Below, in pieces: positions 1 to 64,000 of a DNA stretch of 64,000 nucleotides (within the stretch, counting starts at the first letter, position 1; each line of letters starts with the position of its first letter). Source of the DNA: Rhodanobacteraceae bacterium (GTDB taxonomy: Bacteria; Pseudomonadota; Gammaproteobacteria; Xanthomonadales; Rhodanobacteraceae); assembly GCA_016790075.1 (NCBI GenBank), contig JAEUPP010000030.1, forward strand, positions 62,001 through 126,000, in the 5' to 3' direction. The position numbers and the translations under genes are program-made. The notes beneath the pieces are model-generated. The model ran no database searches and was not told the DNA's origin. It saw only the letters and a list, made by a program, of their open reading frames with translations.

Positions 1-86
1 TGCAAAGCAGACGTCTGACAGGGAGGCGGCGATGTGCGGCCGGACATCCAAGCGGCGCTGGCGGCGGCGCTTGTTGCAGCTCTTTA

Positions 87-581
87 CTACACACTGGCCG
101 TGCCGAGGTATTCGTTGACCAGCTTTGAAAGCGGCTCTTCATAGGCCAGGAACTTCACATCCAGGGGCTCAACAAGCTCGGCCACCTCACCGTACTCGGC
201 CAGCAGAGTCTGATACTGGCTGGCGTCCGAAGGATATCCGCCGGGAAAACAGATCTCTGCTGCCCGCGCAAGCAGATCGCCAGTCTTTGGCGCACCGATA
301 TCGATGAGCGCCTGAATGGTTTCCCGGACGTACTGCCCCGTGGAATTTGAGAAAAATTGATACAGACCCCCGTTGTTCACCTCTGCCTCAAGCCGATGAA
401 TGCAATACGCAACCCGTGTAGCGGGAGGCAGGCGGGCGAATGCGGCGTAGTTGGCAACAGGCAGCTCATCGAAATCGCCAGGGTATTTCACGGTGGATTC
501 CCGGACAGGTGGTAACGGCGTGCCAGAAAGGCGCATGCAGAACTGTTCCAGCAGCTGCAGATGCCGGATGTCGGTGATCAA
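87..581 (-). CDS. DUF4375 (DMP19-like) domain protein
   Basis: A 164-residue soluble protein of unknown biochemical role. The central segment NNGGLYQFFSNSTG (about residues 69-82), followed by a helical stretch and PSDASQYQTLL, is the hallmark of the DUF4375/DMP19 family. There is no signal peptide or membrane segment. The ATG overlaps the stop codon of the upstream response regulator gene (ATGA, 578-581), so the two are translationally coupled and the three genes from 2429 down to 87 form one operon. Family membership is seen in the motif. A role tied to the two-component system is only inferred from the overlap. Confidence 0.8.
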   Translation of the reverse strand: MITDIRHLQLLEQFCMRLSGTPLPPVRESTVKYPGDFDELPVANYAAFARLPPATRVAYCIHRLEAEVNNGGLYQFFSNSTGQYVRETIQALIDIGAPKTGDLLARAAEICFPGGYPSDASQYQTLLAEYGEVAELVEPLDVKFLAYEEPLSKLVNEYLGTASV

Positions 582-1225
582 AGCAAGTCTGCGGAAAGCG
601 CAAACATCACAGCCTGTGTGCGGTCGCGAACTCCAAGTTTGGCGAACAGTACGGAAAGATAGTTCCTTACCGTGCCTACACTGAGATTCAAATCATGGCC
701 AATCTCCTTGTTGGAGCAACCCGATGCGGCGAGCCTGAGGATCGCCTGCTCACGCGCTGATAGCGCGATTGCATCGGCTGCCGGATTGCCTCGCGCGGTC
801 GAAACTTCACTCACGGCCGGCTTGGCGGGGAAGACCCGTCCGCCATTGCGCACGGTATGCAATGCCGCATACATCTCTTTTGGCGATACACCTTTGAGCA
901 ACAAAGCCTGGGCGCCACAGCGAATGGCGCGTCCCAGATGGTCTGCTTCGTTAAAGGTGGTCAGCAGTACGACGGGAATGTTCAGACCCTCGGCGCGCAT
1001 TTTTTTCACGGTATCGAAGCCGCTGAGACCGGGCATGCGGACGTCGATGATCACTACGTCAGTCGCGATGTGACGGATCTGGTCAAGCAGGTCCATTCCC
1101 GAAGAAGCCGATGTGACGACGGAAAGGCCAGGCATGCCGTCGAGCAGCATGGACAGCGCTTCACGGACCAGCGACTGGTCATCGGCCAGTGCAACGCGCA
1201 ACCGCTGGGGATCACACAGGCTCAT
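578..1225 (-). CDS. NarL/LuxR-family response regulator
   Basis: DNA-binding output protein of the sensor kinase encoded just upstream. The receiver domain (about residues 9-120) shows the acidic pair D15-D16, phospho-acceptor D61 in IIDVRMPG, T89/T90 and K111. A LuxR-type helix-turn-helix occupies residues 156-210 (LSAREQAILRL, SNKEIGHDLNLSVGTVRNY). I chose the ATG at 1225 because GGAG lies seven bases upstream; an ATG two codons earlier (1231) has the same GGAG directly abutting it. The start lies inside the 3' end of the kinase gene and the stop overlaps the DUF4375 start. The pair resembles DesR/DesK-type systems, but the target genes cannot be told from sequence. Confidence 0.93.
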   Translation of the reverse strand: MSLCDPQRLRVALADDQSLVREALSMLLDGMPGLSVVTSASSGMDLLDQIRHIATDVVIIDVRMPGLSGFDTVKKMRAEGLNIPVVLLTTFNEADHLGRAIRCGAQALLLKGVSPKEMYAALHTVRNGGRVFPAKPAVSEVSTARGNPAADAIALSAREQAILRLAASGCSNKEIGHDLNLSVGTVRNYLSVLFAKLGVRDRTQAVMFALSADLL

Positions 1226-2429
1226 GGTCATTCTCCGCTGGCTCTTCGGGAACCGAAATTTCCAACAGCGTGCCGCCGACCGGGGCACCGACCAGAGCCA
1301 ATGATCCATGCAACGCCTCGACCCGCAGATTCAGATTCTGCAGGCCGAATCCGCGCGGCCCGGTTGCCATGCCGCAACCGTTGTCGAGAACGCGCAACAC
1401 CAGGCGGTCACCATAGCGGTGCAAACTGATCAATACCTTGCTCGATTGCCCGTGGCGCAGCGCATTGGCCAATCCCTCCTGCGCTGCGCTCAGCAGCACA
1501 CGCGCCACCTCGCCGTTCTGTATACGCAGCAAAGGTTCCACATCGACCTCGACCCGAGTGTTCGGCAGTAGTTCAATCAGCCTGATCAGGGCGTCGCGAA
1601 TCGACAAGCCGGCCGCATTGCTCATCTGCCGCACAATATTTCTGGTGTCCTCTAGCAGTTCGGAAGACAGTCTGCCGGCAGTGCGTACCACGCGCGATTC
1701 AGGCCATTGCTCCTCGAGGATCTGAAGATTGATCTGCAACGCCGTCAACTTGTGCCCGGTCACGTCGTGAAGATCCCGCGCGATGCGCAGACGTTCGCGA
1801 TCACGCACGGCTTCTTCGGTGAACGCGTGCATCGATTGCAGCTCCGCGTTGGCGCGGGACAGTGCAGTGTTGGCCAGCGCCAGCGCTGCTTCTCCGCGCA
1901 TGGCGCTGGCCATGCCGTGCATCAGCAGCGCCGAGCAGGACACCAGTGCCGTGTAGCTGAGCGCGCCTGGAAGTGCACGCGTCCAGGGGAATCTGCAACA
2001 GTAGACGGCCATCAGTGCCGCGCCGAAAACGACGGACGCGGTCAGCGCATAGCGCAACGGCACCGTGATCGCATAACGGGCAATGGCGACGGCAAAGAGC
2101 AACGGAATCGGATTGATGCCTAGCAGATAGAGCGCAAGCACGATCATGCCGCCGGATATCGCTACTGCGGCATGCTCGACAAGCATCGACAGACGGAGGT
2201 GAAAGGAGATTTGATCCAGCGCAATCTGTACGAGAAATACCAGAGCGAGGGCCGACGCGCCGACCGTATTCGACGGCGTCCAGCTCCAGCCGGAGTCGTT
2301 CGCAACGGCGAGAATCATTAGCACGACAGCGCTGCAGATAGCGACAGCAGGAATCCGCGCCCGCTTCGCTGCCCTGGCGACGATGGCATATTCGCTGATG
2401 TCCGCTGACGCCCGGTGCGACTCTGCCAC
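1212..2429 (-). CDS. HisKA_3-type sensor histidine kinase (DesK-like)
   Basis: Membrane sensor kinase of 405 residues. The first ~165 residues hold several hydrophobic segments (for example around 26-42, 58-72, 86-105, 110-145) with no large periplasmic domain, suggesting membrane-embedded sensing. The dimerisation/phosphoacceptor box is ARDLHDVTGH with H221, typical of the HisKA_3 class. The C-terminal ATPase domain shows the N-box EGLANALRHG and the G-boxes DNGCGM and GPRGFGLQNL. The start is GTG at 2429, with AGGA eight bases upstream. The downstream response regulator gene overlaps its end by about 14 bases, so the pair is co-translated. The signal sensed is unknown. Confidence 0.92.
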   Translation of the reverse strand: MAESHRASADISEYAIVARAAKRARIPAVAICSAVVLMILAVANDSGWSWTPSNTVGASALALVFLVQIALDQISFHLRLSMLVEHAAVAISGGMIVLALYLLGINPIPLLFAVAIARYAITVPLRYALTASVVFGAALMAVYCCRFPWTRALPGALSYTALVSCSALLMHGMASAMRGEAALALANTALSRANAELQSMHAFTEEAVRDRERLRIARDLHDVTGHKLTALQINLQILEEQWPESRVVRTAGRLSSELLEDTRNIVRQMSNAAGLSIRDALIRLIELLPNTRVEVDVEPLLRIQNGEVARVLLSAAQEGLANALRHGQSSKVLISLHRYGDRLVLRVLDNGCGMATGPRGFGLQNLNLRVEALHGSLALVGAPVGGTLLEISVPEEPAENDHEPV

Positions 2430-2652
2430 TTTCTTGGTCCTGGATCCTGTCGGTGCCGAGTGTAGGAACTTCCCGGCCTTCTGCCACGAGCCAATGCCCT
2501 GTTGCTAGCCAAGCCAGGTCCACCTCGGGTGTTAGCCCGCAGTGGCCGTGGCAGAGTGCAACTGCTGCGCTGTCCGCCCAGAACTGCGCCGGGATTGAAT
2601 ACCGAATACCGGCGTGATCTCAGGTGCGGTGCCGACACTCTGGATAGCGGTT

Positions 2653-3513
2653 TTACTCTGAACCCGACGGTATCTCACGCAGCTTCTTGCTGCGGATGTC
2701 CGGAAGCAAAACCTCCTTGACGTAGTGCCAGTCGCCACGCAGACGCAAAGCGGCCTGCGCATAGCGTTCGGCGGCGTCCCAGTCGGGGTCTTCGAGGCGC
2801 GCGCTGACGTAAGCGGCGCTCATGAGCAATTCCGGAAGACCCCACGACGGTTCCGCGACATCAGCCGGTGCCGGCGTCGATATGGCATTAGCGATGCCGC
2901 GAAAATAGGTATTCATGGCGGCTTCCGCACCTCGGCCGACCGGCGGTGGCGCAAAGAACTCGGTGCCGCCGCGCAGCCAGAGCAGCCTGGGGTTCTGCTT
3001 GGCCGACGGCGGCAGCGCTTTGGAGATACGCGCGCCGGCATCCATCAGTGTCCTGAAAGCGGGATCGTCCTGCGGTGTGAAGAACAACTGCATGCCGATC
3101 ACACCGATCAAAGCAATCTGCGACTCGACATGGCCGGGGTCTGCAGCAAGTGCTTCCTGATAGGCCGCTGAGGCCGTCGCCAGCGCTGCGCGGATGGCTG
3201 CTCTATCGGGCGGGTCTTCGTTGGCAGCGTTGATGGCGAAGCGCCAGTCGGCATAGCCGCTCCAGTAGTACGCAGCGGTCGGCTGCGCCGCGGATCTTGC
3301 GAGGCCGGACAGAGTCCGTGCACCCCGTCGTAGCCCGGCGAGATCGGCGCGATAGTCGGCGTCGATGACCGCTACAATCGCGGTGCGTATCACGTCATGG
3401 CTTGACGGTGGTCTGCATGAGGTCCCGGTGCAGCCAGCTTCACGTGAGGGAAGACTTGTGCAGGCGGACAATGACAGTACGGCCGCAAATGCTGCGACCA
3501 GCGAAGGTTTCAT
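2653..3513 (-). CDS. Putative TPR-like lipoprotein of unknown function
   Basis: A 286-residue exported protein. The N-terminus has a lysine, a hydrophobic core and the lipobox LSAC at about residues 15-18, so it is predicted to be lipid-anchored. The remainder is rich in alanine and helix-forming residues with aromatic helix starts (AYYWSGYADWRF, NPRLLWLRG), in the style of TPR/TatT-type lipoproteins. I cannot assign a specific family with confidence. The ATG at 3513 is preceded by GGGAGGT at good spacing. The gap of 223 bases to the sensor kinase start downstream suggests a separate transcription unit. Confidence 0.7.
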   Translation of the reverse strand: MKPSLVAAFAAVLSLSACTSLPSREAGCTGTSCRPPSSHDVIRTAIVAVIDADYRADLAGLRRGARTLSGLARSAAQPTAAYYWSGYADWRFAINAANEDPPDRAAIRAALATASAAYQEALAADPGHVESQIALIGVIGMQLFFTPQDDPAFRTLMDAGARISKALPPSAKQNPRLLWLRGGTEFFAPPPVGRGAEAAMNTYFRGIANAISTPAPADVAEPSWGLPELLMSAAYVSARLEDPDWDAAERYAQAALRLRGDWHYVKEVLLPDIRSKKLREIPSGSE

Positions 3514-3727
3514 CAGCTACCTCCCGATGCAGATTGATTCCGGAGTCCCAGCCAGCAGCGGCCAGGACGCGGAGAAAACTATGGCGCTAGCGGAATCGCG
3601 CTGCTAGCTGACGAATGTCATCTTGTAGCAGCGCTGAGCTTGCTGGACGCTTGGTGCAACGAGGCGCCTACTTACGGAGCTGAATCATTCACGAGCTCGC
3701 CGACGGTACATCGGCGCCGGGAGCCTT

Positions 3728-4339
3728 ATGGTCATGAAGCTGCAGTTGTTTGACGTTGTCTTCTTACTGGGTTTCGTGACCTATGTGGTGATTCGTGGAG
3801 TGTTCATTGAACGCGGCCGGAACACCGAGGTCGTAGTTCGCTGCTTTGACTGGCGCGAGCGCGTGGCGATGTCCGTCGTGTTTGTCGGAAGCATGTTGCT
3901 GCCACTTTTATATCTCTTCACTCCCGTGTTGAGTCTGGCCAACTACGACATGCCAACTTTCGTGCATGTGGCGGGTAGCGTAATGATGGTTGCCGGACTT
4001 TGGCTATTTTGGCGTTCCCACGCGGACCTGGGCCGGAACTGGTCCGCAACCCTGGAGCTCAAGTCGACCCATAGCCTGGTAACCGTTGGGGTCTATCGTC
4101 TGGTGCGTCATCCGATGTATGGCGCAATTGGTCTGGTCAGCACTGCTCAGGGCATGCTGCTCGACAATTGGCTAGCCGGTTGGGCCGCCCTGCTCAGCAC
4201 TATCCTGCTTTGTGCTTGGCGTATTCCACGCGAAGAACAAATGATGCAGGAGCATTTTGGCTTGGATTACGAGCGTTATGCAGGTCGTACCGGGCGGCTC
4301 TTTCCCAAACTGCCGCAGATCGGCATTCATCGACGATGA
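3728..4339 (+). CDS. Isoprenylcysteine carboxyl methyltransferase (ICMT)-like membrane protein
   Basis: A polytopic inner-membrane protein of about 203 residues with four or five hydrophobic helices. The C-terminal half carries the ICMT/PEMT-type methyltransferase signature: GVYRLVRHPMYGA (about residues 122-134), then a helical hairpin, then the acidic pair and arginine in REEQMMQEHFGLDYERY. These residues form the SAM and substrate site in the family. The bacterial substrate is generally unknown. ATG codons at 3728 and 3734 both follow GGGAG (3719-3723), and the second has the better spacing. The gene stands alone on the plus strand. Confidence 0.82.
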   Translation: MVMKLQLFDVVFLLGFVTYVVIRGVFIERGRNTEVVVRCFDWRERVAMSVVFVGSMLLPLLYLFTPVLSLANYDMPTFVHVAGSVMMVAGLWLFWRSHADLGRNWSATLELKSTHSLVTVGVYRLVRHPMYGAIGLVSTAQGMLLDNWLAGWAALLSTILLCAWRIPREEQMMQEHFGLDYERYAGRTGRLFPKLPQIGIHRR

Positions 4340-4377
4340 TGAGTTGCAGAAGCCCGCCATCGCAGCGCATCAGCCAC

Positions 4378-4631
4378 CTACCATGCGGGTTTCAAAACCA
4401 TGATGCGTAGCGCGGCAAGTGGCGCAAGCAGCGCCGCGGCACCCCATAACTCCCATCTCAGGGCCATTTTCTGGTATGGCGCATAGTCGAAGTCGCCATG
4501 CTCGGCGCCGATCTGCGCCAGAGCGAGCAGCTGTCGCTGCAGTGGCGCAACGCGGAACTTTCTCCCAGCACCGAGTGGACTGCGCCGGTAACGAGTGCGA
4601 GAACGCCTGCCACAACAAGCAGCGTTTGCAT
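4378..4631 (-). pseudogene. Frameshifted small membrane protein gene
   Basis: Two reading frames look like halves of one short membrane protein. From the ATG at 4631 the frame reads MQTLLVVAGVLALVTGAVHSVLGE, a plausible first transmembrane helix. It then degenerates into SSALRHC. A second frame continues convincingly as KFRVAPLQRQLLALAQIG and ends in a second helix, WGAAALLAPLAALRIMVL, stopping at 4378. Restoring one base near 4556-4560 (GGAGAAAG) would join them into a protein of about 85 residues with two transmembrane helices. Either the gene is broken in this strain or the assembly lost a base. No function is known to me. Confidence 0.55.
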
Positions 4632-4777
4632 ATTTTCGCTCTCGACAAGGCGCGCCATACCGGCTCGCCATGTGAATTCCGCATCAGGGTCGCCGGGTCG
4701 CGTTCGGCGCGTGCGGCTGAAACACACCATCGCGGCAGCGGATCAGCGCCTGTGGCGGCACCGCAGCACCGTTACTG

Positions 4778-5077
4778 CTACTGCACGCCCGGAAAACTCT
4801 CGACATAGCGGATCGTGAAATCCGGGAAGCTATCGACGAGCTGGATCTTGTAGTCAGGGAAGCTATCGACGATCTGCCATTCACCGGCTTTTTCGGGAAA
4901 GCTCTGGACGATTTTCACATGCAGATCGGCGAAGCTGTCGACGACCTTGACCTTGTAGTCCGGAAAGCTGGTGACGAACTGGATCTTGCCGTGAATCTGC
5001 GCGAGGTCGGGTTTCTGCTCGGCCGCTGTCGCGGTCAGCATGAAGGCGGTGAGCATGAGCGCAAACAGGCAACGCAT
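4778..5077 (-). CDS. Secreted 'SFPD' tandem-repeat protein
   Basis: A 99-residue protein with a cleavable signal peptide (about residues 1-19, ending ATAA) and a mature part built almost entirely from six short repeats: KIQFVTSFPDY, KVKVVDSFADL, HVKIVQSFPEKAGE, WQIVDSFPDY, KIQLVDSFPDF and TIRYVESFPG. The unit is about eleven residues with alternating hydrophobic positions, suggesting a stack of short beta strands. I recall similar SFPD repeats in hypothetical exported proteins of other bacteria but know no function. The ATG at 5077 has TGGAG seven bases upstream. The gene is monocistronic and diverges from the next cluster. Confidence 0.8.
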   Translation of the reverse strand: MRCLFALMLTAFMLTATAAEQKPDLAQIHGKIQFVTSFPDYKVKVVDSFADLHVKIVQSFPEKAGEWQIVDSFPDYKIQLVDSFPDFTIRYVESFPGVQ

Positions 5078-5301
5078 GGTCGACTCCAGCCAGGTGGACT
5101 AGCCCCGAGCCTAGGCCAGATGCGCGGGCGCTGCCAGCGTGCGGCGGCAACGCCGTGCTATCCCATTCGTCACCCTTGTGACGGTGCGGCGCCACCCCAT
5201 CTCGGCCGCCACGGAGTGTTCAGGGCTGCGGTCAGTAGGCATTGGCCACATAGGATCGCCTACACTTCGACCGTGGCTGCGCCGGCAATGGGGAGATTGC
5301 G

Positions 5302-6015
5302 TTGAGCCGATTTATGCGTGCTTTGCAAAAAGCGGGTCTCGTCGAACTCGATGAGCGTGCGGAAGCGGTTCTGGCCGAGACGCCTGCAGAGGCTGAACCG
5401 ACGCCTCAGATCGTCATGGACCACGCCCCCGAGCCGGTTGTGGCGGCGCCGGCGCCGGCCCCGCTGCCGGTGGCGGACGGCCCCATCACCGAGCAGAGGC
5501 CGTTTGAGGACATCTACGCCGAGCATTCCGTAGCGGCGGCGGTGTTTCCCGCGGAAAAACTGCTGAAGATTCTCGATGGCCTGGCTGCGCTCGATCCGGC
5601 CTCGCGCATCGCCGCGGTCCGCGCGCTGGACGCTGCTGACGATGCCTGGACCGTCGACGACGCTCTGCTTGACGCCGAACGCAAGACGCGTGCGCTGGCC
5701 AGCTCGCGCACACAGCTCGAACAGCAGGCGCGGGCAGCGCTGGAACAGGCGCGGCGCGACATTGCCGAACGCGACCAGCGGCAGCAGGAGGCAGTAGGCC
5801 GCATCCGCAGCCAGATTGCCGACCTTGAAGCGCTGCTTGAGCGCGAGGTGGCAAGGGCAACCGAAGAGAAAGCCGCCTTCGAGAATTCCGCGCGCGCCGC
5901 CAAGGAAGCCTGCCTGCGTGAGGTTGCCCGGCTCGATGGCGAGGCGGAACGCCTTAAACGCCTGGCCGCGACCTTTGGCGCAGCCCCGGCGACGCCAGCT
6001 GCGCCAACACCCTGA
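5302..6015 (+). CDS. Coiled-coil protein, first gene of envelope cluster
   Basis: A 237-residue protein with no recognisable enzyme domain. Residues ~25-70 are a Pro/Ala/Glu-rich linker. A short ordered segment follows (EKLLKILDGLAALDPASRIAAV), then a long coiled coil from about residue 120 to 220, rich in Glu, Arg, Ala and Gln. It ends in an Ala/Pro tail. The start is TTG at 5302, supported by GGGGAG six bases upstream; the next ATG is four codons later. It lies 23 bases upstream of the substrate-binding protein gene and is probably co-transcribed. A structural or scaffolding role is inference. Confidence 0.7.
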   Translation: MSRFMRALQKAGLVELDERAEAVLAETPAEAEPTPQIVMDHAPEPVVAAPAPAPLPVADGPITEQRPFEDIYAEHSVAAAVFPAEKLLKILDGLAALDPASRIAAVRALDAADDAWTVDDALLDAERKTRALASSRTQLEQQARAALEQARRDIAERDQRQQEAVGRIRSQIADLEALLEREVARATEEKAAFENSARAAKEACLREVARLDGEAERLKRLAATFGAAPATPAAPTP

Positions 6016-6038
6016 TCCAACCCTGCAACGGAGCCACC

Positions 6039-7760
6039 ATGGCCAAGATGACCCCGCTCGCCAAAGGTCTGGTAACCCTCATTATTCTGGGCGGCACTGC
6101 TGCTGCTGGCTGGCACCTGGGCCTCAAGGAAATCGTCCAGGGCAAGGCCGATCAACCGGCCGCGCCGGCTGCGTCGACCACGCCGGCGACGCCCAGCAAT
6201 GCGAGCAACAAGACACCCGAAACAGCAGCCGCGACGCCGGCGAATACCGCCAAACCGGCAGCGCCGGTGGCAGCCGGAGGCCCGTTGGGCGGCGCCGGCA
6301 ATCCGCTCAAGGTCAGCATCGTCAGTTTCCATGGCTACGCTCCTGCGCTGCTGGCCAATGGCAAGGCCTTGAAAACCCAGCCGGGTTCGCTGTTCGCGCA
6401 GAACGGCGTCAGCGTGGAATTTGTGATCCAGGACGATATCCCGACGCTGTCGACGATCTTTGAATCCAAGACTGCGCACTGTGCCTGGCGTACCTCGGAC
6501 TTCTGGGCGCAGGAGCAGCCGAACCTGCGTAACGCCGGCCTCGACGGCCGCGCCATCATGGCGGTCGACAATACCCAGGGCGCTGACGCGATCATTGCGC
6601 GTAATCCGGCGATCACACGTGTCGAAGATCTGGCGGACCACAGCATCGCGCTGCTGCAGTTCACGCCATCGGACGGCATGACCATCGACGCGATCGAGAA
6701 CTCCAGCCTGACCGCGCGCAAGAAGCAGTCGGTGCGCTATGTCTACATCAATGCCGAGGAAGGCACGGCTGGTGTGCGTGCCGCGCTGGAAAGCGGCAAC
6801 GTTGATGCCGCGGCGCTGTGGGATCCAGATCTGTCGCTGGCGCTGAAGAATATTCCGGGCGCGCATGTCGTCTATTCGACCAAGACCGCGACCAACCTGA
6901 TCTATGACGTCATCGTCTGCGACAGCCGCGTGTTGTCCGAGCCGGCCAATGAGGCCGCATTCCAGGGCTTCGTCGCGGGCTGGATGGCCGGCGTCGATGC
7001 CGCGCGCAAGGCGCCGGATGAGGCGGTCGATGCGCTGGTGCGCACGGAAGAATTCTTTGCTCTGCTGGCCAAGGATCAGGGCCGCGGCTTCGTCAAGGGC
7101 CTGTTCGACAATCTGGTCTGGACCGGCCTTGAAGACAATGCGCGTCTCTTCGGCCTGGCCGGCGGCACCAATCACTACGAGCGCGTCTATCGCCGCTTCG
7201 ATGGCATCTACCGCAAGGCGGGCGCGCTGGCTAACCCCAATTCACCGGTGATCGCGCCGCAGGAATCGGTCGATCTGCGCTTTGTCCGTAATCTGCTTGC
7301 CAAGAGCCAGGCCGCGCAGCAGGCCGCGGCCAAACCCGAGTTCACTTTCACCGAGCAGGAACGCCAGCAGGTCGCCAAGCAGGAGCCGACCGTAACCAAG
7401 CCGGTCATCGTCAGCTTCGCCAGCGGCTCGGCCGAGTTGACCAAACGTGCGCAGAAGACCATTGACGACGAAATGGTGCCGTTCATCGAGAACAATGGGT
7501 CGGCCTATTTCGATATTTCCGGCAATAGCGACTCGACCGGTTCGCGTGAGGCCAATATGCGCATCTCGCGCGCACGCGCCCAGGCGGTCGTCGACTACCT
7601 CGTCACGCAGTGGGAATTCGATCGCGCGCGTTTCGCGGTGACCGGCAATGGTCCTGACAAGCCGCTATGCAACGAATCCGCGCCTCAGGCCGAAAACCTG
7701 AGTCTCGAAGACTGCCGCGCGATGAACCGCACGACACGGGCGGCGGTGCTGAGGCGGTAA
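6039..7760 (+). CDS. ABC substrate-binding protein fused to OmpA-like domain
   Basis: Predicted periplasmic receptor of the ABC transporter encoded next. An uncleaved-looking N-terminal helix (about residues 8-27) is followed by an Ala/Pro/Thr-rich linker and an NMT1/TauA/SsuA-type solute-binding domain (about 90-430; KVSIVSFHGYAPALLANG, DIPTLSTIFESK, VRAALESGNVDAAALWDPDL). The last ~120 residues are an OmpA-like peptidoglycan-binding domain (SFASGSAELTKRA; NSDSTGSREANMRISRARAQAV, retaining the Asp and Arg that bind diaminopimelate in OmpA). The 573-residue length is much longer than ordinary TauA-type proteins. The fusion would tether the receptor to the cell wall. The ligand is unknown; the subfamily suggests a small organic anion or vitamin-like molecule. 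Confidence 0.88.
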   Translation: MAKMTPLAKGLVTLIILGGTAAAGWHLGLKEIVQGKADQPAAPAASTTPATPSNASNKTPETAAATPANTAKPAAPVAAGGPLGGAGNPLKVSIVSFHGYAPALLANGKALKTQPGSLFAQNGVSVEFVIQDDIPTLSTIFESKTAHCAWRTSDFWAQEQPNLRNAGLDGRAIMAVDNTQGADAIIARNPAITRVEDLADHSIALLQFTPSDGMTIDAIENSSLTARKKQSVRYVYINAEEGTAGVRAALESGNVDAAALWDPDLSLALKNIPGAHVVYSTKTATNLIYDVIVCDSRVLSEPANEAAFQGFVAGWMAGVDAARKAPDEAVDALVRTEEFFALLAKDQGRGFVKGLFDNLVWTGLEDNARLFGLAGGTNHYERVYRRFDGIYRKAGALANPNSPVIAPQESVDLRFVRNLLAKSQAAQQAAAKPEFTFTEQERQQVAKQEPTVTKPVIVSFASGSAELTKRAQKTIDDEMVPFIENNGSAYFDISGNSDSTGSREANMRISRARAQAVVDYLVTQWEFDRARFAVTGNGPDKPLCNESAPQAENLSLEDCRAMNRTTRAAVLRR

Positions 7761-7779
7761 ACGAAGCATGATCGCTGTA

Positions 7780-7815
7780 CGGCTGGGGTCGGCGCATTAC
7801 CGTCGACCCCAGCCG
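7780..7815 (+). terminator. Intercistronic hairpin between binding-protein and permease genes
   Basis: A perfect 12-bp inverted repeat, CGGCTGGGGTCG (7780-7791) and CGACCCCAGCCG (7804-7815), separated by 12 bases. It is followed by GTTCCCTGGCTTT, not a clean T run. It sits in the only large gap (181 bases) of the cluster. It may partly terminate or stabilise the upstream message, making the receptor more abundant than the permease, which is common in ABC operons. That role is inference. Confidence 0.5.
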
Positions 7816-7941
7816 TTCCCTGGCTTTCAACGGTCCGGGACAGAGGGTTCTTCGCGTTGCGATACAGGCTGCTGACTAAGTTCGCAGTCTCCGTGCCGTG
7901 CAACACCCATTTCGCCAGAACACGCTGCGCAAGGTAGCCCC

Positions 7942-8751
7942 ATGAGCGAATTAACAACCTGGAATCCCTATGCGCCGTTAAGTGCGCAGACGACACGGAC
8001 ATTGGGCATAGCCGCCGTGGCGGCGGTGCTGCTGCTGTGGGCCGTGATCAGCGCGACCGGGCTCGTCAGCCCCAATAAGTTGCCGGCGCCCTGGCAGGTA
8101 GCCAAGGCGTTCGGCTATCTCGCCTGGGATGGCGAGAACGGTCGCAGCCTATTGCTGAATGCGACCCTATGGTCGGTCGGCCGCGTGCTCGCTGCGGGAG
8201 CACTCGTCGTTGCGATCGGCATACCTATCGGCGTGCTGATGGGGGCATCGCCCAGGCTCAATGCGGCGTTGTCACCGCTGATAGATCCGTTCCGCTCGGC
8301 ACCCGTGGTCGCGCTGCTGCCGATCATGGTCATGTGGTTCGGCATCGGTGAATGGATGAAGGTGCTGTTCCTGTTCGTCGGTGCCGTCGTCTACCTGATT
8401 CCCATGGTGCGGGATGCGGTGCGTGCCGTGCCCCAGGCCTACTGGATCTCGGCGCGCGATCTGGGCGCCACACCGCTGGAAGCCGTGCGCCATGCCGTGC
8501 TGCCGCTGGCGATGCCACGTATCGCCGATGCCGTTATCGTGGCGGTGTCGGTCATGTGGACCTATATCACCGTGGCTGAATACGTGAATGCGCGCGAAGG
8601 GCTGGGCCAGCTGATCCAGAATGCACGGCGCTTCTCGGCCATGGACCAGGTGTTCGCCGGCATCATTGTCATCATCGCGTTCGCCCTGCTGAGCTACCAG
8701 CTCATGCGCTATGTAAAGTCCAGGATGTATCCGTGGGAGACCAAGCTGTGA
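7942..8751 (+). CDS. ABC transporter permease, TauC/SsuC type
   Basis: Inner-membrane permease of 269 residues with about six hydrophobic helices (for example 22-42, 75-100, 133-155, 195-215, 233-253). The binding-protein-dependent permease EAA loop is visible as ARDLGATPLEAVRHAVLPLAMPRI (split here: ARDLGATPLEAV, then HAVLPLAMPRI), the site that docks the ATPase. Length and sequence style match the nitrate/sulfonate/taurine family. The stop overlaps the GTG of the ATPase gene by four bases (GTGA, 8748-8751), so translation is coupled. Confidence 0.93.
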   Translation: MSELTTWNPYAPLSAQTTRTLGIAAVAAVLLLWAVISATGLVSPNKLPAPWQVAKAFGYLAWDGENGRSLLLNATLWSVGRVLAAGALVVAIGIPIGVLMGASPRLNAALSPLIDPFRSAPVVALLPIMVMWFGIGEWMKVLFLFVGAVVYLIPMVRDAVRAVPQAYWISARDLGATPLEAVRHAVLPLAMPRIADAVIVAVSVMWTYITVAEYVNAREGLGQLIQNARRFSAMDQVFAGIIVIIAFALLSYQLMRYVKSRMYPWETKL

Positions 8752-9584
8752 GCGATAGCGCGAACCCGGTCAGCATCGAGCTCAAGGACATTGTCCAGGA
8801 GTACCCGCACAAGGACGGTACCGGCGTGCTGCGTGTCGTCGACGGCATCAGCCTGAGCCTGCAGCCGGGCATCAACATGCTGCTGGGGCCTTCAGGTTGT
8901 GGCAAGTCGACCATCCTGCACATGATGGGCGGTGTGCGTCCCATCGGCGTGCAGACGCCGACCTCGGGCACGGTGCTTATCGATGGCAAGGCCTGCGTCG
9001 AGGCGCATGACGACGCGGTCATGGTATTTCAGCGTTACGCCAACCGGCCTGATCTCAGTGTCGAGGAAAACGTCGCGTTCCCGTTCCGCCTCAAGCACTG
9101 GCGCGCGCGCGTCAGTGCCGCCGAAGCGCGCCAGCGCATCGAGGAGACACTCGCGGCGGTGGGCCTGTCGGCGCATCGCAAACATCTGCCTTCGCAGTTG
9201 TCCGGTGGGCAGAACCAGCGCGTTGCGCTGGCGCGCGCACTGGTTCTGCGGCCGCGCATACTGCTGATGGACGAACCCTTTGGCGCCCTCGATGCGCAGA
9301 CACGCGCCGAGATGCAGCAGCTTCTGGTGCAGATCTACGAACACAACCCGTGTCTGGTCGTGTTCGTGACCCATGATGTGACCGAAGCACTGACGCTGGG
9401 CGACCGTGTCATCGTGCTGTCGACGCAGCCGGCCAAGATCGCCGACGATTTCGCCATACTGGAACCGCGGCCGCGTTCGGTCACCTGGCAGCGTTCGACC
9501 GAGGCCGTGCGCATGGAAGAGCGCATACTGGCGCAGTTGCATGCGGCCAGTACGGGCCGTGCCAGTCTGCGCGTGTCGGTGTAA
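8748..9584 (+). CDS. ABC transporter ATP-binding protein
   Basis: Cytoplasmic ATPase partner of the permease, 278 residues from the GTG at 8748. Visible motifs: Walker A GPSGCGKST, Q-loop region MVFQRYANRPDLSV, signature LSGGQNQRVALARAL, Walker B ILLMDEPFGALD and switch histidine in VFVTHD. Length fits the TauB/SsuB family. I chose the GTG overlapping the permease stop because GGGAG lies about eight bases upstream; an in-frame GTG at 8733 is possible but would extend well into the permease gene. The H-loop, D-loop and signature are all intact, so it should be active. Confidence 0.93.
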   Translation: MSDSANPVSIELKDIVQEYPHKDGTGVLRVVDGISLSLQPGINMLLGPSGCGKSTILHMMGGVRPIGVQTPTSGTVLIDGKACVEAHDDAVMVFQRYANRPDLSVEENVAFPFRLKHWRARVSAAEARQRIEETLAAVGLSAHRKHLPSQLSGGQNQRVALARALVLRPRILLMDEPFGALDAQTRAEMQQLLVQIYEHNPCLVVFVTHDVTEALTLGDRVIVLSTQPAKIADDFAILEPRPRSVTWQRSTEAVRMEERILAQLHAASTGRASLRVSV

Positions 9585-9596
9585 GAGGACGGTTTT

Positions 9597-10466
9597 GTGA
9601 CCATGGACCCCGCCTGGAACCGCGGTAGCGAGCAGGAACAGCCGTCCTATCTCTGGGCGATGCTGACGGCGCCGCTCAATATCAACCTGTTCCTCGCGAC
9701 CCTGGCGAGCAGCACCTTTCTCTCGATTCCCTATGGCGCCCCTGGCGCCATCCTGCCAATGCTGGCGTTCGCCGCGGGCGAGGCGATTGCCTCGATGTTC
9801 ATCCCGGCCTCGTCCACGTTCCGCGCCAAGGTCGACCGCAAGCTCAAACTGAAGCGGCGTGAAGCTGCTGCCATGCATTTGCGTGGCGAGATCGCACGGC
9901 GCTGCACCGAGCATGATCCGCGCTGGGAGACCTATCGCAACCTGCAGGAGCGTGTGCGCAGTCTGCGGGAGATGGGCAGCCATCGGCGCAGCGCGCTGGG
10001 CGAACGCGAGCTGGAGCGCATCGAGGATACGGCCATCGACTACCTTGGTCTTTGGCTGGCCGAGCTATCGATGGACGAGCGCCAGGATTCGGTCAACGAG
10101 CGCGATATCGAACGCCGCATTGCGGAAGCCAACAAGCGTATCGAGCAAGGTGCTGAAGATACGCGCAGCCTACGCAAGGCCAAGGGCGATCTCGAAGAAC
10201 TGCTGCTGCGCCATCGCCGCCTCGCCAGCCGCAAGGCGGCGGTCGAAGCGGCCCTGCTGTCGCTGCCTGATGCGGTAGAAGAAATCTATCAGGCCATCAT
10301 CACCGGTGCTTCGGCGGCTGAAGGCGGTGCGCGCCTGACCGAAGCCATAGAACGGCTGCGGCTCGAAGAGGAGCTCGAATCGAGCTACGGTGCTGAAATC
10401 CAGAACCTAGTCCAACCCAGCGCGGCGCGTGCGATGGGTGCGGCGCGCCAGGGAGTCAAGTCGTGA
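9597..10466 (+). CDS. Membrane-anchored coiled-coil protein of envelope cluster
   Basis: A 289-residue protein I do not recognise. The N-terminal third has two hydrophobic stretches (about residues 28-44 and 48-66, LFLATLASSTFLSIP and ILPMLAFAAGEAIASMF). The rest is charged and helical, with heptad-like segments around 75-125 and 160-215. This suggests a membrane hairpin with a cytoplasmic coiled-coil body. The start is GTG at 9597, with AGAGGA seven bases upstream; an ATG two codons later is less well spaced. It lies 12 bases after the ABC ATPase and its stop overlaps the next start (GTGA). Its place suggests it links the transporter to the PspA/AAA+ part; that is inference. Confidence 0.75.
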   Translation: MTMDPAWNRGSEQEQPSYLWAMLTAPLNINLFLATLASSTFLSIPYGAPGAILPMLAFAAGEAIASMFIPASSTFRAKVDRKLKLKRREAAAMHLRGEIARRCTEHDPRWETYRNLQERVRSLREMGSHRRSALGERELERIEDTAIDYLGLWLAELSMDERQDSVNERDIERRIAEANKRIEQGAEDTRSLRKAKGDLEELLLRHRRLASRKAAVEAALLSLPDAVEEIYQAIITGASAAEGGARLTEAIERLRLEEELESSYGAEIQNLVQPSAARAMGAARQGVKS

Positions 10467-11323
10467 ACGTTCACAAGATCAGTCGCGGCGAACTGGAAAC
10501 GCTGGTCAATTTCAGTGCGCACGAGCGCATGGTCCATGAAGCGATCAACACAGCGCTGAGCGATACGCTGCAGCGCCTGCGTTTCCTCAGCCGCTATACC
10601 AGCTGGAACGGCCTGTTTGGTTCTGGTGTCGCGGCGCTGGCCGGCAAGATCGGTCGTTCGCGCCGCTTGTTCCTCGATCCCGACGAACCGATAGCGGCGC
10701 TCGCCGACCGCAGCGTCTACGTCGGCAGTTTCTTTTTTGACGCGGCTCGCGATGAGTTCGACGATCATGAGTCGGTGCACCGCGACACCCATCGCTGCCT
10801 GGCCCAGGCCACACTCAAGGGCGTGCTCGAAATCGAAGCTGTGCAGATGCCGGCGCTGGCGGATCGGCAGCAGGTCAATACCCTGCTCGCCGAACCGGCC
10901 TGGCTGCAGGAGCTCAATGCCCGGGTTGCGCAGGGTTATGGCGTCGGCAGCAGCGATGATCTGCCGGCCATCTTCCGCGCGATCGGCTATCACCTGGGTT
11001 CCGAATTGCTGGCCGACCGCGAGTTCTCGATCATCGACGAGGTCATGCGTCACGCCGCTCCCGAGCTTACCCAGCAGCTGCTGATGAAGCGTGTCACCAT
11101 TGCCGGTCAGGAGCATGTCGCTTACCACTGGATTGCGATCCACTCCGGGCACGGCGGTGCAGCCGAAGCAGACCATTTCGAATGGGCGACACAAGGCACA
11201 CGCCTCGCACTGCGCTTCTCGCCCGAAGCCGATCACGCGGTGCTCAAGCAGCAGCTGATCCAGGGCTTTCTCGCCTTTGCGCAGGATCATCGCCGTTTCT
11301 TTGAGCTCGTCAATACGGCCTGA
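10463..11323 (+). CDS. Uncharacterised soluble protein of envelope cluster
   Basis: A 286-residue protein with no signal peptide or transmembrane helix and no family I can name. It looks all-helical. A His/Asp-rich centre (DDHESVHRDTHRC, about residues 98-110) and a second His/Glu/Asp group (HSGHGGAAEADHFEWA, about 225-240) could form a metal site, but this is speculative. The GTG start overlaps the previous stop (GTGA at 10463-10466), implying coupled synthesis and probably a complex with the preceding membrane protein. It is followed 75 bases later by the PspA homologue. Confidence 0.7.
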   Translation: MNVHKISRGELETLVNFSAHERMVHEAINTALSDTLQRLRFLSRYTSWNGLFGSGVAALAGKIGRSRRLFLDPDEPIAALADRSVYVGSFFFDAARDEFDDHESVHRDTHRCLAQATLKGVLEIEAVQMPALADRQQVNTLLAEPAWLQELNARVAQGYGVGSSDDLPAIFRAIGYHLGSELLADREFSIIDEVMRHAAPELTQQLLMKRVTIAGQEHVAYHWIAIHSGHGGAAEADHFEWATQGTRLALRFSPEADHAVLKQQLIQGFLAFAQDHRRFFELVNTA

Positions 11324-11398
11324 TCTTTATCGCCGCCGGGGCTTGAACTCGGCGGACTTCCTTCCATGTTCCGAACTCGCAACGGAGACCCGTGCATT

Positions 11399-12106
11399 AT
11401 GGCCAGCATCAATTTCTTCGACCGCCTCGGCAACCTCTGGCGCGGTTTTGTGTCGCTTTGGATCGCCGACGTCGAAAAGAAACACCCGGAAATCGCCTAC
11501 GAAAACGCGATCAACAGCCTGATCAGCAAGTACACCAAGCTCAAGACCGCAACAGCGGCCATCATCCGCCGCCGCGACGAGATCGATCATCGCGTCGAAG
11601 CAGAACGCCAGTCGCTGGCCGCGGTAGCACGGGATCTCGAAGCCGCGCTGGCGACGAACCAGGACGACCTCGCGCTGGTGCTGCTGCAGAAGAAGAATGC
11701 GGTCGAAGCCGAACTCGCCGGTCTTGCGAGCGAGGCGGAGCAGGCCAAGGTCGACGCCGACGATGCCAAGAACGCGCTGCTGTCGGTCAAGAGTGAAATC
11801 GACAAGCTCAAGGCCGAGCGCGACCGCATGCTCGCCAAGATGCAGAGCGCCCAGGCGCGTATCCAGATCCAGTCACAGCTCGATGGCCTGTCGGTCGAAG
11901 CGGATGTACAGGCCCTGGACAAGGTGCGCGATCACATCAAGACCACGATTTCCGAAGCCAATCTCGGCAAGGAATTGCGCGATTCCGATCTGGATGTGCG
12001 CCTCGACAAGCTGCGTCAGCAGTCCGGTTCGATCACGGCACGCGCGCAGCTGGACGAACTCAAGCGCCAGCGCGCCGCCCAGGCGGCCGCCGGCAAGCAG
12101 ATGTAA
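11399..12106 (+). CDS. PspA/IM30-family membrane-stress protein
   Basis: A 235-residue, almost wholly helical protein with the PspA/IM30 architecture: a short amphipathic N-terminus (MASINFFDRLGNLWRGF) that would bind stressed membranes, then long coiled-coil hairpins (about 40-220) rich in Ala, Glu, Lys and Arg. Proteins of this family polymerise on the inner membrane and limit proton leakage. The ATG at 11399 with GGAG upstream is preferred over an in-frame ATG at 11366. Unlike the classical psp operon there is no pspF, pspB or pspC here. The neighbours are an ABC transporter and an AAA+ ATPase. Confidence 0.85.
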   Translation: MASINFFDRLGNLWRGFVSLWIADVEKKHPEIAYENAINSLISKYTKLKTATAAIIRRRDEIDHRVEAERQSLAAVARDLEAALATNQDDLALVLLQKKNAVEAELAGLASEAEQAKVDADDAKNALLSVKSEIDKLKAERDRMLAKMQSAQARIQIQSQLDGLSVEADVQALDKVRDHIKTTISEANLGKELRDSDLDVRLDKLRQQSGSITARAQLDELKRQRAAQAAAGKQM

Positions 12107-12115
12107 GGAGGCATC

Positions 12116-13948
12116 ATGGCCGCGGCGCGATCTGCAGCAGCAATACCCTTGCCGCGCTGGGCCGAGGCGGTCCGGCGCAAATATGTCGGCGGTGAAGCGT
12201 CGATGTTCATCCTGCACCGCAATGTCTTCGACGAGATCCTGCACGGCGGCGCGTTCTATTCACTTGTGGAATTTCTGAGTGAAGTGCTGCTCAAGGACAA
12301 CAAGGACACGATCATCGTCTACGACCCGTCGGCCGGCGTGCGCTATGCCAAGCGCACGAGCACGCTGGGCACCGAACCGGTGCGGCCCAACAAGCCGCCG
12401 GAGGAGGCGCTGGCCGACATCGAACACGAAATCCTGCTGCGGCATAGCGCAGCGCTGATTGTGAGCTACGCCGGCAGCATCGCCCCGCCGGGCGAGGAGA
12501 ACTTCCTGTCCCATCCCGATCGCATGAATGCGATCCGGCTGCATCGCTGGTCCATGAGCCCGGAGCTTGAGACCAAGGACAATGTCGTCTTCCTGCTCAG
12601 CGAATCCCTGGCTGAACTCAACGCCAAGCTGGTCGCAAATCCGCGCGTGGCGGCAATTGAAGTGCCGCTGCCGGACCTGGACGAACGCGCCGCCGTCATC
12701 CGCAAGGTCGATCCCGGCATGCGGGAAGACGATGTCGAACGTATCGCCGAACACAGTGCGGGCCTGCGCGCGGTGCAGATTGCGCAATTGCTGACTCCAC
12801 GCTCCACCGACAATGCGCTGGGTGAACACGAACGGCTGGAACTGATCCGTTCCTTGCTCGGCAGCAGCGCCGATGCACAGCAGCGCGCGTTAAAGCTCGC
12901 TTCGATCACGCGTGGCATGGATACCGAAGAGATCCGGCATCTGATCAATCCCGATCACCCCTTGCCGGAGACCGATGCCGGCGATCCGTTCGCCGAGGTC
13001 GTCGAGCTGGTACACCGGCGCAAACGCGAGATCATCGAAAAGGAATGTGCCGGCCTCATCGAATTCATCGACGCGCGCCATGGCCTTGAAGCCGTTGGCG
13101 GCAACGAAGGCATCAAGCAGGAGCTGATGCAGATCGCTGCAGCGATCAAGAGTGGCGACAAGCACCGTGTGCCCATGGGCCTGCTGTTCGTCGGCCCCAT
13201 GGGCACCGGCAAGACCTTCATCGCCAAAGCCTTCGTCAAGGCTTCGGGCCTGAGCGCGGTCACGCTGAAGAACTTCCGCTCCAAATGGGTGGGTTCGACC
13301 GAGGCGAACCTCGAAAAAGTACTGGGCATGGTCAAGGCGCTGGGGCCCATCATTCTGATCATCGACGAGGGCGACCGCAGTTTCGGCGGTCAATCCGAAG
13401 ACACGGACGGCGGCACGTCTTCGCGCGTGATCGCAAGACTCAAGGAATTCATGAGCGAGCCGGAGAACCGCGGCCAGGTGCTTTTCATCCTGATGACCAA
13501 CCGCCCGGACAAGCTCGACATCGATATCAAGCGCGCCGGTCGTATCGACCGCAAGATTCCATTTTTTTATCCCGATACGGCGCAGGACGTGGAAGCCGTG
13601 CTGCGTGCCATTTTCGCGCGCTACAAGCTCGGCGACGCCATAGACTGGGCTGCCGCGCGAGAAGCGACGACGGCCAAACTCGTCGGCTATTCCAATGCGG
13701 ATCTCGAAGCGGTCTGCCTGCTGGCGCTGAACCTGGCCGGCGAAGGCAGCAGCATCGATCAGGCCTGCCTGGAGCGCGCGATCGCCGATTACGTGCCGGC
13801 GCGGGATGCGGGCATGCTGGAATACATGGAGATGCTCGCCGTATTCGAGGCCTCGCGCCGCAGCATGCTGCCGCAGCGTTATCGCGACATGACGCCGGAG
13901 CTTTTCAACGCGCGGCTGCGCGAGCTCAAGCGCGAGTTACGGATCTGA
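12116..13948 (+). CDS. AAA+ ATPase, Ycf46-like
   Basis: A 610-residue cytoplasmic ATPase. The C-terminal half is a complete AAA+ module: Walker A GPMGTGKT (residues 360-367), Walker [10 protein letters not shown] with D417/E418, sensor-1 region MTNRPDKLD and arginine fingers in KRAGRIDRK (R473, R476). The N-terminal ~200 residues look like a degenerate AAA domain without Walker A but with a recognisable end ([25 protein letters not shown]), the arrangement of Ycf46-type proteins. The ATG is preceded by AAGGAGG. It starts 10 bases after the PspA homologue, so it may remodel PspA polymers, as AAA+ partners such as PspF or Vps4 do in related systems; this role is inferred. Confidence 0.88.
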
Positions 13949-14015
13949 CATCCAGCCCGTTTCGTCAAGCGAGCTTGGTGGAACGGGTATCAATGCACTT
14001 CTTCCGGAGCCGATT

Positions 14016-14468
14016 ATGACTGCTACACCGACGACCACACTCGAACTCCATCATCTGCAGGCGATAGTACGTGCCATGCACGACGTCGCGTTGACTGACG
14101 GCGTGCACGACGCCGAACGCGTGATGCTGCGTGGCTTCTACGAATCCTGCCAGCGTGACGCGGCGGCGCTGGCTTCGTTCGACGATCTCATCGCCATGCC
14201 GTTCGATCTTGCCGCCATCGTCGATGACTTCAAGTCACCGGCTCAGAAGATTGCGCTGCTGCATTCCTGCCTGCTGCTGGCGCATGCAGACGGCAGCTAC
14301 TCGGCGACCGAGCGTGCGAAAGTGCAAAGCTTCGCCGACGCACTGGGTGTGTCATCGGGCGATCTGGAGCAGATCGAAGACGGAGTCACCGACTATCTGC
14401 TGCAGCAGATCTCGCGCATCAGCAACACCGACGCGCTGCAGGAAGTGGCCAGGGAACTGAGCCGCTGA
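14016..14468 (+). CDS. TerB-like protein (tellurite-resistance/DUF533 fold)
   Basis: A 150-residue helical protein. The pattern HDVALTDGVHDAERVML (about residues 26-42) and its second copy LLAHADGSYSATERAKV (about 88-104), each with an Asp-Gly helix-capping loop, is that of the TerB/DjlA-N helical repeat, which may bind a metal ion. TerB proteins act in membrane-associated stress and defence complexes. It is the last gene of the cluster, 67 bases after the AAA+ ATPase, with CGGAG upstream of the ATG, and is followed directly by a strong terminator. Confidence 0.82.
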   Translation: MTATPTTTLELHHLQAIVRAMHDVALTDGVHDAERVMLRGFYESCQRDAAALASFDDLIAMPFDLAAIVDDFKSPAQKIALLHSCLLLAHADGSYSATERAKVQSFADALGVSSGDLEQIEDGVTDYLLQQISRISNTDALQEVARELSR

Positions 14469-14480
14469 CTTGCATCGACG

Positions 14481-14513
14481 GGTGCTCCCCGGGGCAGGCC
14501 CCCGGGGAGCACC
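14481..14513. terminator. Bidirectional terminator hairpin
   Basis: A perfect 14-bp stem, GGTGCTCCCCGGGG (14481-14494) and CCCCGGGGAGCACC (14500-14513), with a five-base loop. It lies between the end of the nine-gene cluster and a convergent gene ending at 14535, and is followed by GTTTGCGTT on the plus strand. It probably ends transcription from both sides. Confidence 0.85.
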
Positions 14514-14534
14514 GTTTGCGTTATCGCACCAGGT

Positions 14535-15512
14535 TCACTTGTCGCTGACGTCGCCTTGTTCGTAGGCAAGCTGCTGCAGCGGCAGATCGACATAGAACAT
14601 GGCGCCCGCTTCCTCTCGCGGCAGCATGCCGACCTTCAGCGAAGGAACAAAAACACGCCGTCCCTCCAGTTTGACCGGGCGCAGCACCACGGCCATCTGC
14701 ACGTTGACGACGGCACCATTGGCAACACGCGTGATCTCCGCCAGCGCTTCACGCTTGAGCTGCTCGGTGCTCTTGAGCCTGAAGCTAGTGAGCTGCGGAT
14801 GCAGCAGCACGCTGGGCCAGCGCAGGCTCAAACCAACCACGTCGCCGGCACCGCGCGATGCGATCTTGGCCTGACTGCCTTCAACCTGCAGGCCGTCTAT
14901 GGCGCGCAACGCATAGGTGAATACCGAGTCGGCCGCGAGCTGGGCCTTGTCGTCGGCCATGTCGGCGGACTGTGTGCGCAGCGACATCACACCCGTGCTG
15001 GCGAAATGCACCTGTGTCCGGTCGATGCCGACCTGGGCCAGCAGATCAAGGTGCCGCGCCTCCAGCTCCCGTTGCGACTGTTGCGCCTCGGCAAAGTCCA
15101 TGGGTGCCTTGCCTTCGAGGTTGCGCGCGTAGTGCACGCGCCCCGAGGTCTGGCTGATGCCGTAGGTCGCAGTCCCGGTCGACACATAGTCCGGGCCGCT
15201 TGTGGTCGAGTGCGGCAGTCCGAGCAGGTCTTCAATATCGGAGATCTTGCGCAGCCGCAGCGGATCGTGGCCGTTGGGATACTTGCTGCGCACCAGCGCA
15301 ATGCGCCGCGCCAGCAGGTCCGGGTTGAACCGTGGCAACGCCGAATCCACCAGACGGGCATAGTCCTGTGAATACACCTGAGCCGACTCCGCCGGCGAGC
15401 CCAGATCGCTGACGTCGGCGGCGTTGCTCGCTGCGAGTGGTGCCAGCAGCAGCAGGCCGAACAAGCCGAGAAAACCGGCGCGAACACTAAAAGTAGAGTT
15501 TTTCATATTCAT
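14535..15512 (-). CDS. Secreted protein of unknown function
   Basis: A 325-residue exported protein: a Lys-containing N-terminus, a long hydrophobic core (LGLFGLLLLAPLAA) and a likely cleavage near SNA-AD at about residue 32. The mature protein is mixed and soluble-looking, with a SGPDYVSTGTATYGI segment and later strands such as VVNVQMAVVLRPV. I recognise no family. It starts nine bases after the neighbouring secreted-protein gene, so the two share an operon and may act together. ATG codons at 15512 and 15506 are both possible starts; neither has a strong ribosome site. Confidence 0.75.
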   Translation of the reverse strand: MNMKNSTFSVRAGFLGLFGLLLLAPLAASNAADVSDLGSPAESAQVYSQDYARLVDSALPRFNPDLLARRIALVRSKYPNGHDPLRLRKISDIEDLLGLPHSTTSGPDYVSTGTATYGISQTSGRVHYARNLEGKAPMDFAEAQQSQRELEARHLDLLAQVGIDRTQVHFASTGVMSLRTQSADMADDKAQLAADSVFTYALRAIDGLQVEGSQAKIASRGAGDVVGLSLRWPSVLLHPQLTSFRLKSTEQLKREALAEITRVANGAVVNVQMAVVLRPVKLEGRRVFVPSLKVGMLPREEAGAMFYVDLPLQQLAYEQGDVSDK

Positions 15513-15520
15513 GAATCCAT

Positions 15521-16354
15521 TCAGTTGGGCAGAGCGCCGCCGCCCGAGGAGGGGTCGCAGCCGCTGATGTAGCGCGTCGTTGCGAAATTCGCGCTGGTAT
15601 CAGCCCATTTGCTGGCATAGCGTTCGTTGAGCACATCGGACGAGCGCGCGGCCGTGTTGCCGAAGCCCATGGCGATGGGACAGATCGTCTTGTAGCTGTT
15701 GTACCAATGGTCGACGTGGTGCATGTTGTCGACCCAGGCCTTGCCAACGCCCTTGGATGAAGTGCCGTCGGCGGCGAGGTCTTCATATTCGTCGACGTAC
15801 TGCGAACCGATGTACATAAGTCCGTGGAAACCGGCGACTACATGTACTCCGCCGTTGGCCGGGCCGAACCAGGACAGGCGCTTGTCCCACTGCATGCTCT
15901 GGCAGGACGACATGTGGAAAAAGCGCAAGCGCCCGCCGGAGGCCTTGCCGATTTTCATCTGGTCAACGTTGAGCTTGCACTCGCCCTGTTCCTTGGTGTG
16001 CATGCTGCCGGCCCAGCCAGTGGCATCGACGGTACCGTGGGTGCAGATCAGCCCAGCATCGTGGGCATCGAGACGGCTGTTGTCGATTCCCCAGGCGGCG
16101 ATTGAGGGATCGGTGTACTTGCTGACGCGGACCAGGGAAAAATTCTGCGCGTTCTGAACGAATCCGCGATCGCCCATTTCGTGACGCCAGGCCATGCACA
16201 TGTCGTCCCACCAGTCGCGCTGCGAGCCGGAACAGTCGCCGTCCCATTTCGTGATCGCCGAACTCCAGACCGAATCGGCCAGGGCGCTGCTGCCGAGGCC
16301 CAGCGCGGCGAGGGCTAGGCCCGCGCCGAGCAGTGCTTTGCGTGTTGCTTTCAT
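15521..16354 (-). CDS. Secreted DUF6345-like protein
   Basis: A 277-residue exported protein with a signal peptide ending near ALA-DS (about residue 25). The mature part is rich in Trp, His, Cys and Gly and contains LICTHGTVDATGW, LRFFHMSSCQSMQW and VVAGFHGLMYIG, in the style of DUF6345 proteins that carry a conserved His-Gly segment and resemble cysteine-peptidase-like folds. A His near residue 91 and the Cys in SSCQS could be catalytic, but this is a guess. I chose the ATG at 16354 because GGAG lies about eight bases upstream; an ATG at 16366 contains that site. Confidence 0.72.
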   Translation of the reverse strand: MKATRKALLGAGLALAALGLGSSALADSVWSSAITKWDGDCSGSQRDWWDDMCMAWRHEMGDRGFVQNAQNFSLVRVSKYTDPSIAAWGIDNSRLDAHDAGLICTHGTVDATGWAGSMHTKEQGECKLNVDQMKIGKASGGRLRFFHMSSCQSMQWDKRLSWFGPANGGVHVVAGFHGLMYIGSQYVDEYEDLAADGTSSKGVGKAWVDNMHHVDHWYNSYKTICPIAMGFGNTAARSSDVLNERYASKWADTSANFATTRYISGCDPSSGGGALPN

Positions 16355-16599
16355 TGATTGCTCCATGTCGAGGTATGGCGAGCCCAGGGAGTGTTCTGCG
16401 CAGCTGTCGCCGTGCAGACCACCTGCTCGCCCCGCGTTGCCGTCCCCGTCCTTGGCGGGAAAACGCAACGTGTATACGAACGAAGCATCTGAAAAAAAAC
16501 GAACACGCCGCACACCGCTCGACGCGGCGCGGTGTGGAAACTGCAATGTGCTGCCGGTGCGAACTGTCGACCAGTTCACGCGTCGCGCCGGGACTTGCC

Positions 16600-17169
16600 T
16601 CAGTTGCCGAGTGCGAGCTCTTTCTGCAGGAACGCCTTGGCGGCGCGGGTATCGCGTTTGATGGTTGGTTCGGATACGCCTAGCAATTCGGCGATGTCCT
16701 TGACTTCGAGTCCGGCAAAGAAACGCAGCTCGACGACGGTCACGAGACGCTCGTCGAGCGCAGCGAGTTTCTCCAGCGCCCGGTCCATGCCGACGAGTTG
16801 CTCGGCCTGGTCATCCACCGGTAGCGGCATGCCCTCCAGCGCTTCGAGTTCGACGTGTTCGGCACCGGCGCCGCGGCGCTCAGCGAGCCGCGCGCGTGCA
16901 TAGTCGATCACGACCTGGCGCATTGCGCGCGCGGCCGTCGCAAAGAAATGCTTGCGGTTCTCGTAGTGGCTTTCGGCACGGTCAAACAGCTTGAGGTAGG
17001 CCTCGTTCACCAGCGCCCGCGTGTTCAGGGTATCGCCGCGGCGATGACGCGCGAGCTCCGCGCGTGCGATCCGCAGCAGATCGTCGTAAACCAGCTTCAA
17101 CGCCTTGTCACGCTCGCCGGAATCCACGTTGGCTGCGGCGATGCGCGCCGTGATCTCGTGCTCGTTCAT
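16600..17169 (-). CDS. ECF RNA polymerase sigma factor (TIGR02999 type)
   Basis: A 189-residue sigma factor. Region 2 is visible as NTRALVNEAYLKLFDR and FFATAARAMRQVVIDYAR (about residues 43-85). Region 4 is LRFFAGLEVKDIAELLGVSEPTIKRD (split: LRFFAGLEVKDIAELL, GVSEPTIKRD), the -35 binding helix-turn-helix. The order and wording match the ECF class often encoded next to Ser/Thr kinases instead of anti-sigma factors. The ATG at 17169 follows GGGGAGC. It is divergent from such a kinase gene 281 bases away, which is probably its partner. No anti-sigma gene is adjacent. Confidence 0.9.
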   Translation of the reverse strand: MNEHEITARIAAANVDSGERDKALKLVYDDLLRIARAELARHRRGDTLNTRALVNEAYLKLFDRAESHYENRKHFFATAARAMRQVVIDYARARLAERRGAGAEHVELEALEGMPLPVDDQAEQLVGMDRALEKLAALDERLVTVVELRFFAGLEVKDIAELLGVSEPTIKRDTRAAKAFLQKELALGN

Positions 17170-17450
17170 GCTTTGCTCCCCTGGCTCCGCGTGGTTGCGG
17201 TATAGCATCCGCCGCAAGTTTCGGCTGCTGCAGCCGTCGGCCAGTTTTACCACGGCGGCAACGGCGAGCAGGAAAATCCGCAGGCTTGGCCTGACCCCTG
17301 AACGACGACACTTGCGTACGTAAGTCTGAGTGAACACGAACCGCCAGCGACGACTCAAGGCACAGCCGCCTCGACGTTGCGGTTCGCCGCGTGCCCAATC
17401 AGTCTAGGCCGCAAGTTCCGTAATCAACCATTTTTTCCGAGTCGAACCTA

Positions 17451-20186
17451 ATGGATGCACAGCGCTGGCGTTTGGCGCGCGACCTATTCGAGACCGTGGT
17501 CGACCTCGCACCTGAGCAATGGGAAGCCCAGTTGCTACGGCACGCCCCCGACGATGCCGAACTGCGAGCCGAAGTGCTGGCGCTGCTGGACGCGGACAAG
17601 GTGGCGACCCACGCTACCGGGCTGCATGAAGAAGTACCCGATCTTGTCGCCGGCCTTGCCCGGGAACTGGCGCGCCGGACTAGTGCGAGCTCGCCTGCAG
17701 GGTATAGCGGTGCCCTGCTGGGCCCCTTTCGCCTGGTGCGCGAAATCGGCCGCGGCGGCATGGGCGCCGTCTGGCTGGCGGAACGTGCCGACGGGCAATT
17801 CGCCCAGCAAGTTGCCGTCAAGCTGATCCACGGCGGCTGGGACCCGGCCGAAACACAAGCACGCTTCCTGGCCGAACGTCAGATCCTGGCCAACCTGCAG
17901 CATCCGCACATTGCTCATCTGATCGACGGCGGCGTTACCGCCGATGGCCGGCCCTGGCTAGCGCTCGAATATGTTGCCGGAACCGATCTGCGGCGCTGGT
18001 GCGACGCGCGCAAGCTGGATCTGCGTCAGCGGCTCGCGCTGTTCACTACCGTCTGCAATGCGGTCGAACACGCGCATCAGCGCCTCGTCGTACATCGCGA
18101 CCTCAAGCCGTCGAATATTCTGGTCAGCGACGACGGCGTCGTGAAGCTGCTCGATTTCGGTATTGCAAAGCTGCTCGACCCGCAGTCCACGGCGGCCAGC
18201 GCAACACGCGTCTTCACGCCTGAATACGCGGCGCCCGAACAGGTACGCGGCGAAGTCGTGACGACAGCGGTTGATATTCACGCGCTGGGCTTGCTGCTTT
18301 ACGAACTGCTCAGTGGTCAGCGTCCGTACAAAGTGGATAACTCTACTCCTGCAGCATACGAGCGGGCGATCCTGGACCAGGAGCCCACGCGGCCGAGCCT
18401 CGCGGTCACACGCGACACGGCGCGTCTGGGAGAAGCTGCAGCGCTGCGCCAGCAGACGCCGGAGCGTCTGTGCCGCGAGCTGCGCGGCGATCTCGACGCC
18501 ATCGTGCTCAAGGCGCTGCGCAAACACCCGGCGCAGCGCTATGCCAGCGTCGGCGAATTCGTCGCCGATGTGCAGCGCTATCTGCAGCATCAGCCGGTGC
18601 TTGCACGCCGTGGCGACTGGAGTTATCGCGCGACGCGCTTCCTGCAGCGCCACGCCGTTGCCGTCGCGCTCGCGAGTATCGCCGTGCTCGCGCTCGGCAT
18701 CGGACTCGGTCTTGCACTCTGGCAAGCACGTGTCGCCCGTGATGAACGCGATATCGCGCGGGAAGCGCTGGCTTTCATGACCGGCCTGTTCGAGCACGCG
18801 GATCCAACCCGGCAAAAGGGCGATGCGCTCAGCGTGCGCGATCTGCTCGATGCTGGCGTCCAGGACATACGTGGCACGCTATTGAAGCAGGACACCGTGC
18901 GTGCGCGACTGCTGCTGACCATGGCCTCAGCCTATCTGAGCCTGGGCCAACTCGATCCGGCCGAGCCCCTGATCACGGAAGCGCTGGAGCTCGCGCGCCG
19001 GCGCAGCGACTCTGTGCTGGAAGCCTCGGCGCTGATCCAGCACTGTCGCTACTTTGACCTCGGCAACGATTCCGGGCGCTGCCCCGAATTGCTTGATCGC
19101 GCCGAGCGTCTGCTCGATCCAGGTGAACCAGAGCAGGCCGCACTCATCGCATATTCACTCACGCTGCGCGTCTACGGGCGGCAGCTCGACAATCGCTATG
19201 AGGATTTGGTCGCCGACATGCGCCGCGGTCTCTCATTGCTCAACGACTCGGCCGAACACCGCTTCCTGCGGGTCGAACTCGCCAGCCATCTTGCGTTCGC
19301 CCTGGGCCGGCTGAATCGCTCTGCCGAGGGCGAGGCCGTACTGCGCCCTTATCTGGCGACCTTGCGCGGTGATGCGAGTGCGGAACGCGTGCTGCTGGCC
19401 GATACGCTGGGCACACTCGCGAACCTGGTTGCGCATCAGGAGCGTATTGATGAAGCCCTGGTGCTGCAGCGGGAGGCACTTGCGACAGTGGAAAAGCTCT
19501 ACGGTGCCGATGATCCGGCCATCACCGTGCAGCTCAACAGCCTTGCCGTGCAGCTCACGGCGGCGGAACGCTACAGCGACGCCCTGCCGCTGCTTGAGCG
19601 CACCATCGCACTGGACCGCAGTCGGGGACCCGAAACCCATGAGCTGGCAAGCAGTCTGTGCAACTACGGCGGGGTACTGCTGATCGTGGGGCAGGACGCC
19701 GCTGCGCGCGCGCCGCTGGACGAGTCCATCCAGGTGGCCGAGCGTAGCGGCATCGACATGGAGCTCGGCCGCTGCCTGCTGTGGCGCTCCATCCTCCTGC
19801 TGATAAACGAGGATGCTGCCGCGGCGAGGCGCGATACGGTGCGGGCGCGCGAGGTGCTGGCACCGACCTATGCGCCGGATACGGACCTCATGCTGCGGGT
19901 GCGCAGCGCCGACCTGGCCGCACAGTGGCATGAGCGTGCGCCGGTCGCCGAGAGTTGCGCCGAGGCAACCGCCATCGCGGCGGCGTTTGCGAAATCGCCG
20001 AGGGCGGCGGACCCGAATGCTCGCTTCGCCGCATTTCTTGCTGCGCTGTGCAGCAACACCGCGGCCGTCGCCGCTGCAGCGGCGCAAGGCGCCTACGAGA
20101 CCCTGGTCGCGGCGCTTCCACGCGGTGCATTGGACCCGCGGGCGCGGCTGGCAGCACGACTTGTGGCCAGCTGGCCGGCTCGGTGA
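17451..20186 (+). CDS. Transmembrane Ser/Thr protein kinase with TPR region
   Basis: A 911-residue Hanks-type kinase. The kinase domain (about 92-370) shows the glycine loop EIGRGGMGAVW, Lys124 in AVKLI, catalytic HRDLKPSNIL with D217, DFGIAK (235-240) and APEQVRGE. A single transmembrane helix follows at about 405-425 (ALASIAVLALGIGLGLAL). The C-terminal ~480 residues are helical repeats of TPR type (AYLSLGQLDPAEPLITEALELA; GTLANLVAHQERIDEALVLQ; SLCNYGGVLLIVGQDAAA) and would be periplasmic. It is divergent from the ECF sigma factor gene, matching sigma/kinase pairs in which phosphorylation controls the sigma factor. Substrate and signal are unknown. Confidence 0.92.
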   Translation: MDAQRWRLARDLFETVVDLAPEQWEAQLLRHAPDDAELRAEVLALLDADKVATHATGLHEEVPDLVAGLARELARRTSASSPAGYSGALLGPFRLVREIGRGGMGAVWLAERADGQFAQQVAVKLIHGGWDPAETQARFLAERQILANLQHPHIAHLIDGGVTADGRPWLALEYVAGTDLRRWCDARKLDLRQRLALFTTVCNAVEHAHQRLVVHRDLKPSNILVSDDGVVKLLDFGIAKLLDPQSTAASATRVFTPEYAAPEQVRGEVVTTAVDIHALGLLLYELLSGQRPYKVDNSTPAAYERAILDQEPTRPSLAVTRDTARLGEAAALRQQTPERLCRELRGDLDAIVLKALRKHPAQRYASVGEFVADVQRYLQHQPVLARRGDWSYRATRFLQRHAVAVALASIAVLALGIGLGLALWQARVARDERDIAREALAFMTGLFEHADPTRQKGDALSVRDLLDAGVQDIRGTLLKQDTVRARLLLTMASAYLSLGQLDPAEPLITEALELARRRSDSVLEASALIQHCRYFDLGNDSGRCPELLDRAERLLDPGEPEQAALIAYSLTLRVYGRQLDNRYEDLVADMRRGLSLLNDSAEHRFLRVELASHLAFALGRLNRSAEGEAVLRPYLATLRGDASAERVLLADTLGTLANLVAHQERIDEALVLQREALATVEKLYGADDPAITVQLNSLAVQLTAAERYSDALPLLERTIALDRSRGPETHELASSLCNYGGVLLIVGQDAAARAPLDESIQVAERSGIDMELGRCLLWRSILLLINEDAAAARRDTVRAREVLAPTYAPDTDLMLRVRSADLAAQWHERAPVAESCAEATAIAAAFAKSPRAADPNARFAAFLAALCSNTAAVAAAAAQGAYETLVAALPRGALDPRARLAARLVASWPAR

Positions 20187-20427
20187 CAGGCATTGACGCC
20201 GGAGTGTGGCGATGTGCCGCGGGTCGCAGCGAAATGCCGCAGGCGAGACCATTGGCCCGACTACGCTCGCCGGCAATGGACTGGACAGCGCAGGCTGCCT
20301 GCCTATCATTCAGCGGCTGGAAATTTCTCAATGAACTTCCGATTGCACAAAGCAACCGGTTTCAGCGCGGTTCTCGCCACGCCCTGCAGCGTGGTCTCGA
20401 TAGCATCAGCTTTAGCAGGAGTGGTCC

Positions 20428-20808
20428 ATGCGCTACCTGGCTGCTGCAACACTGATTGTCGTCGCCATCATTCATCTGCTGCCGCTTTCGGGTGTGCTGG
20501 GTTCCGCACAACTCGCTGCACTCTACGGGCTCTCCTTCGACGAACCGAACCTTGCCATCCTCATGCGGCACCGGGCCGTGCTTTTTGGTCTGCTTGGCGC
20601 CTTGATGCTTTTGGCGGCTTTTCGGCAGGCGCTTCAGCCCGTCGCGTTCGCGGCGGGTTTCGTGAGTGTGGCTTCGTTTCTTTATCTTGCCTGGTCGGCC
20701 GGCGCCTACAACACGCAGATAAGCCGTGTTGTAGGCGCGGACATCGTTGCGCTGGCCTGCCTGGTCGTCGGGGTTGTCGCCTATGCCTGCCGGACACGCC
20801 AAGGCTGA
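20428..20808 (+). CDS. Four-helix inner-membrane protein
   Basis: A 126-residue membrane protein with four hydrophobic helices (about residues 4-28, 46-64, 70-90 and 100-120). It begins MRYLAAATLIVVAIIHLLPL and has RHRAVLFGLLGALML in the second helix. Proteins of this shape are often labelled phosphopantetheine adenylyltransferase by automatic transfer, but none of that enzyme's motifs are present, so I leave the function open. The ATG follows AGGAG (about eight bases upstream). The gene stands alone. Confidence 0.72.
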   Translation: MRYLAAATLIVVAIIHLLPLSGVLGSAQLAALYGLSFDEPNLAILMRHRAVLFGLLGALMLLAAFRQALQPVAFAAGFVSVASFLYLAWSAGAYNTQISRVVGADIVALACLVVGVVAYACRTRQG

Positions 20809-21283
20809 TTCACCAGCGCGTGTTCGAGCTGCCTAGTCGTCTTCGTTGGATCGTGCATTCCGCGCCGACAGCAGCACCTCAGCATCGGGACTAGTGTCTG
20901 TCATTTGCTTCCGGCGCTGCCCGCGCGATATCGCGGGTCGCCGTGGTGGGCTGCTCCATCAGGATACCTGACCCGTGGTAGCGTCATTGTCAGGTGACGC
21001 TGTGCTGTTCCGCGACGGCTTTGAGAGAGCCGAGTCACGAATGCCCGTCTTGCGGTTCAGAAGCCAAGCATGCCGCTGGTGACGGTAAACCCGCTTGTCC
21101 ACGGCGCGCCAAGGATGCGCAAGGCATGGATGTGGAGCGCCCAGAGCAACTGCATCGAGAAGATCAGGACTGTACCGAATGCCGGCAACGCGGCCTGTGC
21201 GTGACTCCTGATCCTGTCAGAGCGAATTCGCAATACACTCCCGCCGCGCAAATTTCTTTCGCGCTCACCTGACTGGAGTACTC
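20809..21283. other. Intergenic stretch with a degraded ubiB fragment
   Basis: No intact gene is visible in this 475-base stretch. The part up to about 21050 shows nothing I can interpret beyond a weak 7-bp inverted repeat (20980-21001). The part from 21057 to about 21200 retains, on the minus strand, the 3' end of a ubiB-like gene (see next entry). Confidence 0.5.
21057..21200 (-). pseudogene. Relic of a ubiB-like 3' end
   Basis: The minus-strand reading of 21191 down to 21060 gives ALPAFGTVLIFSMQLLWALH followed by IHALRILGAPWTSGFTVTSG and MLGF, then a stop. Aligned without gaps to the last ~44 residues of the intact UbiB encoded at 22021-23682 ([40 protein letters not shown]), I count 19 identical positions, and hydrophobicity is conserved across both C-terminal helices. 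The preceding residues SHAQ/SRAQ also match. No kinase domain is present, so this is a remnant of a diverged second copy or of an ancient duplication. It lies about 0.8 kb from the intact gene, on the same strand. Confidence 0.6.
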
Positions 21284-21481
21284 ATGACCGCTCGCCGCAC
21301 GTTATCCGCTGCTTCGCTCGTCATCGCCGCTGCCACCATCCTCGCACCTGCGTCGGCGGCGCAGGCATCCTGGTTCACCGACTCATGGGCCGGACTGATC
21401 TCGTTCTGGGGCAGTGCGACGCTGGCGCAAGGCTGTATCCCGGCCGACGAGAATGATTGCGGCGTGCAGCCGCCGCAGTAA
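21284..21481 (+). CDS. Small secreted protein
   Basis: A 65-residue reading frame with a clear signal peptide (MTARRTLSAASLVIAAATIL, cleavage likely after ASAAQA) leaving a short mature peptide beginning SWFTDSWAGLISFWGSATLA and ending in a Cys-containing acidic tail (GCIPADENDCGVQPPQ). CTGGAG lies upstream of the ATG at suitable spacing. I know no family. The two cysteines nine residues apart could form a disulfide. Its reality rests on the signal peptide and ribosome site only. Confidence 0.5.
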   Translation: MTARRTLSAASLVIAAATILAPASAAQASWFTDSWAGLISFWGSATLAQGCIPADENDCGVQPPQ

Positions 21482-22020
21482 CGGGAACCAGCAATCAGGA
21501 AGAATCTGACAACAGTAAGCTGCCGCAGCGGTAGCGTCGTAGTGATTCCCGCATACCGCTCCTACGGCGCGCCGAACTGGTCGCTGAAACAGCGCACGTC
21601 AGGGCGAGCGTATCGGCGGCCGCAGTAGAAGGGGTGTGAGAAAGGCGGGCCAGGGCTTGTGCTGCGCGTCCAGTTGAAACTGCCGTTCGCGAGCAGCTTG
21701 CCACCGAACAGCGCGGACTTCTGGTGCATGTGCGCGGGACCTTGAGCCCGGCGGATCTCGACTCCCGCTGCACGCCGATTTCGCGTGGCTGGACTTTCTC
21801 ATGACCGCCAAGTCGGGCGCGGGTGGCGCTTGTGCGCAAGGTTTGCTTGCGCGCAAGCATTGATTGAGCCGATCGAAGTTCATGGTCAGGTCCGCCGAGC
21901 AAGTGGACTGCAGGGGGGGCTTGCCCCGCCTAAGCCTTGAGTACCCTGCCGATCAGGCGAGCCGCGAGCGACGCCGGATCACCTCGCCGCGCCAGCGCTG
22001 CGCGCGCGTCCGCCGCGCCA
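21482..22020. other. Intergenic stretch without a convincing gene
   Basis: A 539-base region between the small secreted protein and the ubiB stop. Frames on both strands have low-complexity, Arg/Ser-rich content and no start with a ribosome site. It contains one arm of the dispersed palindromic repeat (21618-21650) and a 7-bp hairpin (GCGCAAG, 21834-21840, with CTTGCGC, 21846-21852). Confidence 0.55.
21618..21650 (+). repeat. Half copy of a dispersed REP-like repeat
   Basis: 33 bases that match the reverse complement of 52269-52301 at 32 of 33 positions, including an uninterrupted 26-base identity (GTAGAAGGGGTGTGAGAAAG and GCGGGC). The full palindrome at 52267-52333 has a second arm that is not present here, so this is a half element. 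It lies in non-coding sequence. Confidence 0.75.
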
Positions 22021-23682
22021 TCATGAGCGCCGGTTCGCGGTCCAGAAGCACAAGGTGCCGGCGATTGCCGAGAACCAGGCCGTCCACGACACGCCGAGGA
22101 AGCGCGCGGCGTTGACGTCGAGTGCGTAGAGCAATACGGCCGAAAGGATAAGGGTCGCGCCTAGCGCGAGCGGCACGATCTGCGCGCGACTGGCGCTGGC
22201 ATCGGCGTGCAGGTTACGCAGATCTTCGGAGTGCACGCGCATCTCTATGCCGCCGCTGCTGGCCTTGTGCAGATAGTCGTGCAGCAGCTGCGGCATGTCC
22301 GGAGCCGCGGCCAGCCATTGCGGCACGCGGCGACGCAGTGCTTTCCAGATGGCCGCTGGCCCATGGCGATCGCGCCATAGCCGTTCGAGCACCGGCTTGG
22401 CCACGGCCCAGATGTCGATCTTGGGGTCGAGCTGGCGGCCTATGCCTTCGATGTTGAGCAAGGTCTTCTGCAGCAGGATCAGCTGCGGCTGCAGCGTCAG
22501 CTCGTAGCGGCGCGCGGTCTGGAACAGTTTCACCAGTACTTCGGCCAGCGAAATCTCGCTGAGCGGCCGCGTGAAATAGGGCTCGCAAACAGCGCGCACG
22601 GCGGCTTCGAGTTCGTCCAGCCGCGTCGTCGCCGGCATCCAGCCGGCTTGCACATGCAGTTGCGCGATGCGGCGGTAGTCCTGGTTGAACAGGGCGATAA
22701 AGTTTTCCGCCAGCCAGTACTGGTCGGCCTCGGGCAGCGAACCCATGATGCCGAAATCGATTGCGATGAAACGGGGTTCATCGGTGAGAGAAGGGTCTAT
22801 CCAGATATTGCCCGCGTGCGCGTCGGCATGAAAAAAGTTGTCGCGAAATACCTGCGTATAGAACAACTGCACGCCTTTCTGCGCGACACGGACGCGGTCT
22901 ATGCCTGCTGCATCCAGTGCGGCAATGTCGTCGGCCGGGATGCCGCGCACCCGCTCAAGCGTCAGTATCGATTCGCGCGAATGCGACCAGAACACTTCCG
23001 GTACATAGAGGTCGCGCGAGTCGCGGAAATTGCGCCGCAGCAGGCAGGCATTCGCACCTTCGCGCTGCAGGTCGAGTTCGTTGACCAGCGTGGTCTCGAT
23101 TTCAGCAACGACTTCACGTGGCCGGATCTTGTCGGCGTTGGGATGAAAACGTTCGGCCAGGCGGGCGAAGTCGCGCAGCAATGCCATGTCGGCGGCGATG
23201 CGCCGGGAAACGCCGGGGCGCAACACCTTGACCACGACTTCACGCCCATCCTTCAGCCGTGCCGCATGCACCTGAGCGATCGACGCCGAGGCCAGCGGCG
23301 TTTCATCGAATGCCGCGAAGAGCTCGGCCACCGGAGCGCCAAGTGCCGCTTCGACCGCGGCACGAGCGGCTGCGCCCGGAAACGGCGGTACCTGGTCCTG
23401 CAGCAGGGTCAGTTCATCGGCGATGTCCGGCGGCAGCAGATCGCGCCGTGTCGACAATATCTGGCCGAATTTCACGAAAATCGGCCCGAGTTCTGCCAAT
23501 GCCATGCGCAGTCGTGCGCCGCGGCTGAGCTGGGCGATGTCTGCCGGCGGGCGGCCGAACACCGCGCGTATCCACTTCAGCGGGCGGAACAAATGGACCG
23601 CCTCGACCAGATCGTCGAGGCGGTAGCGCAACAGCACACGGGTGATGCCGACCAGACGCGGCACACTGGTCAGTGGCGTCAT
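22021..23682 (-). CDS. ubiB: UbiB, ubiquinone biosynthesis ABC1-family kinase-like protein
   Basis: A 553-residue membrane-associated atypical kinase/ATPase needed for ubiquinone synthesis. The ABC1 signature KFGQ is at residues 71-74 ([16 protein letters not shown]), followed by the QDQVPPFP segment, the Ala-rich nucleotide loop [10 protein letters not shown] and the catalytic region [10 protein letters not shown] ... IDFGIMG. Two C-terminal transmembrane helices (about 500-550) anchor it. The start overlaps the stop of ubiJ by four bases (ATGA, 23679-23682), the usual ubiJ-ubiB coupling. Length and motifs are normal. Confidence 0.96.
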
Positions 23683-24320
23683 GCGCGTTTGCCTGCCGCG
23701 GCGCCCAGACGTGTGATGCGTGCCTGCAGGCGTTCGCTGCGTTCGCGCAGAGCGTCGACGTCGTCGAGGAACTCGTCCATCTCCCCAGGGGCGACCAGGT
23801 CACGGCTCTCTTCGCGCAGATACTCCGCGCCATCACGTAGCAGCGCTTCACTGCGTTCGCGTGCATAGCGCAGCGCTGACGCAACCCCTTGCGCCAGTTT
23901 GATGCCGATCACATCGCCAAATACACGCGCGAAAGCTTCTTCAAAATCGGGGCTATAGCTACTCGCGATTTTTTCAAGCCGGCGCGCAAGTTCCGCGTCA
24001 CCGGCGATTTCGACCTTGCCGGGGGCGAGAACGCTATCGTCGCCGCGCCGCAGAATCAGCGCGAGCAGGCTGCCCGGTGTTGCCGCGACGCGTAGCGCGC
24101 TGTCGCCGGCAAACTCCGGACCGACGCTGAGCCGCTCGCCGTCGACGGCCAGGCGCAGGGCCAGCGAAGTGTTGGTGAAGGCAATGCTCAGTGCGCGGCC
24201 ATCCAGGCGTTGCAACTGGCCACGGGTGTCCGGATCTAGCGCGAGGGCGCGGTTCAGCGCCGACTGCAACAGGCGGCCAAGCACCGACAGGACGGGATGA
24301 GGCGTACGGGGCGTCGTCAT
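23679..24320 (-). CDS. ubiJ: UbiJ, SCP2-domain ubiquinone accessory factor
   Basis: A 213-residue soluble protein with an N-terminal SCP2-like lipid-binding fold (about 10-115; [36 protein letters not shown]) and a C-terminal coiled coil (about 150-205, [20 protein letters not shown]). With UbiK it helps assemble the ubiquinone-synthesis metabolon and binds polyprenyl lipid intermediates. The ATG at 24320 gives the usual family length; longer upstream frames have no homology. The stop overlaps the ubiB start. Confidence 0.92.
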
Positions 24321-24333
24321 GAGACCCCGGATT

Positions 24334-25311
24334 CTACGCGAGCAGCGGCCCGGTTCCGGCCGGTGCGACAACAGCTGCCTGCAGGCGGGCAATTTGCGCC
24401 GCCAGTGCGCTGCGCAATTCTTCAGGTTCAAGAATCGTGAAGGCGAACGGCAGCCGGGCGAGCTGGCGGGCGAACCAGTCGAGGCTGTCGGTGCGCGTGC
24501 GCAGCAACACGCCGTCGCTGTGCGCCACAAACACGCCGATATTGCCGAGCTGCTCGGCCTGGACTCCGGCCAGATCCGTCTCCAGCAACAGTTCTACCGC
24601 GATTGCACGGGGTAGGTTGGCGAGGCTGAGTTCGAGTTGGGCAGCGGCGTCGAAATTGGGCGGGCGGCCGAAACTGCGGTCGATAGGTACCACACTGACT
24701 ATACGGTCCAGGCGGAATGAACGCAGGTCGCGGCGCAGATGGCAGTGGCCCAGGGCATACCAGCGCCCGCCACGCCAGGTCAGGCCATAGGTATCGAATT
24801 CGCGCCGGCTCGTCGCCCCGTCCGCGGCGCGGTAGTCCAGGCGTACGCTGCGCTGGCTCTGGGCTGCGGTGCTGAGCGCCAGTAGCGCCTCGCTGCCGGT
24901 CGTGGTCGGCGTATGGCTCAGATCCAGGGTCACGGTTTCAGCCACTGCACGTACGCGCCGCTGCAGGGTTGCCGGCATCACGCGTTCGAGCTTGGCCTGC
25001 GCGCTTGCCACCGCCGGCGCCGCGTCCGCCAGGCCGAGACTGCGTGCAGCGAGCAGACCGAGAGCAAGGGCCAGCGCCTCGTCATCACCGAACATCAGTG
25101 GCGGCAGTTTGAAACCCGGCACCAGCGAATACGCGCCGTAGCGTCCGCGCTCCGCAGTAATGGGGATGCCTATGTCTTCGAGCACCCGGATATAGCGCCG
25201 CGCGGTACGTACATCGACTTGCAGCCGCTGCGCCAGTTCACTGCCGCTGAGGCGGCCATGCGCCTGCAGCAGTTCCAGCACCGTCAGCACGCGAGAAGCG
25301 GGATGGCTCAT
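24334..25311 (-). CDS. WYL-domain transcriptional regulator (DeoR-type HTH)
   Basis: A 325-residue regulator. The N-terminal helix-turn-helix (about 5-60) is LTVLELLQAHGRLSGSELAQ followed by VDVRTARRYIRVLE. The central part is a WYL domain (about 140-225) with TYGLTWRGGRWYALGHCHLR and LRSFRLDRI, which binds a ligand or nucleic acid in this family. The C-terminal WCX extension follows. WYL proteins often regulate stress or defence genes, but no such locus is adjacent. The ATG at 25311 is the first that keeps only the conserved domain. Confidence 0.87.
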   Translation of the reverse strand: MSHPASRVLTVLELLQAHGRLSGSELAQRLQVDVRTARRYIRVLEDIGIPITAERGRYGAYSLVPGFKLPPLMFGDDEALALALGLLAARSLGLADAAPAVASAQAKLERVMPATLQRRVRAVAETVTLDLSHTPTTTGSEALLALSTAAQSQRSVRLDYRAADGATSRREFDTYGLTWRGGRWYALGHCHLRRDLRSFRLDRIVSVVPIDRSFGRPPNFDAAAQLELSLANLPRAIAVELLLETDLAGVQAEQLGNIGVFVAHSDGVLLRTRTDSLDWFARQLARLPFAFTILEPEELRSALAAQIARLQAAVVAPAGTGPLLA

Positions 25312-25413
25312 GCGGCTAGCATAGGCGGAATCAGGACGGAACCTGCCCGCAATCACTGGGCCTGGCGTTTTTTGAGACCGAGTGCATACCTCAGAACGCA
25401 GTACCCCGGACCA

Positions 25414-25457
25414 AGTGGGTGTCCCGGAACGCGTGAGTGGGTGTCCCGGAACGCTTG
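25414..25457 (+). repeat. Tandem pair of 22-bp direct repeats
   Basis: Two head-to-tail units, AGTGGGTGTCCCGGAACGCG plus TG (25414-25435) and AGTGGGTGTCCCGGAACGCT plus TG (25436-25457), differing at one base. They lie in the gap between the WYL regulator start (25311) and the stop of the OleD-like gene (25517), upstream of the regulator. They could be a duplicated operator or a replication-slippage duplication. Confidence 0.8.
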
Positions 25458-25516
25458 AACAGCCGCCGGGCGGTTGTGGGCTGGTGCGGCGATCCAGCGC
25501 TGTGGTGCCTGGCGCC

Positions 25517-26527
25517 TCAGCCCTTGCGCTGCTGCATGCGCTGGCGCGCGAGCTGCTCGCCGACACGGGCCAGACCTTCGTTGGTGCTGACGCGCGGCGT
25601 GTAGCCCAGATCCCGCCGTGCTGCGGCGATGTTGAACCAGTGCGCCGTCGATAGCTGTTCGACGATGAAACGTGTCAGCGGCGGCTCGGATTTCAGGCGC
25701 AGCAACTTCCAGATGCGTTCGAGGTTTGCACCAAGAAAACGTGCGAAGTCCACCGAAATACGCCGTTCTTCGGGCGGCAGTCCAGCGGCTTTCAGCAGCG
25801 CGTTGATCATTGCATCCTGGTTGATCGGTTCACCCTGGGTAATGAAGTAGGCCTTGCCCGCGACAGCCGAGCCGGGTCCGAGCTTGTCGAGGGCCAGTAC
25901 ATGCGCCTCGGCGGCGTTGTCGACGTAAACCGTATCGATCTTCTTGGGGGCGTCACCAATATGGCGCAGGCGGCCGCGGCGCGAGCGATCGAGAATGCGC
26001 GGCAGCAGATGCGGATCGCCCGGACCCCAGATCAGGTGTGGTCGCAGCGCGACGGTAGCGAGCTGCGGCGAGTTCGCCGCGAGCACCCGCTGCTCGGCGC
26101 GTGCCTTGGTCTGTGGATACGGTGCGAGAAAGCGGCTGGCGTAGGGGGTGGACTCGTTAACCCCGTTGAGATCGTGGCCGTCATGCACCACGCTGGGGCT
26201 GGAGGTGTAAACGAGCTTGGGTACGCGGTGAATCTCGCAGGCAGCGAGCACGTTGTCGGTGCCGCGCACATTGATCTCGTAGTACTCGGCAAGCGAGCCC
26301 CAGGCGCCAGCCTTGGCGGCGGTATGGACAACGGCGTCGCAGCCTTCGGCCGCAGCCGTGACCAGATCCAGGTTGCGCAGGTCGCCAAGATGCTGTTCAA
26401 CACCTAGCGTGTTGAGTTCCGGGTAGTCGTTGCGATTGAACGCGCGTACGGCGTGGCCGCGAGCGACAAGCTGCTTGCAGATGGCCTTACCGAGAAAACC
26501 GCCGCCGCCGGTGACGAGTACTTTCAT
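25517..26527 (-). CDS. oleD: OleD-like NAD(P)-dependent 2-alkyl-3-oxoalkanoate reductase
   Basis: A 336-residue short-chain dehydrogenase of the extended (3-beta-HSD/epimerase) type. It has the Rossmann motif TGGGGFLG (residues 6-13), NAAKAGAWGS-like AAKAGAWGSLAEYYEINVRG, the catalytic pair YPQTK and TSSPSVV, and RPHLIWGPGD and TRFIVEQLSTAHWFN, which I associate with OleD of the long-chain olefin pathway. OleD reduces the beta-keto acid made by OleA. No oleA, oleB or oleC is present here, so the substrate may differ. The terminal KG tail is short. The adjacent genes give no pathway clue. Confidence 0.75.
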   Translation of the reverse strand: MKVLVTGGGGFLGKAICKQLVARGHAVRAFNRNDYPELNTLGVEQHLGDLRNLDLVTAAAEGCDAVVHTAAKAGAWGSLAEYYEINVRGTDNVLAACEIHRVPKLVYTSSPSVVHDGHDLNGVNESTPYASRFLAPYPQTKARAEQRVLAANSPQLATVALRPHLIWGPGDPHLLPRILDRSRRGRLRHIGDAPKKIDTVYVDNAAEAHVLALDKLGPGSAVAGKAYFITQGEPINQDAMINALLKAAGLPPEERRISVDFARFLGANLERIWKLLRLKSEPPLTRFIVEQLSTAHWFNIAAARRDLGYTPRVSTNEGLARVGEQLARQRMQQRKG

Positions 26528-26560
26528 GGCTGTGCTCTTCGTACTGCGCTCATTCGCGCG

Positions 26561-27262
26561 CTATAACCGTTCGTACAGACCGTGAACAACGCTTCCTTCG
26601 TGGTCAAAGCTGTCCTTGATGACATCAAAGAACAAACTGTCGCCCGACTGGTACTTGCGATACACCGCGTAAGAAACAAGATCTGCGAGTTGAATCAGAC
26701 GTGAAGCGCGAGAGTCGAGAAATACGGGGACTTCCGCATAATTCCTGGTTTTTCCCCAGGAGTGGCCCAGATACTTGAACTCGCGCGCAAGAGTCTGAAT
26801 TCGTGGTTCTGCAGCGGTTTTGTCAAACACCATCAAACCACGTTGCGTATCGTTGTGCTTGGCATGGAGGCGGGCCAGAAAAAGATCGAAGCGACTGCAT
26901 AGCTGCTCGAATGCGAACTGCACGGGGTCGATGCCCTGCATGGCGTTCTTGCGGACAACAACGGCAAACAGGCGCACGTTCCTCATACCGGAACTGACGA
27001 CACCGGAGTGTAGTGCATCGCAAACGGCATCCAGTCGAGTCTGCACGGAAAACCTCCGCCACCGATCACGTCCACCGCGCATCGGTGAGCCATGCAGTTC
27101 TATCGACTGGGGATCTTCAGGACAAAAGCGAGCGGCGATCTGGTTGAGATCTTGTTCGATCCAGTGCGTGCGCCGCTCAAACACGGATACGCCGGCAAGC
27201 ACGAAGAAATCATGAGATGCGTCGTCGGGGGAGCCGGATTCGTCGACGTACAGGAGGTGCAT
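26561..27262 (-). CDS. DUF3800 domain protein
   Basis: A 233-residue protein of the DUF3800 family, which has an RNase H-like fold by family knowledge. It starts MHLLYVDESGSPDD with the conserved Asp in YVDESG. It continues with VLAGVSVFERRTHW, the mid-protein MVFDKTAAE and the C-terminal SRASRLIQLADLVSYAVYR, which bears the other conserved Asp. DUF3800 genes are often found in mobile or defence contexts, but the role is unproven. It lies between the OleD-like gene and speA, just past the speA terminator, so it has its own promoter or depends on read-through. The ATG at 27262 begins exactly at the conserved N-terminus. Confidence 0.85.
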   Translation of the reverse strand: MHLLYVDESGSPDDASHDFFVLAGVSVFERRTHWIEQDLNQIAARFCPEDPQSIELHGSPMRGGRDRWRRFSVQTRLDAVCDALHSGVVSSGMRNVRLFAVVVRKNAMQGIDPVQFAFEQLCSRFDLFLARLHAKHNDTQRGLMVFDKTAAEPRIQTLAREFKYLGHSWGKTRNYAEVPVFLDSRASRLIQLADLVSYAVYRKYQSGDSLFFDVIKDSFDHEGSVVHGLYERL

Positions 27263-27280
27263 CGAGCAGTTCTCGGAACT

Positions 27281-27312
27281 GAAAACAAAGCAGGCCGCAC
27301 GTAGCGGCCTGC
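27281..27312 (-). terminator. Rho-independent terminator of speA
   Basis: On the minus strand a perfect 9-bp stem GCAGGCCGC-TACGT-GCGGCCTGC (27312-27290) is followed by TTTGTTTTC (27289-27281). Position, 154 bases past the speA stop and 28 bases before the DUF3800 start, fits termination of the speA transcript. Confidence 0.88.
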
Positions 27313-27465
27313 TGAAAAGGGAGAGCCAAGTGAGAAGCTTCTCAACGCAACGCGAAAGACGATGCTCTTGACCCTTCGTGCAACATAACAATGCTCTGTC
27401 GGCAAGTCAACAATCGCCAGAGAATCAGAGTTTTACAGCAGATGAGGGTGGGTGGGCATGGTTCC

Positions 27466-29355
27466 TCATGGCGCCTCGGCCAGATAGGTATAACCCGTCA
27501 GTCCAGTTTCCAGCACGTCCTCAAATAGTCGTGCAGTGGAGTCATCAAGCCGGGCGGCGGCGATCTTGTCGCGGTAGGCCTGGCGCAGCGCCGTGAGGTC
27601 ATATCCGACATAGTCGAGCATGATGTCGCAGGAATCGCCACGCTTGAACTGCGACAGTTGCGCCGTATCGTCAGTGCCGACGTGCACGCTGACGGCGTCG
27701 GTATCGCCGAACAGGTTGTGGATGTCTCCCAGCGTTTCCTGATACGCGCCGACCATGAAGATGCCCAGCCGGTAGGACTCGCCGGGCCGCAGTTCGTGCA
27801 GGGGCAGACTCACATCGAGTCCATCTTCCTCGACGTATTGGTCGATGCGGCCGTCCGAGTCGCAGGTCAGGTCACCGATTACGCCGCGGCGGGTCGGCTC
27901 CTCGGCGAGCCGCGTCAGCGGCACGATAGGGAATACCTGATCGATAGCCCAGACATCGGGAATCGACTCGAAGACCGAGAAATTCACGAAGTACTTGTCG
28001 ACCAGGCGCAGGTCGAGCTCATCGATGGCCTGGCGGTGGGCGCGTTCCTCGGGCTTGAGACGCGTGCGTACGGCGGTGATGATGGCGTAGAACACGTCGT
28101 CCAGGCGCGCGCGGTCGGCCAGCGAGAGCTGGCCCAGGGCATACAGCGTCTGGCCTTCGGCAACGTGGTGCAGTGCCTCCTGGTACAGCTCCAGCAGCGG
28201 GCGCTCGTCAAGCTCCGCATGGATCTCGCGCAGATGGCGCAGCACGGTGGGCTCGTTTGCGCGCTCCGGTGGAATGGCGCCGGTCGGTGCCTGTTCGACC
28301 TCGCTGACGTTGACGATGAGCACGGCGTGATGTGCTGTCATCGCGCGGCCGGCTTCGGTGATTACACGCGGCGCCTTTAGGCCGTGTTCGGCGCAGGCTT
28401 CCGCCAGCGGCTGCACGATGGTTGCCGCGTACTGTTCCAGGCCGTAGTTGATCGAACAGAATGAGCGTGAACGCGAACCTTCATAGTCGACGCCGAGACC
28501 GCCGCCGACGTCCATTGTCGCAATCGGCAGTCCCATTTTTGACAATTCCACAAAATACCTGACCGCTTCGCGCATGCCTGCGGCGATGTCGCGCACGTTG
28601 CTGAGCTGCGAGCCCATATGAAAATGCAACAGTTTCAGGCAGTGGTCGAGGCTGTGCGCGCGTAGCTGCTCGACCAGATCCAGCACCTGGCGCGGGGTCA
28701 GACCGAACTTGGCCTTGTCGCCGCCGGTGTTCTGCCACTTGCCGGCACCCAGTGTCGCCAGGCGCATGCGTACGCCCAGCAGCGGCTCGACCCCGAGCCG
28801 GCGCGATTCCTCGATGACATGGCCCAGTTCCGACGGCTTCTCGATCACGATGTAGATTTCGAGACCGAGGCGGCGGCCGATCAGCGCGAGGCGTATGTAT
28901 TCGCGATCCTTGTAGCCGTTGCAGATCACGGTGCTGCCCGGTTTGGCCAGGGCGAGCACGGCCATCAGTTCGGGCTTGGAGCCAGCTTCGAGGCCGAAAC
29001 CCTGGTCGCCGTGGGCGGCAAGTTCGCCAGCGACGCCACGCTGCTGATTGGTCTTGATCGGGAATACGGCGGTATAGCCGCCGGTATAGTCCCAGTCGGC
29101 CATGACCTTGGCGAAGGCCGCCTGAAGCCGTCCGCGGCGGTGATGCAGGATGTCGGAGAAGCGTACCAGCAGCGGCAGCCGCGAGCCCTGAGCCTGCGCC
29201 GCGGCGACGATGTCGTCGAACGCCAGTGCAGGACCGCCCGGTCCTTGCGGCTGTGCGACCATGCGCCCCTGCGCGTCGATATCGAAGTAGCTCTCACCCC
29301 AGTAGGGCACGGCGTAGCGCTGGCGTGCCTGTTCCACGTTCCACACATTCGTCAT
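27466..29355 (-). CDS. speA: Biosynthetic arginine decarboxylase
   Basis: A 629-residue PLP enzyme that converts arginine to agmatine, the first step of one polyamine route. The fold-III decarboxylase signature is complete: the PLP lysine in FPIKTNQQRGV (about residue 100), HFHMGSQLSN, the glycine-rich DVGGGLGVDYEGSRS and ITEAGRAMTAHHAVLI. The catalytic Cys region (LTCDSDGRIDQY) follows in the C-terminal half. Length matches the SpeA family and distinguishes it from ornithine or diaminopimelate decarboxylases. It is divergent from speE, with 234 bases between starts, so the pair likely shares regulation. Confidence 0.97.
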   Translation of the reverse strand: MTNVWNVEQARQRYAVPYWGESYFDIDAQGRMVAQPQGPGGPALAFDDIVAAAQAQGSRLPLLVRFSDILHHRRGRLQAAFAKVMADWDYTGGYTAVFPIKTNQQRGVAGELAAHGDQGFGLEAGSKPELMAVLALAKPGSTVICNGYKDREYIRLALIGRRLGLEIYIVIEKPSELGHVIEESRRLGVEPLLGVRMRLATLGAGKWQNTGGDKAKFGLTPRQVLDLVEQLRAHSLDHCLKLLHFHMGSQLSNVRDIAAGMREAVRYFVELSKMGLPIATMDVGGGLGVDYEGSRSRSFCSINYGLEQYAATIVQPLAEACAEHGLKAPRVITEAGRAMTAHHAVLIVNVSEVEQAPTGAIPPERANEPTVLRHLREIHAELDERPLLELYQEALHHVAEGQTLYALGQLSLADRARLDDVFYAIITAVRTRLKPEERAHRQAIDELDLRLVDKYFVNFSVFESIPDVWAIDQVFPIVPLTRLAEEPTRRGVIGDLTCDSDGRIDQYVEEDGLDVSLPLHELRPGESYRLGIFMVGAYQETLGDIHNLFGDTDAVSVHVGTDDTAQLSQFKRGDSCDIMLDYVGYDLTALRQAYRDKIAAARLDDSTARLFEDVLETGLTGYTYLAEAP

Positions 29356-29545
29356 TGACGCGTTTCCTCAACAGTCCGAAAGGTGCGTCGCAGCGGCGGG
29401 CCTGGACGAAAAACGGTGACACTGGCCACCTTGCCGACGACCGGAAGCCTCGCACGCCGCGGGGCCGTCGGACCGTGCATTGTAGCGGCGGCAGGTGCGC
29501 CGTCGATGGTGCGCTGGGGTGCGACCCAAGGGGGCGGGGAACCGG

Positions 29546-29551
29546 TACAAT
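29546..29551 (+). promoter_or_regulatory. Possible -10 box of speE
   Basis: TACAAT lies 38 bases before the speE ATG in otherwise very GC-rich sequence. No good -35 element is seen 16-18 bases upstream. Support is position and match to TATAAT only. Confidence 0.25.
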
Positions 29552-29589
29552 CGCGCGCCCCGATCTGACCTCCCGCGAGAAACTGCGCC

Positions 29590-30441
29590 ATGTCCGAGAA
29601 CTCCTGGTTCACCGAGCAGCACGAGCACTCCGGCTCGTCCATCGGTTTCCGCGTGAACGAAAAGCTGCACGCGGAAAAAACGCCGTTCCAGACCATCGAG
29701 ATCTACGACACGACCGACTGGGGCAAGCTCATGGTCATCGACGGCTGCATGATGGTGTCCAGCCGTGACAATTTCCTTTATCACGAAATGATGTCGCATC
29801 CGGCGCTGTTCACTCATGCGCGAGCCAAGCGGGTCGTCATCATAGGCGGCGGCGACTGCGGCACCTTGCGGGAAGTGTTGCGCCATGACGAGGTCGAGAA
29901 GGCAGTGCAGGTCGAGATCGACGAGCGCGTGACGCGCCTCGCCGAGAAGTATTTCCCGGAACTCTGCGAAGCCAACAACGATCCGCGCGCCGAGCTGCTG
30001 TTCATCGACGGCATCAAGTACATGGCCGAGTGCGAACCGGAATCGCTGGACCTGATCATCGTCGATTCGACCGATCCGGTCGGCCCGGCCGAAGGCCTGT
30101 TCAACGCCGCGTTCTATTCCAGCTGCTACAAGGCGCTGCGCCATGGCGGCATCCTGGTGCAGCAGTCCGAGTCACCGCTGGTGCATCTGGATCTGATCAA
30201 GGCCATGCGCCTGGCAATGAGAAGTGCCGGCTTCCAGTCCGCGCGCACGTTGAGCTTCCCGCAGCCTTGTTATCCGACAGGCTGGTGGAGCTGCACCATG
30301 GTACGCAAGGGCGCTGATCTGGCCGGGTTCCGTGAACGTGGCGCAGCGAGCAAGCAGTTCCCGACGCGCTACTACAACGTCGACATGCACCGCGCCGCGC
30401 TGGCCATGCCGGAATTCGTACGCGAGGCCCTGGGCGACTGA
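29590..30441 (+). CDS. speE: Spermidine synthase (polyamine aminopropyltransferase)
   Basis: A 283-residue soluble enzyme that transfers an aminopropyl group from decarboxylated SAM to putrescine. Motifs: YHEMMSHPALFTHARAKRVV, the dcSAM-binding GGGDCGTLREVLRHD, VEIDERV, and the catalytic Asp region IIVDSTDPVGPAEGLF. The C-terminal QPCYPTGWWSC is typical. Length is as expected. Divergent from speA. Together they imply a route arginine to agmatine to putrescine to spermidine, with agmatinase or agmatine deiminase encoded elsewhere. Confidence 0.97.
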   Translation: MSENSWFTEQHEHSGSSIGFRVNEKLHAEKTPFQTIEIYDTTDWGKLMVIDGCMMVSSRDNFLYHEMMSHPALFTHARAKRVVIIGGGDCGTLREVLRHDEVEKAVQVEIDERVTRLAEKYFPELCEANNDPRAELLFIDGIKYMAECEPESLDLIIVDSTDPVGPAEGLFNAAFYSSCYKALRHGGILVQQSESPLVHLDLIKAMRLAMRSAGFQSARTLSFPQPCYPTGWWSCTMVRKGADLAGFRERGAASKQFPTRYYNVDMHRAALAMPEFVREALGD

Positions 30442-30570
30442 CGGCGTCCCTGGCCATGGCGTGGACTCCCGATTGCAGGGCAGATTGCGCATGAGCGTGG
30501 CCGGGCCTGGCGCCAGCGCGGACGCGCGAGCCTAGGCTGCGGCCGGCCTGTTACGGCTCGCCTTCGCCAC

Positions 30571-31488
30571 ATGTCCGTCGTTGTCACATTTTCCTTTGTT
30601 CTGTTGCTGATGGCGCTGGGCCGTGCCCTGGCCTGGCGCAGGCTGGTGCCCGATAGCGCGCCCGATGCGCTCAACGGTGTTGTGCTCTACGTTTGCATGC
30701 CGGCGTCGATTCTGCTGCAGGTGCCGCGGCTGGAATTCTCCGCGGCTACGCTCGGTGTTGTGCTGGTGCCCTGGATCCTGGTGGCATTGTGCACACTGCT
30801 GGTGCTGACTGCCGCGCGCCTTTTCCCACTGCAGCGCTCGGACACGGCCGTGCTGCTGCTGGAAGTGCCGCTGGGCAATACCTCGTTTCTTGGCTATGCG
30901 CTGATTCCGGTGCTTGCCAGCCCTGCTGCCTTGCCGTTCGCCGTGCTCTACGACCAGCTTGGCAGCTTTCTGCTGCTGTCCACGTTTGGTCTTGGCGTCA
31001 TCGCGATCTACTCGGGTGGCCCGCGCCCGACGCCGGCCGCCGTGCTCCTGCGCGTATTGCGTTTTCCGCCATTTGTCGCACTGGTGCTCGCGCTGAGTGT
31101 GGTGCCGGCCGAACTTCCGTCGGCAATTGCCGCGCTGCTGCAACAACTGGCGAATGCGATGCTGCCGCTGGTCGGTTTGGCGTTGGGCATGCAGCTCAGG
31201 CTGCGCCTGCCGCCGGCTCAGCGGCTGGTTCTGACGCTGGGCCTGGCGGGAAAACTGTTGCTGATGCCCGCGCTGGCGCTGTTGCTCTGCCTGGCGATGG
31301 GACTCAAGGCAGAAGCACGGGCTGCAGTAGTGCTCGAATCGGCCATGCCACCGATGATTACGGCAGCTGCTCTGGCTTGCCTGGCGCGACTGTCGCCGGA
31401 GCTCAGCTCAGCGCTGGTGGGCTATGGTGTCGTGTTGTCCATGCTGAGCCTGCCGTTTTGGCAGTGGCTGCTCAGCCACTGCGCATAA
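30571..31488 (+). CDS. AEC-family transporter
   Basis: A 305-residue inner-membrane protein with about ten hydrophobic helices, in two five-helix halves. It begins VVTFSFVLLLMALGRALAWR, has the conserved NG-V-YVCMPASILLQVP segment in helix 2 and LEVPLGNTSFLGYALIPVLA in helix 4, and the C-terminal half has ESAMPPMITAAALA. This matches the auxin efflux carrier (AEC) family, whose bacterial members move organic acids such as malate or malonate. The substrate here is unknown. It follows speE by 130 bases. Confidence 0.88.
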   Translation: MSVVVTFSFVLLLMALGRALAWRRLVPDSAPDALNGVVLYVCMPASILLQVPRLEFSAATLGVVLVPWILVALCTLLVLTAARLFPLQRSDTAVLLLEVPLGNTSFLGYALIPVLASPAALPFAVLYDQLGSFLLLSTFGLGVIAIYSGGPRPTPAAVLLRVLRFPPFVALVLALSVVPAELPSAIAALLQQLANAMLPLVGLALGMQLRLRLPPAQRLVLTLGLAGKLLLMPALALLLCLAMGLKAEARAAVVLESAMPPMITAAALACLARLSPELSSALVGYGVVLSMLSLPFWQWLLSHCA

Positions 31489-31545
31489 AGGGCGTCCATA
31501 GCCGGCTAGACACCTGTGTTTTGCCAGCTATGGCGGGCAGCCGAG

Positions 31546-31599
31546 GTCGGCGAGCGGGAAGCGGCGAGCGGACTGCCATCAGCCTCCCGCTGCGCCGAC
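31546..31599. terminator. Probable bidirectional terminator
   Basis: Between convergent genes: GTCGGCGAGCGGGA (31546-31559) pairs with TCCCGCTGCGCCGAC (31585-31599), with one bulged base in a 14-bp stem. No T run is obvious on either side. Confidence 0.5.
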
Positions 31600-31613
31600 T
31601 TGCTCCGTACTGC

Positions 31614-32390
31614 CTATGGTGTGCAGGTGACTCCGGCGATCGCGGTGACGCGTTCTAGCGCCAGCGTGCCCGAAGCGGTGAACAATGGATCGGTAGAGGT
31701 CCAGGCCACGCTGCCGGTATTGCATCCGGTGAAGGTAAAGGTCAGCGTACCCCAGGGCGGATTGGTGATCTGTGCGGGATCGAAGTTCGGCGGGAAGCGA
31801 CCGCCGCGGCTCTTGACCGCCTGCATCTCGATGCGGTTGTTCACCAGCTGACCAACACCGAGTATCCATACCTGGTTGCCGTTCCCGTCAAACGTGAACC
31901 AGAACGCGGTAACCGTCGTGTCATTGACCTTTTCGAGCTGGAAGCCGTGGCCGCTCTGGGCCGGATTGAACCAGTTGCCGCTGACCGCATTGCCGATGGA
32001 GAAGTTCGATCCACCGCCCTGCACGATGATCTTGCCCGCCATGCCGTTGCCGCCGGGCCCGCCGTGGGCGCTGCAGTAATAGCCGATCTCTCCCGGGGTG
32101 TTGAAGGTCAGTGTCTGCGACCATTCGCCCGAGCTCGGCTGGCCGCCGCCGGGATTGGCTGCGCTGGCGCAGTTATTGGAGCAGCGGAATGAGTCGTTGT
32201 CGGCGACTACATTGTGGAAACCGCTAATGTTCCGGAAAGTCACCGTATCGCCTGCCTGGATCGTCAGGTTGGCGGGCGAATAGCGCAGACCGCCAGAGCC
32301 GACCAAGACAACGTGGTTGGCCGCCGTGGCCAGAGTGGAAGCAAGCAGCAGGCAAATGCCTGCGAGCCCGCGAAGAAAATGCCGATACAT
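31614..32390 (-). CDS. Secreted cupredoxin fused to a Xanthomonadales beta domain
   Basis: A 258-residue exported protein. A signal peptide (about 1-24) precedes a plastocyanin-like domain (about 25-130) with a complete type-1 copper site: the first His in SGFHNVVAD, then Cys, His and Met in YYCSAHGGPGGNGMAG. The remainder (about 135-258) is a beta-rich module with GNWFNPAQSGHGFQLEKV, FWFTFDGNGNQVWILGVG and RFPPNFDPAQ, a module I recall as frequent in secreted Xanthomonadales proteins but of unknown role. The copper domain is a paralogue of the protein at 39792-40190. It is convergent with the AEC gene and encoded on the opposite strand to the electron-transfer cluster. Confidence 0.88.
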   Translation of the reverse strand: MYRHFLRGLAGICLLLASTLATAANHVVLVGSGGLRYSPANLTIQAGDTVTFRNISGFHNVVADNDSFRCSNNCASAANPGGGQPSSGEWSQTLTFNTPGEIGYYCSAHGGPGGNGMAGKIIVQGGGSNFSIGNAVSGNWFNPAQSGHGFQLEKVNDTTVTAFWFTFDGNGNQVWILGVGQLVNNRIEMQAVKSRGGRFPPNFDPAQITNPPWGTLTFTFTGCNTGSVAWTSTDPLFTASGTLALERVTAIAGVTCTP

Positions 32391-32554
32391 GCAGGGCCTC
32401 CGTAGCAAATCACCACGCGAATGCGCGGTCCGTAGGCGATGAGTGCAGCAGGCGGGCGAAATGGTTGTCGCCGCAGGTCTGAACCTGCGCCAGCCGGGTG
32501 GTGCCGCGGCTGCGCTGCGCATGTCCGCAGGTGGTCACGCCCCTGCCGGTTGCT

Positions 32555-33277
32555 TCAGAAACTCCAGATCAGGGTCGTCACCCAGCGGGTGTGGTCGCGC
32601 GCGCCGGTGTTGTAGCGCAGCGCATTCGGCGACGACCAGAGCACAGAGGTGTAAAGGTAAACATCACCGAGGCCGTAGCTCAGGCCGGCGCTGGCATAGC
32701 GGTAGTTAAGGCCGGCCACATCCAGATGTGCGTAACCGAAACCGGCGTTCGCTGCGAGGCGGCCCTGCAGGGGTTGCTGATAGCTGAGTTCGGCTGTTGC
32801 CGCCCGGCCTTTTTTTGTGGCCACTCGATAGCTAAACAGGCCGGGTGTGTCGGCTGACAGCGCAAGATTCAGGCGCCAGCGCCCGCGCCAGCCTATGGCG
32901 GCGGTCAGGTCTGTATAACTCAGCTCGTCACGCCAGACATTCCAGGGCGACTCGTAGTGCAGAACCCCGATTTTTGCCGACCAGTCATCATCGAACTGCC
33001 AGCGACGATCAGCGTACAGGGTGATTTGCGCCCCCGACGACTGAAACGGCGGACGCTCCTGGGTTGCGCCAATGCCGATGCTCCAGTCTCTGCCGCGATA
33101 GTGCAGGTCGGCCAGCCAGGCGGGTTGCCCCGAGCTCAGGCTAACCCCGCGATAGATATTGTCAGTACCGTAACCGACGGCACCACCCCAGTCCTGCGCG
33201 CCTGCTCCGCCCGCTACGAGGACGAGGCCGGCCAGCAGGGCAGTGCGGCGAATTGCGTCGGGGTAAGGGCCTGCCAT
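32555..33277 (-). CDS. TIGR02001-like outer-membrane barrel protein
   Basis: A 240-residue exported protein. After the signal peptide (ending AGGAGAQ) comes WGGAVGYGTDNIYRGVSLSS, the N-terminal signature of TIGR02001/TorF putative porins. Alternating strands follow and the C-terminus is WVTTLIWSF, ending in Phe as expected for Bam-dependent barrels. The function of the family is unknown. I chose the ATG at 33277; a GTG at 33310 is possible. It is divergent from the sigma-factor gene that heads the electron-transfer operon, separated by 164 bases that must hold both promoters. Confidence 0.78.
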   Translation of the reverse strand: MAGPYPDAIRRTALLAGLVLVAGGAGAQDWGGAVGYGTDNIYRGVSLSSGQPAWLADLHYRGRDWSIGIGATQERPPFQSSGAQITLYADRRWQFDDDWSAKIGVLHYESPWNVWRDELSYTDLTAAIGWRGRWRLNLALSADTPGLFSYRVATKKGRAATAELSYQQPLQGRLAANAGFGYAHLDVAGLNYRYASAGLSYGLGDVYLYTSVLWSSPNALRYNTGARDHTRWVTTLIWSF

Positions 33278-33441
33278 GGCGCAGAATCTGCCTGAATTGT
33301 CGGTGATCACGCGAACTTACATGGTGAAAAGTGGCAGATTTGCGGCCAGGTTCACGCCCGCATCTGCTTTTTACCCCCGACCGCGCAACCTTTCATCGTC
33401 GGACGGGCACTCAAGGTCTGACAGATGACGATCTGGTGCCG

Positions 33442-34077
33442 ATGAAATCTATCATTGACGACAGCGAAGCGGGCAATGCACCTGCCGCGACGGAGGCCGA
33501 AGGCGACGCGCTTGAGCAGCGCTTGCTGGCGGCGGTCGGCCGTGGCGACCGCGTCGCGTTCGAGCGGCTGTATCTGCGCCAGCACGCGCTGCTTGCCCGT
33601 TTTATCGCGCGGCACACGGCGCGGCGCGATTTGGTCGACGAGATCATCAACGACGCGTTCTGGGTGGTCTGGTGCAAGGCCGCGGAGTTTCGCGGCGACT
33701 CCAAGGTCGGCACCTGGATTATTGGCATCACCTACCGCTGCATGCTCAAGGCGCTGCGGCAGAACGTGCCGGTGGCCAATGCCGATGCGGATGAACGGCT
33801 GGCTGCAGCCGGCGCCGATACCGGTGAGACCGAGCAACGCGAACTCAACGACTGGGTGCGCCGCGGTCTGGCCCTGCTGTCGCCGGATCAGCGCATGACC
33901 ATGGAACTTGCCTACTACCTCGGCCAGTCCTGCGAGGAGATTGCGTCCATCATGAATTGTGCAACCGGCACGGTGAAGGCGCGCATGTTTCACGCCCGGT
34001 TGCGGTTGCGCAACTCGTTGCCCGGGCTAGGCGGCGACGATGGCGCCGCAGCCACTTCAGTACGGAATTCCCCATGA
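33442..34077 (+). CDS. ECF-type RNA polymerase sigma factor
   Basis: A 211-residue sigma factor. Region 2 is FERLYLRQHALLARFIARHT and DEIINDAFWVVWCKAAEFRG (about 40-85), and region 4 is ELAYYLGQSCEEIASIMNCA then TGTVKARMFHARLRLR (about 160-200). The first ~30 residues are acidic and variable. The ATG at 33442 is preferred because homology starts shortly after. Its stop overlaps the anti-sigma factor ATG (ATGA), the standard sigma/anti-sigma arrangement. It most likely directs transcription of the downstream electron-transfer genes and itself. Confidence 0.92.
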   Translation: MKSIIDDSEAGNAPAATEAEGDALEQRLLAAVGRGDRVAFERLYLRQHALLARFIARHTARRDLVDEIINDAFWVVWCKAAEFRGDSKVGTWIIGITYRCMLKALRQNVPVANADADERLAAAGADTGETEQRELNDWVRRGLALLSPDQRMTMELAYYLGQSCEEIASIMNCATGTVKARMFHARLRLRNSLPGLGGDDGAAATSVRNSP

Positions 34078-34757
34078 ACGACGAACCGAATGCCCACTGC
34101 CGGACCTGGGATCTGATCCCCTGGGTCGTGAATGGCACCGCGCCGCCGGCACAGCGCGAGCGCGTTGAGCAGCACCTGCGCGATTGTGCCGATTGCCGCC
34201 AGGAATTTGCCTTGCAGCAGCAGTTTCATGCGGGTCTGCAGAATGACTCAGCGGCGGTGCACGATCCGCGGCCGGCGCTGCAGCGTCTGCTGGCGCGGCT
34301 TGATGCGGATCTGCCGGCAACAGCAAGCACGGCTCCCGTGCGGCGGCGTAGCGGGGCAGCGCGCTGGACACCGTGGCTCGCCGCGGCGGTCGTGGTCCAG
34401 GCGATAGGGCTGGCCTTGCTCGGCGGTGTGATGCTGGGCCGGCCCGATACCCGCATGCCCCCGGCGGGCGAGTCGGGTTATCGCACCTTGAGCAGCGAAG
34501 GCAAGACGGCCGCGGCTTCAATCCGCCTCGTCCTGGCACCGGACACCACGCTCACTCGCCTGCGTGGCCTGCTTGGCCAGACCCAGCTACGCATTGTCGA
34601 AAGCACGGCCGACAATGCGGCGTTCGGCCTTGCGCCCCAGGACACAGCCCTGGCGGGCAATACCGACTTCGTGCGTGATGCGATCGCGCGTCTGCGCAGC
34701 GAGCCCGACGTGGTTCTGGCCGAGCCCATTACCGGCGCAGCCGGACCGGTGTACTGA
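34074..34757 (+). CDS. Zinc-finger anti-sigma factor with inhibitor-like C-terminal domain
   Basis: A 227-residue membrane protein. The cytoplasmic N-terminus has a zf-HC2/ZAS motif, VEQHLRDCADCRQEF (His, Cys, Cys at about residues 33-40), that binds the cognate sigma factor. One transmembrane helix (about 100-120, WLAAAVVVQAIGLALLGGVML) leads to a ~100-residue periplasmic domain ending in AIARLRSEPDVVLAEP. That domain resembles the I9-type propeptide/inhibitor fold found at the front of subtilases, and the next gene encodes a subtilase. This suggests the protease controls sigma release; the link is inferred from sequence style and adjacency. Confidence 0.85.
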   Translation: MNDEPNAHCRTWDLIPWVVNGTAPPAQRERVEQHLRDCADCRQEFALQQQFHAGLQNDSAAVHDPRPALQRLLARLDADLPATASTAPVRRRSGAARWTPWLAAAVVVQAIGLALLGGVMLGRPDTRMPPAGESGYRTLSSEGKTAAASIRLVLAPDTTLTRLRGLLGQTQLRIVESTADNAAFGLAPQDTALAGNTDFVRDAIARLRSEPDVVLAEPITGAAGPVY

Positions 34758-34761
34758 CGCC

Positions 34762-36099
34762 ATGGCAGCGGCACGGGTCTGGCGTCTTGCCGGGGCTTGC
34801 GTGCTCGGGCTGTGCGCACTCAGTGCCGTCGCGGGGACGCGTGCGGTCCCGGCGCCTGACTGGGCAGCAGGTTATGACGCGAGTCAGATGATCGTCGTTG
34901 CGGTCGCCAACAAGCCCGACCCGCAGCCCGGTGCCGGCGCGACGCCTCGTGGCTATGACACCCTGCCAGACTATGCCGGCGGCGATCGTGGCATAGCCCT
35001 GGCGAAACGGCTGTCCGCCGACTATGCCTTGCACGAGCTTTCGGCGTGGGTCATAGAGCCGTTGCGCCTGCGCTGCATGGTGTTCGCGTTGCCACCGGCG
35101 AGTGATCGCGCCGAGTTGCTGGCCCGGCTGCAGCGTGACAAGCGGGTGCGTATCGCGCAGCCGCTGCAGGAATTCAACACCTTTGGCGCAACCGTCGCGG
35201 GGGCAAACCCGGCTTCGGCACAAGCTCCACCCAAGGCTGCTTACAACGATCCCTACCTCGGCCTGCAGCACAATTTCGCCGCCATCGCAGCGGCCGGTGC
35301 GCAGCGCGCAACGCTGGGCAGTGGTGTGCGCATTGCGCTCATTGATACCGGGGTCGATGCGGCACATCCCGATCTGCATGGTCGCATTGCCGAGCAACGT
35401 GACTTTGTTGGCTCCGGGACCAGCAGCGCCGAACGTCATGGCACCGAAGTCGCTGGGGTCATTTCCGCGGTCGCCAACAACAAGCTCGGCATAGTCGGCG
35501 TCGCACCGGCAGCACAGTTGCTGGCTTATCGCGCCTGCTGGGCTCTGCCGCCACCGGCCAGCGGTGCGCGCTGCAATTCCTACACGCTCGCGCTCGCGCT
35601 AGGCGCAGCACTGGCCTCGGACGCGCGCATCATCAACCTGAGCCTGGGCGGGCCGGCCGACCCTCTGCTGGAGCAGCTCGTGGCCGAAGCGATAGCACGT
35701 GGCGTGCTGGTCGTTGGTGCGGTGCCGCCGGATCGAAGGCTCGACGGTTTTCCAGCCGTAGTACCCGGGGTGGTTGCGGTCGACGCTGCCGAACAGACGC
35801 CATCAGACGCGCGAGTACTGCGCGCGCCGGGCCGCGACATACTGACGCTGGAACCCGGCGGGCATTTCGACTACGCCTCGGGCAGCTCGCTCGCAACGGC
35901 GCAGGTAAGCGGAGCGTTAGCCCTGCTGCTCGAACTCAAGCCCAGGGAGTCAGCCGCTGTGCTCACGACGCTGCTGCTGGACAGCCAGCACGGCAAGGCA
36001 GCGATTGATATCTGCCAGGCTGTTGCGGCCCTGCGCGTTGCATCACCACCCGTATGCGACGGCGACAGCGCCGTGCCCGCCACCGGAAAAGGAGCTTGA
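34762..36099 (+). CDS. S8 family serine peptidase (subtilase)
   Basis: A 445-residue exported protease. A signal peptide (about 1-24) and a propeptide-like region (about 60-150, ending RIAQPLQEFNTFG) precede the catalytic domain. The triad is visible: Asp in ALIDTGVDAAHPDL, His in ERHGTEVAGVIS and Ser in SGSSLATAQVSG; the usual GTSMA is here GSSLA. The oxyanion Asn segment is INLSLGG. It starts four bases after the anti-sigma factor stop. Placed between regulator and cytochrome genes, it may cleave the anti-sigma factor or mature envelope proteins. Confidence 0.9.
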   Translation: MAAARVWRLAGACVLGLCALSAVAGTRAVPAPDWAAGYDASQMIVVAVANKPDPQPGAGATPRGYDTLPDYAGGDRGIALAKRLSADYALHELSAWVIEPLRLRCMVFALPPASDRAELLARLQRDKRVRIAQPLQEFNTFGATVAGANPASAQAPPKAAYNDPYLGLQHNFAAIAAAGAQRATLGSGVRIALIDTGVDAAHPDLHGRIAEQRDFVGSGTSSAERHGTEVAGVISAVANNKLGIVGVAPAAQLLAYRACWALPPPASGARCNSYTLALALGAALASDARIINLSLGGPADPLLEQLVAEAIARGVLVVGAVPPDRRLDGFPAVVPGVVAVDAAEQTPSDARVLRAPGRDILTLEPGGHFDYASGSSLATAQVSGALALLLELKPRESAAVLTTLLLDSQHGKAAIDICQAVAALRVASPPVCDGDSAVPATGKGA

Positions 36100-36101
36100 G
36101 C

Positions 36102-37163
36102 ATGCCTAGTCGCACGGTCGGGCTCGCAGGGACGTGGGTGCGCCGCGCCGCGCTGGTGTGCATCGTTATCGTCGCGCCGGTTACGGCTCAGCAGACACGC
36201 GAACAGCTCGCCCAGCGTTTGCCAGCTGACTTCTCCGGCGCCCAGGCCGAGCGCGACACGCGCCAGTTTCTTGCCGCGCCGGGATTTGCCCAGGCACAGG
36301 TGGCTACGAATCCCCGGGCGGCTGATGCGACACCGGTGGGTGAGAGAGTCTGCGTAGCCTGTCACCAGCTCGAAAGCGAGCACTTCACGCACACCCTGCA
36401 TGCGCTAGGCCTCTATGCGGCGGCCAAGTCCGACCCGACGATTCCGGTCTGCGAAACCTGCCATGGCGCCGGTTCGGCGCATGCGAAAAACCCGGCTGGT
36501 GCCGGTCTGATCATCGGCTATACGCGCAGCTCGGCGACGCCGGTCGCGGAGCAGACAGGGATTTGCCTTGGCTGCCACCAGGGCGGGGCGCGTGAGCACT
36601 GGGCCGGCTCGATACACCAGCGCAACGACCTGTCCTGCAGCGACTGCCATAACCCGATGGCGAAATTCTCCGCCGACGGGCTGCTCGCGCGGCGCTCGAT
36701 CAACGACACCTGTGCGCAGTGCCATAACGATGTGCGCCAGCAGTTCGGCCGCCGCTCGCACATGCCGTTGAATGAGGGCCAGATGAGCTGCGTCGACTGT
36801 CACAACCCGCACGGTTCCCTGACCACGCCGCTGCTCAAGACCACGACCGTCAACGAAACCTGCTACCAGTGCCATGCCGAAAAGCGAGGGCCCTTCCTGT
36901 TCGAGCATGCGCCCGTGCGGGAGAGCTGCCTCAACTGCCACACGCCACATGGCTCAAACCAGCACGCGTTGCTCGTCGCCCCCATGCCGTTCCTGTGCCA
37001 GCAATGCCACAGTCAGCTTGGTCATCCCAACGATCTGCAGACCCCGGCGTCGCTGGCCAGCGGTGCGCATCCGGACGAGCGCCTGATTGGCCGCGCCTGT
37101 CTGACCTGTCATGCCCAGGTACACGGTTCCAACGCACCCTCCGGTCCGAAATTTCACGAGTAA
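36102..37163 (+). CDS. Decaheme c-type cytochrome, MtrA/PioA/DmsE family
   Basis: A 353-residue periplasmic cytochrome with a signal peptide (about 1-29). I count ten CXXCH haem-binding motifs in order: CVACH, CETCH, CLGCH, CSDCH, CAQCH, CVDCH, CYQCH, CLNCH, CQQCH and CLTCH. Ten haems, this length and an adjacent MtrB-like barrel define the MtrA/DmsE/PioA family, which forms a haem wire inside an outer-membrane barrel and carries electrons between periplasm and exterior. The ATG at 36102 follows AGGAG and overlaps no upstream gene (2-base gap). Maturation needs the Ccm system encoded elsewhere. Confidence 0.95.
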   Translation: MPSRTVGLAGTWVRRAALVCIVIVAPVTAQQTREQLAQRLPADFSGAQAERDTRQFLAAPGFAQAQVATNPRAADATPVGERVCVACHQLESEHFTHTLHALGLYAAAKSDPTIPVCETCHGAGSAHAKNPAGAGLIIGYTRSSATPVAEQTGICLGCHQGGAREHWAGSIHQRNDLSCSDCHNPMAKFSADGLLARRSINDTCAQCHNDVRQQFGRRSHMPLNEGQMSCVDCHNPHGSLTTPLLKTTTVNETCYQCHAEKRGPFLFEHAPVRESCLNCHTPHGSNQHALLVAPMPFLCQQCHSQLGHPNDLQTPASLASGAHPDERLIGRACLTCHAQVHGSNAPSGPKFHE

Positions 37164-37178
37164 GGCAGGAGAACGCTG

Positions 37179-39734
37179 ATGCCCGCACTGCGTTACGTTC
37201 GTGCCAGCTTGCCCCTCGCGCTGTTGCTGGTCCTGCCGGCGGCGACGAAAGCTGATAGTGGTCGCGGTGTCGACGTCGCTTTCGACAACGCACTGCTGCA
37301 GGGGCGTGCGGCTGCCGGCAGCTCTGGCGACCCGCGCGGCACGAGCTGGTTGCGGCCGGGTCAGCGGCGCTCGCCGGCCGGCCTGCTCTACGTTTGCCCG
37401 CTGCAGCCACCGAGCCTTGCCGACCTGGCCGGCTGGGAATACGCAGCACATCTGCAGCTCGGCTGGACAGGCGCGTTCGGTGATGATGGCAATGCGCTCT
37501 GGAACCGCTATGTGCGCTGGGACAGCGGCCTGGTGCTGGGCCTGCTGGAGGTCGCGCTGCGCCGGCCCGAAGACGGCAGCTACGCGAGTCTGCGGGCCAG
37601 CCGCATCAGCAGCGACAACGCGTTTTTCGATGCGGCGTTTGGCCGCGCCGGCAGCTACAAGGTGCAGGCCTTCCTGCGCGAACTGCCGAACGGGATCAGC
37701 GATTCGGCGCGGCCTATCTGGAGCGGCATCGGCAGCAATGTGCTGACCCTGCTACCCGAACTCGCGCCAGGCGCGAGCAGCAGCGCTGAGGTCGCTGCGG
37801 TCGTAGCCGGAGCTTCGCCGCAGCAGCTACAGGTCGTACGCAGCAAGAGCGGACTGGGTCTCGATGCCTGGCTGACGCCGCGCTGGATTGCACACGCCAA
37901 GATCAGCGAGGAGCAGCGCAGCGGCGCGCGACCGTTCGGTGGAGCTTTTTTCTACAATTTTCTTTTTCCAGGAAACGCCGGCGTGCTCGAAACGCTGCGG
38001 CCGGTCGAGGACAGCACGATTGCGCTGGAAGCGGGCCTGCGCTACGCCGGTGAACGCTGGCGTGCCGATTTCGCTTACGACGCCTCGTTCTATCGCGATC
38101 GTTACCGGCGCCTGCGCTTTGAAAGTCCCTTCGCGCTGTCGCCCACGCGGCCGGGCGCGACCTCCGCACCCGTCTACCAGGGCCAGTTCGCGCTCGAACC
38201 GGACAACGACTACCACCATGTCCGCGCCGGCCTCACGCGGCGCCTGCCCTGGAATGGCGAATTCCATGTCACCGCCGCGGCCGGCCGCATGAGTCAGGAT
38301 GACGGCCTGATTGCACCTATCGATTGCAGCGGTACTTTCGGCGTCGATATCGACGGTAGTGGCGTGCCGAGTGCGGCAAACCCTCTCCTGCACAACTGTG
38401 CCGACTGGAACACGCCGGCCGCGCTGTCGCGCGACAGCGCCGATCTGCGCATCGACACCTATTCGTTTGACAGTCGCCTGGTGCTGCAACCGCTGCCGGC
38501 ATTGCAGGTGCGCGGCGGCGTGCGCTTCCATCGCGAGGACTACCGCAACGCCTATCTCGCCTATAACCCGATTACCGGTGACTACGGCTATATCACTGAG
38601 AACGGTGCGCAAGCCAGCATACAGGCCGGCGCACTCGGCACCTGGAACCCGCTGACGGCGGCCTCAGCCATCACACGTGTACGGAGTATTCCGTTTGACC
38701 TGCAGACTCAAGGCGCGAACCTTGGCGCGGATTGGCGCCTGGGCGAGCGGCGTTCACTGGGTCTGCAGCTCGACACGCAGCGCGACGAGCCCAGCAACCG
38801 CGAGCGCCGCCGTGTCGACAAAGACAGCCTGAAGCTGAACTATGTCGATCGCAGCATCGACTGGCTCACTTTGCGGGCGAACTACACCGGCTTCAAGCAG
38901 CAGGGCGACCGTTATGTGCCCAATCCCTACGACTTTGCCTATTCCTCCAGCTTGCCGGGCTTCGTCGCGCCGGCCGACGGTGTCCCTGCCTTTACGGTCG
39001 ATGCCCTGCGCAAATACGACCTTGCCGACCGGCGCGAGCACAAGCTCGATTTCAGCGCGACGATTGCATTGGCCGATACGGCGAACCTCAGCGCCGGTGT
39101 GCGCGGTGACTGGAACGACTACGGCGCCGAGATTGGCCGTCAGGCCTATGATCGCAGCGGCGTGAATCTGCAATGGGAATGGCAGCCGTCGCCGGCGACG
39201 CAGGCCAGTGTCTATGTTGCCGCCGACCGTGCACGGCTGGTGTTGGCAAACGTAGCCGATGTCGAGTTCGGCCCCGACGGCAGTCTCGGCGGTCCCGACT
39301 ATCCTGACAGTGCGCGCTGGTGGGTATTCGACAAGCAGCGCAATCGCAGTGCCGGCATACGTATCGACCACGACTTCGGCCGCTTTCGTCTGGATGCGGG
39401 CTGGAACCTCGTCGACGCGCGCGGCATTACCGCGTATCGCTTTGCTTCGCCGGCCGCGCTGGCCTATTTCGCGGATGGGCTGGCTGGCGTTCGCGAAGGG
39501 CGTTTTCCGGCCATGCGCTACCGCGTCGACAGCGTCAACCTGGGGATCAGCTTGCCTCTAACGCCGCGCTTCTCGCTGCGCGTGTTTGATCTGTTCGAGC
39601 GTGGCCGCGTCGACGACTGGCACTACCTGGGCCTTGAAGCGGCCCAGGTCATCGACCACCGCGTCTACAGCGTCGGCGCTCCGCGTGGTTACGCGGCCAA
39701 CCTGATAGGCCTGCTGCTTGATGTTCGGCTGTGA
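37179..39734 (+). CDS. MtrB/PioB-family outer-membrane beta-barrel
   Basis: An 851-residue exported protein, the right size for the 26-28-strand MtrB/PioB barrel that sheathes the decaheme cytochrome. Evidence: signal peptide (about 1-25); LGWTGAFGDDGNALWNRYVRW-like start (here GWTGAFGDDG, NRYVRWDSGL), typical of the family; many alternating strands with Arg/Tyr turns (RFHREDYRNAYLAYNPITGD, LNYVDRSIDWLTLRANYTGF); and a C-terminal strand ending LIGLLLDVRL. The Shewanella-type N-terminal CXXC is absent; there is one Cys near residue 72. It starts 15 bases after the cytochrome gene, with AGGAG upstream. Confidence 0.9.
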   Translation: MPALRYVRASLPLALLLVLPAATKADSGRGVDVAFDNALLQGRAAAGSSGDPRGTSWLRPGQRRSPAGLLYVCPLQPPSLADLAGWEYAAHLQLGWTGAFGDDGNALWNRYVRWDSGLVLGLLEVALRRPEDGSYASLRASRISSDNAFFDAAFGRAGSYKVQAFLRELPNGISDSARPIWSGIGSNVLTLLPELAPGASSSAEVAAVVAGASPQQLQVVRSKSGLGLDAWLTPRWIAHAKISEEQRSGARPFGGAFFYNFLFPGNAGVLETLRPVEDSTIALEAGLRYAGERWRADFAYDASFYRDRYRRLRFESPFALSPTRPGATSAPVYQGQFALEPDNDYHHVRAGLTRRLPWNGEFHVTAAAGRMSQDDGLIAPIDCSGTFGVDIDGSGVPSAANPLLHNCADWNTPAALSRDSADLRIDTYSFDSRLVLQPLPALQVRGGVRFHREDYRNAYLAYNPITGDYGYITENGAQASIQAGALGTWNPLTAASAITRVRSIPFDLQTQGANLGADWRLGERRSLGLQLDTQRDEPSNRERRRVDKDSLKLNYVDRSIDWLTLRANYTGFKQQGDRYVPNPYDFAYSSSLPGFVAPADGVPAFTVDALRKYDLADRREHKLDFSATIALADTANLSAGVRGDWNDYGAEIGRQAYDRSGVNLQWEWQPSPATQASVYVAADRARLVLANVADVEFGPDGSLGGPDYPDSARWWVFDKQRNRSAGIRIDHDFGRFRLDAGWNLVDARGITAYRFASPAALAYFADGLAGVREGRFPAMRYRVDSVNLGISLPLTPRFSLRVFDLFERGRVDDWHYLGLEAAQVIDHRVYSVGAPRGYAANLIGLLLDVRL

Positions 39735-39791
39735 CGTGATGGCGCGATTCGTAAGGTAGTACTTGCCTGTCAACAGCAAAAGGAGAGGTTT

Positions 39792-40190
39792 GTGGAATTC
39801 AAGAAAGTTCTGATGGGTCCGGCTTTGCTGCTGCCGCTTGCGGCCGGTGCGGCCAATCATGAAGTTCTCGTTGGCCAGGGCGGCAATGCTTACGTGCCGG
39901 CGACGCTGACCATTGCCGCGGGGGATACGGTCACGTTCCGTCAGGTTGGAGGTTTCCACAATGTGGCTTCCCAGCCGGGAGCCGTCACGGCCTTTCGCTG
40001 TGGCCCGAATGGGTGCGATGGGGTTGGCGGTGGTAATGGCGAGCCTGGTGGCGGCACCTGGCAGCAGACCGTGACCTTCCCGAATGCAGGTACGGCCAAT
40101 TACCTGTGCGACGTGCATGGCCAGTCCATGAGCGGCACCATCATCGTGAATCCCGTGCCGGTGACCTTGCAATCGTTCGATGTCGACTGA
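39792..40190 (+). CDS. Plastocyanin-like cupredoxin
   Basis: A 132-residue small blue-copper protein of the periplasm. A signal peptide ends near AGAA (about residue 20). The copper ligands are present: His in GGFHNVAS, then Cys, His and Met in YLCDVHGQSMSG. It is an electron carrier, and its place between the barrel and the cytochrome c4-like gene suggests it shuttles electrons to or from the decaheme cytochrome. The start is GTG at 39792 behind a strong AGGAGAGG. It is a paralogue of the copper domain at 31614-32390 but has no extra C-terminal module. Confidence 0.92.
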   Translation: MEFKKVLMGPALLLPLAAGAANHEVLVGQGGNAYVPATLTIAAGDTVTFRQVGGFHNVASQPGAVTAFRCGPNGCDGVGGGNGEPGGGTWQQTVTFPNAGTANYLCDVHGQSMSGTIIVNPVPVTLQSFDVD

Positions 40191-40235
40191 AGCCCTATGC
40201 GCCGGGCGGAGTCGTCAGCTGCGGGGAGCTCCCGA

Positions 40236-40895
40236 ATGAAACGCCTTTATGCGATCGCGCTGCTGCTGGCTTCACCGTTTGCGGCGGCAGGCGAATTCGT
40301 CGATTTGCGCGATGCGCCGGCAGTGGGCGGGGACGCCGCCGCCGGTTCGGCCAAGGTCATGGTCTGCGTCGCCTGCCATGGGCCGTCGGGCAATGCAGTG
40401 GTGCCGGCGTTCCCGGCACTGGCCGGGCAGCATGCGGGCTATCTTTATCAAAGCTTGGCGGGTTTCCGGCGTCGCGCCGACCCGGCTTCGCCGATGACCG
40501 CTCAGGTGCAGACACTTTCCGACCAGGATCTGCGCGACATCGCAGCCTATTTTGCAGCGCAGCGGCGTACCGCGCCGATTGCCACGGCCACTGCCAATGC
40601 TCCCGGCGCTCGCCTGTTCCGAGATGGTGATCCAGTACGCGGCATCGTGCCCTGCCAGGGTTGCCATGGTCTGGATGCACAGGGACATCCGCAGCGTATG
40701 CAAGCCGCGCGCTATGACTACTATCCGGCGCTTGCGGGGCAGCAGTCCGACTATCTCGTTGCCAGGCTGCGCCACTACCGCGACAGCGCGCTGGCCGATA
40801 CGAGCAATGCCCGTATCATGCAGGGCATTGCACATAACCTCGACGACACGGCGATTGTCGACCTCGCCGCTTGGCTTGCGACAACGCCGCGCTGA
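40236..40895 (+). CDS. Diheme cytochrome c4-like protein
   Basis: A 219-residue exported cytochrome with a signal peptide (about 1-19) and two class-I c-type domains. Haem motifs are CVACHG (about residue 45) and CQGCHG (about 140), each followed by the conserved PALAGQ segment (FPALAGQHAGYLYQSL; YPALAGQQSDYLVARL) and Met ligands further on (SPMTAQV; ARIMQGIA). Cytochrome c4 proteins pass electrons to terminal oxidases. In this operon it would join the envelope conduit to the respiratory chain. The ATG at 40236 follows GGGGAG. Confidence 0.93.
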   Translation: MKRLYAIALLLASPFAAAGEFVDLRDAPAVGGDAAAGSAKVMVCVACHGPSGNAVVPAFPALAGQHAGYLYQSLAGFRRRADPASPMTAQVQTLSDQDLRDIAAYFAAQRRTAPIATATANAPGARLFRDGDPVRGIVPCQGCHGLDAQGHPQRMQAARYDYYPALAGQQSDYLVARLRHYRDSALADTSNARIMQGIAHNLDDTAIVDLAAWLATTPR

Positions 40896-40916
40896 TTGTC
40901 CACCCGGAGACTAGCC

Positions 40917-41252
40917 ATGAAGACCCCAGCCAATGCTCCTTCCGAGTCCCACGCCGTGCTTTCGCGCCGCCGTTTTCTCGCTACCGTAGCCGTTGCAGGG
41001 GCCGCGTTCGCGCTGCCAGCTGCGGCCGACCTGGCACCGTTGCCGGAAACTGATCCGACGGCGCAGGCCCTTGGCTACAAGGCCGACGGCAGCCAGGTCG
41101 ATGCGGCCAAATTCCCCAAGCACACGCCGCAGCAGCAGTGCGCCAACTGCAATTTCTACCAGGGGACTGCTGCCGTTGGCCCTTGTCAGTTGTTTCCAGG
41201 CAAGTCGGTTACTGCCAAGGGCTGGTGTTCGGCTTACGTGGCCAAGGCCTGA
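40917..41252 (+). CDS. High-potential iron-sulfur protein (HiPIP)
   Basis: A 111-residue periplasmic [4Fe-4S] electron carrier. It carries a twin-arginine signal (SRRRFLATVAVAGAAFAL, about residues 16-33) so it is folded before export. The mature part has the HiPIP cysteine pattern: CANC, then C in VGPCQLFPG, then C in KGWCSAY. PioC of Rhodopseudomonas is such a protein and works with PioAB. It begins 21 bases after the cytochrome c4-like gene and is the last gene of the operon. Its stop is nine bases from the end of a convergent gene. Confidence 0.95.
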   Translation: MKTPANAPSESHAVLSRRRFLATVAVAGAAFALPAAADLAPLPETDPTAQALGYKADGSQVDAAKFPKHTPQQQCANCNFYQGTAAVGPCQLFPGKSVTAKGWCSAYVAKA

Positions 41253-41261
41253 TCCAGGCCG

Positions 41262-42092
41262 TCAGCCTGCCAAGCGCTCGTTCAGATCGCGCAGTTTGGC
41301 CAGTTGCTGCACCAGCGGAGGTACCTGGTCGAGTGCTGCCACGAATTTCCAGAGGTAGGCGAAAATCGCATAGATATCGCCGGCCTGAGTGGCCTCCTGG
41401 CCGGCCAGACGCATCAGTGCGACGACGAATAGCAAGATCACGCTGATCTCCATCGCGCCGAACGCTTTCGCCTCCGCATCGGAAAGCCGCACGCGCCAGG
41501 CACCTAGCGCACGGAAGTGGCGCTCTACGGTACCGGCGCGACCGCGGCGCAATACGTCGACCTCGCGTTCCAGACGGTCGTTGAGCCGGCGGTTGAGTGC
41601 GAGCGAGTGGCGCGCGAGCCAGCGGTTGATCGCAAGCAAGGGCAGCACCAGTCCAAGGCAGGCAAGGCCGATTGCCGTATCGAGCCAGAACAGCGCACTC
41701 AGCGAGACGACCAGGCCTATTGCCGCAAACAGTGCAGCCGGCACATCCCGCTCAAGAAACGTCACGTATTCGCGCGACAGTGCGCTGCGCGCGGCAATCA
41801 GCGACGGATCCTGGCCCTCCTCATGCGCGCGGCGCACGAAGCTGCCGGCGAGGTCGGCGTAAACACGCGTGAATACGCGCGTATCGAGCATCTTGGCGGC
41901 AACTTCGAGCACCAGGGCCGAAAAATGGCAGGCGATCAGCCAGCCTATCGCCGCGTAACGTCCCTCAAGCACACCGTTGATCGCCAGCGCGGTCGCCAGC
42001 GGATAGAGCTGGCCGGCCAGGCTACCAGCCATGGACACCGCATAGGCGGAGCAAAGCTGGCCTAGATGTGCTTTGACAAAGGCGGTAACCAT
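41262..42092 (-). CDS. Orphan ABC exporter-type six-helix membrane domain
   Basis: A 276-residue inner-membrane protein that resembles the transmembrane half of a type-1 ABC exporter: hydrophobic helices at about 12-38, 42-60, 115-135, 138-155, 212-228 and 235-255, with long cytoplasmic extensions (LARHSLALNRRLNDRLEREV; TVERHFRALGAWRVRLSD). No ATPase domain follows and none is adjacent, so it either pairs with an ATPase made elsewhere or has another use. I recall stand-alone six-transmembrane proteins of this type in Xanthomonadales. It converges on the HiPIP gene. Confidence 0.75.
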   Translation of the reverse strand: MVTAFVKAHLGQLCSAYAVSMAGSLAGQLYPLATALAINGVLEGRYAAIGWLIACHFSALVLEVAAKMLDTRVFTRVYADLAGSFVRRAHEEGQDPSLIAARSALSREYVTFLERDVPAALFAAIGLVVSLSALFWLDTAIGLACLGLVLPLLAINRWLARHSLALNRRLNDRLEREVDVLRRGRAGTVERHFRALGAWRVRLSDAEAKAFGAMEISVILLFVVALMRLAGQEATQAGDIYAIFAYLWKFVAALDQVPPLVQQLAKLRDLNERLAG

Positions 42093-42130
42093 GCCGCGTG
42101 GCCAACTGGTGCGCTAGCGGCTGCGGCGAT

Positions 42131-42574
42131 CTACTTGCGGCCCTTGTGCAGAGGCAGGTCGGCGGCAATCCAGGCGGCTGTGCCGCCAGCCAGGGTATAG
42201 ACACGCTGGAAGCCCGCCTTGACCAGGCGCGACGCGGCGCCGGCCGAAGTCTGGCCAGAGCGGCAGATCACGGCTACCGCCTTGTCCTTGACCTTGCCCA
42301 GATCTTTGTGCTCCGGATCAAACTGCGCCATGGCGACATTTTTCGCCGTCGGTACATGGCCTTTCTCATAGTCGGCTGGGGGCGACACATCGACCACCAG
42401 CGCGTTTTCGCCGTTGATCAGCCGGGTGAGTTCGGCCGGCGTCAGTTCCTTGTAGCCGCGGAACCAGCGCGTGGATTCATTCGCGATGACAGCAATGACG
42501 ATACCGATGAACAACAGCGTCAATATCGGATGGTTGCCCATGAACTCGGGCAGTCGGTGCAGAAATTCGGACAT
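42131..42574 (-). CDS. Membrane-anchored rhodanese-like protein (YibN type)
   Basis: A 147-residue protein: one N-terminal transmembrane helix (about 16-34, HPILTLLFIGIVIAVIA) and a rhodanese domain (about 45-140). It has the active-site loop ICRSGQTSA with the catalytic Cys, VDVSPPADYEKGHVPTAKN, and AGGTAAWIAADLP. It would transfer sulfane sulfur on the inner membrane side. YibN-type proteins are commonly encoded near grxC-secB, not seen here. Function in vivo is uncertain. Confidence 0.9.
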   Translation of the reverse strand: MSEFLHRLPEFMGNHPILTLLFIGIVIAVIANESTRWFRGYKELTPAELTRLINGENALVVDVSPPADYEKGHVPTAKNVAMAQFDPEHKDLGKVKDKAVAVICRSGQTSAGAASRLVKAGFQRVYTLAGGTAAWIAADLPLHKGRK

Positions 42575-42665
42575 GAGGGCCGGAGCCGGGACACGGAGGG
42601 GCGGCGATTATCCGCGAGGCGAAGCGCCGCGCCTAGTCGCCTGTCCGGCGCGGCGCCGTGATCTG

Positions 42666-43085
42666 TCAGTCCGGCGCGCTCGTAATCGTCGGCAGACCGC
42701 TCATCAGCCACCAGCGCTTCTGCTTTTCATCCCAGCGCCAGGTCTGGCGATCGATGATGCTGCGTTCACTCTGGTTGTGGTTGTTGATGATGCCGATTTC
42801 GGCCAGCACCTGGATTTCGGTCTTGCTGACCTGCACCGGGGATTGTGGACGGTAGTAGCTGACACGGACCTGGCGATAGCGATTGAGGTCAATAGAGGAA
42901 ATCGGCCTGGTCGCGCGCACCTCCGGATCAATGAACGCGATGCCCTGCTCGAAGCCGTTCCAGCGCAACGTGGCGGCATAGTCGAGCAGGATCTGGTCCA
43001 TCATCTTGTCTTTCTTGCTGCGTGCCTGCGCCGTACCGGCGAGCAGACACAGCAGCAGCAACGGTAGCAACAGCCAGCGGCGCAT
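42666..43085 (-). CDS. Secreted protein of unknown function
   Basis: A 139-residue exported protein. Signal peptide MRRWLLLPLLLLCLLAGTAQ, cleavage after AQA. The mature part is small and mixed alpha/beta (YAATLRWNGFEQGIAFIDPE, QVSKTEIQVLAEIGIINN, RQTWRWDEKQKRWWL), which looks like an NTF2/DUF4440-like fold; this is a weak impression. I do not recognise it further. It precedes the rhodanese gene by 91 bases on the same strand. Confidence 0.7.
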   Translation of the reverse strand: MRRWLLLPLLLLCLLAGTAQARSKKDKMMDQILLDYAATLRWNGFEQGIAFIDPEVRATRPISSIDLNRYRQVRVSYYRPQSPVQVSKTEIQVLAEIGIINNHNQSERSIIDRQTWRWDEKQKRWWLMSGLPTITSAPD

Positions 43086-43168
43086 CGGACGGCTCCGTCA
43101 ATGCAAACAGCCTGGATTGTGCAGCAAGCCGGCGGCGGAATCAGCCCGCTGCCCAGCGTGCTGCCGTT

Positions 43169-43645
43169 TCAGGCCGCGCTTGACTTGGCTTCGCGGCGCA
43201 GAGCGACGAAGCGCGCCTCCAGCGTCGTTGCGGCTTTGCCATCGGCGCCGTTGACGCTTGCGTTGATACGCAGACGGCCCTTGCCACGGGCACCGACCAT
43301 GGCAAAGAACACGTCCCAATTTTCACCCTCGGCCAGCCGTGACTCTGCGCGGATCTCGCCCCAGACCGGCGCGAGATAGCGCAATTGCGAATCCTGGACA
43401 TAGACGTCGCAGTCCTCGCCTGCTGCGCGCAGACGCAATACGACCAGCGCCCAGCAGGACAAGGTCAGCAGACTGGCCAAACTGCCGCCGAAAGCGCAGC
43501 CTTTGTCATTGATGTTGGGGGCCAGCGGCGCCAGTAGGGTCAGGCCGCCAGGGCTGCAGGCGGCGATTTTCAGCTGCATCGCCCTGGCCAGCGGAATGTC
43601 GGCAAGGATTTCGCACTCCAGTGCGCGGATCGGGGCATCAGTCAT
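43169..43645 (-). CDS. YiiD C-terminal-type thioesterase
   Basis: A 158-residue soluble protein with a hotdog fold by family inference. The segment LAPNINDKGCAFGGSLASLL (about residues 45-64) is the hallmark of the YiiD_C putative thioesterase domain, and the C-terminal strands (DSQLRYLAPVWGEIRAESRL, GRLRINASV) follow the hotdog pattern. The substrate would be an acyl-CoA or acyl-ACP. The ATG at 43645 is the first in frame with the conserved region; a TTG at 43708 would add 21 residues. It is divergent from hemD. Confidence 0.82.
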   Translation of the reverse strand: MTDAPIRALECEILADIPLARAMQLKIAACSPGGLTLLAPLAPNINDKGCAFGGSLASLLTLSCWALVVLRLRAAGEDCDVYVQDSQLRYLAPVWGEIRAESRLAEGENWDVFFAMVGARGKGRLRINASVNGADGKAATTLEARFVALRREAKSSAA

Positions 43646-43760
43646 GGACACAGGCGTTAGCAGGCCGAACAGGGCGCGCACGGTGCCACGCGTAGGCAGT
43701 GCGGGCAAGGCATTAGCTCAAGAACCGGGCACATCGTCACGGCATTCGGCGGCGCCGGCC

Positions 43761-44534
43761 GTGTCGCTGCAGGGGGCGAGCATCGTCAATACGCGGGCGT
43801 CTGGAGCCGGCGGCGGGTTGGCCCGGCTGCTGCGCCGGCGCGGTGCCGACAGCGTCGTCTCGTTGCCGGGGCAACGCCTGCAGGCGGTGGTCGACGCCGA
43901 TGCGGCGCGGGCCGCGCTACGCGCCGCCGCGCGCGGCGATGCTCTGGTATTTGTCAGTCCCGCGGCTGTGCGCCAGGCCTGGCGGCTGCTGCCGCAATGG
44001 CGCCTGCCGCGCAGGCTCACGGTCTGCGCCGTCGGGGCGGCAACCGCGGCCGCGCTGCATCGCCGAGGTGTGGCCGCCGTCGTGCGCCCCAGCACGCGGC
44101 AGGACAGCGAAGGCTTGCTTGCCGAGGCGGCACTGCACGGCGTGCGCGGTCAGTCCTGGGCCGTGATCGGTGCTGCCGGCGGCCGTGACATCTTGCCCGT
44201 GACCTTGCGTCGGCGCGGCGCGCGTGTAGCCGCGGTCGAGGTGTACCGGCGCGCGCCGCCGCGCTGGACGCGGCGGCACTATGCCCTGCTCGAGACCGCG
44301 CCGCGGCCTTTGCTCATCATCGTCAGCAGCGCGCAGTCGCTGGCACAGATAGCTACGGCCCTGCCGGCTGGCCTTGTGCTGGCCTTGCGTGCGGGTGAAC
44401 TCGTGGTCAGCAGCGATAGGCTCGCTCTGTTGGCGCGGGAACACGGTTTCTCTCGTATACATGTATCAAAATCAGCGCTGCCCGCGGACCTGGCCGATGC
44501 CTGTGGGCGTGCGCTTGCACGGCATCGTCTTTAG
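43761..44534 (+). CDS. hemD: Uroporphyrinogen-III synthase
   Basis: Closes hydroxymethylbilane into uroporphyrinogen III in haem synthesis. The two-lobed HemD pattern is seen: SIVNTRASGAGGGLARLLRR at the start, ALVFVSPAAVRQAWRLLP, GVAAVVRPSTRQDSEGLLAE, WAVIGAAGGRDILPVTLRRR, VAAVEVYRRAPP and IIVSSAQSLAQI. From the GTG at 43761 it has 257 residues, the normal size. No ribosome site is convincing, and an ATG at 43644 would extend it through the divergent thioesterase start, so the start is uncertain. hemX and hemY follow; hemC is not in the window. Confidence 0.85.
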   Translation: MSLQGASIVNTRASGAGGGLARLLRRRGADSVVSLPGQRLQAVVDADAARAALRAAARGDALVFVSPAAVRQAWRLLPQWRLPRRLTVCAVGAATAAALHRRGVAAVVRPSTRQDSEGLLAEAALHGVRGQSWAVIGAAGGRDILPVTLRRRGARVAAVEVYRRAPPRWTRRHYALLETAPRPLLIIVSSAQSLAQIATALPAGLVLALRAGELVVSSDRLALLAREHGFSRIHVSKSALPADLADACGRALARHRL

Positions 44535-44644
44535 TCCGCATTTCTCGCAGAACCGGTGTGGGAAATGCCGGCTCTGGACGGAATGCGCGCGCCGGTGACG
44601 ATTGTCGCCTGACCCGGAGGCGCGATCTTCGGTAGGATTGGCCC

Positions 44645-45730
44645 ATGGACATGGATACGCCCGATACCGCGGCGCCGGCGCCTGCTCCCGCGATGGCCGC
44701 GCCGCCACCCGCACCTGCGCCGGCCCGCCGTTCATTGCCCGCCGGCATTGCACTCGTTCTTGCCGCTGTTGCGGTTGCCATTGCGGGCATAGCCTGGTGG
44801 CGCAGCGCTGCCGATGGCAGCAGTGATGCCGCGCTAGCCACCGACCTCGCCCTGGCCCGTACGGACATCGACGGATTGCGCCGTGCCGTCGAACTCGACC
44901 GGCGCGAACGCGACCTGTTGCGCCAGCGCCTGGCGGATGGCGAAAGCATCAACAAGACCCTGCGCGAGGAAGTGCTTGGCGTGTCGGAACGCGCCCGCGT
45001 GCTTGAAGATGCGATCTCCAATCTCGCTGACAGCCGCCTGACCGGTCACGATGCCATGTTGCTGAACGAGGCCGAGATGGTGCTGTTGCTCGCGCAGCAG
45101 CGGTTCGAGCTGTTCCGCGACGCCGCCGCTGCGGCGCGCGCCTACCGGATCGCGGACAGCGCGCTCGCCGCCTTGCAGGATCCGGCATTTGCGACCGTGC
45201 GCGAGACCCTCGCAGTCGAACTGCGCAGCCTCGAACAGCTGAATCAATCCGGTGAAGCCGCCGTGCTGGCCGAATTCGGCGTGCTGCGCAGCCAGGTCGC
45301 GCGCCTGCCGCTGGCGGCGGCGCTGGATCGGCAGGTCAGTGCTGGCGACAGCAAGCTGTGGCGCGTGTTCGGCCAGTTCGTGCGCATTACGCATGCCGGA
45401 CCGGGTGGCGTGGCAGTGGCTGACCCGGCGCTGCTGCGCAATTACGTAGGCCTGGAGCTGCGCTCCGCCGAGCTGGCTCTGCTTGAACGCAACGAGCCGG
45501 CACTCGCCGCTGCGCTGGACCGCGCGCAGGCGCAACTCAAGGACGGGTTCGCCGCGAACGACACCGCCGTTGCCGGCGTGGTCGACGGCATAAGCCGCCT
45601 GCGCACGATGACGCAGCAGGCCGCGCCGCTGCCGACGCTGGGCGCGACCCTGAAGGAATTGCGCAACCTGCGCGCGGCGCAGGGAGTCAAGGCCGTGCTG
45701 CCGCGCGCTGACGGGACGCCGGGCGCATGA
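44645..45730 (+). CDS. hemX: HemX-family protein
   Basis: A 361-residue inner-membrane protein with a Pro/Ala-rich N-terminus, one transmembrane helix (about 34-52, GIALVLAAVAVAIAGIAWW) and a long periplasmic coiled-coil/helical part. Its middle, LADSRLTGHDAMLLNEAEMV LLLAQQRFEL (spaced here), is the diagnostic HemX segment. The biochemical role is unclear; it is regularly co-encoded with hemD and hemY. AGGA precedes the ATG. The stop overlaps the hemY start (ATGA). Confidence 0.92.
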   Translation: MDMDTPDTAAPAPAPAMAAPPPAPAPARRSLPAGIALVLAAVAVAIAGIAWWRSAADGSSDAALATDLALARTDIDGLRRAVELDRRERDLLRQRLADGESINKTLREEVLGVSERARVLEDAISNLADSRLTGHDAMLLNEAEMVLLLAQQRFELFRDAAAAARAYRIADSALAALQDPAFATVRETLAVELRSLEQLNQSGEAAVLAEFGVLRSQVARLPLAAALDRQVSAGDSKLWRVFGQFVRITHAGPGGVAVADPALLRNYVGLELRSAELALLERNEPALAAALDRAQAQLKDGFAANDTAVAGVVDGISRLRTMTQQAAPLPTLGATLKELRNLRAAQGVKAVLPRADGTPGA

Positions 45731-46989
45731 GGTACTGGCTTGCGGGTTTGCTACTCGTTATCGCGATGCTCGCGGCTGCGGTCGGCTATCACTGGCTGGC
45801 CAGCGACCCGGGGTACGTGCTCGTGCGGTTGGGCACTACCCATTACGAAACCACGGCGGTCGTGGCGGTGCTGGCACTGATCCTGTTCTGGGTGGTGCTC
45901 GGTACAGTCTGGCGTCTGGGGCGCTGGCCGCTGCGGCTCTGGTTCCGCCGCGTACGCAAGAAAAGCCGCGAGCGCCTCGCCAACGGGCTCGTGGCACTGG
46001 CCGAAGGCCGTTATCTGCGGGCGGAAAAGGAACTCGCCCGCGCCACCCAGTATCGCGAGCTGCGCGCGCCGGCGATGCTCGCAACGGCGCGGGCAGCGCT
46101 GGCACTTGGCGAAATGGCCCGTGCCGATGCGGCCCTGGATGAGGCGGCGGAAACCGCGCCCGGCGCCGCACTGGCGCTGCGCGCCCGGCTCAAGCGCGAA
46201 CGCGGCGAGCATGCGGAAGCCTATCGCCTGCTTGCCGGTGAAGCGCGCACGGCGACCCTGGTACCGGCGGCCTGGGTCGAATTCATCGAAGCTGCACTGG
46301 CGACGGGCGATGTCGCCGCCGCAACCAGTGCTCTGGCTCCTTTGACACGCGCGCAGGCCCTGCCGCCGGCGACGTTTGCTGCACTCGAAGCACGCGTGCT
46401 CGCGGCGGCTCTGACAGCGCAGCGCAGTGCCGATGGGCTCAACGCGCAATGGGCGCAGCTTTCGCGCGCGCAGCGCCGCGTACCGGCCGCGCTGGCGGCC
46501 TATGCCCGGCGCATTGCCGAATTGGGCCAGCCGCTGTCCGGCATGAGCGAAATCGAGGCTTATCTGCGCAAGGACTGGTCCGAGCCCGTGGTGCAGGCCT
46601 ATTCCGAGCTCGCCGATGCCGACACCGGTGCACGTCTGCGCCAGGCCGAAGGCTGGCTCAGGCAGCATCCCAACAGTGTGGTGCTGCTGGTTGCACTGGG
46701 CCGCCTCTGCGTAGCCGGGCGGTTATGGGGCAAGGCGCGCGAATACCTCGAACGCGCGCTGGCGATCAGCGAAACCACCGCGAGTTGGGAAGCGCTGGGT
46801 GATTGCCATGCGGGCGAGGGCAGCCACGCACTCGCCGAACACTGCTATCGCAACGCCTTGCGCCTGGTGCGTGGTGAGGTTTCCGAGCCGCTGCCGGGAA
46901 CGGCCCGACGCCTGGCCCTGGACACTTCAGCCGCGGTCATCGAAGAGCGCAGTGAACACGGCGTGCCACGGTTGCCCGACCTGAGCTGA
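45727..46989 (+). CDS. hemY: HemY-family TPR protein
   Basis: A 420-residue inner-membrane protein, the gammaproteobacterial 'HemY' that is unrelated to protoporphyrinogen oxidase. Two N-terminal transmembrane helices (about 4-22 and 41-62) precede a large TPR region (GLVALAEGRYLRAEKELARA; MLATARAALALGEMARADAA; EYLERALAISETTASWEALG, then GDCHAG). It is coupled to hemX by a 4-base overlap. It is thought to help haem or porphyrin handling at the membrane, but the exact role is unsettled. Confidence 0.93.
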   Translation: MRYWLAGLLLVIAMLAAAVGYHWLASDPGYVLVRLGTTHYETTAVVAVLALILFWVVLGTVWRLGRWPLRLWFRRVRKKSRERLANGLVALAEGRYLRAEKELARATQYRELRAPAMLATARAALALGEMARADAALDEAAETAPGAALALRARLKRERGEHAEAYRLLAGEARTATLVPAAWVEFIEAALATGDVAAATSALAPLTRAQALPPATFAALEARVLAAALTAQRSADGLNAQWAQLSRAQRRVPAALAAYARRIAELGQPLSGMSEIEAYLRKDWSEPVVQAYSELADADTGARLRQAEGWLRQHPNSVVLLVALGRLCVAGRLWGKAREYLERALAISETTASWEALGDCHAGEGSHALAEHCYRNALRLVRGEVSEPLPGTARRLALDTSAAVIEERSEHGVPRLPDLS

Positions 46990-47048
46990 GTGCTCCAGCT
47001 GGTTCAGGACGGACCGCGAGTGCCGGTCTGTTCACCGGGCGTGGCCAG

Positions 47049-47615
47049 TCAATCCCTGCCTTCCGCGTCAACCCGCTGCAGGCGCCCGTTCTGCAGCGTG
47101 AGCACGCGCAACAGGCGCGAATCGCCAAAATCGTAGGTCCATTCTTCGACGCGAATCGGCGTATAGCGTTCGTTGCCGCGAGAGTCGCGGTTCACCTCGG
47201 CGCGGCGCTGGTTGCGCCTTGCGGCGGGCTGGCCACAGCGGGCGATGATTTCGCCAGCACTGGTACCTGTGCTGAGTGAGTCCAGATTGCAGCTGTCGCC
47301 GAGTGTTGTGACGCCATAGCCCAGGGTCTCCTCCTGCTGCAGGTGACCGTTCAGGAACAGCAGACGCACCATGAGCTTGCGTGGACCGAAGTTGTAGTAC
47401 CAGACGTCGTAGACATCTTCGACCTGGGTTTCGCGCAGACTGTCGGCGCCTTGTACCCGTATGCTGGTGAACTGATCGACATAGAACGGCTCGCCGCAGC
47501 GCTCGCGCACGCTGAAATCGCGGTCGCCTTCATCGACAACCCGTGTGCCGCAGCGCAACGCGTAGGCGGGTGCGGTCAGTGCGAGCAGCAGGCAAAACAG
47601 AGCCAGTCGTTTCAT
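47049..47615 (-). CDS. DUF2845 secreted protein
   Basis: A 188-residue exported protein. Signal peptide MKRLALFCLLLALTAPAYA, then LRCGTRVVDEGDRDFSVRER and CGEPFYVD, with a second, related unit later (GTSAGEIIARCGQPAARRNQ). The RCG.. and CGEP/CGQP elements are those of DUF2845. A C-terminal beta hairpin repeats the pattern (VWYYNFGPRKLMVRLLFLNG and EWTYDFGDSRLLRVLTLQNG), so the protein contains two copies of the same domain. The ATG overlaps the stop of the reductase gene (47612-47615). Function unknown. Confidence 0.85.
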   Translation of the reverse strand: MKRLALFCLLLALTAPAYALRCGTRVVDEGDRDFSVRERCGEPFYVDQFTSIRVQGADSLRETQVEDVYDVWYYNFGPRKLMVRLLFLNGHLQQEETLGYGVTTLGDSCNLDSLSTGTSAGEIIARCGQPAARRNQRRAEVNRDSRGNERYTPIRVEEWTYDFGDSRLLRVLTLQNGRLQRVDAEGRD

Positions 47616-48700
47616 AGTCCGTGGATTCCGGCACGGTTGCGCAGGATTTCGGCCAGCACATCGGGTGCGTAGTCGAAACTGTCGTAGTACAGCCTGTCTT
47701 CGTCCAGCCCTGCCGCGACGAAACTGCGCCGGCCCGCATCGATCATTGCCGGCGGGCCGCTCATGTAGACGTCGAAACCCGACAGGTCCGGATGGTCCTC
47801 GATCACGGCCTCGTGCACCAGGCCGCTGCGGAGTCCTTCGCTGAACGCCGGATCGGAGACCACAGGCACATAGTGGAAGTTCGGCAGTTGTTGCGCCCAG
47901 CGTTGTGGCAGCTGGGCCTGATACAACTCGTCGGCGCGGCGTGCGCCCCAATAGAGCTGCATGCTGCGGCGTGTGCCCAGATGCTGGAAATGCTCGATCA
48001 AGGCCTTGACCGGCGCGAAGCCAGTGCCGCCGGCGACGAACAGCATGGGCCGTTCGGAATCCTCCCGCGGCACAAAGGTGCCCAGCGGCCCTTCTATGCG
48101 CAGCACAGCACCGGGTTCCAGTCCGTCGAACACATAACCGGTAAAGCCGCCACCGGCGACATGACGGATATGCAGTTCTATCGTCGCCTCGCCTTCGGGC
48201 GCATTGGCGATGGAGAACGCCCGTCGCTTGCCGTCGGGCAGCAGCACGTCCAGATACTGGCCGGCCAGGCGCCTGAGGCGCTCGCCACGCGGTGGCTGCA
48301 GGATCAGCTGCATTACGTCCGCCGCCAGGCGCTGCCGGCTCAGCAGCTTCAGCGCGAGCACACGCCGCGGCATGTCGGCAACCGATGCAACCTCGCGCGC
48401 GAGCAGGGTCAAGTCGCCGACTGGCACCGCCTGACACAGCAGGACCTGATGCCGTGCCTGTTCACCGGCGCTCAGGGCCGCTGGCGGATTGCGTGGATAG
48501 GCGATCTCGCCGGTGACCAGGCTGGCCTTGCAACTGCCGCAGACGCCGGCAAGGCAGGAATAAGGCAAGGCAAGGCCGGCGCGCTGCGCTGCTTCGAGCA
48601 CGCTTTCGCCGGGCTCGACCTGAAAGTGCTTGCCACTGGCCTGCAGGGTGACGGTGTGACTCACGCGGTGATCCGCTGGAATGACGCGGAATTGTCGCAT
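47612..48700 (-). CDS. 2Fe-2S ferredoxin:NAD(P)H reductase (CDP-6-deoxy-glucoseen reductase-like)
   Basis: A 362-residue soluble flavoprotein reductase. An N-terminal plant-type ferredoxin domain (about 10-90) has CLAGVCGSC and the fourth Cys in LLCQAVP. Then comes an FAD domain with KRRAFSIANAP and GGGFTGYVFDG, and an NAD(P) domain with FVAGGTGFAPVKALIEHF, YWGARRADELY and YMSGPPAMID. This is the layout of CDP-6-deoxy-delta-3,4-glucoseen reductase and related oxygenase reductases. The partner is unknown. The ATG at 48700 is the one nearest the conserved start. Overlaps DUF2845 by four bases. Confidence 0.88.
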   Translation of the reverse strand: MRQFRVIPADHRVSHTVTLQASGKHFQVEPGESVLEAAQRAGLALPYSCLAGVCGSCKASLVTGEIAYPRNPPAALSAGEQARHQVLLCQAVPVGDLTLLAREVASVADMPRRVLALKLLSRQRLAADVMQLILQPPRGERLRRLAGQYLDVLLPDGKRRAFSIANAPEGEATIELHIRHVAGGGFTGYVFDGLEPGAVLRIEGPLGTFVPREDSERPMLFVAGGTGFAPVKALIEHFQHLGTRRSMQLYWGARRADELYQAQLPQRWAQQLPNFHYVPVVSDPAFSEGLRSGLVHEAVIEDHPDLSGFDVYMSGPPAMIDAGRRSFVAAGLDEDRLYYDSFDYAPDVLAEILRNRAGIHGL

Positions 48701-48813
48701 GCACGGCGACCGACCTTGGTACGGCTTGTTACGCCATGCTGGCGGCAAACACTCTTCCGGTGGCGTGGGCGAACCGGTCTAATCCCGGTCTTGCCCCCCT
48801 GCGTGTATTCGCC

Positions 48814-49251
48814 ATGAGCCTCTGGAAGCAGACGACTGACCTCGCCACCATGAACCGCTGGAATGAAGGCACGGCGGCGCAATCGCTGGGCATACGCTAT
48901 ACCGAAGTGGGCCCGGACTATCTGCGGGGCACCATGCCGGTCGATGCGCGTACGCGCCAGCCCTTTGGCCTGCTGCACGGTGGCGCCTCCGTACTGCTGG
49001 CCGAAACGCTGGGCAGCCTGGCGGCCAATCTCTGCCTGGATCCGGCGCGCGAGCTGGCGGTGGGGCTGGACATCAATGCGAATCACCTGCGCGCGGTCCA
49101 GTCGGGCGAGGTCACCGGCACCGCCACGCCGCTGCATATCGGCCGCACTACCCAGGTCTGGGAGATCCGCATCGTGGCCGAGGACGAGGCGCTGAGCTGC
49201 ATCGCGCGGCTGACCGTGGCCGTGGTGCCACGGCGTGCGATCGACGCATGA
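48814..49251 (+). CDS. PaaI/MenI-type hotdog thioesterase
   Basis: A 145-residue acyl-CoA thioesterase. The active-site segment PFGLLHGGASVLLAETLGS (about residues 50-68, with the HGG loop and catalytic Glu) and GLDINANHLRAVQSGEVTGT are characteristic of PaaI/YdiI/EntH proteins. It may hydrolyse 1,4-dihydroxy-2-naphthoyl-CoA or phenylacetyl-type CoA esters, but this cannot be decided. The stop overlaps the srkA ATG (ATGA). Confidence 0.9.
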   Translation: MSLWKQTTDLATMNRWNEGTAAQSLGIRYTEVGPDYLRGTMPVDARTRQPFGLLHGGASVLLAETLGSLAANLCLDPARELAVGLDINANHLRAVQSGEVTGTATPLHIGRTTQVWEIRIVAEDEALSCIARLTVAVVPRRAIDA

Positions 49252-50195
49252 GCAGGGCCGCGCCGTATGCGGAGCTGTCGCCCGAGCGCGTGCTTGCGGC
49301 CGTGGAATCGGTAGGCCTGCTGACCGACGGCCGCCTGCTCGCGCTCAACAGTTACGAGAACCGGGTCTATCAGGTCGGACTCGATGCAGCCGCACCGGTT
49401 GTTGTGAAGTTCTACCGGCCGGGCCGCTGGAGCGATGCGGCCATTGCCGAAGAACATGCTTTCGCGGCCGAACTCGCCGCTGCGGAACTACCCGTGGTGG
49501 CGCCGACGCTGATTGATGGGCGCAGCCTGCAGGTAGCCGGTGTGCACCGTTTTGCTATTTATCCACGCCGCGGCGGCCGCGCCCCGCAACTGGAATCCGC
49601 CGAACACCTGCAATGGATGGGACGGCTGATTGCGCGTATCCACGCTATCGGTGCGCGACGCCGCTTCGCCACACGTGGTGCTATCGATCTGGATACCTTC
49701 CTGCGGGCGCCAGCTGCAGCCGTGCTCGCGTCGCCGCTGCTGCCAGCCGCTGTTGTCCCACGCTATCGCGCAGCGATCGAAGCGCTCAGCACACCGCTGC
49801 AGCAGCGTTTTGCCGCCGCCGATCCGCATCACCTGCGCCTGCATGGCGACTGTCACCCGGGCAATGTGCTGTGGACCGACCACGGCCCGCATTTCGTCGA
49901 CCTCGACGATGCACGGCTGGGTCCGGCGGTGCAGGATCTGTGGATGTTGGCGCCGGACGCCCGCGCGCTGGACCAACTGCTCGAAGGTTATGCCGAATTC
50001 CGCGATTTCGACTACGCCGAGCTGTCACTGATCGAGCCGCTGCGCGTACTGCGCCAGGTACATTGGGCCGGCTGGATCGCCCTGCGCTGGCATGATCCGG
50101 CCTTTCCGCAGGGTTTTCCCTTTGTCGGTGAAGCGCGCTGGTGGGAGCAGCATGTCAATGATCTGTTCGAAGCGGCGACACACCTGGGCGCCTGA
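49248..50195 (+). CDS. srkA: Stress response kinase A (SrkA/YihE)
   Basis: A 315-residue aminoglycoside-phosphotransferase-like Ser/Thr kinase that protects against envelope and oxidative stress in the family. Motifs: ALNSYENRVYQVG (nucleotide loop), VVVKFYRPGRWSD with the catalytic Lys, LHGDCHPGNVLW with the catalytic Asp, FVDLDDARLGP with metal ligands and IEPLRVLRQVHWAGWI. Length is slightly under the ~328 residues of E. coli. Co-translated with the thioesterase. Confidence 0.92.
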   Translation: MSRAAPYAELSPERVLAAVESVGLLTDGRLLALNSYENRVYQVGLDAAAPVVVKFYRPGRWSDAAIAEEHAFAAELAAAELPVVAPTLIDGRSLQVAGVHRFAIYPRRGGRAPQLESAEHLQWMGRLIARIHAIGARRRFATRGAIDLDTFLRAPAAAVLASPLLPAAVVPRYRAAIEALSTPLQQRFAAADPHHLRLHGDCHPGNVLWTDHGPHFVDLDDARLGPAVQDLWMLAPDARALDQLLEGYAEFRDFDYAELSLIEPLRVLRQVHWAGWIALRWHDPAFPQGFPFVGEARWWEQHVNDLFEAATHLGA

Positions 50196-50411
50196 AACAC
50201 GCCCGTACTCGGCGTATCGTCTTCGCAGCGTTCGCCCAGCGGTTCGACGCTGGGGTCCTGCGGGTCTTGCATTGGCACGGCGCTGCCTGCTTCGCTACCC
50301 TTGCCAGGATTTCCCGCGCCCGAGAGCCCGAACGTCCATGTACCGCAGCGTGTTTCCGCAGTCTCCCGTTGCGCGCTACGCTGCAGCCTGTTCATCGGAG
50401 TGCGTGCAGGG

Positions 50412-51254
50412 ATGAATGCAACCGCCGACAACGCCGTGACTGCCGCGCGCCCGGATCGCCTGCGTCCGCTGCGCTACCTCTGGCGTACGCCGCTGCTGCT
50501 GCTGCATCTCCTGATTGCACTGCCGCTGGCACTGCTGGTCATCAATCCGCTGGGCGCGCGCCTGCGCATCGGCGGGCAGCGGCTGGATCACTGGATGACA
50601 TCCTGGTGGTCGCGCTGGCTGGTGCGCTGTTTCGGTTTCCGCGTGCGCCGCTACGGCGCGCCGCAGACTGGCGCGGCGCTGTTCGTTGCCAATCACCTGT
50701 CCTGGCTGGATATCGAGCTGCTGCACAGCCAGGCCTTCATGTGTTTCGTCGCCAAGGCCGAGATCAGCCGCTGGCCACTGGTCGGCTGGCTGGCGGGACG
50801 CGCCGGCACCATCTATCACCAGCGCGGCAGCGGCCATTCGCTGGCCGCGGTCATGCAGCACGTGGTCGAACGTTTGCGCAACGGGCTGCCGGTCGGCGTA
50901 TTTCCCGAAGGGGGGACCGGTGCGGGCGACCGGGTACGCACTTTCCATGCGCGTATCTTCCAGGTTGCGCTGGATGCGGACGTGCCGGTGCAGCCGGTGG
51001 CGCTGCTCTACGGCAATGAGGGACGTCAGGATCCGACGGTGGCGTTTGCGCCCGGTGAAAGCTTCTTGGCCAACTTCCTGCGCGTTCTCGGCGGCCCAGG
51101 CATGACGGCAGAAGTGCATTTCTGCACGCCGATAGCGGTGAACGGCGAAGGCCGTCGGCGTATGGCCGAACGCGCGCGTAGCGAGATCTGCGCCGCGCTG
51201 GGGCTGCCCGATACCCTGGAGCGCGGCAGCCGCGCGGCGAACGCCGAGGACTGA
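50412..51254 (+). CDS. PlsC-type 1-acyl-glycerol-3-phosphate acyltransferase family protein
   Basis: A 280-residue membrane-associated acyltransferase. One transmembrane helix near the N-terminus (about 26-48, TPLLLLHLLIALPLALLVI) is followed by the HX4D catalytic motif ANHLSWLDIELL, KAEISRWPLVGWL, and the glycerol-phosphate motif VFPEGGTGAGDRVRTFH. It may acylate lysophosphatidic acid or lysophospholipids or ornithine lipids. The ATG at 50412 gives the family's usual size. A 216-base gap follows srkA, with no clear gene. Confidence 0.88.
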   Translation: MNATADNAVTAARPDRLRPLRYLWRTPLLLLHLLIALPLALLVINPLGARLRIGGQRLDHWMTSWWSRWLVRCFGFRVRRYGAPQTGAALFVANHLSWLDIELLHSQAFMCFVAKAEISRWPLVGWLAGRAGTIYHQRGSGHSLAAVMQHVVERLRNGLPVGVFPEGGTGAGDRVRTFHARIFQVALDADVPVQPVALLYGNEGRQDPTVAFAPGESFLANFLRVLGGPGMTAEVHFCTPIAVNGEGRRRMAERARSEICAALGLPDTLERGSRAANAED

Positions 51255-51279
51255 ACCGACTTCCCTGACCGAGACCGCC

Positions 51280-52269
51280 GTGCGCGCCGCTGATTTCCGC
51301 CCCCACCGTTTGCTGCGCAATGCGCATCTGCAGTCCGTGCTGGCCTCCAGCGGTGTGCGCCGCTGGTTGCTGCGCGGGCGCCGTGCCGCGCTCGAAACCC
51401 ATGCCGAGGAAGTGATCCTCGATTGCGGCGACGAGGTGCGCCTGCAGGGGTTCTACACGCCACAAACCACGCGCGAAACGGCACGTGGCCTGGTCGTGCT
51501 GCTGCACGGCTGGGAAGGCAGCGTGCGCTCGACCTATCTGTTGCATACCGGTGCGCGGCTGGTCGGCGAAGGCTGGGACGTATTCCGGCTCAATTTCCGC
51601 GATCACGGCGACACGCATCACCTCAATCCGGAGATGTTCCATTCCTGCCGTCTCGACGAAGTCGTCGGCGCGCTGCAGGAAATCGCCGGCCGCTACCCAG
51701 CCCGGCCGCTGGCCATCGCCGGCTTTTCCCTGGGCGGCAACTTCGCCCTGCGCGTGGCGCTGCGGGCACCGGCCGTAGGCCTGCCGCTGAGCTATGCGCT
51801 GGCGGTCTGCCCGGCGGTGCATCCGCCGGCGATACTCAACGCGATCGAACGCGCGCCCTGGTTCTACCACGCCTATTTCATGCGCAAATGGCGCGAATCC
51901 CTACGCCGCAAGCAGAAGCTGTTTCCGCAGGCGGCACGCTTCAGTCCGACCGAGCTCGGCGCGTCCATGCGTGAACTGACCGCGACCATGGTCGCGCGGC
52001 ATACGGACTTCGGCAACCTGGATGCCTACCTCGACGGTTATTCCATCGCCGGCGACCGGCTCGCCGATCTCTCGATCCCGACCACGATACTGACCGCCTC
52101 GGACGACCCCATCATTCCGGTCGAGGATTTCCACGGCCTCAAGCTCTCGGCCCATACCGAACTCGAAATCGCCCCGGCCGGCGGTCACTGCGGTTTTATC
52201 AGCGATTTCAGCCTGCACAGCTGGACCGAGGACTTTATCGCTGACCGGCTGGCACGGCTGGCGGCGTAG
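51280..52269 (+). CDS. yheT: YheT-family alpha/beta hydrolase
   Basis: A 329-residue hydrolase of the alpha/beta fold. It has FRPHRLLRNAHLQSVLAS (the conserved family start), VVLLHGWEGSVRSTYLL, the nucleophile elbow GFSLGGNFALR with Ser, DFGNLDAYLDGYSIAG, the Asp in TASDDPIIPVEDF and the His in GGHCGFI. Substrates of this carboxylesterase-like group are poorly known. The start is GTG at 51280. The TAG stop forms the first bases of the palindromic repeat at 52267. Confidence 0.92.
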   Translation: MRAADFRPHRLLRNAHLQSVLASSGVRRWLLRGRRAALETHAEEVILDCGDEVRLQGFYTPQTTRETARGLVVLLHGWEGSVRSTYLLHTGARLVGEGWDVFRLNFRDHGDTHHLNPEMFHSCRLDEVVGALQEIAGRYPARPLAIAGFSLGGNFALRVALRAPAVGLPLSYALAVCPAVHPPAILNAIERAPWFYHAYFMRKWRESLRRKQKLFPQAARFSPTELGASMRELTATMVARHTDFGNLDAYLDGYSIAGDRLADLSIPTTILTASDDPIIPVEDFHGLKLSAHTELEIAPAGGHCGFISDFSLHSWTEDFIADRLARLAA

Positions 52270-52333
52270 CCCGCCTTTCTCACACCCCTTCTACGGCGGC
52301 CTCGCTAGGAATGGGTGTGAAAAAGGCGGGCTA
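52267..52333. repeat. REP-like palindromic element
   Basis: Inverted repeat of 21-base arms with one mismatch: TAGCCCGCCTTTCTCACACC plus C (52267-52287) and GGGTGTGAAAAAGGCGGGCT plus A (52313-52333), enclosing 25 bases. Positions 52269-52301 recur in inverted orientation at 21618-21650 (32 of 33 identical). The element starts at the yheT stop codon, as REP elements and terminators often do, and ends the yheT message with a strong hairpin. Confidence 0.85.
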
Positions 52334-52684
52334 GTGCGCGCGGTGCTGGCGATGCTGGATAGCCTGCAGCTTCGGCAATAAAACGCCCAATACAGTCCGC
52401 ACCAGCGGCCGGGCTGGCGGTATTGCCGTTGCCACAGCAGGCGCGCCGCGTTTTTCACCGGTCCAGCTGTCTTTAGACCACGCCTCAGCGTAGCGCGAAT
52501 GAACATGACAGCAGAGCCAGATTGTTGCCAATCGTTCTCGATGTAGTGCCGGAGCTGCGACGGAGGCCGGTGGGTTGGGGCGATGCAACACACCGCATGG
52601 TACAGGCCGCGCTTTCGGCCGCCCCGCAGCACCTCGCCAGCCGCTGCGGCATAATGGCCAGCTCGCCTTTCGCGCCTTCACGCC
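52334..52684. other. Intergenic stretch upstream of the TPR-sulfotransferase gene
   Basis: 351 bases between the palindromic element and the ATG at 52685. Reading frames on both strands lack signals or homology. The region should hold the promoter of the next gene; I can point to no convincing -35/-10 pair. Confidence 0.5.
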
Positions 52685-54772
52685 ATGAATCCCATGCTTC
52701 AAGACCTTGCCCGACTGCATTCCGAAGGCCGTTTCGACGAGGCCGAATCCGGCTACCGTGCTGTGCTCGCCAGCGAACCCGACAATGTCGATGCGCTGCA
52801 TCTGCTGGGTCTGCTGCGGCGCCAGCGCCAGGATCTGGGAGAGGCGCGCCGGCTGCTGGATCAGGCGCGCCGTCTGGCGCCGGAACGCGGCGATGTCGCC
52901 CTGGAGCTTGCCGGGCTTTATTTCCTCGAACAGGATCTCATCGGCGCGCGCGCGCTGATTGAGCACACCATCAAGCAGAATCCGAACCAGCCCGGTGCAC
53001 ATACGCTGCTGGCGCGCATCGCCATCGTCGACAATGACCTGACCAAGGCCGAAACCCTGTTCCGCACCGCGCTGCGCTCCAACGAAAACGATGCGCACGC
53101 GATCTCCGGCCTGGGCCGCCTGCTGCTGGATCGTGGCGAAGTCGACAAATCCGTCAGCTATCTCTCCCGCGCGGTCGAACTCGCGCCGCGCGATGCGGGC
53201 ATGCAGTTCGCGCTGGCGCGCGCCCTGGTGCTGCGCGGCAATCGCGCCTTCGGTGAACAGGCTGCACGCAACGCGCTCGCGATCGCGCCGGAACTGCATG
53301 GCGCACGGTATCTGCTGGCCCAGGTGCTGCTCGAAGACGGAAAGATCGACGAAGCACAGGCCGCCTTTGCCGTGCTCAGCGAAGCGCCGGGTTTTCAGGC
53401 CATCGCGCGCTTCGGCCTGGGCGATGTCGCACGCCAGCAGGGCCGGCTCGACCCGGCGATCGAGCACTATCGTGCGGGCCTCGCGCTGGACCCGGACCAG
53501 CCGCGTGCGCTTCAGTTGCTCGGCAATTGCCTGATCCTTGCGGCGCGCGAAGCCGAGGCCCTGCAGCTCTACGACGAATTCCTGCAGCGCCACCCGGAAA
53601 CCGTCGCGATCGAAGCGGCGCAAGCCGAACTCCTGAGTCAGCTGGGACAGGACGGCAGCGCGCTGGCGATCTGGCAGCGCCTGGCACAGCGCCGGCCGAA
53701 CGATCCGATACCGCTGGCGCGGCTTGCGTTGCTGCATGAGCGCGGCGGCGACACGGCCGGTGCTGACCTGCTCGCGCAGCGTGTCGCCGCGGCATTGCCG
53801 GAGGATGTCGATCTGATCCTGCTGCGCGCGCGCTCGGCCCAGCGCGAGGGCCGCGACAGCGATGCGACAGCCCTGCTCGAATCCCTGCGTAGGCTGCAAC
53901 TGGCGCCGATGCAGGTGATGCAGGCTGCACACCAGTTCGGCGTGCTCGCGGACAGGCGCGACGAAGTGCATCTGGCTGTACCCGCCTGGCTGGAATCGCA
54001 GTCCACCTTGCCGTTGCAGATCCACGAACAGCCCGTCCTGCCCGAATCGTTCGCCGCATCCCTGGCAGTACCGGCGCCCGCGCCCCTGGCCAATCCACCG
54101 ATTTTTCTTGTCGGCCTGCCGGGCAGCATGGTCGAACGTGTCGCTGCGCTGCTGCATCAGCAGTCCGGTGTGCAGTTGCTGCGTGATCGCATGCTCGGGC
54201 CGCTGCGCCGTGACGCCTTTGCCGAGCCGGATTTCGCCGGCTGGGCCGAAGGTATCGATGCGTCGGCTGCCGAAGCCGTGCGCACCCAGTGGCAGGCCGA
54301 GCTAGTGCGCCTCGGCGCCGACCCGCAAGCCCGTATCGTCGACTGGCTGGTGCGCTGGGATGCGCGGTTCCTGCCGCTGATTCGGCAGGCGTTTCCCGGC
54401 GCGACTATCGTCATCGTGGAGCGTGATCCGCGCGATCTGCTGCTGAACTGGCTGGCTTATGGCTGGATGCAGGGGTTTGCGCTGCACGATCCGGTTGCCG
54501 CAGCGGGCTGGATCAAGCGCGCCACGGTGCACCTTGAACACTGCAAAACGGTGGACGGCGTGAACGTGCTGCGTATCAGCGCCGATGCCGTGCTCGGTGA
54601 TCCGGCCAGCCAGGGCGCTGCACTGGCTGCGGTGCTGGGTCTGGCGGAGCTCGCCCCTGGCATGCCGCAGCGCGGCCTGGGTGGCCTTCCCATCGGCCTG
54701 GCGCCGGGGCGTTGGCAAGCCTATGCCGAAGTCCTCGCGGCGCCGCTGGCCGAATTGGGCACTAGCCCCTGA
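52685..54772 (+). CDS. TPR protein with C-terminal sulfotransferase-like domain
   Basis: A 695-residue protein. About residues 5-440 are TPR repeats, 34 residues each (FDEAESGYRAVLASEPDNVD; LTKAETLFRTALRSNENDAH; LDPAIEHYRAGLALDPDQPR). The last ~220 residues resemble sulfotransferases: PIFLVGLPGSMVERVAALLH in place of the PAPS P-loop, a conserved RDP in IVIVERDPRDLLLNWLAYGW and the HLE helix. The usual RSGTT of the P-loop is missing (PGS here), so PAPS binding is doubtful. It precedes another TPR-enzyme gene by 16 bases, suggesting joint action on proteins or surface polymers. Confidence 0.85.
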   Translation: MNPMLQDLARLHSEGRFDEAESGYRAVLASEPDNVDALHLLGLLRRQRQDLGEARRLLDQARRLAPERGDVALELAGLYFLEQDLIGARALIEHTIKQNPNQPGAHTLLARIAIVDNDLTKAETLFRTALRSNENDAHAISGLGRLLLDRGEVDKSVSYLSRAVELAPRDAGMQFALARALVLRGNRAFGEQAARNALAIAPELHGARYLLAQVLLEDGKIDEAQAAFAVLSEAPGFQAIARFGLGDVARQQGRLDPAIEHYRAGLALDPDQPRALQLLGNCLILAAREAEALQLYDEFLQRHPETVAIEAAQAELLSQLGQDGSALAIWQRLAQRRPNDPIPLARLALLHERGGDTAGADLLAQRVAAALPEDVDLILLRARSAQREGRDSDATALLESLRRLQLAPMQVMQAAHQFGVLADRRDEVHLAVPAWLESQSTLPLQIHEQPVLPESFAASLAVPAPAPLANPPIFLVGLPGSMVERVAALLHQQSGVQLLRDRMLGPLRRDAFAEPDFAGWAEGIDASAAEAVRTQWQAELVRLGADPQARIVDWLVRWDARFLPLIRQAFPGATIVIVERDPRDLLLNWLAYGWMQGFALHDPVAAAGWIKRATVHLEHCKTVDGVNVLRISADAVLGDPASQGAALAAVLGLAELAPGMPQRGLGGLPIGLAPGRWQAYAEVLAAPLAELGTSP

Positions 54773-54788
54773 TCACCGGAATCCGCGC

Positions 54789-56102
54789 ATGAATGCTGCC
54801 GACAGCCTGCCGCCGGCCCTGCAGGCGCAACTCGCCGCCGCCCGCGCCGCCGCCGCACAAGGGCGTATCGGGGAAGCCGAGCGGCATTTCCGGCAGTTGG
54901 TCGGGCACCTGCCCGAGTTGACCGAGGGTTTGAATTTCCTCGGCATGTGCGAGTTGGCGCGGCAGCAGACCGGCGCTGCCATTGTGCTGTTCGAGCGGGC
55001 GCGGCAGGTCGCACCGGATGACGCCGAAACCCTCAAGAACCTGGGCCAGGCACAGCGCCGCGCCGGTGATCTCGATGCCGCCGTGGCCACGCTGCGGGCC
55101 GCGGTTACGCGCGAGCCTGACTATTTCCTCGCGCGATTCCACCTCGCGGCGACACTGGAACAACTGCAGCGCCACGACGAAGCATTGCCGGAGTACTTTC
55201 GCGCCCTGCGCGCGGCGCAGCAGCGCGGTGAATGGCTCAGCGAAGCCAGCACGCCACCGGGGCTGCGCCAACCGGTGCTCGCGGCCATGCGTTACGTTGA
55301 TCAGGGGCGCCATGCACTGTTTGACGGCGCCATCGCGCCGCTGCGCGCACGCTACGGCGCTGCTGAAATGCGCCGCATCGAGCAGGCGCTCGCGATCTAC
55401 CTCGGGGATGCACCGGCGAACTATCCGCACCCGGCACAACGCCCGTTGTTCATGTTCTTCCCTGGCATCGCCTCGCAGGCCTATTACGAACGCGAGCGCT
55501 TTCCCTGGCTCGAAGCGTTCGAGGCCAAGACGGACGCGATCCGGCTCGAACTCCTGAACCTGCTTGCGGCCGATCACGGTTTCGAGCCATTCCTGCGCTT
55601 TGATTCCACCGCGCGGGTCGAAGATTACCTGCGCGGCCGCGAAGGCCAGCTCGCCTGGACCGGCTACTTTTTCTACCGCCACGGCGAACGCCGCGAGGAC
55701 AACTGTGCACGCTGCCCGGTGACGATCGCGGCGCTCGATGCGCTGCCTATCGTGCGCATCCGCGAACACGCGCCGGAAGTGCTGTTCTCGCTGCTGACGC
55801 CGGGCGCGCATATCCTGCCGCATTGCGGAGTGACCAACACCCGACTGGTTACTCATCTGCCGCTGATCGTGCCCAATGACTGCGCACTGCGCGTCGGCGG
55901 CGTCGAGCATGCCTGGCAGGAAGGCCGCTGTGTGGTGTTCGACGACACCTACGAACACGAAGCCTGGAACCGCAGCGATCGTACCCGCGTGGTGCTGATC
56001 CTCGACACCTGGCATCCCGACCTGACCGCTGCCGAACGCGAAGCGTTGACCGCGCTGGTCAGCGTGATCGGCGATTTCAACCAGAAGACCGGGGTCCGCT
56101 GA
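54789..56102 (+). CDS. TPR-aspartyl/asparaginyl beta-hydroxylase
   Basis: A 437-residue protein. TPR repeats at the N-terminus (about 10-150; GRIGEAERHFRQLVGHLPEL, GDLDAAVATLRAAVTREPDY) precede an Asp_Arg_Hydrox domain (about 250-425). Iron-ligand and 2-oxoglutarate residues are visible: PHCGVTNTRLVTHLPLIVP (first His), FDDTYEHEAWNRSDRTRVVL (second His and the Arg). Relatives hydroxylate Asp/Asn in proteins or the lipid A acyl chain (LpxO). The TPR part suggests a protein substrate. Same operon as the preceding TPR protein. Confidence 0.9.
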   Translation: MNAADSLPPALQAQLAAARAAAAQGRIGEAERHFRQLVGHLPELTEGLNFLGMCELARQQTGAAIVLFERARQVAPDDAETLKNLGQAQRRAGDLDAAVATLRAAVTREPDYFLARFHLAATLEQLQRHDEALPEYFRALRAAQQRGEWLSEASTPPGLRQPVLAAMRYVDQGRHALFDGAIAPLRARYGAAEMRRIEQALAIYLGDAPANYPHPAQRPLFMFFPGIASQAYYERERFPWLEAFEAKTDAIRLELLNLLAADHGFEPFLRFDSTARVEDYLRGREGQLAWTGYFFYRHGERREDNCARCPVTIAALDALPIVRIREHAPEVLFSLLTPGAHILPHCGVTNTRLVTHLPLIVPNDCALRVGGVEHAWQEGRCVVFDDTYEHEAWNRSDRTRVVLILDTWHPDLTAAEREALTALVSVIGDFNQKTGVR

Positions 56103-56144
56103 AGCGCGCACCTGCCGCCGTCCTGCAGGCAACCGTCCGCCGGT

Positions 56145-57530
56145 TCAGGGCGCTGCTGCGGTGCGGATGTGTTGCAGCAGCAGCTCCACGCTGCGCTGCG
56201 GCTGCAGCGCGTCGTCCGCAATGGCGAGGTCCGGCGCCACGAATACCGGCATCGCAGCACCCGACGGCCGCTGCAGAACAAAGCGCGGTACCGACACGAC
56301 CAGCTTGGAATGTGGCAGCACCGTGCGTTGCACGCCGCCGCTCTGTTGTGTACGCGCTGCACCACCGCTGCCCGCCAGCGTCGCGAAACCAAAATCCTGC
56401 ATCACGTTCGCAAACAGCACCGCAGACGAATACGTGCCGCGGCCTACCAGCACATAGGTCTTGCCAGCAAACCGTAGCGGGTTGTCCGGTTGCGGTTCGA
56501 TCAGGCGTTCGATCTGGCCGCTGACCACGGCGCCTGTGGTTTCGCCTTCTTTTTGGTACTTTTCTACAATTTTCTTCCGGTAGCCCGAAGCCCAGCGATA
56601 GGGCGCAGTCGCGAGATAAGGCAGCACACCTTCTATCCATTGGTCGTCGTTGCCGCCGCCATTGTTGCGGATGTCGATCAGCAAAGTATCGATGCCGGCT
56701 TGCCGTATCCGCTCGAAAGCGTCGCGATGGAAGGCTATGACACGCTCCTTGTCCGGCCAGGCAAACGTATCAATGCGCAGCAGTGCGACGCGCGACGGCA
56801 GTAAGGTCAGCGCAAAGGCTTGCTCGAAATCGGGTATTTCGGTGAAAGCAGGTATCGCGTTGCCGCTGGCGGTGCTTGCTGCCACACGCAGGCGCTGGTG
56901 TGGTGCGGCTAGCTCCAGGTCGAAATGTGCCGGCGTACCAAAGACCTTGGCGTAGTAGAACGCGAAGCGCTGCGCCAGCACACCGGCGCGAAAGCGCGGC
57001 GTATCCCCGTGCACCCGCGCCAGCAGTGCAGCGGACACCTCTGCCGCCGGCCTGCCGTTGATCGTCGCGAGACGGGCTCCGGCCAACGGGGTTGCAGCCC
57101 CGGCAAGCCAGCGCGTGATGACCAGGCTACCGCTTTCGCTCACATCAACGGCCAATGGAAATAACCCGCGGCCTGCGTCGAGCAGGGCGCGCGCCTCGGC
57201 CCGCCAGTCGTCATAGCCTATGCACCAATGCGCGTCAGCGAACAGCGGATTCAAGGTCGCGAGTACGCGCCAGCCCTGGTCTGGCGTCAGCGGTTGCTGC
57301 AGCGCGCGTTCGGCGTCAGCGAACGCACGCTCAAGCACGGCGGTGTCCGCGGAATGGCCCGGGTCAGGATGGGTTGATGCGATGGCTGTGCGTAGCACCG
57401 CGAGATCTTCGCGCCATTGCTGCGGCATCAATGGCTCCGCTGCGGCTGCTGACAGTGACAGGCCGACAGCAAGCAGCAGGAAACCGCGCAGTACGGCGGG
57501 TAGCAGTGAATGAAGCACCGGCATCTCCAT
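56145..57530 (-). CDS. Secreted S41-family peptidase
   Basis: An exported protease of about 461 residues with a signal peptide (LPAVLRGFLLLAVGLSLSAA, cleavage near AAA-EP). It has the tail-specific-protease core: VALLRIDTFAWPDKERVIAF, IDTLLIDIRNNGGGNDDQWI, and the nucleophile region LVGRGTYSSAVLFANVMQDF, where a Ser in TYSSA replaces the usual order. No PDZ domain is clear. ATG codons at 57530 and 57524 are alternative starts. A stretch around 56535-56590 is unusually AT-rich for the genome. It converges on the hydroxylase gene. Confidence 0.85.
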   Translation of the reverse strand: MEMPVLHSLLPAVLRGFLLLAVGLSLSAAAAEPLMPQQWREDLAVLRTAIASTHPDPGHSADTAVLERAFADAERALQQPLTPDQGWRVLATLNPLFADAHWCIGYDDWRAEARALLDAGRGLFPLAVDVSESGSLVITRWLAGAATPLAGARLATINGRPAAEVSAALLARVHGDTPRFRAGVLAQRFAFYYAKVFGTPAHFDLELAAPHQRLRVAASTASGNAIPAFTEIPDFEQAFALTLLPSRVALLRIDTFAWPDKERVIAFHRDAFERIRQAGIDTLLIDIRNNGGGNDDQWIEGVLPYLATAPYRWASGYRKKIVEKYQKEGETTGAVVSGQIERLIEPQPDNPLRFAGKTYVLVGRGTYSSAVLFANVMQDFGFATLAGSGGAARTQQSGGVQRTVLPHSKLVVSVPRFVLQRPSGAAMPVFVAPDLAIADDALQPQRSVELLLQHIRTAAAP

Positions 57531-57847
57531 CAGCAACAGGCCCGAGGACAGATGCTGGATGCGGCGCGACGGTTAGCCCGTTTCGTCCCTGCGTTGATGG
57601 CAGTGCTCTTGGGCAGTTTCTGCGCACAGTCAAGATACCGTGCCTCGCGATTGCGTCGGGTGCCCGATCTGAGCGACCCGGCAGCTCTTACACCGGCAGG
57701 CGTAGTCCGTATGCAGGATCGCGTGAAACACAATCGCCTGTAACGGCTTGACCGGCACCGCGTCGATCGAGCCCAGCACGCCGGAACCCGTTGCTCCGGC
57801 GTGCTGGGTCTGCCTGGCACAAGCAGGGCTTGCGCTTTGTGCGCGTA
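57531..57847. other. Intergenic stretch between peptidase start and large secreted-protein stop
   Basis: 317 bases. Apart from the hairpin at 57772-57808, nothing is recognisable. It should contain the promoter of the minus-strand peptidase gene. Short frames here are Arg/Ser-rich and unconvincing. Confidence 0.55.
57772..57808 (-). terminator. Terminator hairpin of the delta-60 protein gene
   Basis: Perfect 14-bp stem CCCAGCACGCCGGA (57772-57785) and TCCGGCGTGCTGGG (57795-57808) with a 9-base loop, 40 bases past the stop of the minus-strand 1456-codon gene. No T run follows, so it may act with Rho or as a 3' stabiliser. Confidence 0.7.
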
Positions 57848-60800
57848 CTACAGCTCGAATCCGTTCACGAACAACTGGTCGATCTCGACATTGAAAGGTG
57901 CCGAAGCAACGCTGGTGTTGCCAGCGACATCGGTCTGCGTCGAGGTCAACACATGCGTACCGGTACCGTTGAGTGTGGTTGCACAACTCCAGGTACTCCC
58001 CGCCGCAACGGTCGCAGTACATAGCGTTGTCGTGCCTTCGCGCACCGTCACCGTCGCACCGGCTTCGCCGCTGCCGCCGACGGTCGGATTGGCGGGCACG
58101 GGTCCGACCGGGCTCGTGATGACCGGCGCCAGAACGCTGCGGTCTATCGTCACCAGCAAGGTCGGCGTGGACGGCGCGCTAGTCACACCGTTGCGCGTCG
58201 TCGTCGCGGTCATGTTGCGCACACCTTCCGCGAGGCTTACCGCTACCGCCCATACGTTGCCCGCACAGGTCTGAGCGGCACCGACCGTGCTGCCACCGTC
58301 ACGCAGCTGCAGGCTGTCGCCGTTTGTGCAGTTGCCCATGAAGTTAGGCATCAGCGCATTGGTGATGTTGTCGCTGCTCGACGTGCCACTGTCGCTGGCC
58401 GGATCGAGCAACGGTGCAGATGGTGCGGCGGGTGCGACGGTTACGGTGACGGTAGTGGAGGTCACGCCGTTGAAGTTGCCGTCACCCGCGTAGACGACCG
58501 TGATTGGATGTGAGCCTACCGCCGGTGTCAGTGGACCGCAGCTGGCGGTTCCGGCTACAAGCGCAACCGCGCTGCAGCCGGGGATCGGTATGCCGTTGTC
58601 GTTGAAGCTGACGTTGGAGGTCGGGGTACCCGCGCCCGGCGCTACCGCGGTTACCGCAACGCTGTAGGTGACGCTCGCGCCGACGATGATTGCGGTACTG
58701 CTGCTGTTCGCGTTCGCCAGCGAGTTCGCCTTGTTGACGACCTGTCCACCCGACAGCGTGCTGTTGCTGCCGAAGTAGCCGGTGCTGCCGTCGTAGCTGA
58801 CGGCCAGTGTATGGCTGCCGACGGACAGCGACGAGGTCATGAGCGTCGCACTGCCGGCAGTCAGCGCCACGTTGGTCGGCGTACCGCCGTCGATGACAAA
58901 TCCGACACTGCCATCCGGCGTGCCGCCGCTGGCCGTCACATTGGCGGTGAACGTCACTGGCTGTCCAAACACCGACGGTGTCTGGTTCGTGAGAACCGCA
59001 GTGGTCGTGGCCAGCTTGACCCGGAATTGCCGCGTGACCGGCGTGCTGGTGTTGCCGGCGATATCGGTCTGCGTGACCGATACCGTATGGCTGCCTTGAC
59101 CCAGCATCGAGTTGCAGTTCCACTCGCCGCTGGGACCGACCGTCGCGGTGCAGATCACAAAGACGCCTTCGGCAACGGTGACGGTCGCACCAGCCTCCGC
59201 GCCAGTTCCACTGATCGTCGGATTCGGCAACACATCGGCCGCGGCAAGTGGTGCACTGACCGTGACCGGCAATGCCACCGTGTCGATGGTGACGTTGAGG
59301 CCGGCGGTAATGCCTGTGTCGTTCGGCGACCCGTTGCGGGCCAGCGCGGTGATCGCGTGCACGCCGTCGCCGAGGGCGACTGTGGTGGTCGCATACGTGC
59401 CGCTGCGGCAGATCGCACGGCTCAGCGGTGTTGTCATCGCGCCGTCGACGCGAAGGATCACCGTATCGCCGATGTTGCAGCTGCCGTTGAACGTCGGCGT
59501 GTTGTCGTTCGTGATGTTGTCCGTCGACGAGAAGCCCGAATCACTCGCAGTCGCGAGATCGGGCGTGCCCGGCGTTGTCGGTGCCGGATCGGCGAGATAG
59601 CGCGAGGCGGCGAGATCGCTCTGCTGGCCGAGGCCACCGACTGCCTGCTTGCCGTCCGGCAGCACGATGCCGTTGTAGCCGATGTCAAGACCGGCGGTGA
59701 TCTCGTGAATCGTCTGCCCCGAGGTACCGTAGGTCGTGTCGATCGACCCGTCGTCCCAATTGAAACGGGCCAGGCCAAAATCGGTACCGCCACCGGTCAG
59801 GAAGGTGCTGCCGAAACCGATCATCTTTTCATCACGCTGCAGTGCCATTGCGTACATGTTGTCGAACCGGGTGGCACCGAAGCTGTAGGTCGATACACCC
59901 GCGGTGCCGAAGTTCGTGTCCAGTGCCCCCGCCGCGGTATAGCGCGCAATACGGAACACCGGACTTGAGGTCGGCGTGCCGTCATTGCCGGTGCCGCCGG
60001 CGATGATCATGCCATCCGCACGCACGACGATGCTTTCGATCGTATTGCGCCGGAACGGCCCCGCGCCAATCGCGGTCACGACGATACCGTCGCCGTCGAA
60101 GGTGTTGTCGATCAGGCCGCCGGTGGTCAGGCGAACGATGGCGAACTCCTGGTTCCCGCCGACATAGCTGTAGCCGCCGAGCAGGATCTTGCCGTCACTC
60201 TGGATCGCGATCGACTTGGCTTCATCGACGCCGGCATTGATGCCGATGCGTGTGACGCCGCCGGAGCCGAAGGTGCCATCGAGTGCGCCGGTTGTAGTGA
60301 ATCGCGCGACGACGAAGTCCCAGTTCGCGACGGTATCACTGATGCTGCCTGCGACGAGGATCTTGCCGTCGGTCTGGCGCGCGATTGCATAGCCGTAGCC
60401 GCCGTTGGTGCCCAGGTTTGCGGTCGCGAAACCATCGGTGTCAAACGTGTTGTCGATAGCGCCGTTGGTGTCGTAGCGCACCGCGATCAGCTGATGCACG
60501 GGCGACGGCGGTGTCTTTGACAGGCGCTGTCCGGCCGCGATGATCTTGCCGTCCGGCTGCACGAGCACCGCGCGTGATTCCATGTTGTAGGACGCATTGG
60601 CAGTCGTCACCAGGCCGTCGGTATCGAACGTGGTGTCGAGACTGCCGTTGGTGTTGTAGCGTGCGACGACGATATTCGTGCCGGCCGCGTCGGCGGTTGC
60701 GCCGGAGACGACGAGTTTGCCGTCGCTTTGCACCGCGACGCCGTAGCCGTAGTCCGGCGAACCGCCGAGTAGCTGGCGCAACGCGATGCCGTCGCTGTCG

Positions 60801-62218
60801 AACGACGTGTCAAGCGCACCGGCCGTGGTCAGGCGGATCACGGTGATTTGCGTCGCCGTCGTCGTGCCGCTCGGATACGAGGTACCGACGATCAGATACC
60901 TGTTGTTGGATTGCATGACACCGGCGCGTGAATCGTTCTGCATGCCGGTGCCACTTGCATCGATGTGGAACTTGCCGGCAGTTGCATAGGTCGTGTCGAG
61001 CGCACCAGCCGTCGTGAAGCGCGCCGCGAACATGTGGAAAAGGCCGGCACCGTTCGAGTCGGCCATACCGGAGACCACGATCTTGCCGTCGAGCGGTTGG
61101 ATGTCGATCGCGCGGCACTGATCCTGGCCGCCCATGATGTTGACGCTGTTCCAGCCGTCTCCGTCGAAAGTGCTGTCGAACGCGCCGGTGGTCGTGAACC
61201 GCGCGACCGTCATCTGGAAGTTGCTTCCGTTGTGCCGCATGCCCGAGGCGACTATGCGTCCTGAACTGTCGAGCTTCATCGCCTGGATGCGATCGGCTCC
61301 ACCACCACCGAACGTGGTCAGCAGGCCGCCGCCGGCATAGGTTCCGTCCAGCGAGCCGTTCGTATTCAAACGGAACAGGCCAAGTTGCGTCGAACTGCCA
61401 CGACCGGCACCGTAGATCTTGTTCGTCGCCGGATCGACGGCCAGCGCCAGCACGCGTGGCGTCGTGCTCGTCGAGGACTGCAGATCGAACAGCAGCTTGC
61501 CGTCGCCGTCGAACGAGGTGTCCAGCGATCCATCGGTGTTCAGCCGCGCGAGCGCGTAGTCGCGGCCCTGGTTGTTCGCACCGTTGATGTTGTCCGCATA
61601 GCCGCCGACGATGATCTTGCCGTTACTGTCGATCGCAACGGCCTGGGCGCGGTCAAACGCGGTCTGGCCAGCCGTGGTGTTGATGCCGATCTCGAGGACC
61701 CGGTAGCCGAGCGGCGCGTTGAACGTCGCCGTGTCGAGGGCGCCGTCGGCGGTGTAGCGCGCGACGAAGAAGCTCTCGTTGTTCGACGACGTCGTCGACC
61801 CGATCACGACGAGTTTTCCGTCTGACTGGCGCGCGATGGCATTGGTGAGTTCGTTGTTGCCGATCACCGTCTTCGTCTCGCCGCCGTTGCCGAACGAGCC
61901 GTCCACGGAGCCATCGGCGTTGTAGCGCGTGACCGAGATGTGCAGCAGTCCGCCGCCACCGTCATAGTTGCCGGCGACCACGATACGCCCGTCGGGCAGC
62001 AGCACGACGCCGTTGGCATCGGAGAACGTCGCGCGCGTAAGCACGTTTGATACGGCGACGCCGTTGCTGTCGAACGCCGTGTCGGGGTCGCCCGACGGTT
62101 CAAGCGCGGCCTGGGCGGACCCAAGTCTGGCGAGCACGGCAAAGAAGACCAGCAGCGAAGTCATGGCGCGAAAGCGCCAGAGCGAACCGGGCCCGGCGGG
62201 CCGGATACTGGTGTTCAT
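57848..62218 (-). CDS. Large secreted protein with delta-60 and Ig-like repeats
   Basis: A 1456-residue exported protein. A signal peptide (about 18-38, TSLLVFFAVLARLGSAQAAL) precedes about 14 delta-60 repeats (residues ~40-880) that I can count by their GSLDTSFDGDGK-like and PDGKIIAAG-like lines; these form beta-propeller-like blades in the family. Six Ig-like domains follow (~890-1440; NPTISGTGAEAGATVTVAEG, QPVTFTANVTASGGTPDGSV). The end is IDQLFVNGFEL, matching the 'xxFxxGFE' tail I have seen on secreted Xanthomonadales proteins, perhaps a sorting tag. The ATG has AGGGGGGT upstream. Function unknown; adhesion or surface display is plausible. Confidence 0.88.
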   Translation of the reverse strand: MNTSIRPAGPGSLWRFRAMTSLLVFFAVLARLGSAQAALEPSGDPDTAFDSNGVAVSNVLTRATFSDANGVVLLPDGRIVVAGNYDGGGGLLHISVTRYNADGSVDGSFGNGGETKTVIGNNELTNAIARQSDGKLVVIGSTTSSNNESFFVARYTADGALDTATFNAPLGYRVLEIGINTTAGQTAFDRAQAVAIDSNGKIIVGGYADNINGANNQGRDYALARLNTDGSLDTSFDGDGKLLFDLQSSTSTTPRVLALAVDPATNKIYGAGRGSSTQLGLFRLNTNGSLDGTYAGGGLLTTFGGGGADRIQAMKLDSSGRIVASGMRHNGSNFQMTVARFTTTGAFDSTFDGDGWNSVNIMGGQDQCRAIDIQPLDGKIVVSGMADSNGAGLFHMFAARFTTAGALDTTYATAGKFHIDASGTGMQNDSRAGVMQSNNRYLIVGTSYPSGTTTATQITVIRLTTAGALDTSFDSDGIALRQLLGGSPDYGYGVAVQSDGKLVVSGATADAAGTNIVVARYNTNGSLDTTFDTDGLVTTANASYNMESRAVLVQPDGKIIAAGQRLSKTPPSPVHQLIAVRYDTNGAIDNTFDTDGFATANLGTNGGYGYAIARQTDGKILVAGSISDTVANWDFVVARFTTTGALDGTFGSGGVTRIGINAGVDEAKSIAIQSDGKILLGGYSYVGGNQEFAIVRLTTGGLIDNTFDGDGIVVTAIGAGPFRRNTIESIVVRADGMIIAGGTGNDGTPTSSPVFRIARYTAAGALDTNFGTAGVSTYSFGATRFDNMYAMALQRDEKMIGFGSTFLTGGGTDFGLARFNWDDGSIDTTYGTSGQTIHEITAGLDIGYNGIVLPDGKQAVGGLGQQSDLAASRYLADPAPTTPGTPDLATASDSGFSSTDNITNDNTPTFNGSCNIGDTVILRVDGAMTTPLSRAICRSGTYATTTVALGDGVHAITALARNGSPNDTGITAGLNVTIDTVALPVTVSAPLAAADVLPNPTISGTGAEAGATVTVAEGVFVICTATVGPSGEWNCNSMLGQGSHTVSVTQTDIAGNTSTPVTRQFRVKLATTTAVLTNQTPSVFGQPVTFTANVTASGGTPDGSVGFVIDGGTPTNVALTAGSATLMTSSLSVGSHTLAVSYDGSTGYFGSNSTLSGGQVVNKANSLANANSSSTAIIVGASVTYSVAVTAVAPGAGTPTSNVSFNDNGIPIPGCSAVALVAGTASCGPLTPAVGSHPITVVYAGDGNFNGVTSTTVTVTVAPAAPSAPLLDPASDSGTSSSDNITNALMPNFMGNCTNGDSLQLRDGGSTVGAAQTCAGNVWAVAVSLAEGVRNMTATTTRNGVTSAPSTPTLLVTIDRSVLAPVITSPVGPVPANPTVGGSGEAGATVTVREGTTTLCTATVAAGSTWSCATTLNGTGTHVLTSTQTDVAGNTSVASAPFNVEIDQLFVNGFEL

Positions 62219-62567
62219 GGTTTACCCCCCTGACGAGCGCGAAGCGCTCTCCCGCGCTTGGCTGCATGACAGACTACGCGCGCATTCCCGATCCCGCCAG
62301 CGTAGCCATCGGATGCTGCCGGAGCCCGCTAACCCGGGTCATTGGTGTGGGCAGGCAAGTACTCGGTAACCCAAAAGCCTTGCTGGACTTGCTTCCGGGG
62401 TCGATTTTCCGGCCCAACTTCCACACGGTAGCCTGAATGGGGCTGGATGTCGGAAGCGAGGGGTGATGATGCAGGAACTGCGCATTGGTGGTTTCAACCC
62501 GCAAGCGCAGGCTGGATGCTGCCAGCCGGAGACTTGTTCCGCCGCCGCCGGGCCGCCGCTGTAGCAT
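62219..62567. other. Intergenic stretch between uppP stop and delta-60 gene start
   Basis: 349 bases with no convincing gene. It contains a small hairpin (GGCTGG, 62510-62515, with CCAGCC, 62522-62527) that could end the uppP transcript. The AT-richer segment 62360-62410 may carry the promoter of the large minus-strand gene. Confidence 0.5.
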
Positions 62568-63359
62568 CTATGTGCCCGCTGGAAGTCCCAGCAACAAGGC
62601 GAGTCCCAGTGCAATGCGATACCACGCGAATACGGTAAACCGATGCGTGCGGATATAGCCCAGCAGCCAGCGCACCGCGATGAAAGCCGTGAGGCACGAA
62701 ACAGCAAAGGCGATGCCGAGCAGGCTCCAGTTCTCATGCGTCTGACCGGTCTTCAGGGTCTTCAGCAATTCATAACCCGACGCGGCAAACATCGTAGGAA
62801 TCCCGACGAGGAAGGCGAACTCCGTAGCTGCGGCGCGGCTGGTCGTACCGGCGAGCAGCGCCACGAAGATCGTCGCGGCCGAACGCGAGGTTCCCGGAAA
62901 CATGCCGGCGACGACTTGCAGTACGCCGACGAGTACCGCGGTATGCCAGGCAATTTCGCTCACTTCTGGCTTATTCGCGATCAGCCGTTCGGCCAGCAAT
63001 ATCCACAGTCCACCGATGATCAGAGCCCAGGCGATGGGTGTGATTTCGGTCGGCAGTTTGAATCCGGCCTGGGATACAGCCAGGCCAAGCACCGACGTAA
63101 TCGCAAAGGCGACCAGCAGCTTGACCGCATAGCGCCTGGGTTCCGCTTCTCCGAGCCCACTGGCGAGCCGCCACAGCCTTTGCCGGTACAGCAGGCAGAT
63201 CGCAAGGATTGCGCCCGCCTGTATGGTGATATTGAACAGATCGGATCGCGCCCCCAGCCAATGCTCGGCTATGAGCAGATGCCCGGTGCTCGAAATAGGC
63301 AGGAACTCCGTAATGCCTTCGATAAGGCCGAGCAGGGCCACGTTGAGAATATCGTTCAT
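62568..63359 (-). CDS. uppP: Undecaprenyl-diphosphate phosphatase
   Basis: A 263-residue inner-membrane enzyme that recycles the lipid carrier for peptidoglycan and gives bacitracin resistance. The two catalytic segments are present: EGITEFLPISSTGHLLIAEH (about residues 13-32) and AGMFPGTSRSAATI (about 155-168). About eight hydrophobic helices are seen. Length is typical. The gene appears to be monocistronic on the minus strand. Confidence 0.96.
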   Translation of the reverse strand: MNDILNVALLGLIEGITEFLPISSTGHLLIAEHWLGARSDLFNITIQAGAILAICLLYRQRLWRLASGLGEAEPRRYAVKLLVAFAITSVLGLAVSQAGFKLPTEITPIAWALIIGGLWILLAERLIANKPEVSEIAWHTAVLVGVLQVVAGMFPGTSRSAATIFVALLAGTTSRAAATEFAFLVGIPTMFAASGYELLKTLKTGQTHENWSLLGIAFAVSCLTAFIAVRWLLGYIRTHRFTVFAWYRIALGLALLLGLPAGT

Positions 63360-63672
63360 GCAAAGCAGGCGGTGGCGGACAAGCGCGCTAGCTTAGCGTG
63401 TTGGAGGGGATCACGACTCGCGTCCGGTCCGTAGTCGGCCGAAGGCACCTGGCGGCGCTTCCTGGCGCAGACCATTGTGGTTGGGACGACCCACCCTTAG
63501 CGCAATTGCTGCAAGAGTGGTCAGCCGGGTCAAGGCCAGGCCTGAATGCGCCAGGAGCTACTTGGCGTAGCAGCAGCAACAGATGCCCACCCGACGCACT
63601 CAAGTCGTCTAGACCGTGGCGCCGTTCCCGGCAAATCAGGCGCGTGGGTGGGATTTGCAGGGAATAAGCCGG
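63360..63672. other. Intergenic stretch upstream of uppP
   Basis: 313 bases between uppP and the gene at the window edge. Frames on the plus strand are Arg/Ser-rich without ribosome sites. An imperfect inverted repeat (CCCACCC near 63586 with GGGTGGG near 63648) may terminate the minus-strand gene that ends at 63673. Confidence 0.5.
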
Positions 63673-64000
63673 CTAGTTCTTTCCCTTGCTCTTGTCGTCC
63701 TGGCGGGCTTTCAGTGTGCGGTAGTGTTCGATTTCGCTGACGAGCTGCTTTTCCATCGCCACGCGATCGGCGACGCGGCGCTCAAGGAACGCTTTCTGGT
63801 CGGTAAGGCCGGTGCGTAACGTGCTGATCTGCTTCTGCACGGTCGCCGGGACCGGTTTGCCATTGCGCTCCTGCTCGGCCGCATGAACCAGACGTTCGGC
63901 GAGACTCTTTTCCTGGCTGGCAATGCCCACCTCGGTGGCCTGGATATTCTGGGTAATCAGATCGATCTGCGCCTGCAGCGATTTACGCAGGTCGTCCTCG
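63673..64000 (-). CDS. 3' part of a coiled-coil protein gene (partial)
   Basis: The last ~108 codons of a minus-strand gene whose start lies beyond the window. The frame stays open to position 64000, reading EDDLRKSLQAQIDLITQNIQ before a GTG at 63930 that is probably internal. The protein is a charged coiled coil (EKSLAERLVHAAEQERNGKP, VPATVQKQISTLRTGLTDQK) ending in a basic tail KSKGKN. The NGKPVPATV element is like a turn I recall in DUF4124-containing periplasmic proteins of Xanthomonadales, but that domain would be in the missing part. Identity is therefore open. Confidence 0.7.
   Translation of the reverse strand, partial: EDDLRKSLQAQIDLITQNIQATEVGIASQEKSLAERLVHAAEQERNGKPVPATVQKQISTLRTGLTDQKAFLERRVADRVAMEKQLVSEIEHYRTLKARQDDKSKGKN

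Follow-up and report, generated by a model that had tools for sequence, protein, structure and literature searches.

A putative ECF-controlled outer-membrane electron conduit with high-potential carriers, probably serving electron uptake, in a Rhodanobacteraceae bacterium

The window analysed here, a 64,000-nucleotide stretch of a Rhodanobacteraceae genome, appears to encode a conduit through the outer membrane that is controlled by an ECF sigma factor, connects to high-potential carriers and an oxidase and probably serves electron uptake, a reading that we give a probability of about 0.6. A decahaem cytochrome seated in a 26-strand barrel would carry single electrons through the outer membrane and hand them over in the periplasm to cytochrome c4, a plastocyanin-like protein and a HiPIP, which would in turn pass them to a haem-copper oxidase. 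Electrons most likely flow inward, an external reductant being their source and oxygen their final acceptor, and the role would be that of an auxiliary energy or redox supply, RuBisCO not having been found in the genome. Wires of the porin-cytochrome type are familiar mainly from metal reducers, phototrophs and specialised iron oxidisers, and to our knowledge bacteria of the present kind are not known as iron oxidisers. Given the wire genes, the copper, iron-sulphur and haem carriers and the apparent dedicated gene switch, this bacterium, which is close to Tahibacter, may trade electrons with its environment, uptake being the likeliest direction.

The genes form a co-directional run of eight on the + strand (33442-41252). 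Its head consists of genes for an ECF sigma factor (33442..34077; Sigma70_r2/r4 Pfam matches, TIGR02937 over cut-off, ATG read from the sequence), an anti-sigma factor (34074..34757; zf-HC2, PF13490 E 1.4e-7, with a single hydrophobic segment by eye) and an S8 subtilase (34762..36099; PF00082 E 1.8e-27, with what looks by eye like a signal peptide). The three genes of this head and the decahaem gene follow one another with one ATGA overlap and then gaps of 4 nt and 2 nt. The 3' part contains, in order, the genes for a decahaem c-type cytochrome, an outer-membrane barrel, a plastocyanin-like cupredoxin, a cytochrome c4 and a HiPIP. These five had been proposed in that order and on that strand by the sequence-only reading, and profile and structure matches were obtained for each; the start it gave, 36102, is right for the decahaem gene, but the run begins 2.7 kb upstream, with the ECF/anti-sigma/subtilase head.

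The decahaem protein (36102..37163, 353 amino acids, first haem at residue 84) contains ten CxxCH motifs, all invariant across 18 aligned sequences. It belongs to the MtrA/PioA/DmsE superfamily, reaching 258.7 bits with TIGR03508 (cut-off 192.2), and matches MtrA of structure 6r2q (E 1.8e-61); its AlphaFold model was poor (pLDDT 48.9) and was left unused. Phylogenetic analysis placed it in a separate clade on a 100/100 branch, apart from the DmsE-context, MtrC-context and CymA-adjacent decahaems, in a tree whose comparators were labelled by gene context and include no verified PioA or MtoA. Within the clade it is 60-87% identical to 26 representatives, as compared with 34-46% to the MtrC-context, DmsA-context, nine-haem-partner and CymA-adjacent forms and 34-43% to nine MtrC-context comparators, including L063 (Photobacterium). 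The NCBIfam title of the family, 'DmsE family decaheme', could suggest a DmsE-like component of an extracellular reductase. We consider this highly improbable and reject both a DmsE identity and a DmsEFAB system: molybdopterin-adjacent decahaems, four of them confirmed, fall elsewhere in the tree, and no molybdopterin oxidoreductase, DmsA or DmsB was found among the neighbours scanned. Clustering with DmsE, named beforehand as the outcome that would overturn the proposal, thus did not occur, the context-labelled DmsEFAB decahaems being separate. Among 197 sampled genomes of this one bacterial family, 69 hold a decahaem of the superfamily that exceeds the cut-off, and at least three of the 69 carry another kind, from the CymA-adjacent clade.

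The adjacent gene (37179..39734, 851 amino acids) encodes an MtrB/PioB-type barrel, assigned by a PF11854 match of 279 bits; its TIGR03509 score of 176.4 bits lies under the curated cut-off of 240. The predicted model (pLDDT 85.8) has 26 strands of at least 10 residues by our own count, and its best fold match is MtrB (6r2q_B, E 2e-43, TM 0.89 by target length).

Downstream of the barrel gene lie those for the carriers. The cupredoxin (39792..40190, GTG start, 132 amino acids) matches PF00127 (E 7e-8) and plastocyanin 1pla (E 1.2e-5). The dihaem cytochrome c4 (40236..40895, 219 amino acids) matches structures 6q2u (E 2.9e-31) and 1etp (E 6.6e-28), as well as 1h1o, which we take to be a structure from Acidithiobacillus ferrooxidans. 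The HiPIP (40917..41252, 111 amino acids; PF01355 E 1.9e-24, 1hlq E 9.6e-21) bears a Tat signal (TIGR01409 over cut-off). Across 79 related loci, 71 of them titled Lysobacterales, the c4 gene follows the barrel gene in 75, and the five-gene grouping is therefore not due to chance. Additional carriers are encoded nearby less often (10 loci have a plastocyanin-like gene, 8 an azurin gene, 11 a HiPIP gene and 24 one or more of these kinds), and the 55 loci with none of the three nearby count against the uptake reading. The core of the lineage is decahaem-barrel-c4, which certain loci supplement with cupredoxin and HiPIP and different ones with azurin. The sequence-only reading had missed the ECF/anti-sigma/subtilase head as well as the shared promoter-like motif described below.

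The genome yielded no match to TIGR03507, the sole model tried for MtrC/OmcA, in agreement with the earlier remark that no gene for an outer-surface decahaem is seen, and TIGR03507 was over cut-off in none of the 197 family genomes. It likewise yielded no match to PF03264 for a NapC/CymA quinol partner. Strong PF03264 matches (E 3.5e-31 or better) occur in 28 of the 197 genomes; by our own count, 53 of the 69 that carry a decahaem have none. MtrCAB and CymA-linked uptake were rejected on the lack of TIGR03507 and PF03264 matches in the genome itself, and RuBisCO-based autotrophy on the lack of a RuBisCO match. Four haem-copper family genes were found, one in a cbb3-looking operon adjoining an azurin gene.

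Electrons might instead flow outward, from quinol through bc1 and c4 (or cupredoxin/HiPIP) to the decahaem and a high-potential external acceptor, examples of which would be Mn(IV), humics, peroxide and redox mediators. That a bc1 complex could reduce c4 and drive electrons outward counts against uptake; MtrAB cores are considered reversible and MtrCAB can be made to work in both directions, according to the portion of PMC8805035 consulted. Dihaem cytochromes also occur with MtrCAB-type loci: a weak c4-scoring one (34-45 bits) is present in L182, L185 and L063, adjoined by a four-haem gene in two of the three, and PdsA is named in such loci (PMC8805035, in part). Additionally, CymA- and MtrB-like proteins are mentioned for Rhodanobacter after feammox incubation in the text available of PMC11366258. 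Against outward flow stand the lack of an MtrC or NapC/CymA match in this genome, the oxidase-side kind of the carriers adjoining the conduit and the azurin gene beside the cbb3-looking operon, and we regard outward flow as rather doubtful and uptake as the better reading.

As for control of the conduit, the ECF sigma factor, held by its membrane anti-sigma factor and linked to the subtilase, would activate the conduit operon jointly with two plastocyanin-like genes. A candidate ECF promoter, CAACCTTT-N12-GGCACTCA, lies at 33386..33413 on the + strand, 56 nt upstream of the sigma-factor ATG; a sigma-70 promoter scan of the region found 0 sites against 1.8 expected. The motif, CAACCTTT-N12-GGYACYCA, was first spotted by eye and then tested with a pattern (CAACCWTTN12GGYACYCA) and with weight matrices. 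The site at 33386..33413 has zero mismatches to the pattern and is one of the 18 that trained the first matrix. Since that matrix was trained on pattern-picked sigma-gene sites, only other sites and a ten-site matrix, trained on Tahibacter, Dokdonella and other loci, count as tests. At most one mismatch is found at three sites in the genome, upstream of the conduit operon and of two plastocyanin-like genes. One of the latter sites (32440..32467, - strand, one mismatch), which scores 20.3 with a matrix trained without it, precedes the gene for a plastocyanin-like protein with an extra C-terminal stretch (31614..32390, - strand; PF00127 E 6.1e-12), whose paralogue elsewhere in the genome (G000:C81) is 82% identical and has the motif too. 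Between both candidate promoters lies a gene for a TorF-family putative porin (32555..33310, - strand; TIGR02001 E 1.5e-9, under cut-off), and a like match adjoins the sigma gene in L109.

Across the family, the 93 genomes that have a close subtilase held 322 motif sites (mean 3.5) and the 89 genomes lacking any subtilase held 22 (mean 0.25), against 26 and 18 for a reversed-pattern control, the split between close (93 genomes) and weak (15) subtilases having been chosen after the E-values were seen. With the ten-site matrix, sites upstream of the decahaem genes of L127, L128, L134, L135, L136 and L140 score 20.9-28.5; 33 sites, which may include as many as 10 used for training, reach at least 20, compared with 0 in shuffled DNA, with shuffles that preserved local base composition only and Rhodanobacter-type loci that are mutually related. 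In six relatives the motif lies upstream of the decahaem gene even though the sigma gene is located elsewhere or not in view. Based on this conservation, the motif shared by the conduit operon and the plastocyanin-like genes is a promoter-like candidate, presumably recognised by the ECF sigma factor. Several counts weigh against it. At up to two mismatches the genome holds 10 sites and the control 5; the 12 loci with the sigma gene in view but no unbroken run to the decahaem gene divide evenly, a decahaem site of at least 14 being present in six and missing from the other six (L098, L099, L100, L120, L129 and L141); and in relatives the motif also lies upstream of a sugar operon and of cytochrome b561. 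A blind count of exact bipartite words common to the sigma-gene and decahaem upstream regions reached at most 2 of 12 loci, with 1 locus in each of 20 shuffles.

The motif's other positions in relatives, upstream of cytochrome b561 in L264 and L266 and of an FdtA gene in L265, would also suit an envelope or redox-stress module, in which the ECF factor would sense periplasmic oxidant or copper stress and the conduit, together with the cupredoxins, b561 and surface sugars, would serve protection instead of energy conservation. The subtilase is present in 57 of 128 genomes without a decahaem, which is consistent with such a module and counts against the ECF-conduit reading; of the 51 family genomes that have both, 25 carry the subtilase and decahaem genes no more than 10 kb apart. 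Conversely, 56 of 74 scored decahaem copies have no sigma gene within the stretch examined, a count that tells against the ECF-conduit reading. Set beside the retention of c4 noted above, it also tells against a stress module. A ten-haem wire with three carriers would, moreover, be costly as protection, although this is argument only. We judge a stress module unlikely.

Returning to the ECF-controlled conduit, the anti-sigma ectodomain weakly resembles a subtilase prodomain. Of three full-length anti-sigma proteins scanned, two were hit by the Fervidolysin prodomain model (E 0.016 and 0.044, both under cut-off) but the window's own was not, and the model matched neither of two subtilases scanned; hhalign of anti-sigma against S8 protein gave E 0.0085 (probability 4.7%), and with cut pieces E 3.2e-4 (39%). 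More tentatively, one may picture an ECF regulon for envelope redox wiring, comprising the own-clade wire and cupredoxins (with b561 and surface-sugar genes in relatives), that would feed electrons from an extracellular donor into the c4/cupredoxin/HiPIP/oxidase chain, the subtilase and a prodomain-mimicking anti-sigma ectodomain acting as the sensor; this extended scheme is possible, though we would not bet on it.

The window's decahaem kind thus has its own three-gene core, to which three unrelated carrier kinds are added across loci, and the candidate ECF promoter motif is new here. The open PMC literature searched yielded no paper that deals with this operon or with a conduit of this type under ECF control. 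The predicted promoter is a direct handle and names a regulon: a reporter placed on it could screen for the signal, and the signal would point to the extracellular partner, which is beyond the reach of genome reading alone.

Among known systems, MtoAB-like proteins are reported in Rhodanobacter, a genus among the same relatives, in an Fe(II)-oxidising nitrate-reducing culture; the accessible part of that report (PMC11366258) does not go into operon anatomy, the c4 core, carriers or an ECF motif, and states that a Rhodanobacter isolate from an Fe(II)-oxidising culture cannot oxidise Fe(II) alone, a point against the uptake reading. The initial designation as PioABC/MtoAB-like holds insofar as the conduit is of PioAB/MtoAB type, lacks an outer-surface decahaem and is linked to carriers of a high-potential kind; membership in either system is not established, because there is no NapC/CymA match and no long PioA extension, c4 replaces monohaem MtoD, and the tree lacks verified PioA and MtoA. 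PioABC of Rhodopseudomonas palustris TIE-1 similarly combines a decahaem in an MtrB-type barrel with an operon HiPIP and no outer-surface decahaem, as far as the portions consulted of PMC6831781 and PMC5566968 go. PioA, however, has 500 residues with a long N-terminal part (PMC6831781, in part) as against 353 here, and the direct A-B-C order is interrupted here by cupredoxin and c4 between barrel and HiPIP; an ECF sigma gene in the run and a genome without a RuBisCO match are further differences. MtoAB-CymA-MtoD of Sideroxydans lithotrophicus ES-1 likewise pairs decahaem and barrel without MtrC, but with monohaem MtoD in place of dihaem c4 and with CymA, whereas no NapC/CymA match was found here; MtoA was detected in magnetite cultures only, according to the part of PMC12016527 consulted. 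The PdsA-CymA-MtrCAB clusters of Vibrionaceae and Aeromonadaceae, as described in the available text of PMC8805035, share the MtrAB core and a dihaem shuttle but differ in MtrC and CymA, neither of which is matched here. The same two differences separate MtrCAB of Shewanella, which has the MtrAB core in common. The rus pathway of Acidithiobacillus ferrooxidans uses the porin-cytochrome Cyc2, unlike the MtrAB-type conduit of this locus. It nevertheless employs cupredoxin and c4-type cytochrome carriers (PMC10654088, in part), as the present operon appears to do.

The five genes picked out by the sequence-only reading belong to a longer co-directional run that starts upstream of them on the same strand. 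An ECF sigma factor gene (33442-34077, +), upstream of the MtrAB/PioAB-like conduit, is overlapped at ATGA by a zf-HC2 anti-sigma factor gene (34074-34757, +), and an S8 subtilase gene (34762-36099, +) lies between the latter and the decahaem cytochrome gene, its stop codon separated from the decahaem ATG by two bases. The decahaem (36102-37163), barrel (37179-39734), cupredoxin (39792-40190), cytochrome c4 (40236-40895) and HiPIP (40917-41252) genes, all on the forward strand, lie where they had been placed, and each family was recognised by profile or structure match. The decahaem protein scores 258.7 bits against TIGR03508 (cut-off 192.2) and matches MtrA of 6r2q (E 1.8e-61). The barrel reaches 279 bits with the MtrB_PioB profile and misses the TIGR03509 cut-off (176 vs 240); its AlphaFold model, built from 40 aligned sequences (pLDDT 85.8, 26 strands of at least 10 residues), retrieves MtrB of 6r2q as top Foldseek hit (E 2e-43, TM 0.89 by target length), the runner-up reaching only E 5.4e-12. 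Cupredoxin, c4 and HiPIP each have clear family matches. The closest named matches to this genome (83 contigs, 5.62 Mb, completeness 95.65%) come from Tahibacter, with barrel identities of 71-74% in T. aquaticus and T. caeni and a decahaem protein 87% identical to that of T. aquaticus. The identical eight-gene order was found in three Tahibacter loci (L067, L068, L085) and one unclassified Lysobacteraceae locus (L065). The window operon is real, well conserved and of the MtrAB/PioAB kind.

The sequence-only reading had proposed phylogeny of the decahaem protein as a check. Comparators came from other genomes and one named Photobacterium plasmid, and their labels reflect the genes beside them: large ten-haem proteins (by motif count), molybdopterin genes (four confirmed), nine-haem partners, and CymA (confirmed in loci L184 and L202, by motif count in L201). 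In a tree of 66 rows, among which verified PioA and MtoA do not figure and whose long comparator branches are flagged by the program, the window clade sits on a branch supported at 100/100 and 1.36 changes per column long, away from the molybdopterin-context (DmsE-type) decahaems; a quick tree of 112 rows was also built. Also on this branch are L142 and, from a different class of the phylum (probably Alphaproteobacteria), loci L216 and L217, which combine a monohaem cytochrome c, a decahaem (58% identical) and a barrel. The CymA-adjacent decahaems of L201 and L202, of the same family, fall elsewhere in the tree, as does L203.

Named genome contigs were scanned with the barrel alignment, and the best 80 of 133 matches, in 79 loci, were kept. 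Judged by their record titles, 71 of the 79 loci among these best 80 matches belong to Lysobacterales (= Xanthomonadales). Of the remaining eight, all MAGs, six are unclassified, one bears the title Paraburkholderia and one is from Nevskiaceae. Tahibacter, Dokdonella, Rhodanobacter, Dyella, Frateuria, Luteibacter, Fulvimonas, Rudaea, Pseudoxanthomonas, Luteimonas, Stenotrophomonas and Lysobacter are among the genera represented. Downstream of the barrel, 75 of these 79 loci carry a c4 gene, counting L090, where a contig end cuts that gene and one haem motif is visible. In L115 and L135 the barrel itself lies at a contig end; in the distant relatives L138 and L142 c4 is truly absent nearby. Counting genes whose end lies no more than 1.6 kb past a barrel, 10 of the 79 loci encode a plastocyanin-like protein, 8 an azurin and 11 a HiPIP (that of L081 counted after its second barrel), and 24 have at least one of the three. 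Carriers of these kinds generally have high potentials, and nothing hints more strongly at the periplasmic-side chemistry than the use of one position by three unrelated types of one-electron carrier. L081 and L082 each carry decahaem-barrel-c4 twice in tandem, and cytochrome c biogenesis-like genes (CcmF-like, thioredoxin-like; by eye) follow the conduit in L070 (13002-15017, +) and L072 (14484-16758, +).

No outer-surface decahaem gene was seen in the window, and the genome has no match to MtrC/OmcA (model TIGR03507), nor to NapC/CymA or RuBisCO. Strong NapC-family matches occur in 28 of 197 sampled genomes of the family and are lacking in 53 of the 69 with an over-cut-off decahaem. Four haem-copper family genes are present in the window's genome, one within a cbb3-looking operon with mono- and dihaem neighbours; two others (773 and 782 aa), judged by size alone, look like quinol nitric-oxide reductases. 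An azurin-like gene (contig C50, 7286-7756, -; 189 bits to the azurin profile) adjoins the cbb3-looking operon. We propose that the decahaem protein fills the barrel and that c4, cupredoxin and HiPIP would receive the electrons and relay them to a haem-copper oxidase. From gene content, inward flow appears more likely, since MtrC and CymA were not found and the carriers are of oxidase-side types. Elsewhere in the window, an Rfam DUF3800-VI RNA (27323-27374, -; 38.5 bits) lies at the 5' end of an ORF (26561-27391, -) judged by eye to resemble a DUF3800 protein, both in the lowest-GC 2 kb.

Upstream regions read by eye carry CAACCTTT, then GGCACTCA 15 bases after CAACC, a candidate ECF promoter. 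A matrix from 18 aligned sigma-gene sites found 44 sites scoring at least 14 in 1.51 Mb (18 being the training sites) vs a single one when half the loci were shuffled; a second, from ten sites, found 33 scoring at least 20 in 3.02 million positions (at most 10 from training) vs none in shuffled DNA. The ten-site matrix scores 20.9-28.5 upstream of the decahaem genes of L127, L128, L134, L135, L136 and L140, 22.6 in L074 and 14.8 in L109. Five of these loci (L127, L128, L134, L136 and L140) have their sigma gene 5.2-5.6 kb downstream of the decahaem start; sharing of the motif thus cannot be put down simply to a single promoter of one operon. By the first matrix, a site of at least 14 stands before 6 of the 18 decahaem copies whose sequence stretch also shows a sigma gene and before 2 of the 56 whose stretch does not; of 77 copies, 3 lay so close to the end of a stretch that they could not be scored, and four loci had no scorable copy. 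Of the 12 copies with a visible sigma gene but no such site, six (L065, L067, L068, L069, L073, L085) belong to a run in which the sigma gene lies upstream; the other six are those of L098, L099, L100, L120, L129 and L141. L135 and L074 supply the two sites that lack a visible sigma gene. The stretch of L135 stops at a contig end; L074, judging by the sequence of its site and how far this lies from the decahaem gene, appears to be family genome G044, where the subtilase is on a different contig.

With at most one mismatch, the motif occurs at three places in the window's genome (reversed-pattern control, 1): before the operon, before a plastocyanin-like gene (31614-32390, -) and before its 82% identical paralogue on contig C81; two mismatches give 10 sites vs 5 in the control. 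At one mismatch, the 93 family genomes with a close subtilase hold 322 sites (3.46 each; control 0.28), 15 with only a weak subtilase match hold 5, and 89 without subtilase hold 22 (0.25 each; control 0.20). The rank test on these counts (2e-30) overstates independence because these genomes are related. The motif also precedes plastocyanin-like genes in Tahibacter loci and family genomes (L067/L268, L085, L267, L269, L247, L248), an FdtA-like gene, Pfam-confirmed in L265 only, in Rhodanobacter and Dyella loci (L134, L136, L127, L120, L109, L129), and a cytochrome b561 gene in L264 and L266 (Pfam). The FdtA/WxcM-like gene, divergent from the decahaem gene in L134, L136 and L127 and after c4 in L120, L109 and L129, shares its candidate promoter with an acetyltransferase-like gene. 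Cytochrome b561 genes recognised by eye lie under candidate sites in L263 and L253, and in L244 a 456 aa ORF does, whose start we take, by eye, to be CSLREA-like.

The ECF sigma factor would recognise this motif. The anti-sigma ectodomain weakly resembles a subtilase prodomain, and the subtilase may bind or cut it. Subtilase and decahaem genes are no more than 10 kb apart in 25 of the 51 genomes with both; the presence of the subtilase in 57 of 128 genomes without an over-cut-off decahaem makes the module look like a wider regulator, one to which the conduit seems to have been added in some members of the lineage.

Those portions of the searched literature that were available (including PMC5566968, PMC8805035, PMC10654088, PMC6831781, PMC12016527, PMC12622760 and PMC8999054) hold no mention of the c4 core, the carrier exchange or the ECF motif, and a term search of PMC4245776 gave no hit. 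Of what is new here, the regulon lends itself best to testing. An MtoAB-like pair is known in outline in these relatives, for PMC11366258 reports MtoAB-like proteins in Rhodanobacter, after an earlier paper cited there, along with a Rhodanobacter isolate unable to oxidise Fe(II) alone.
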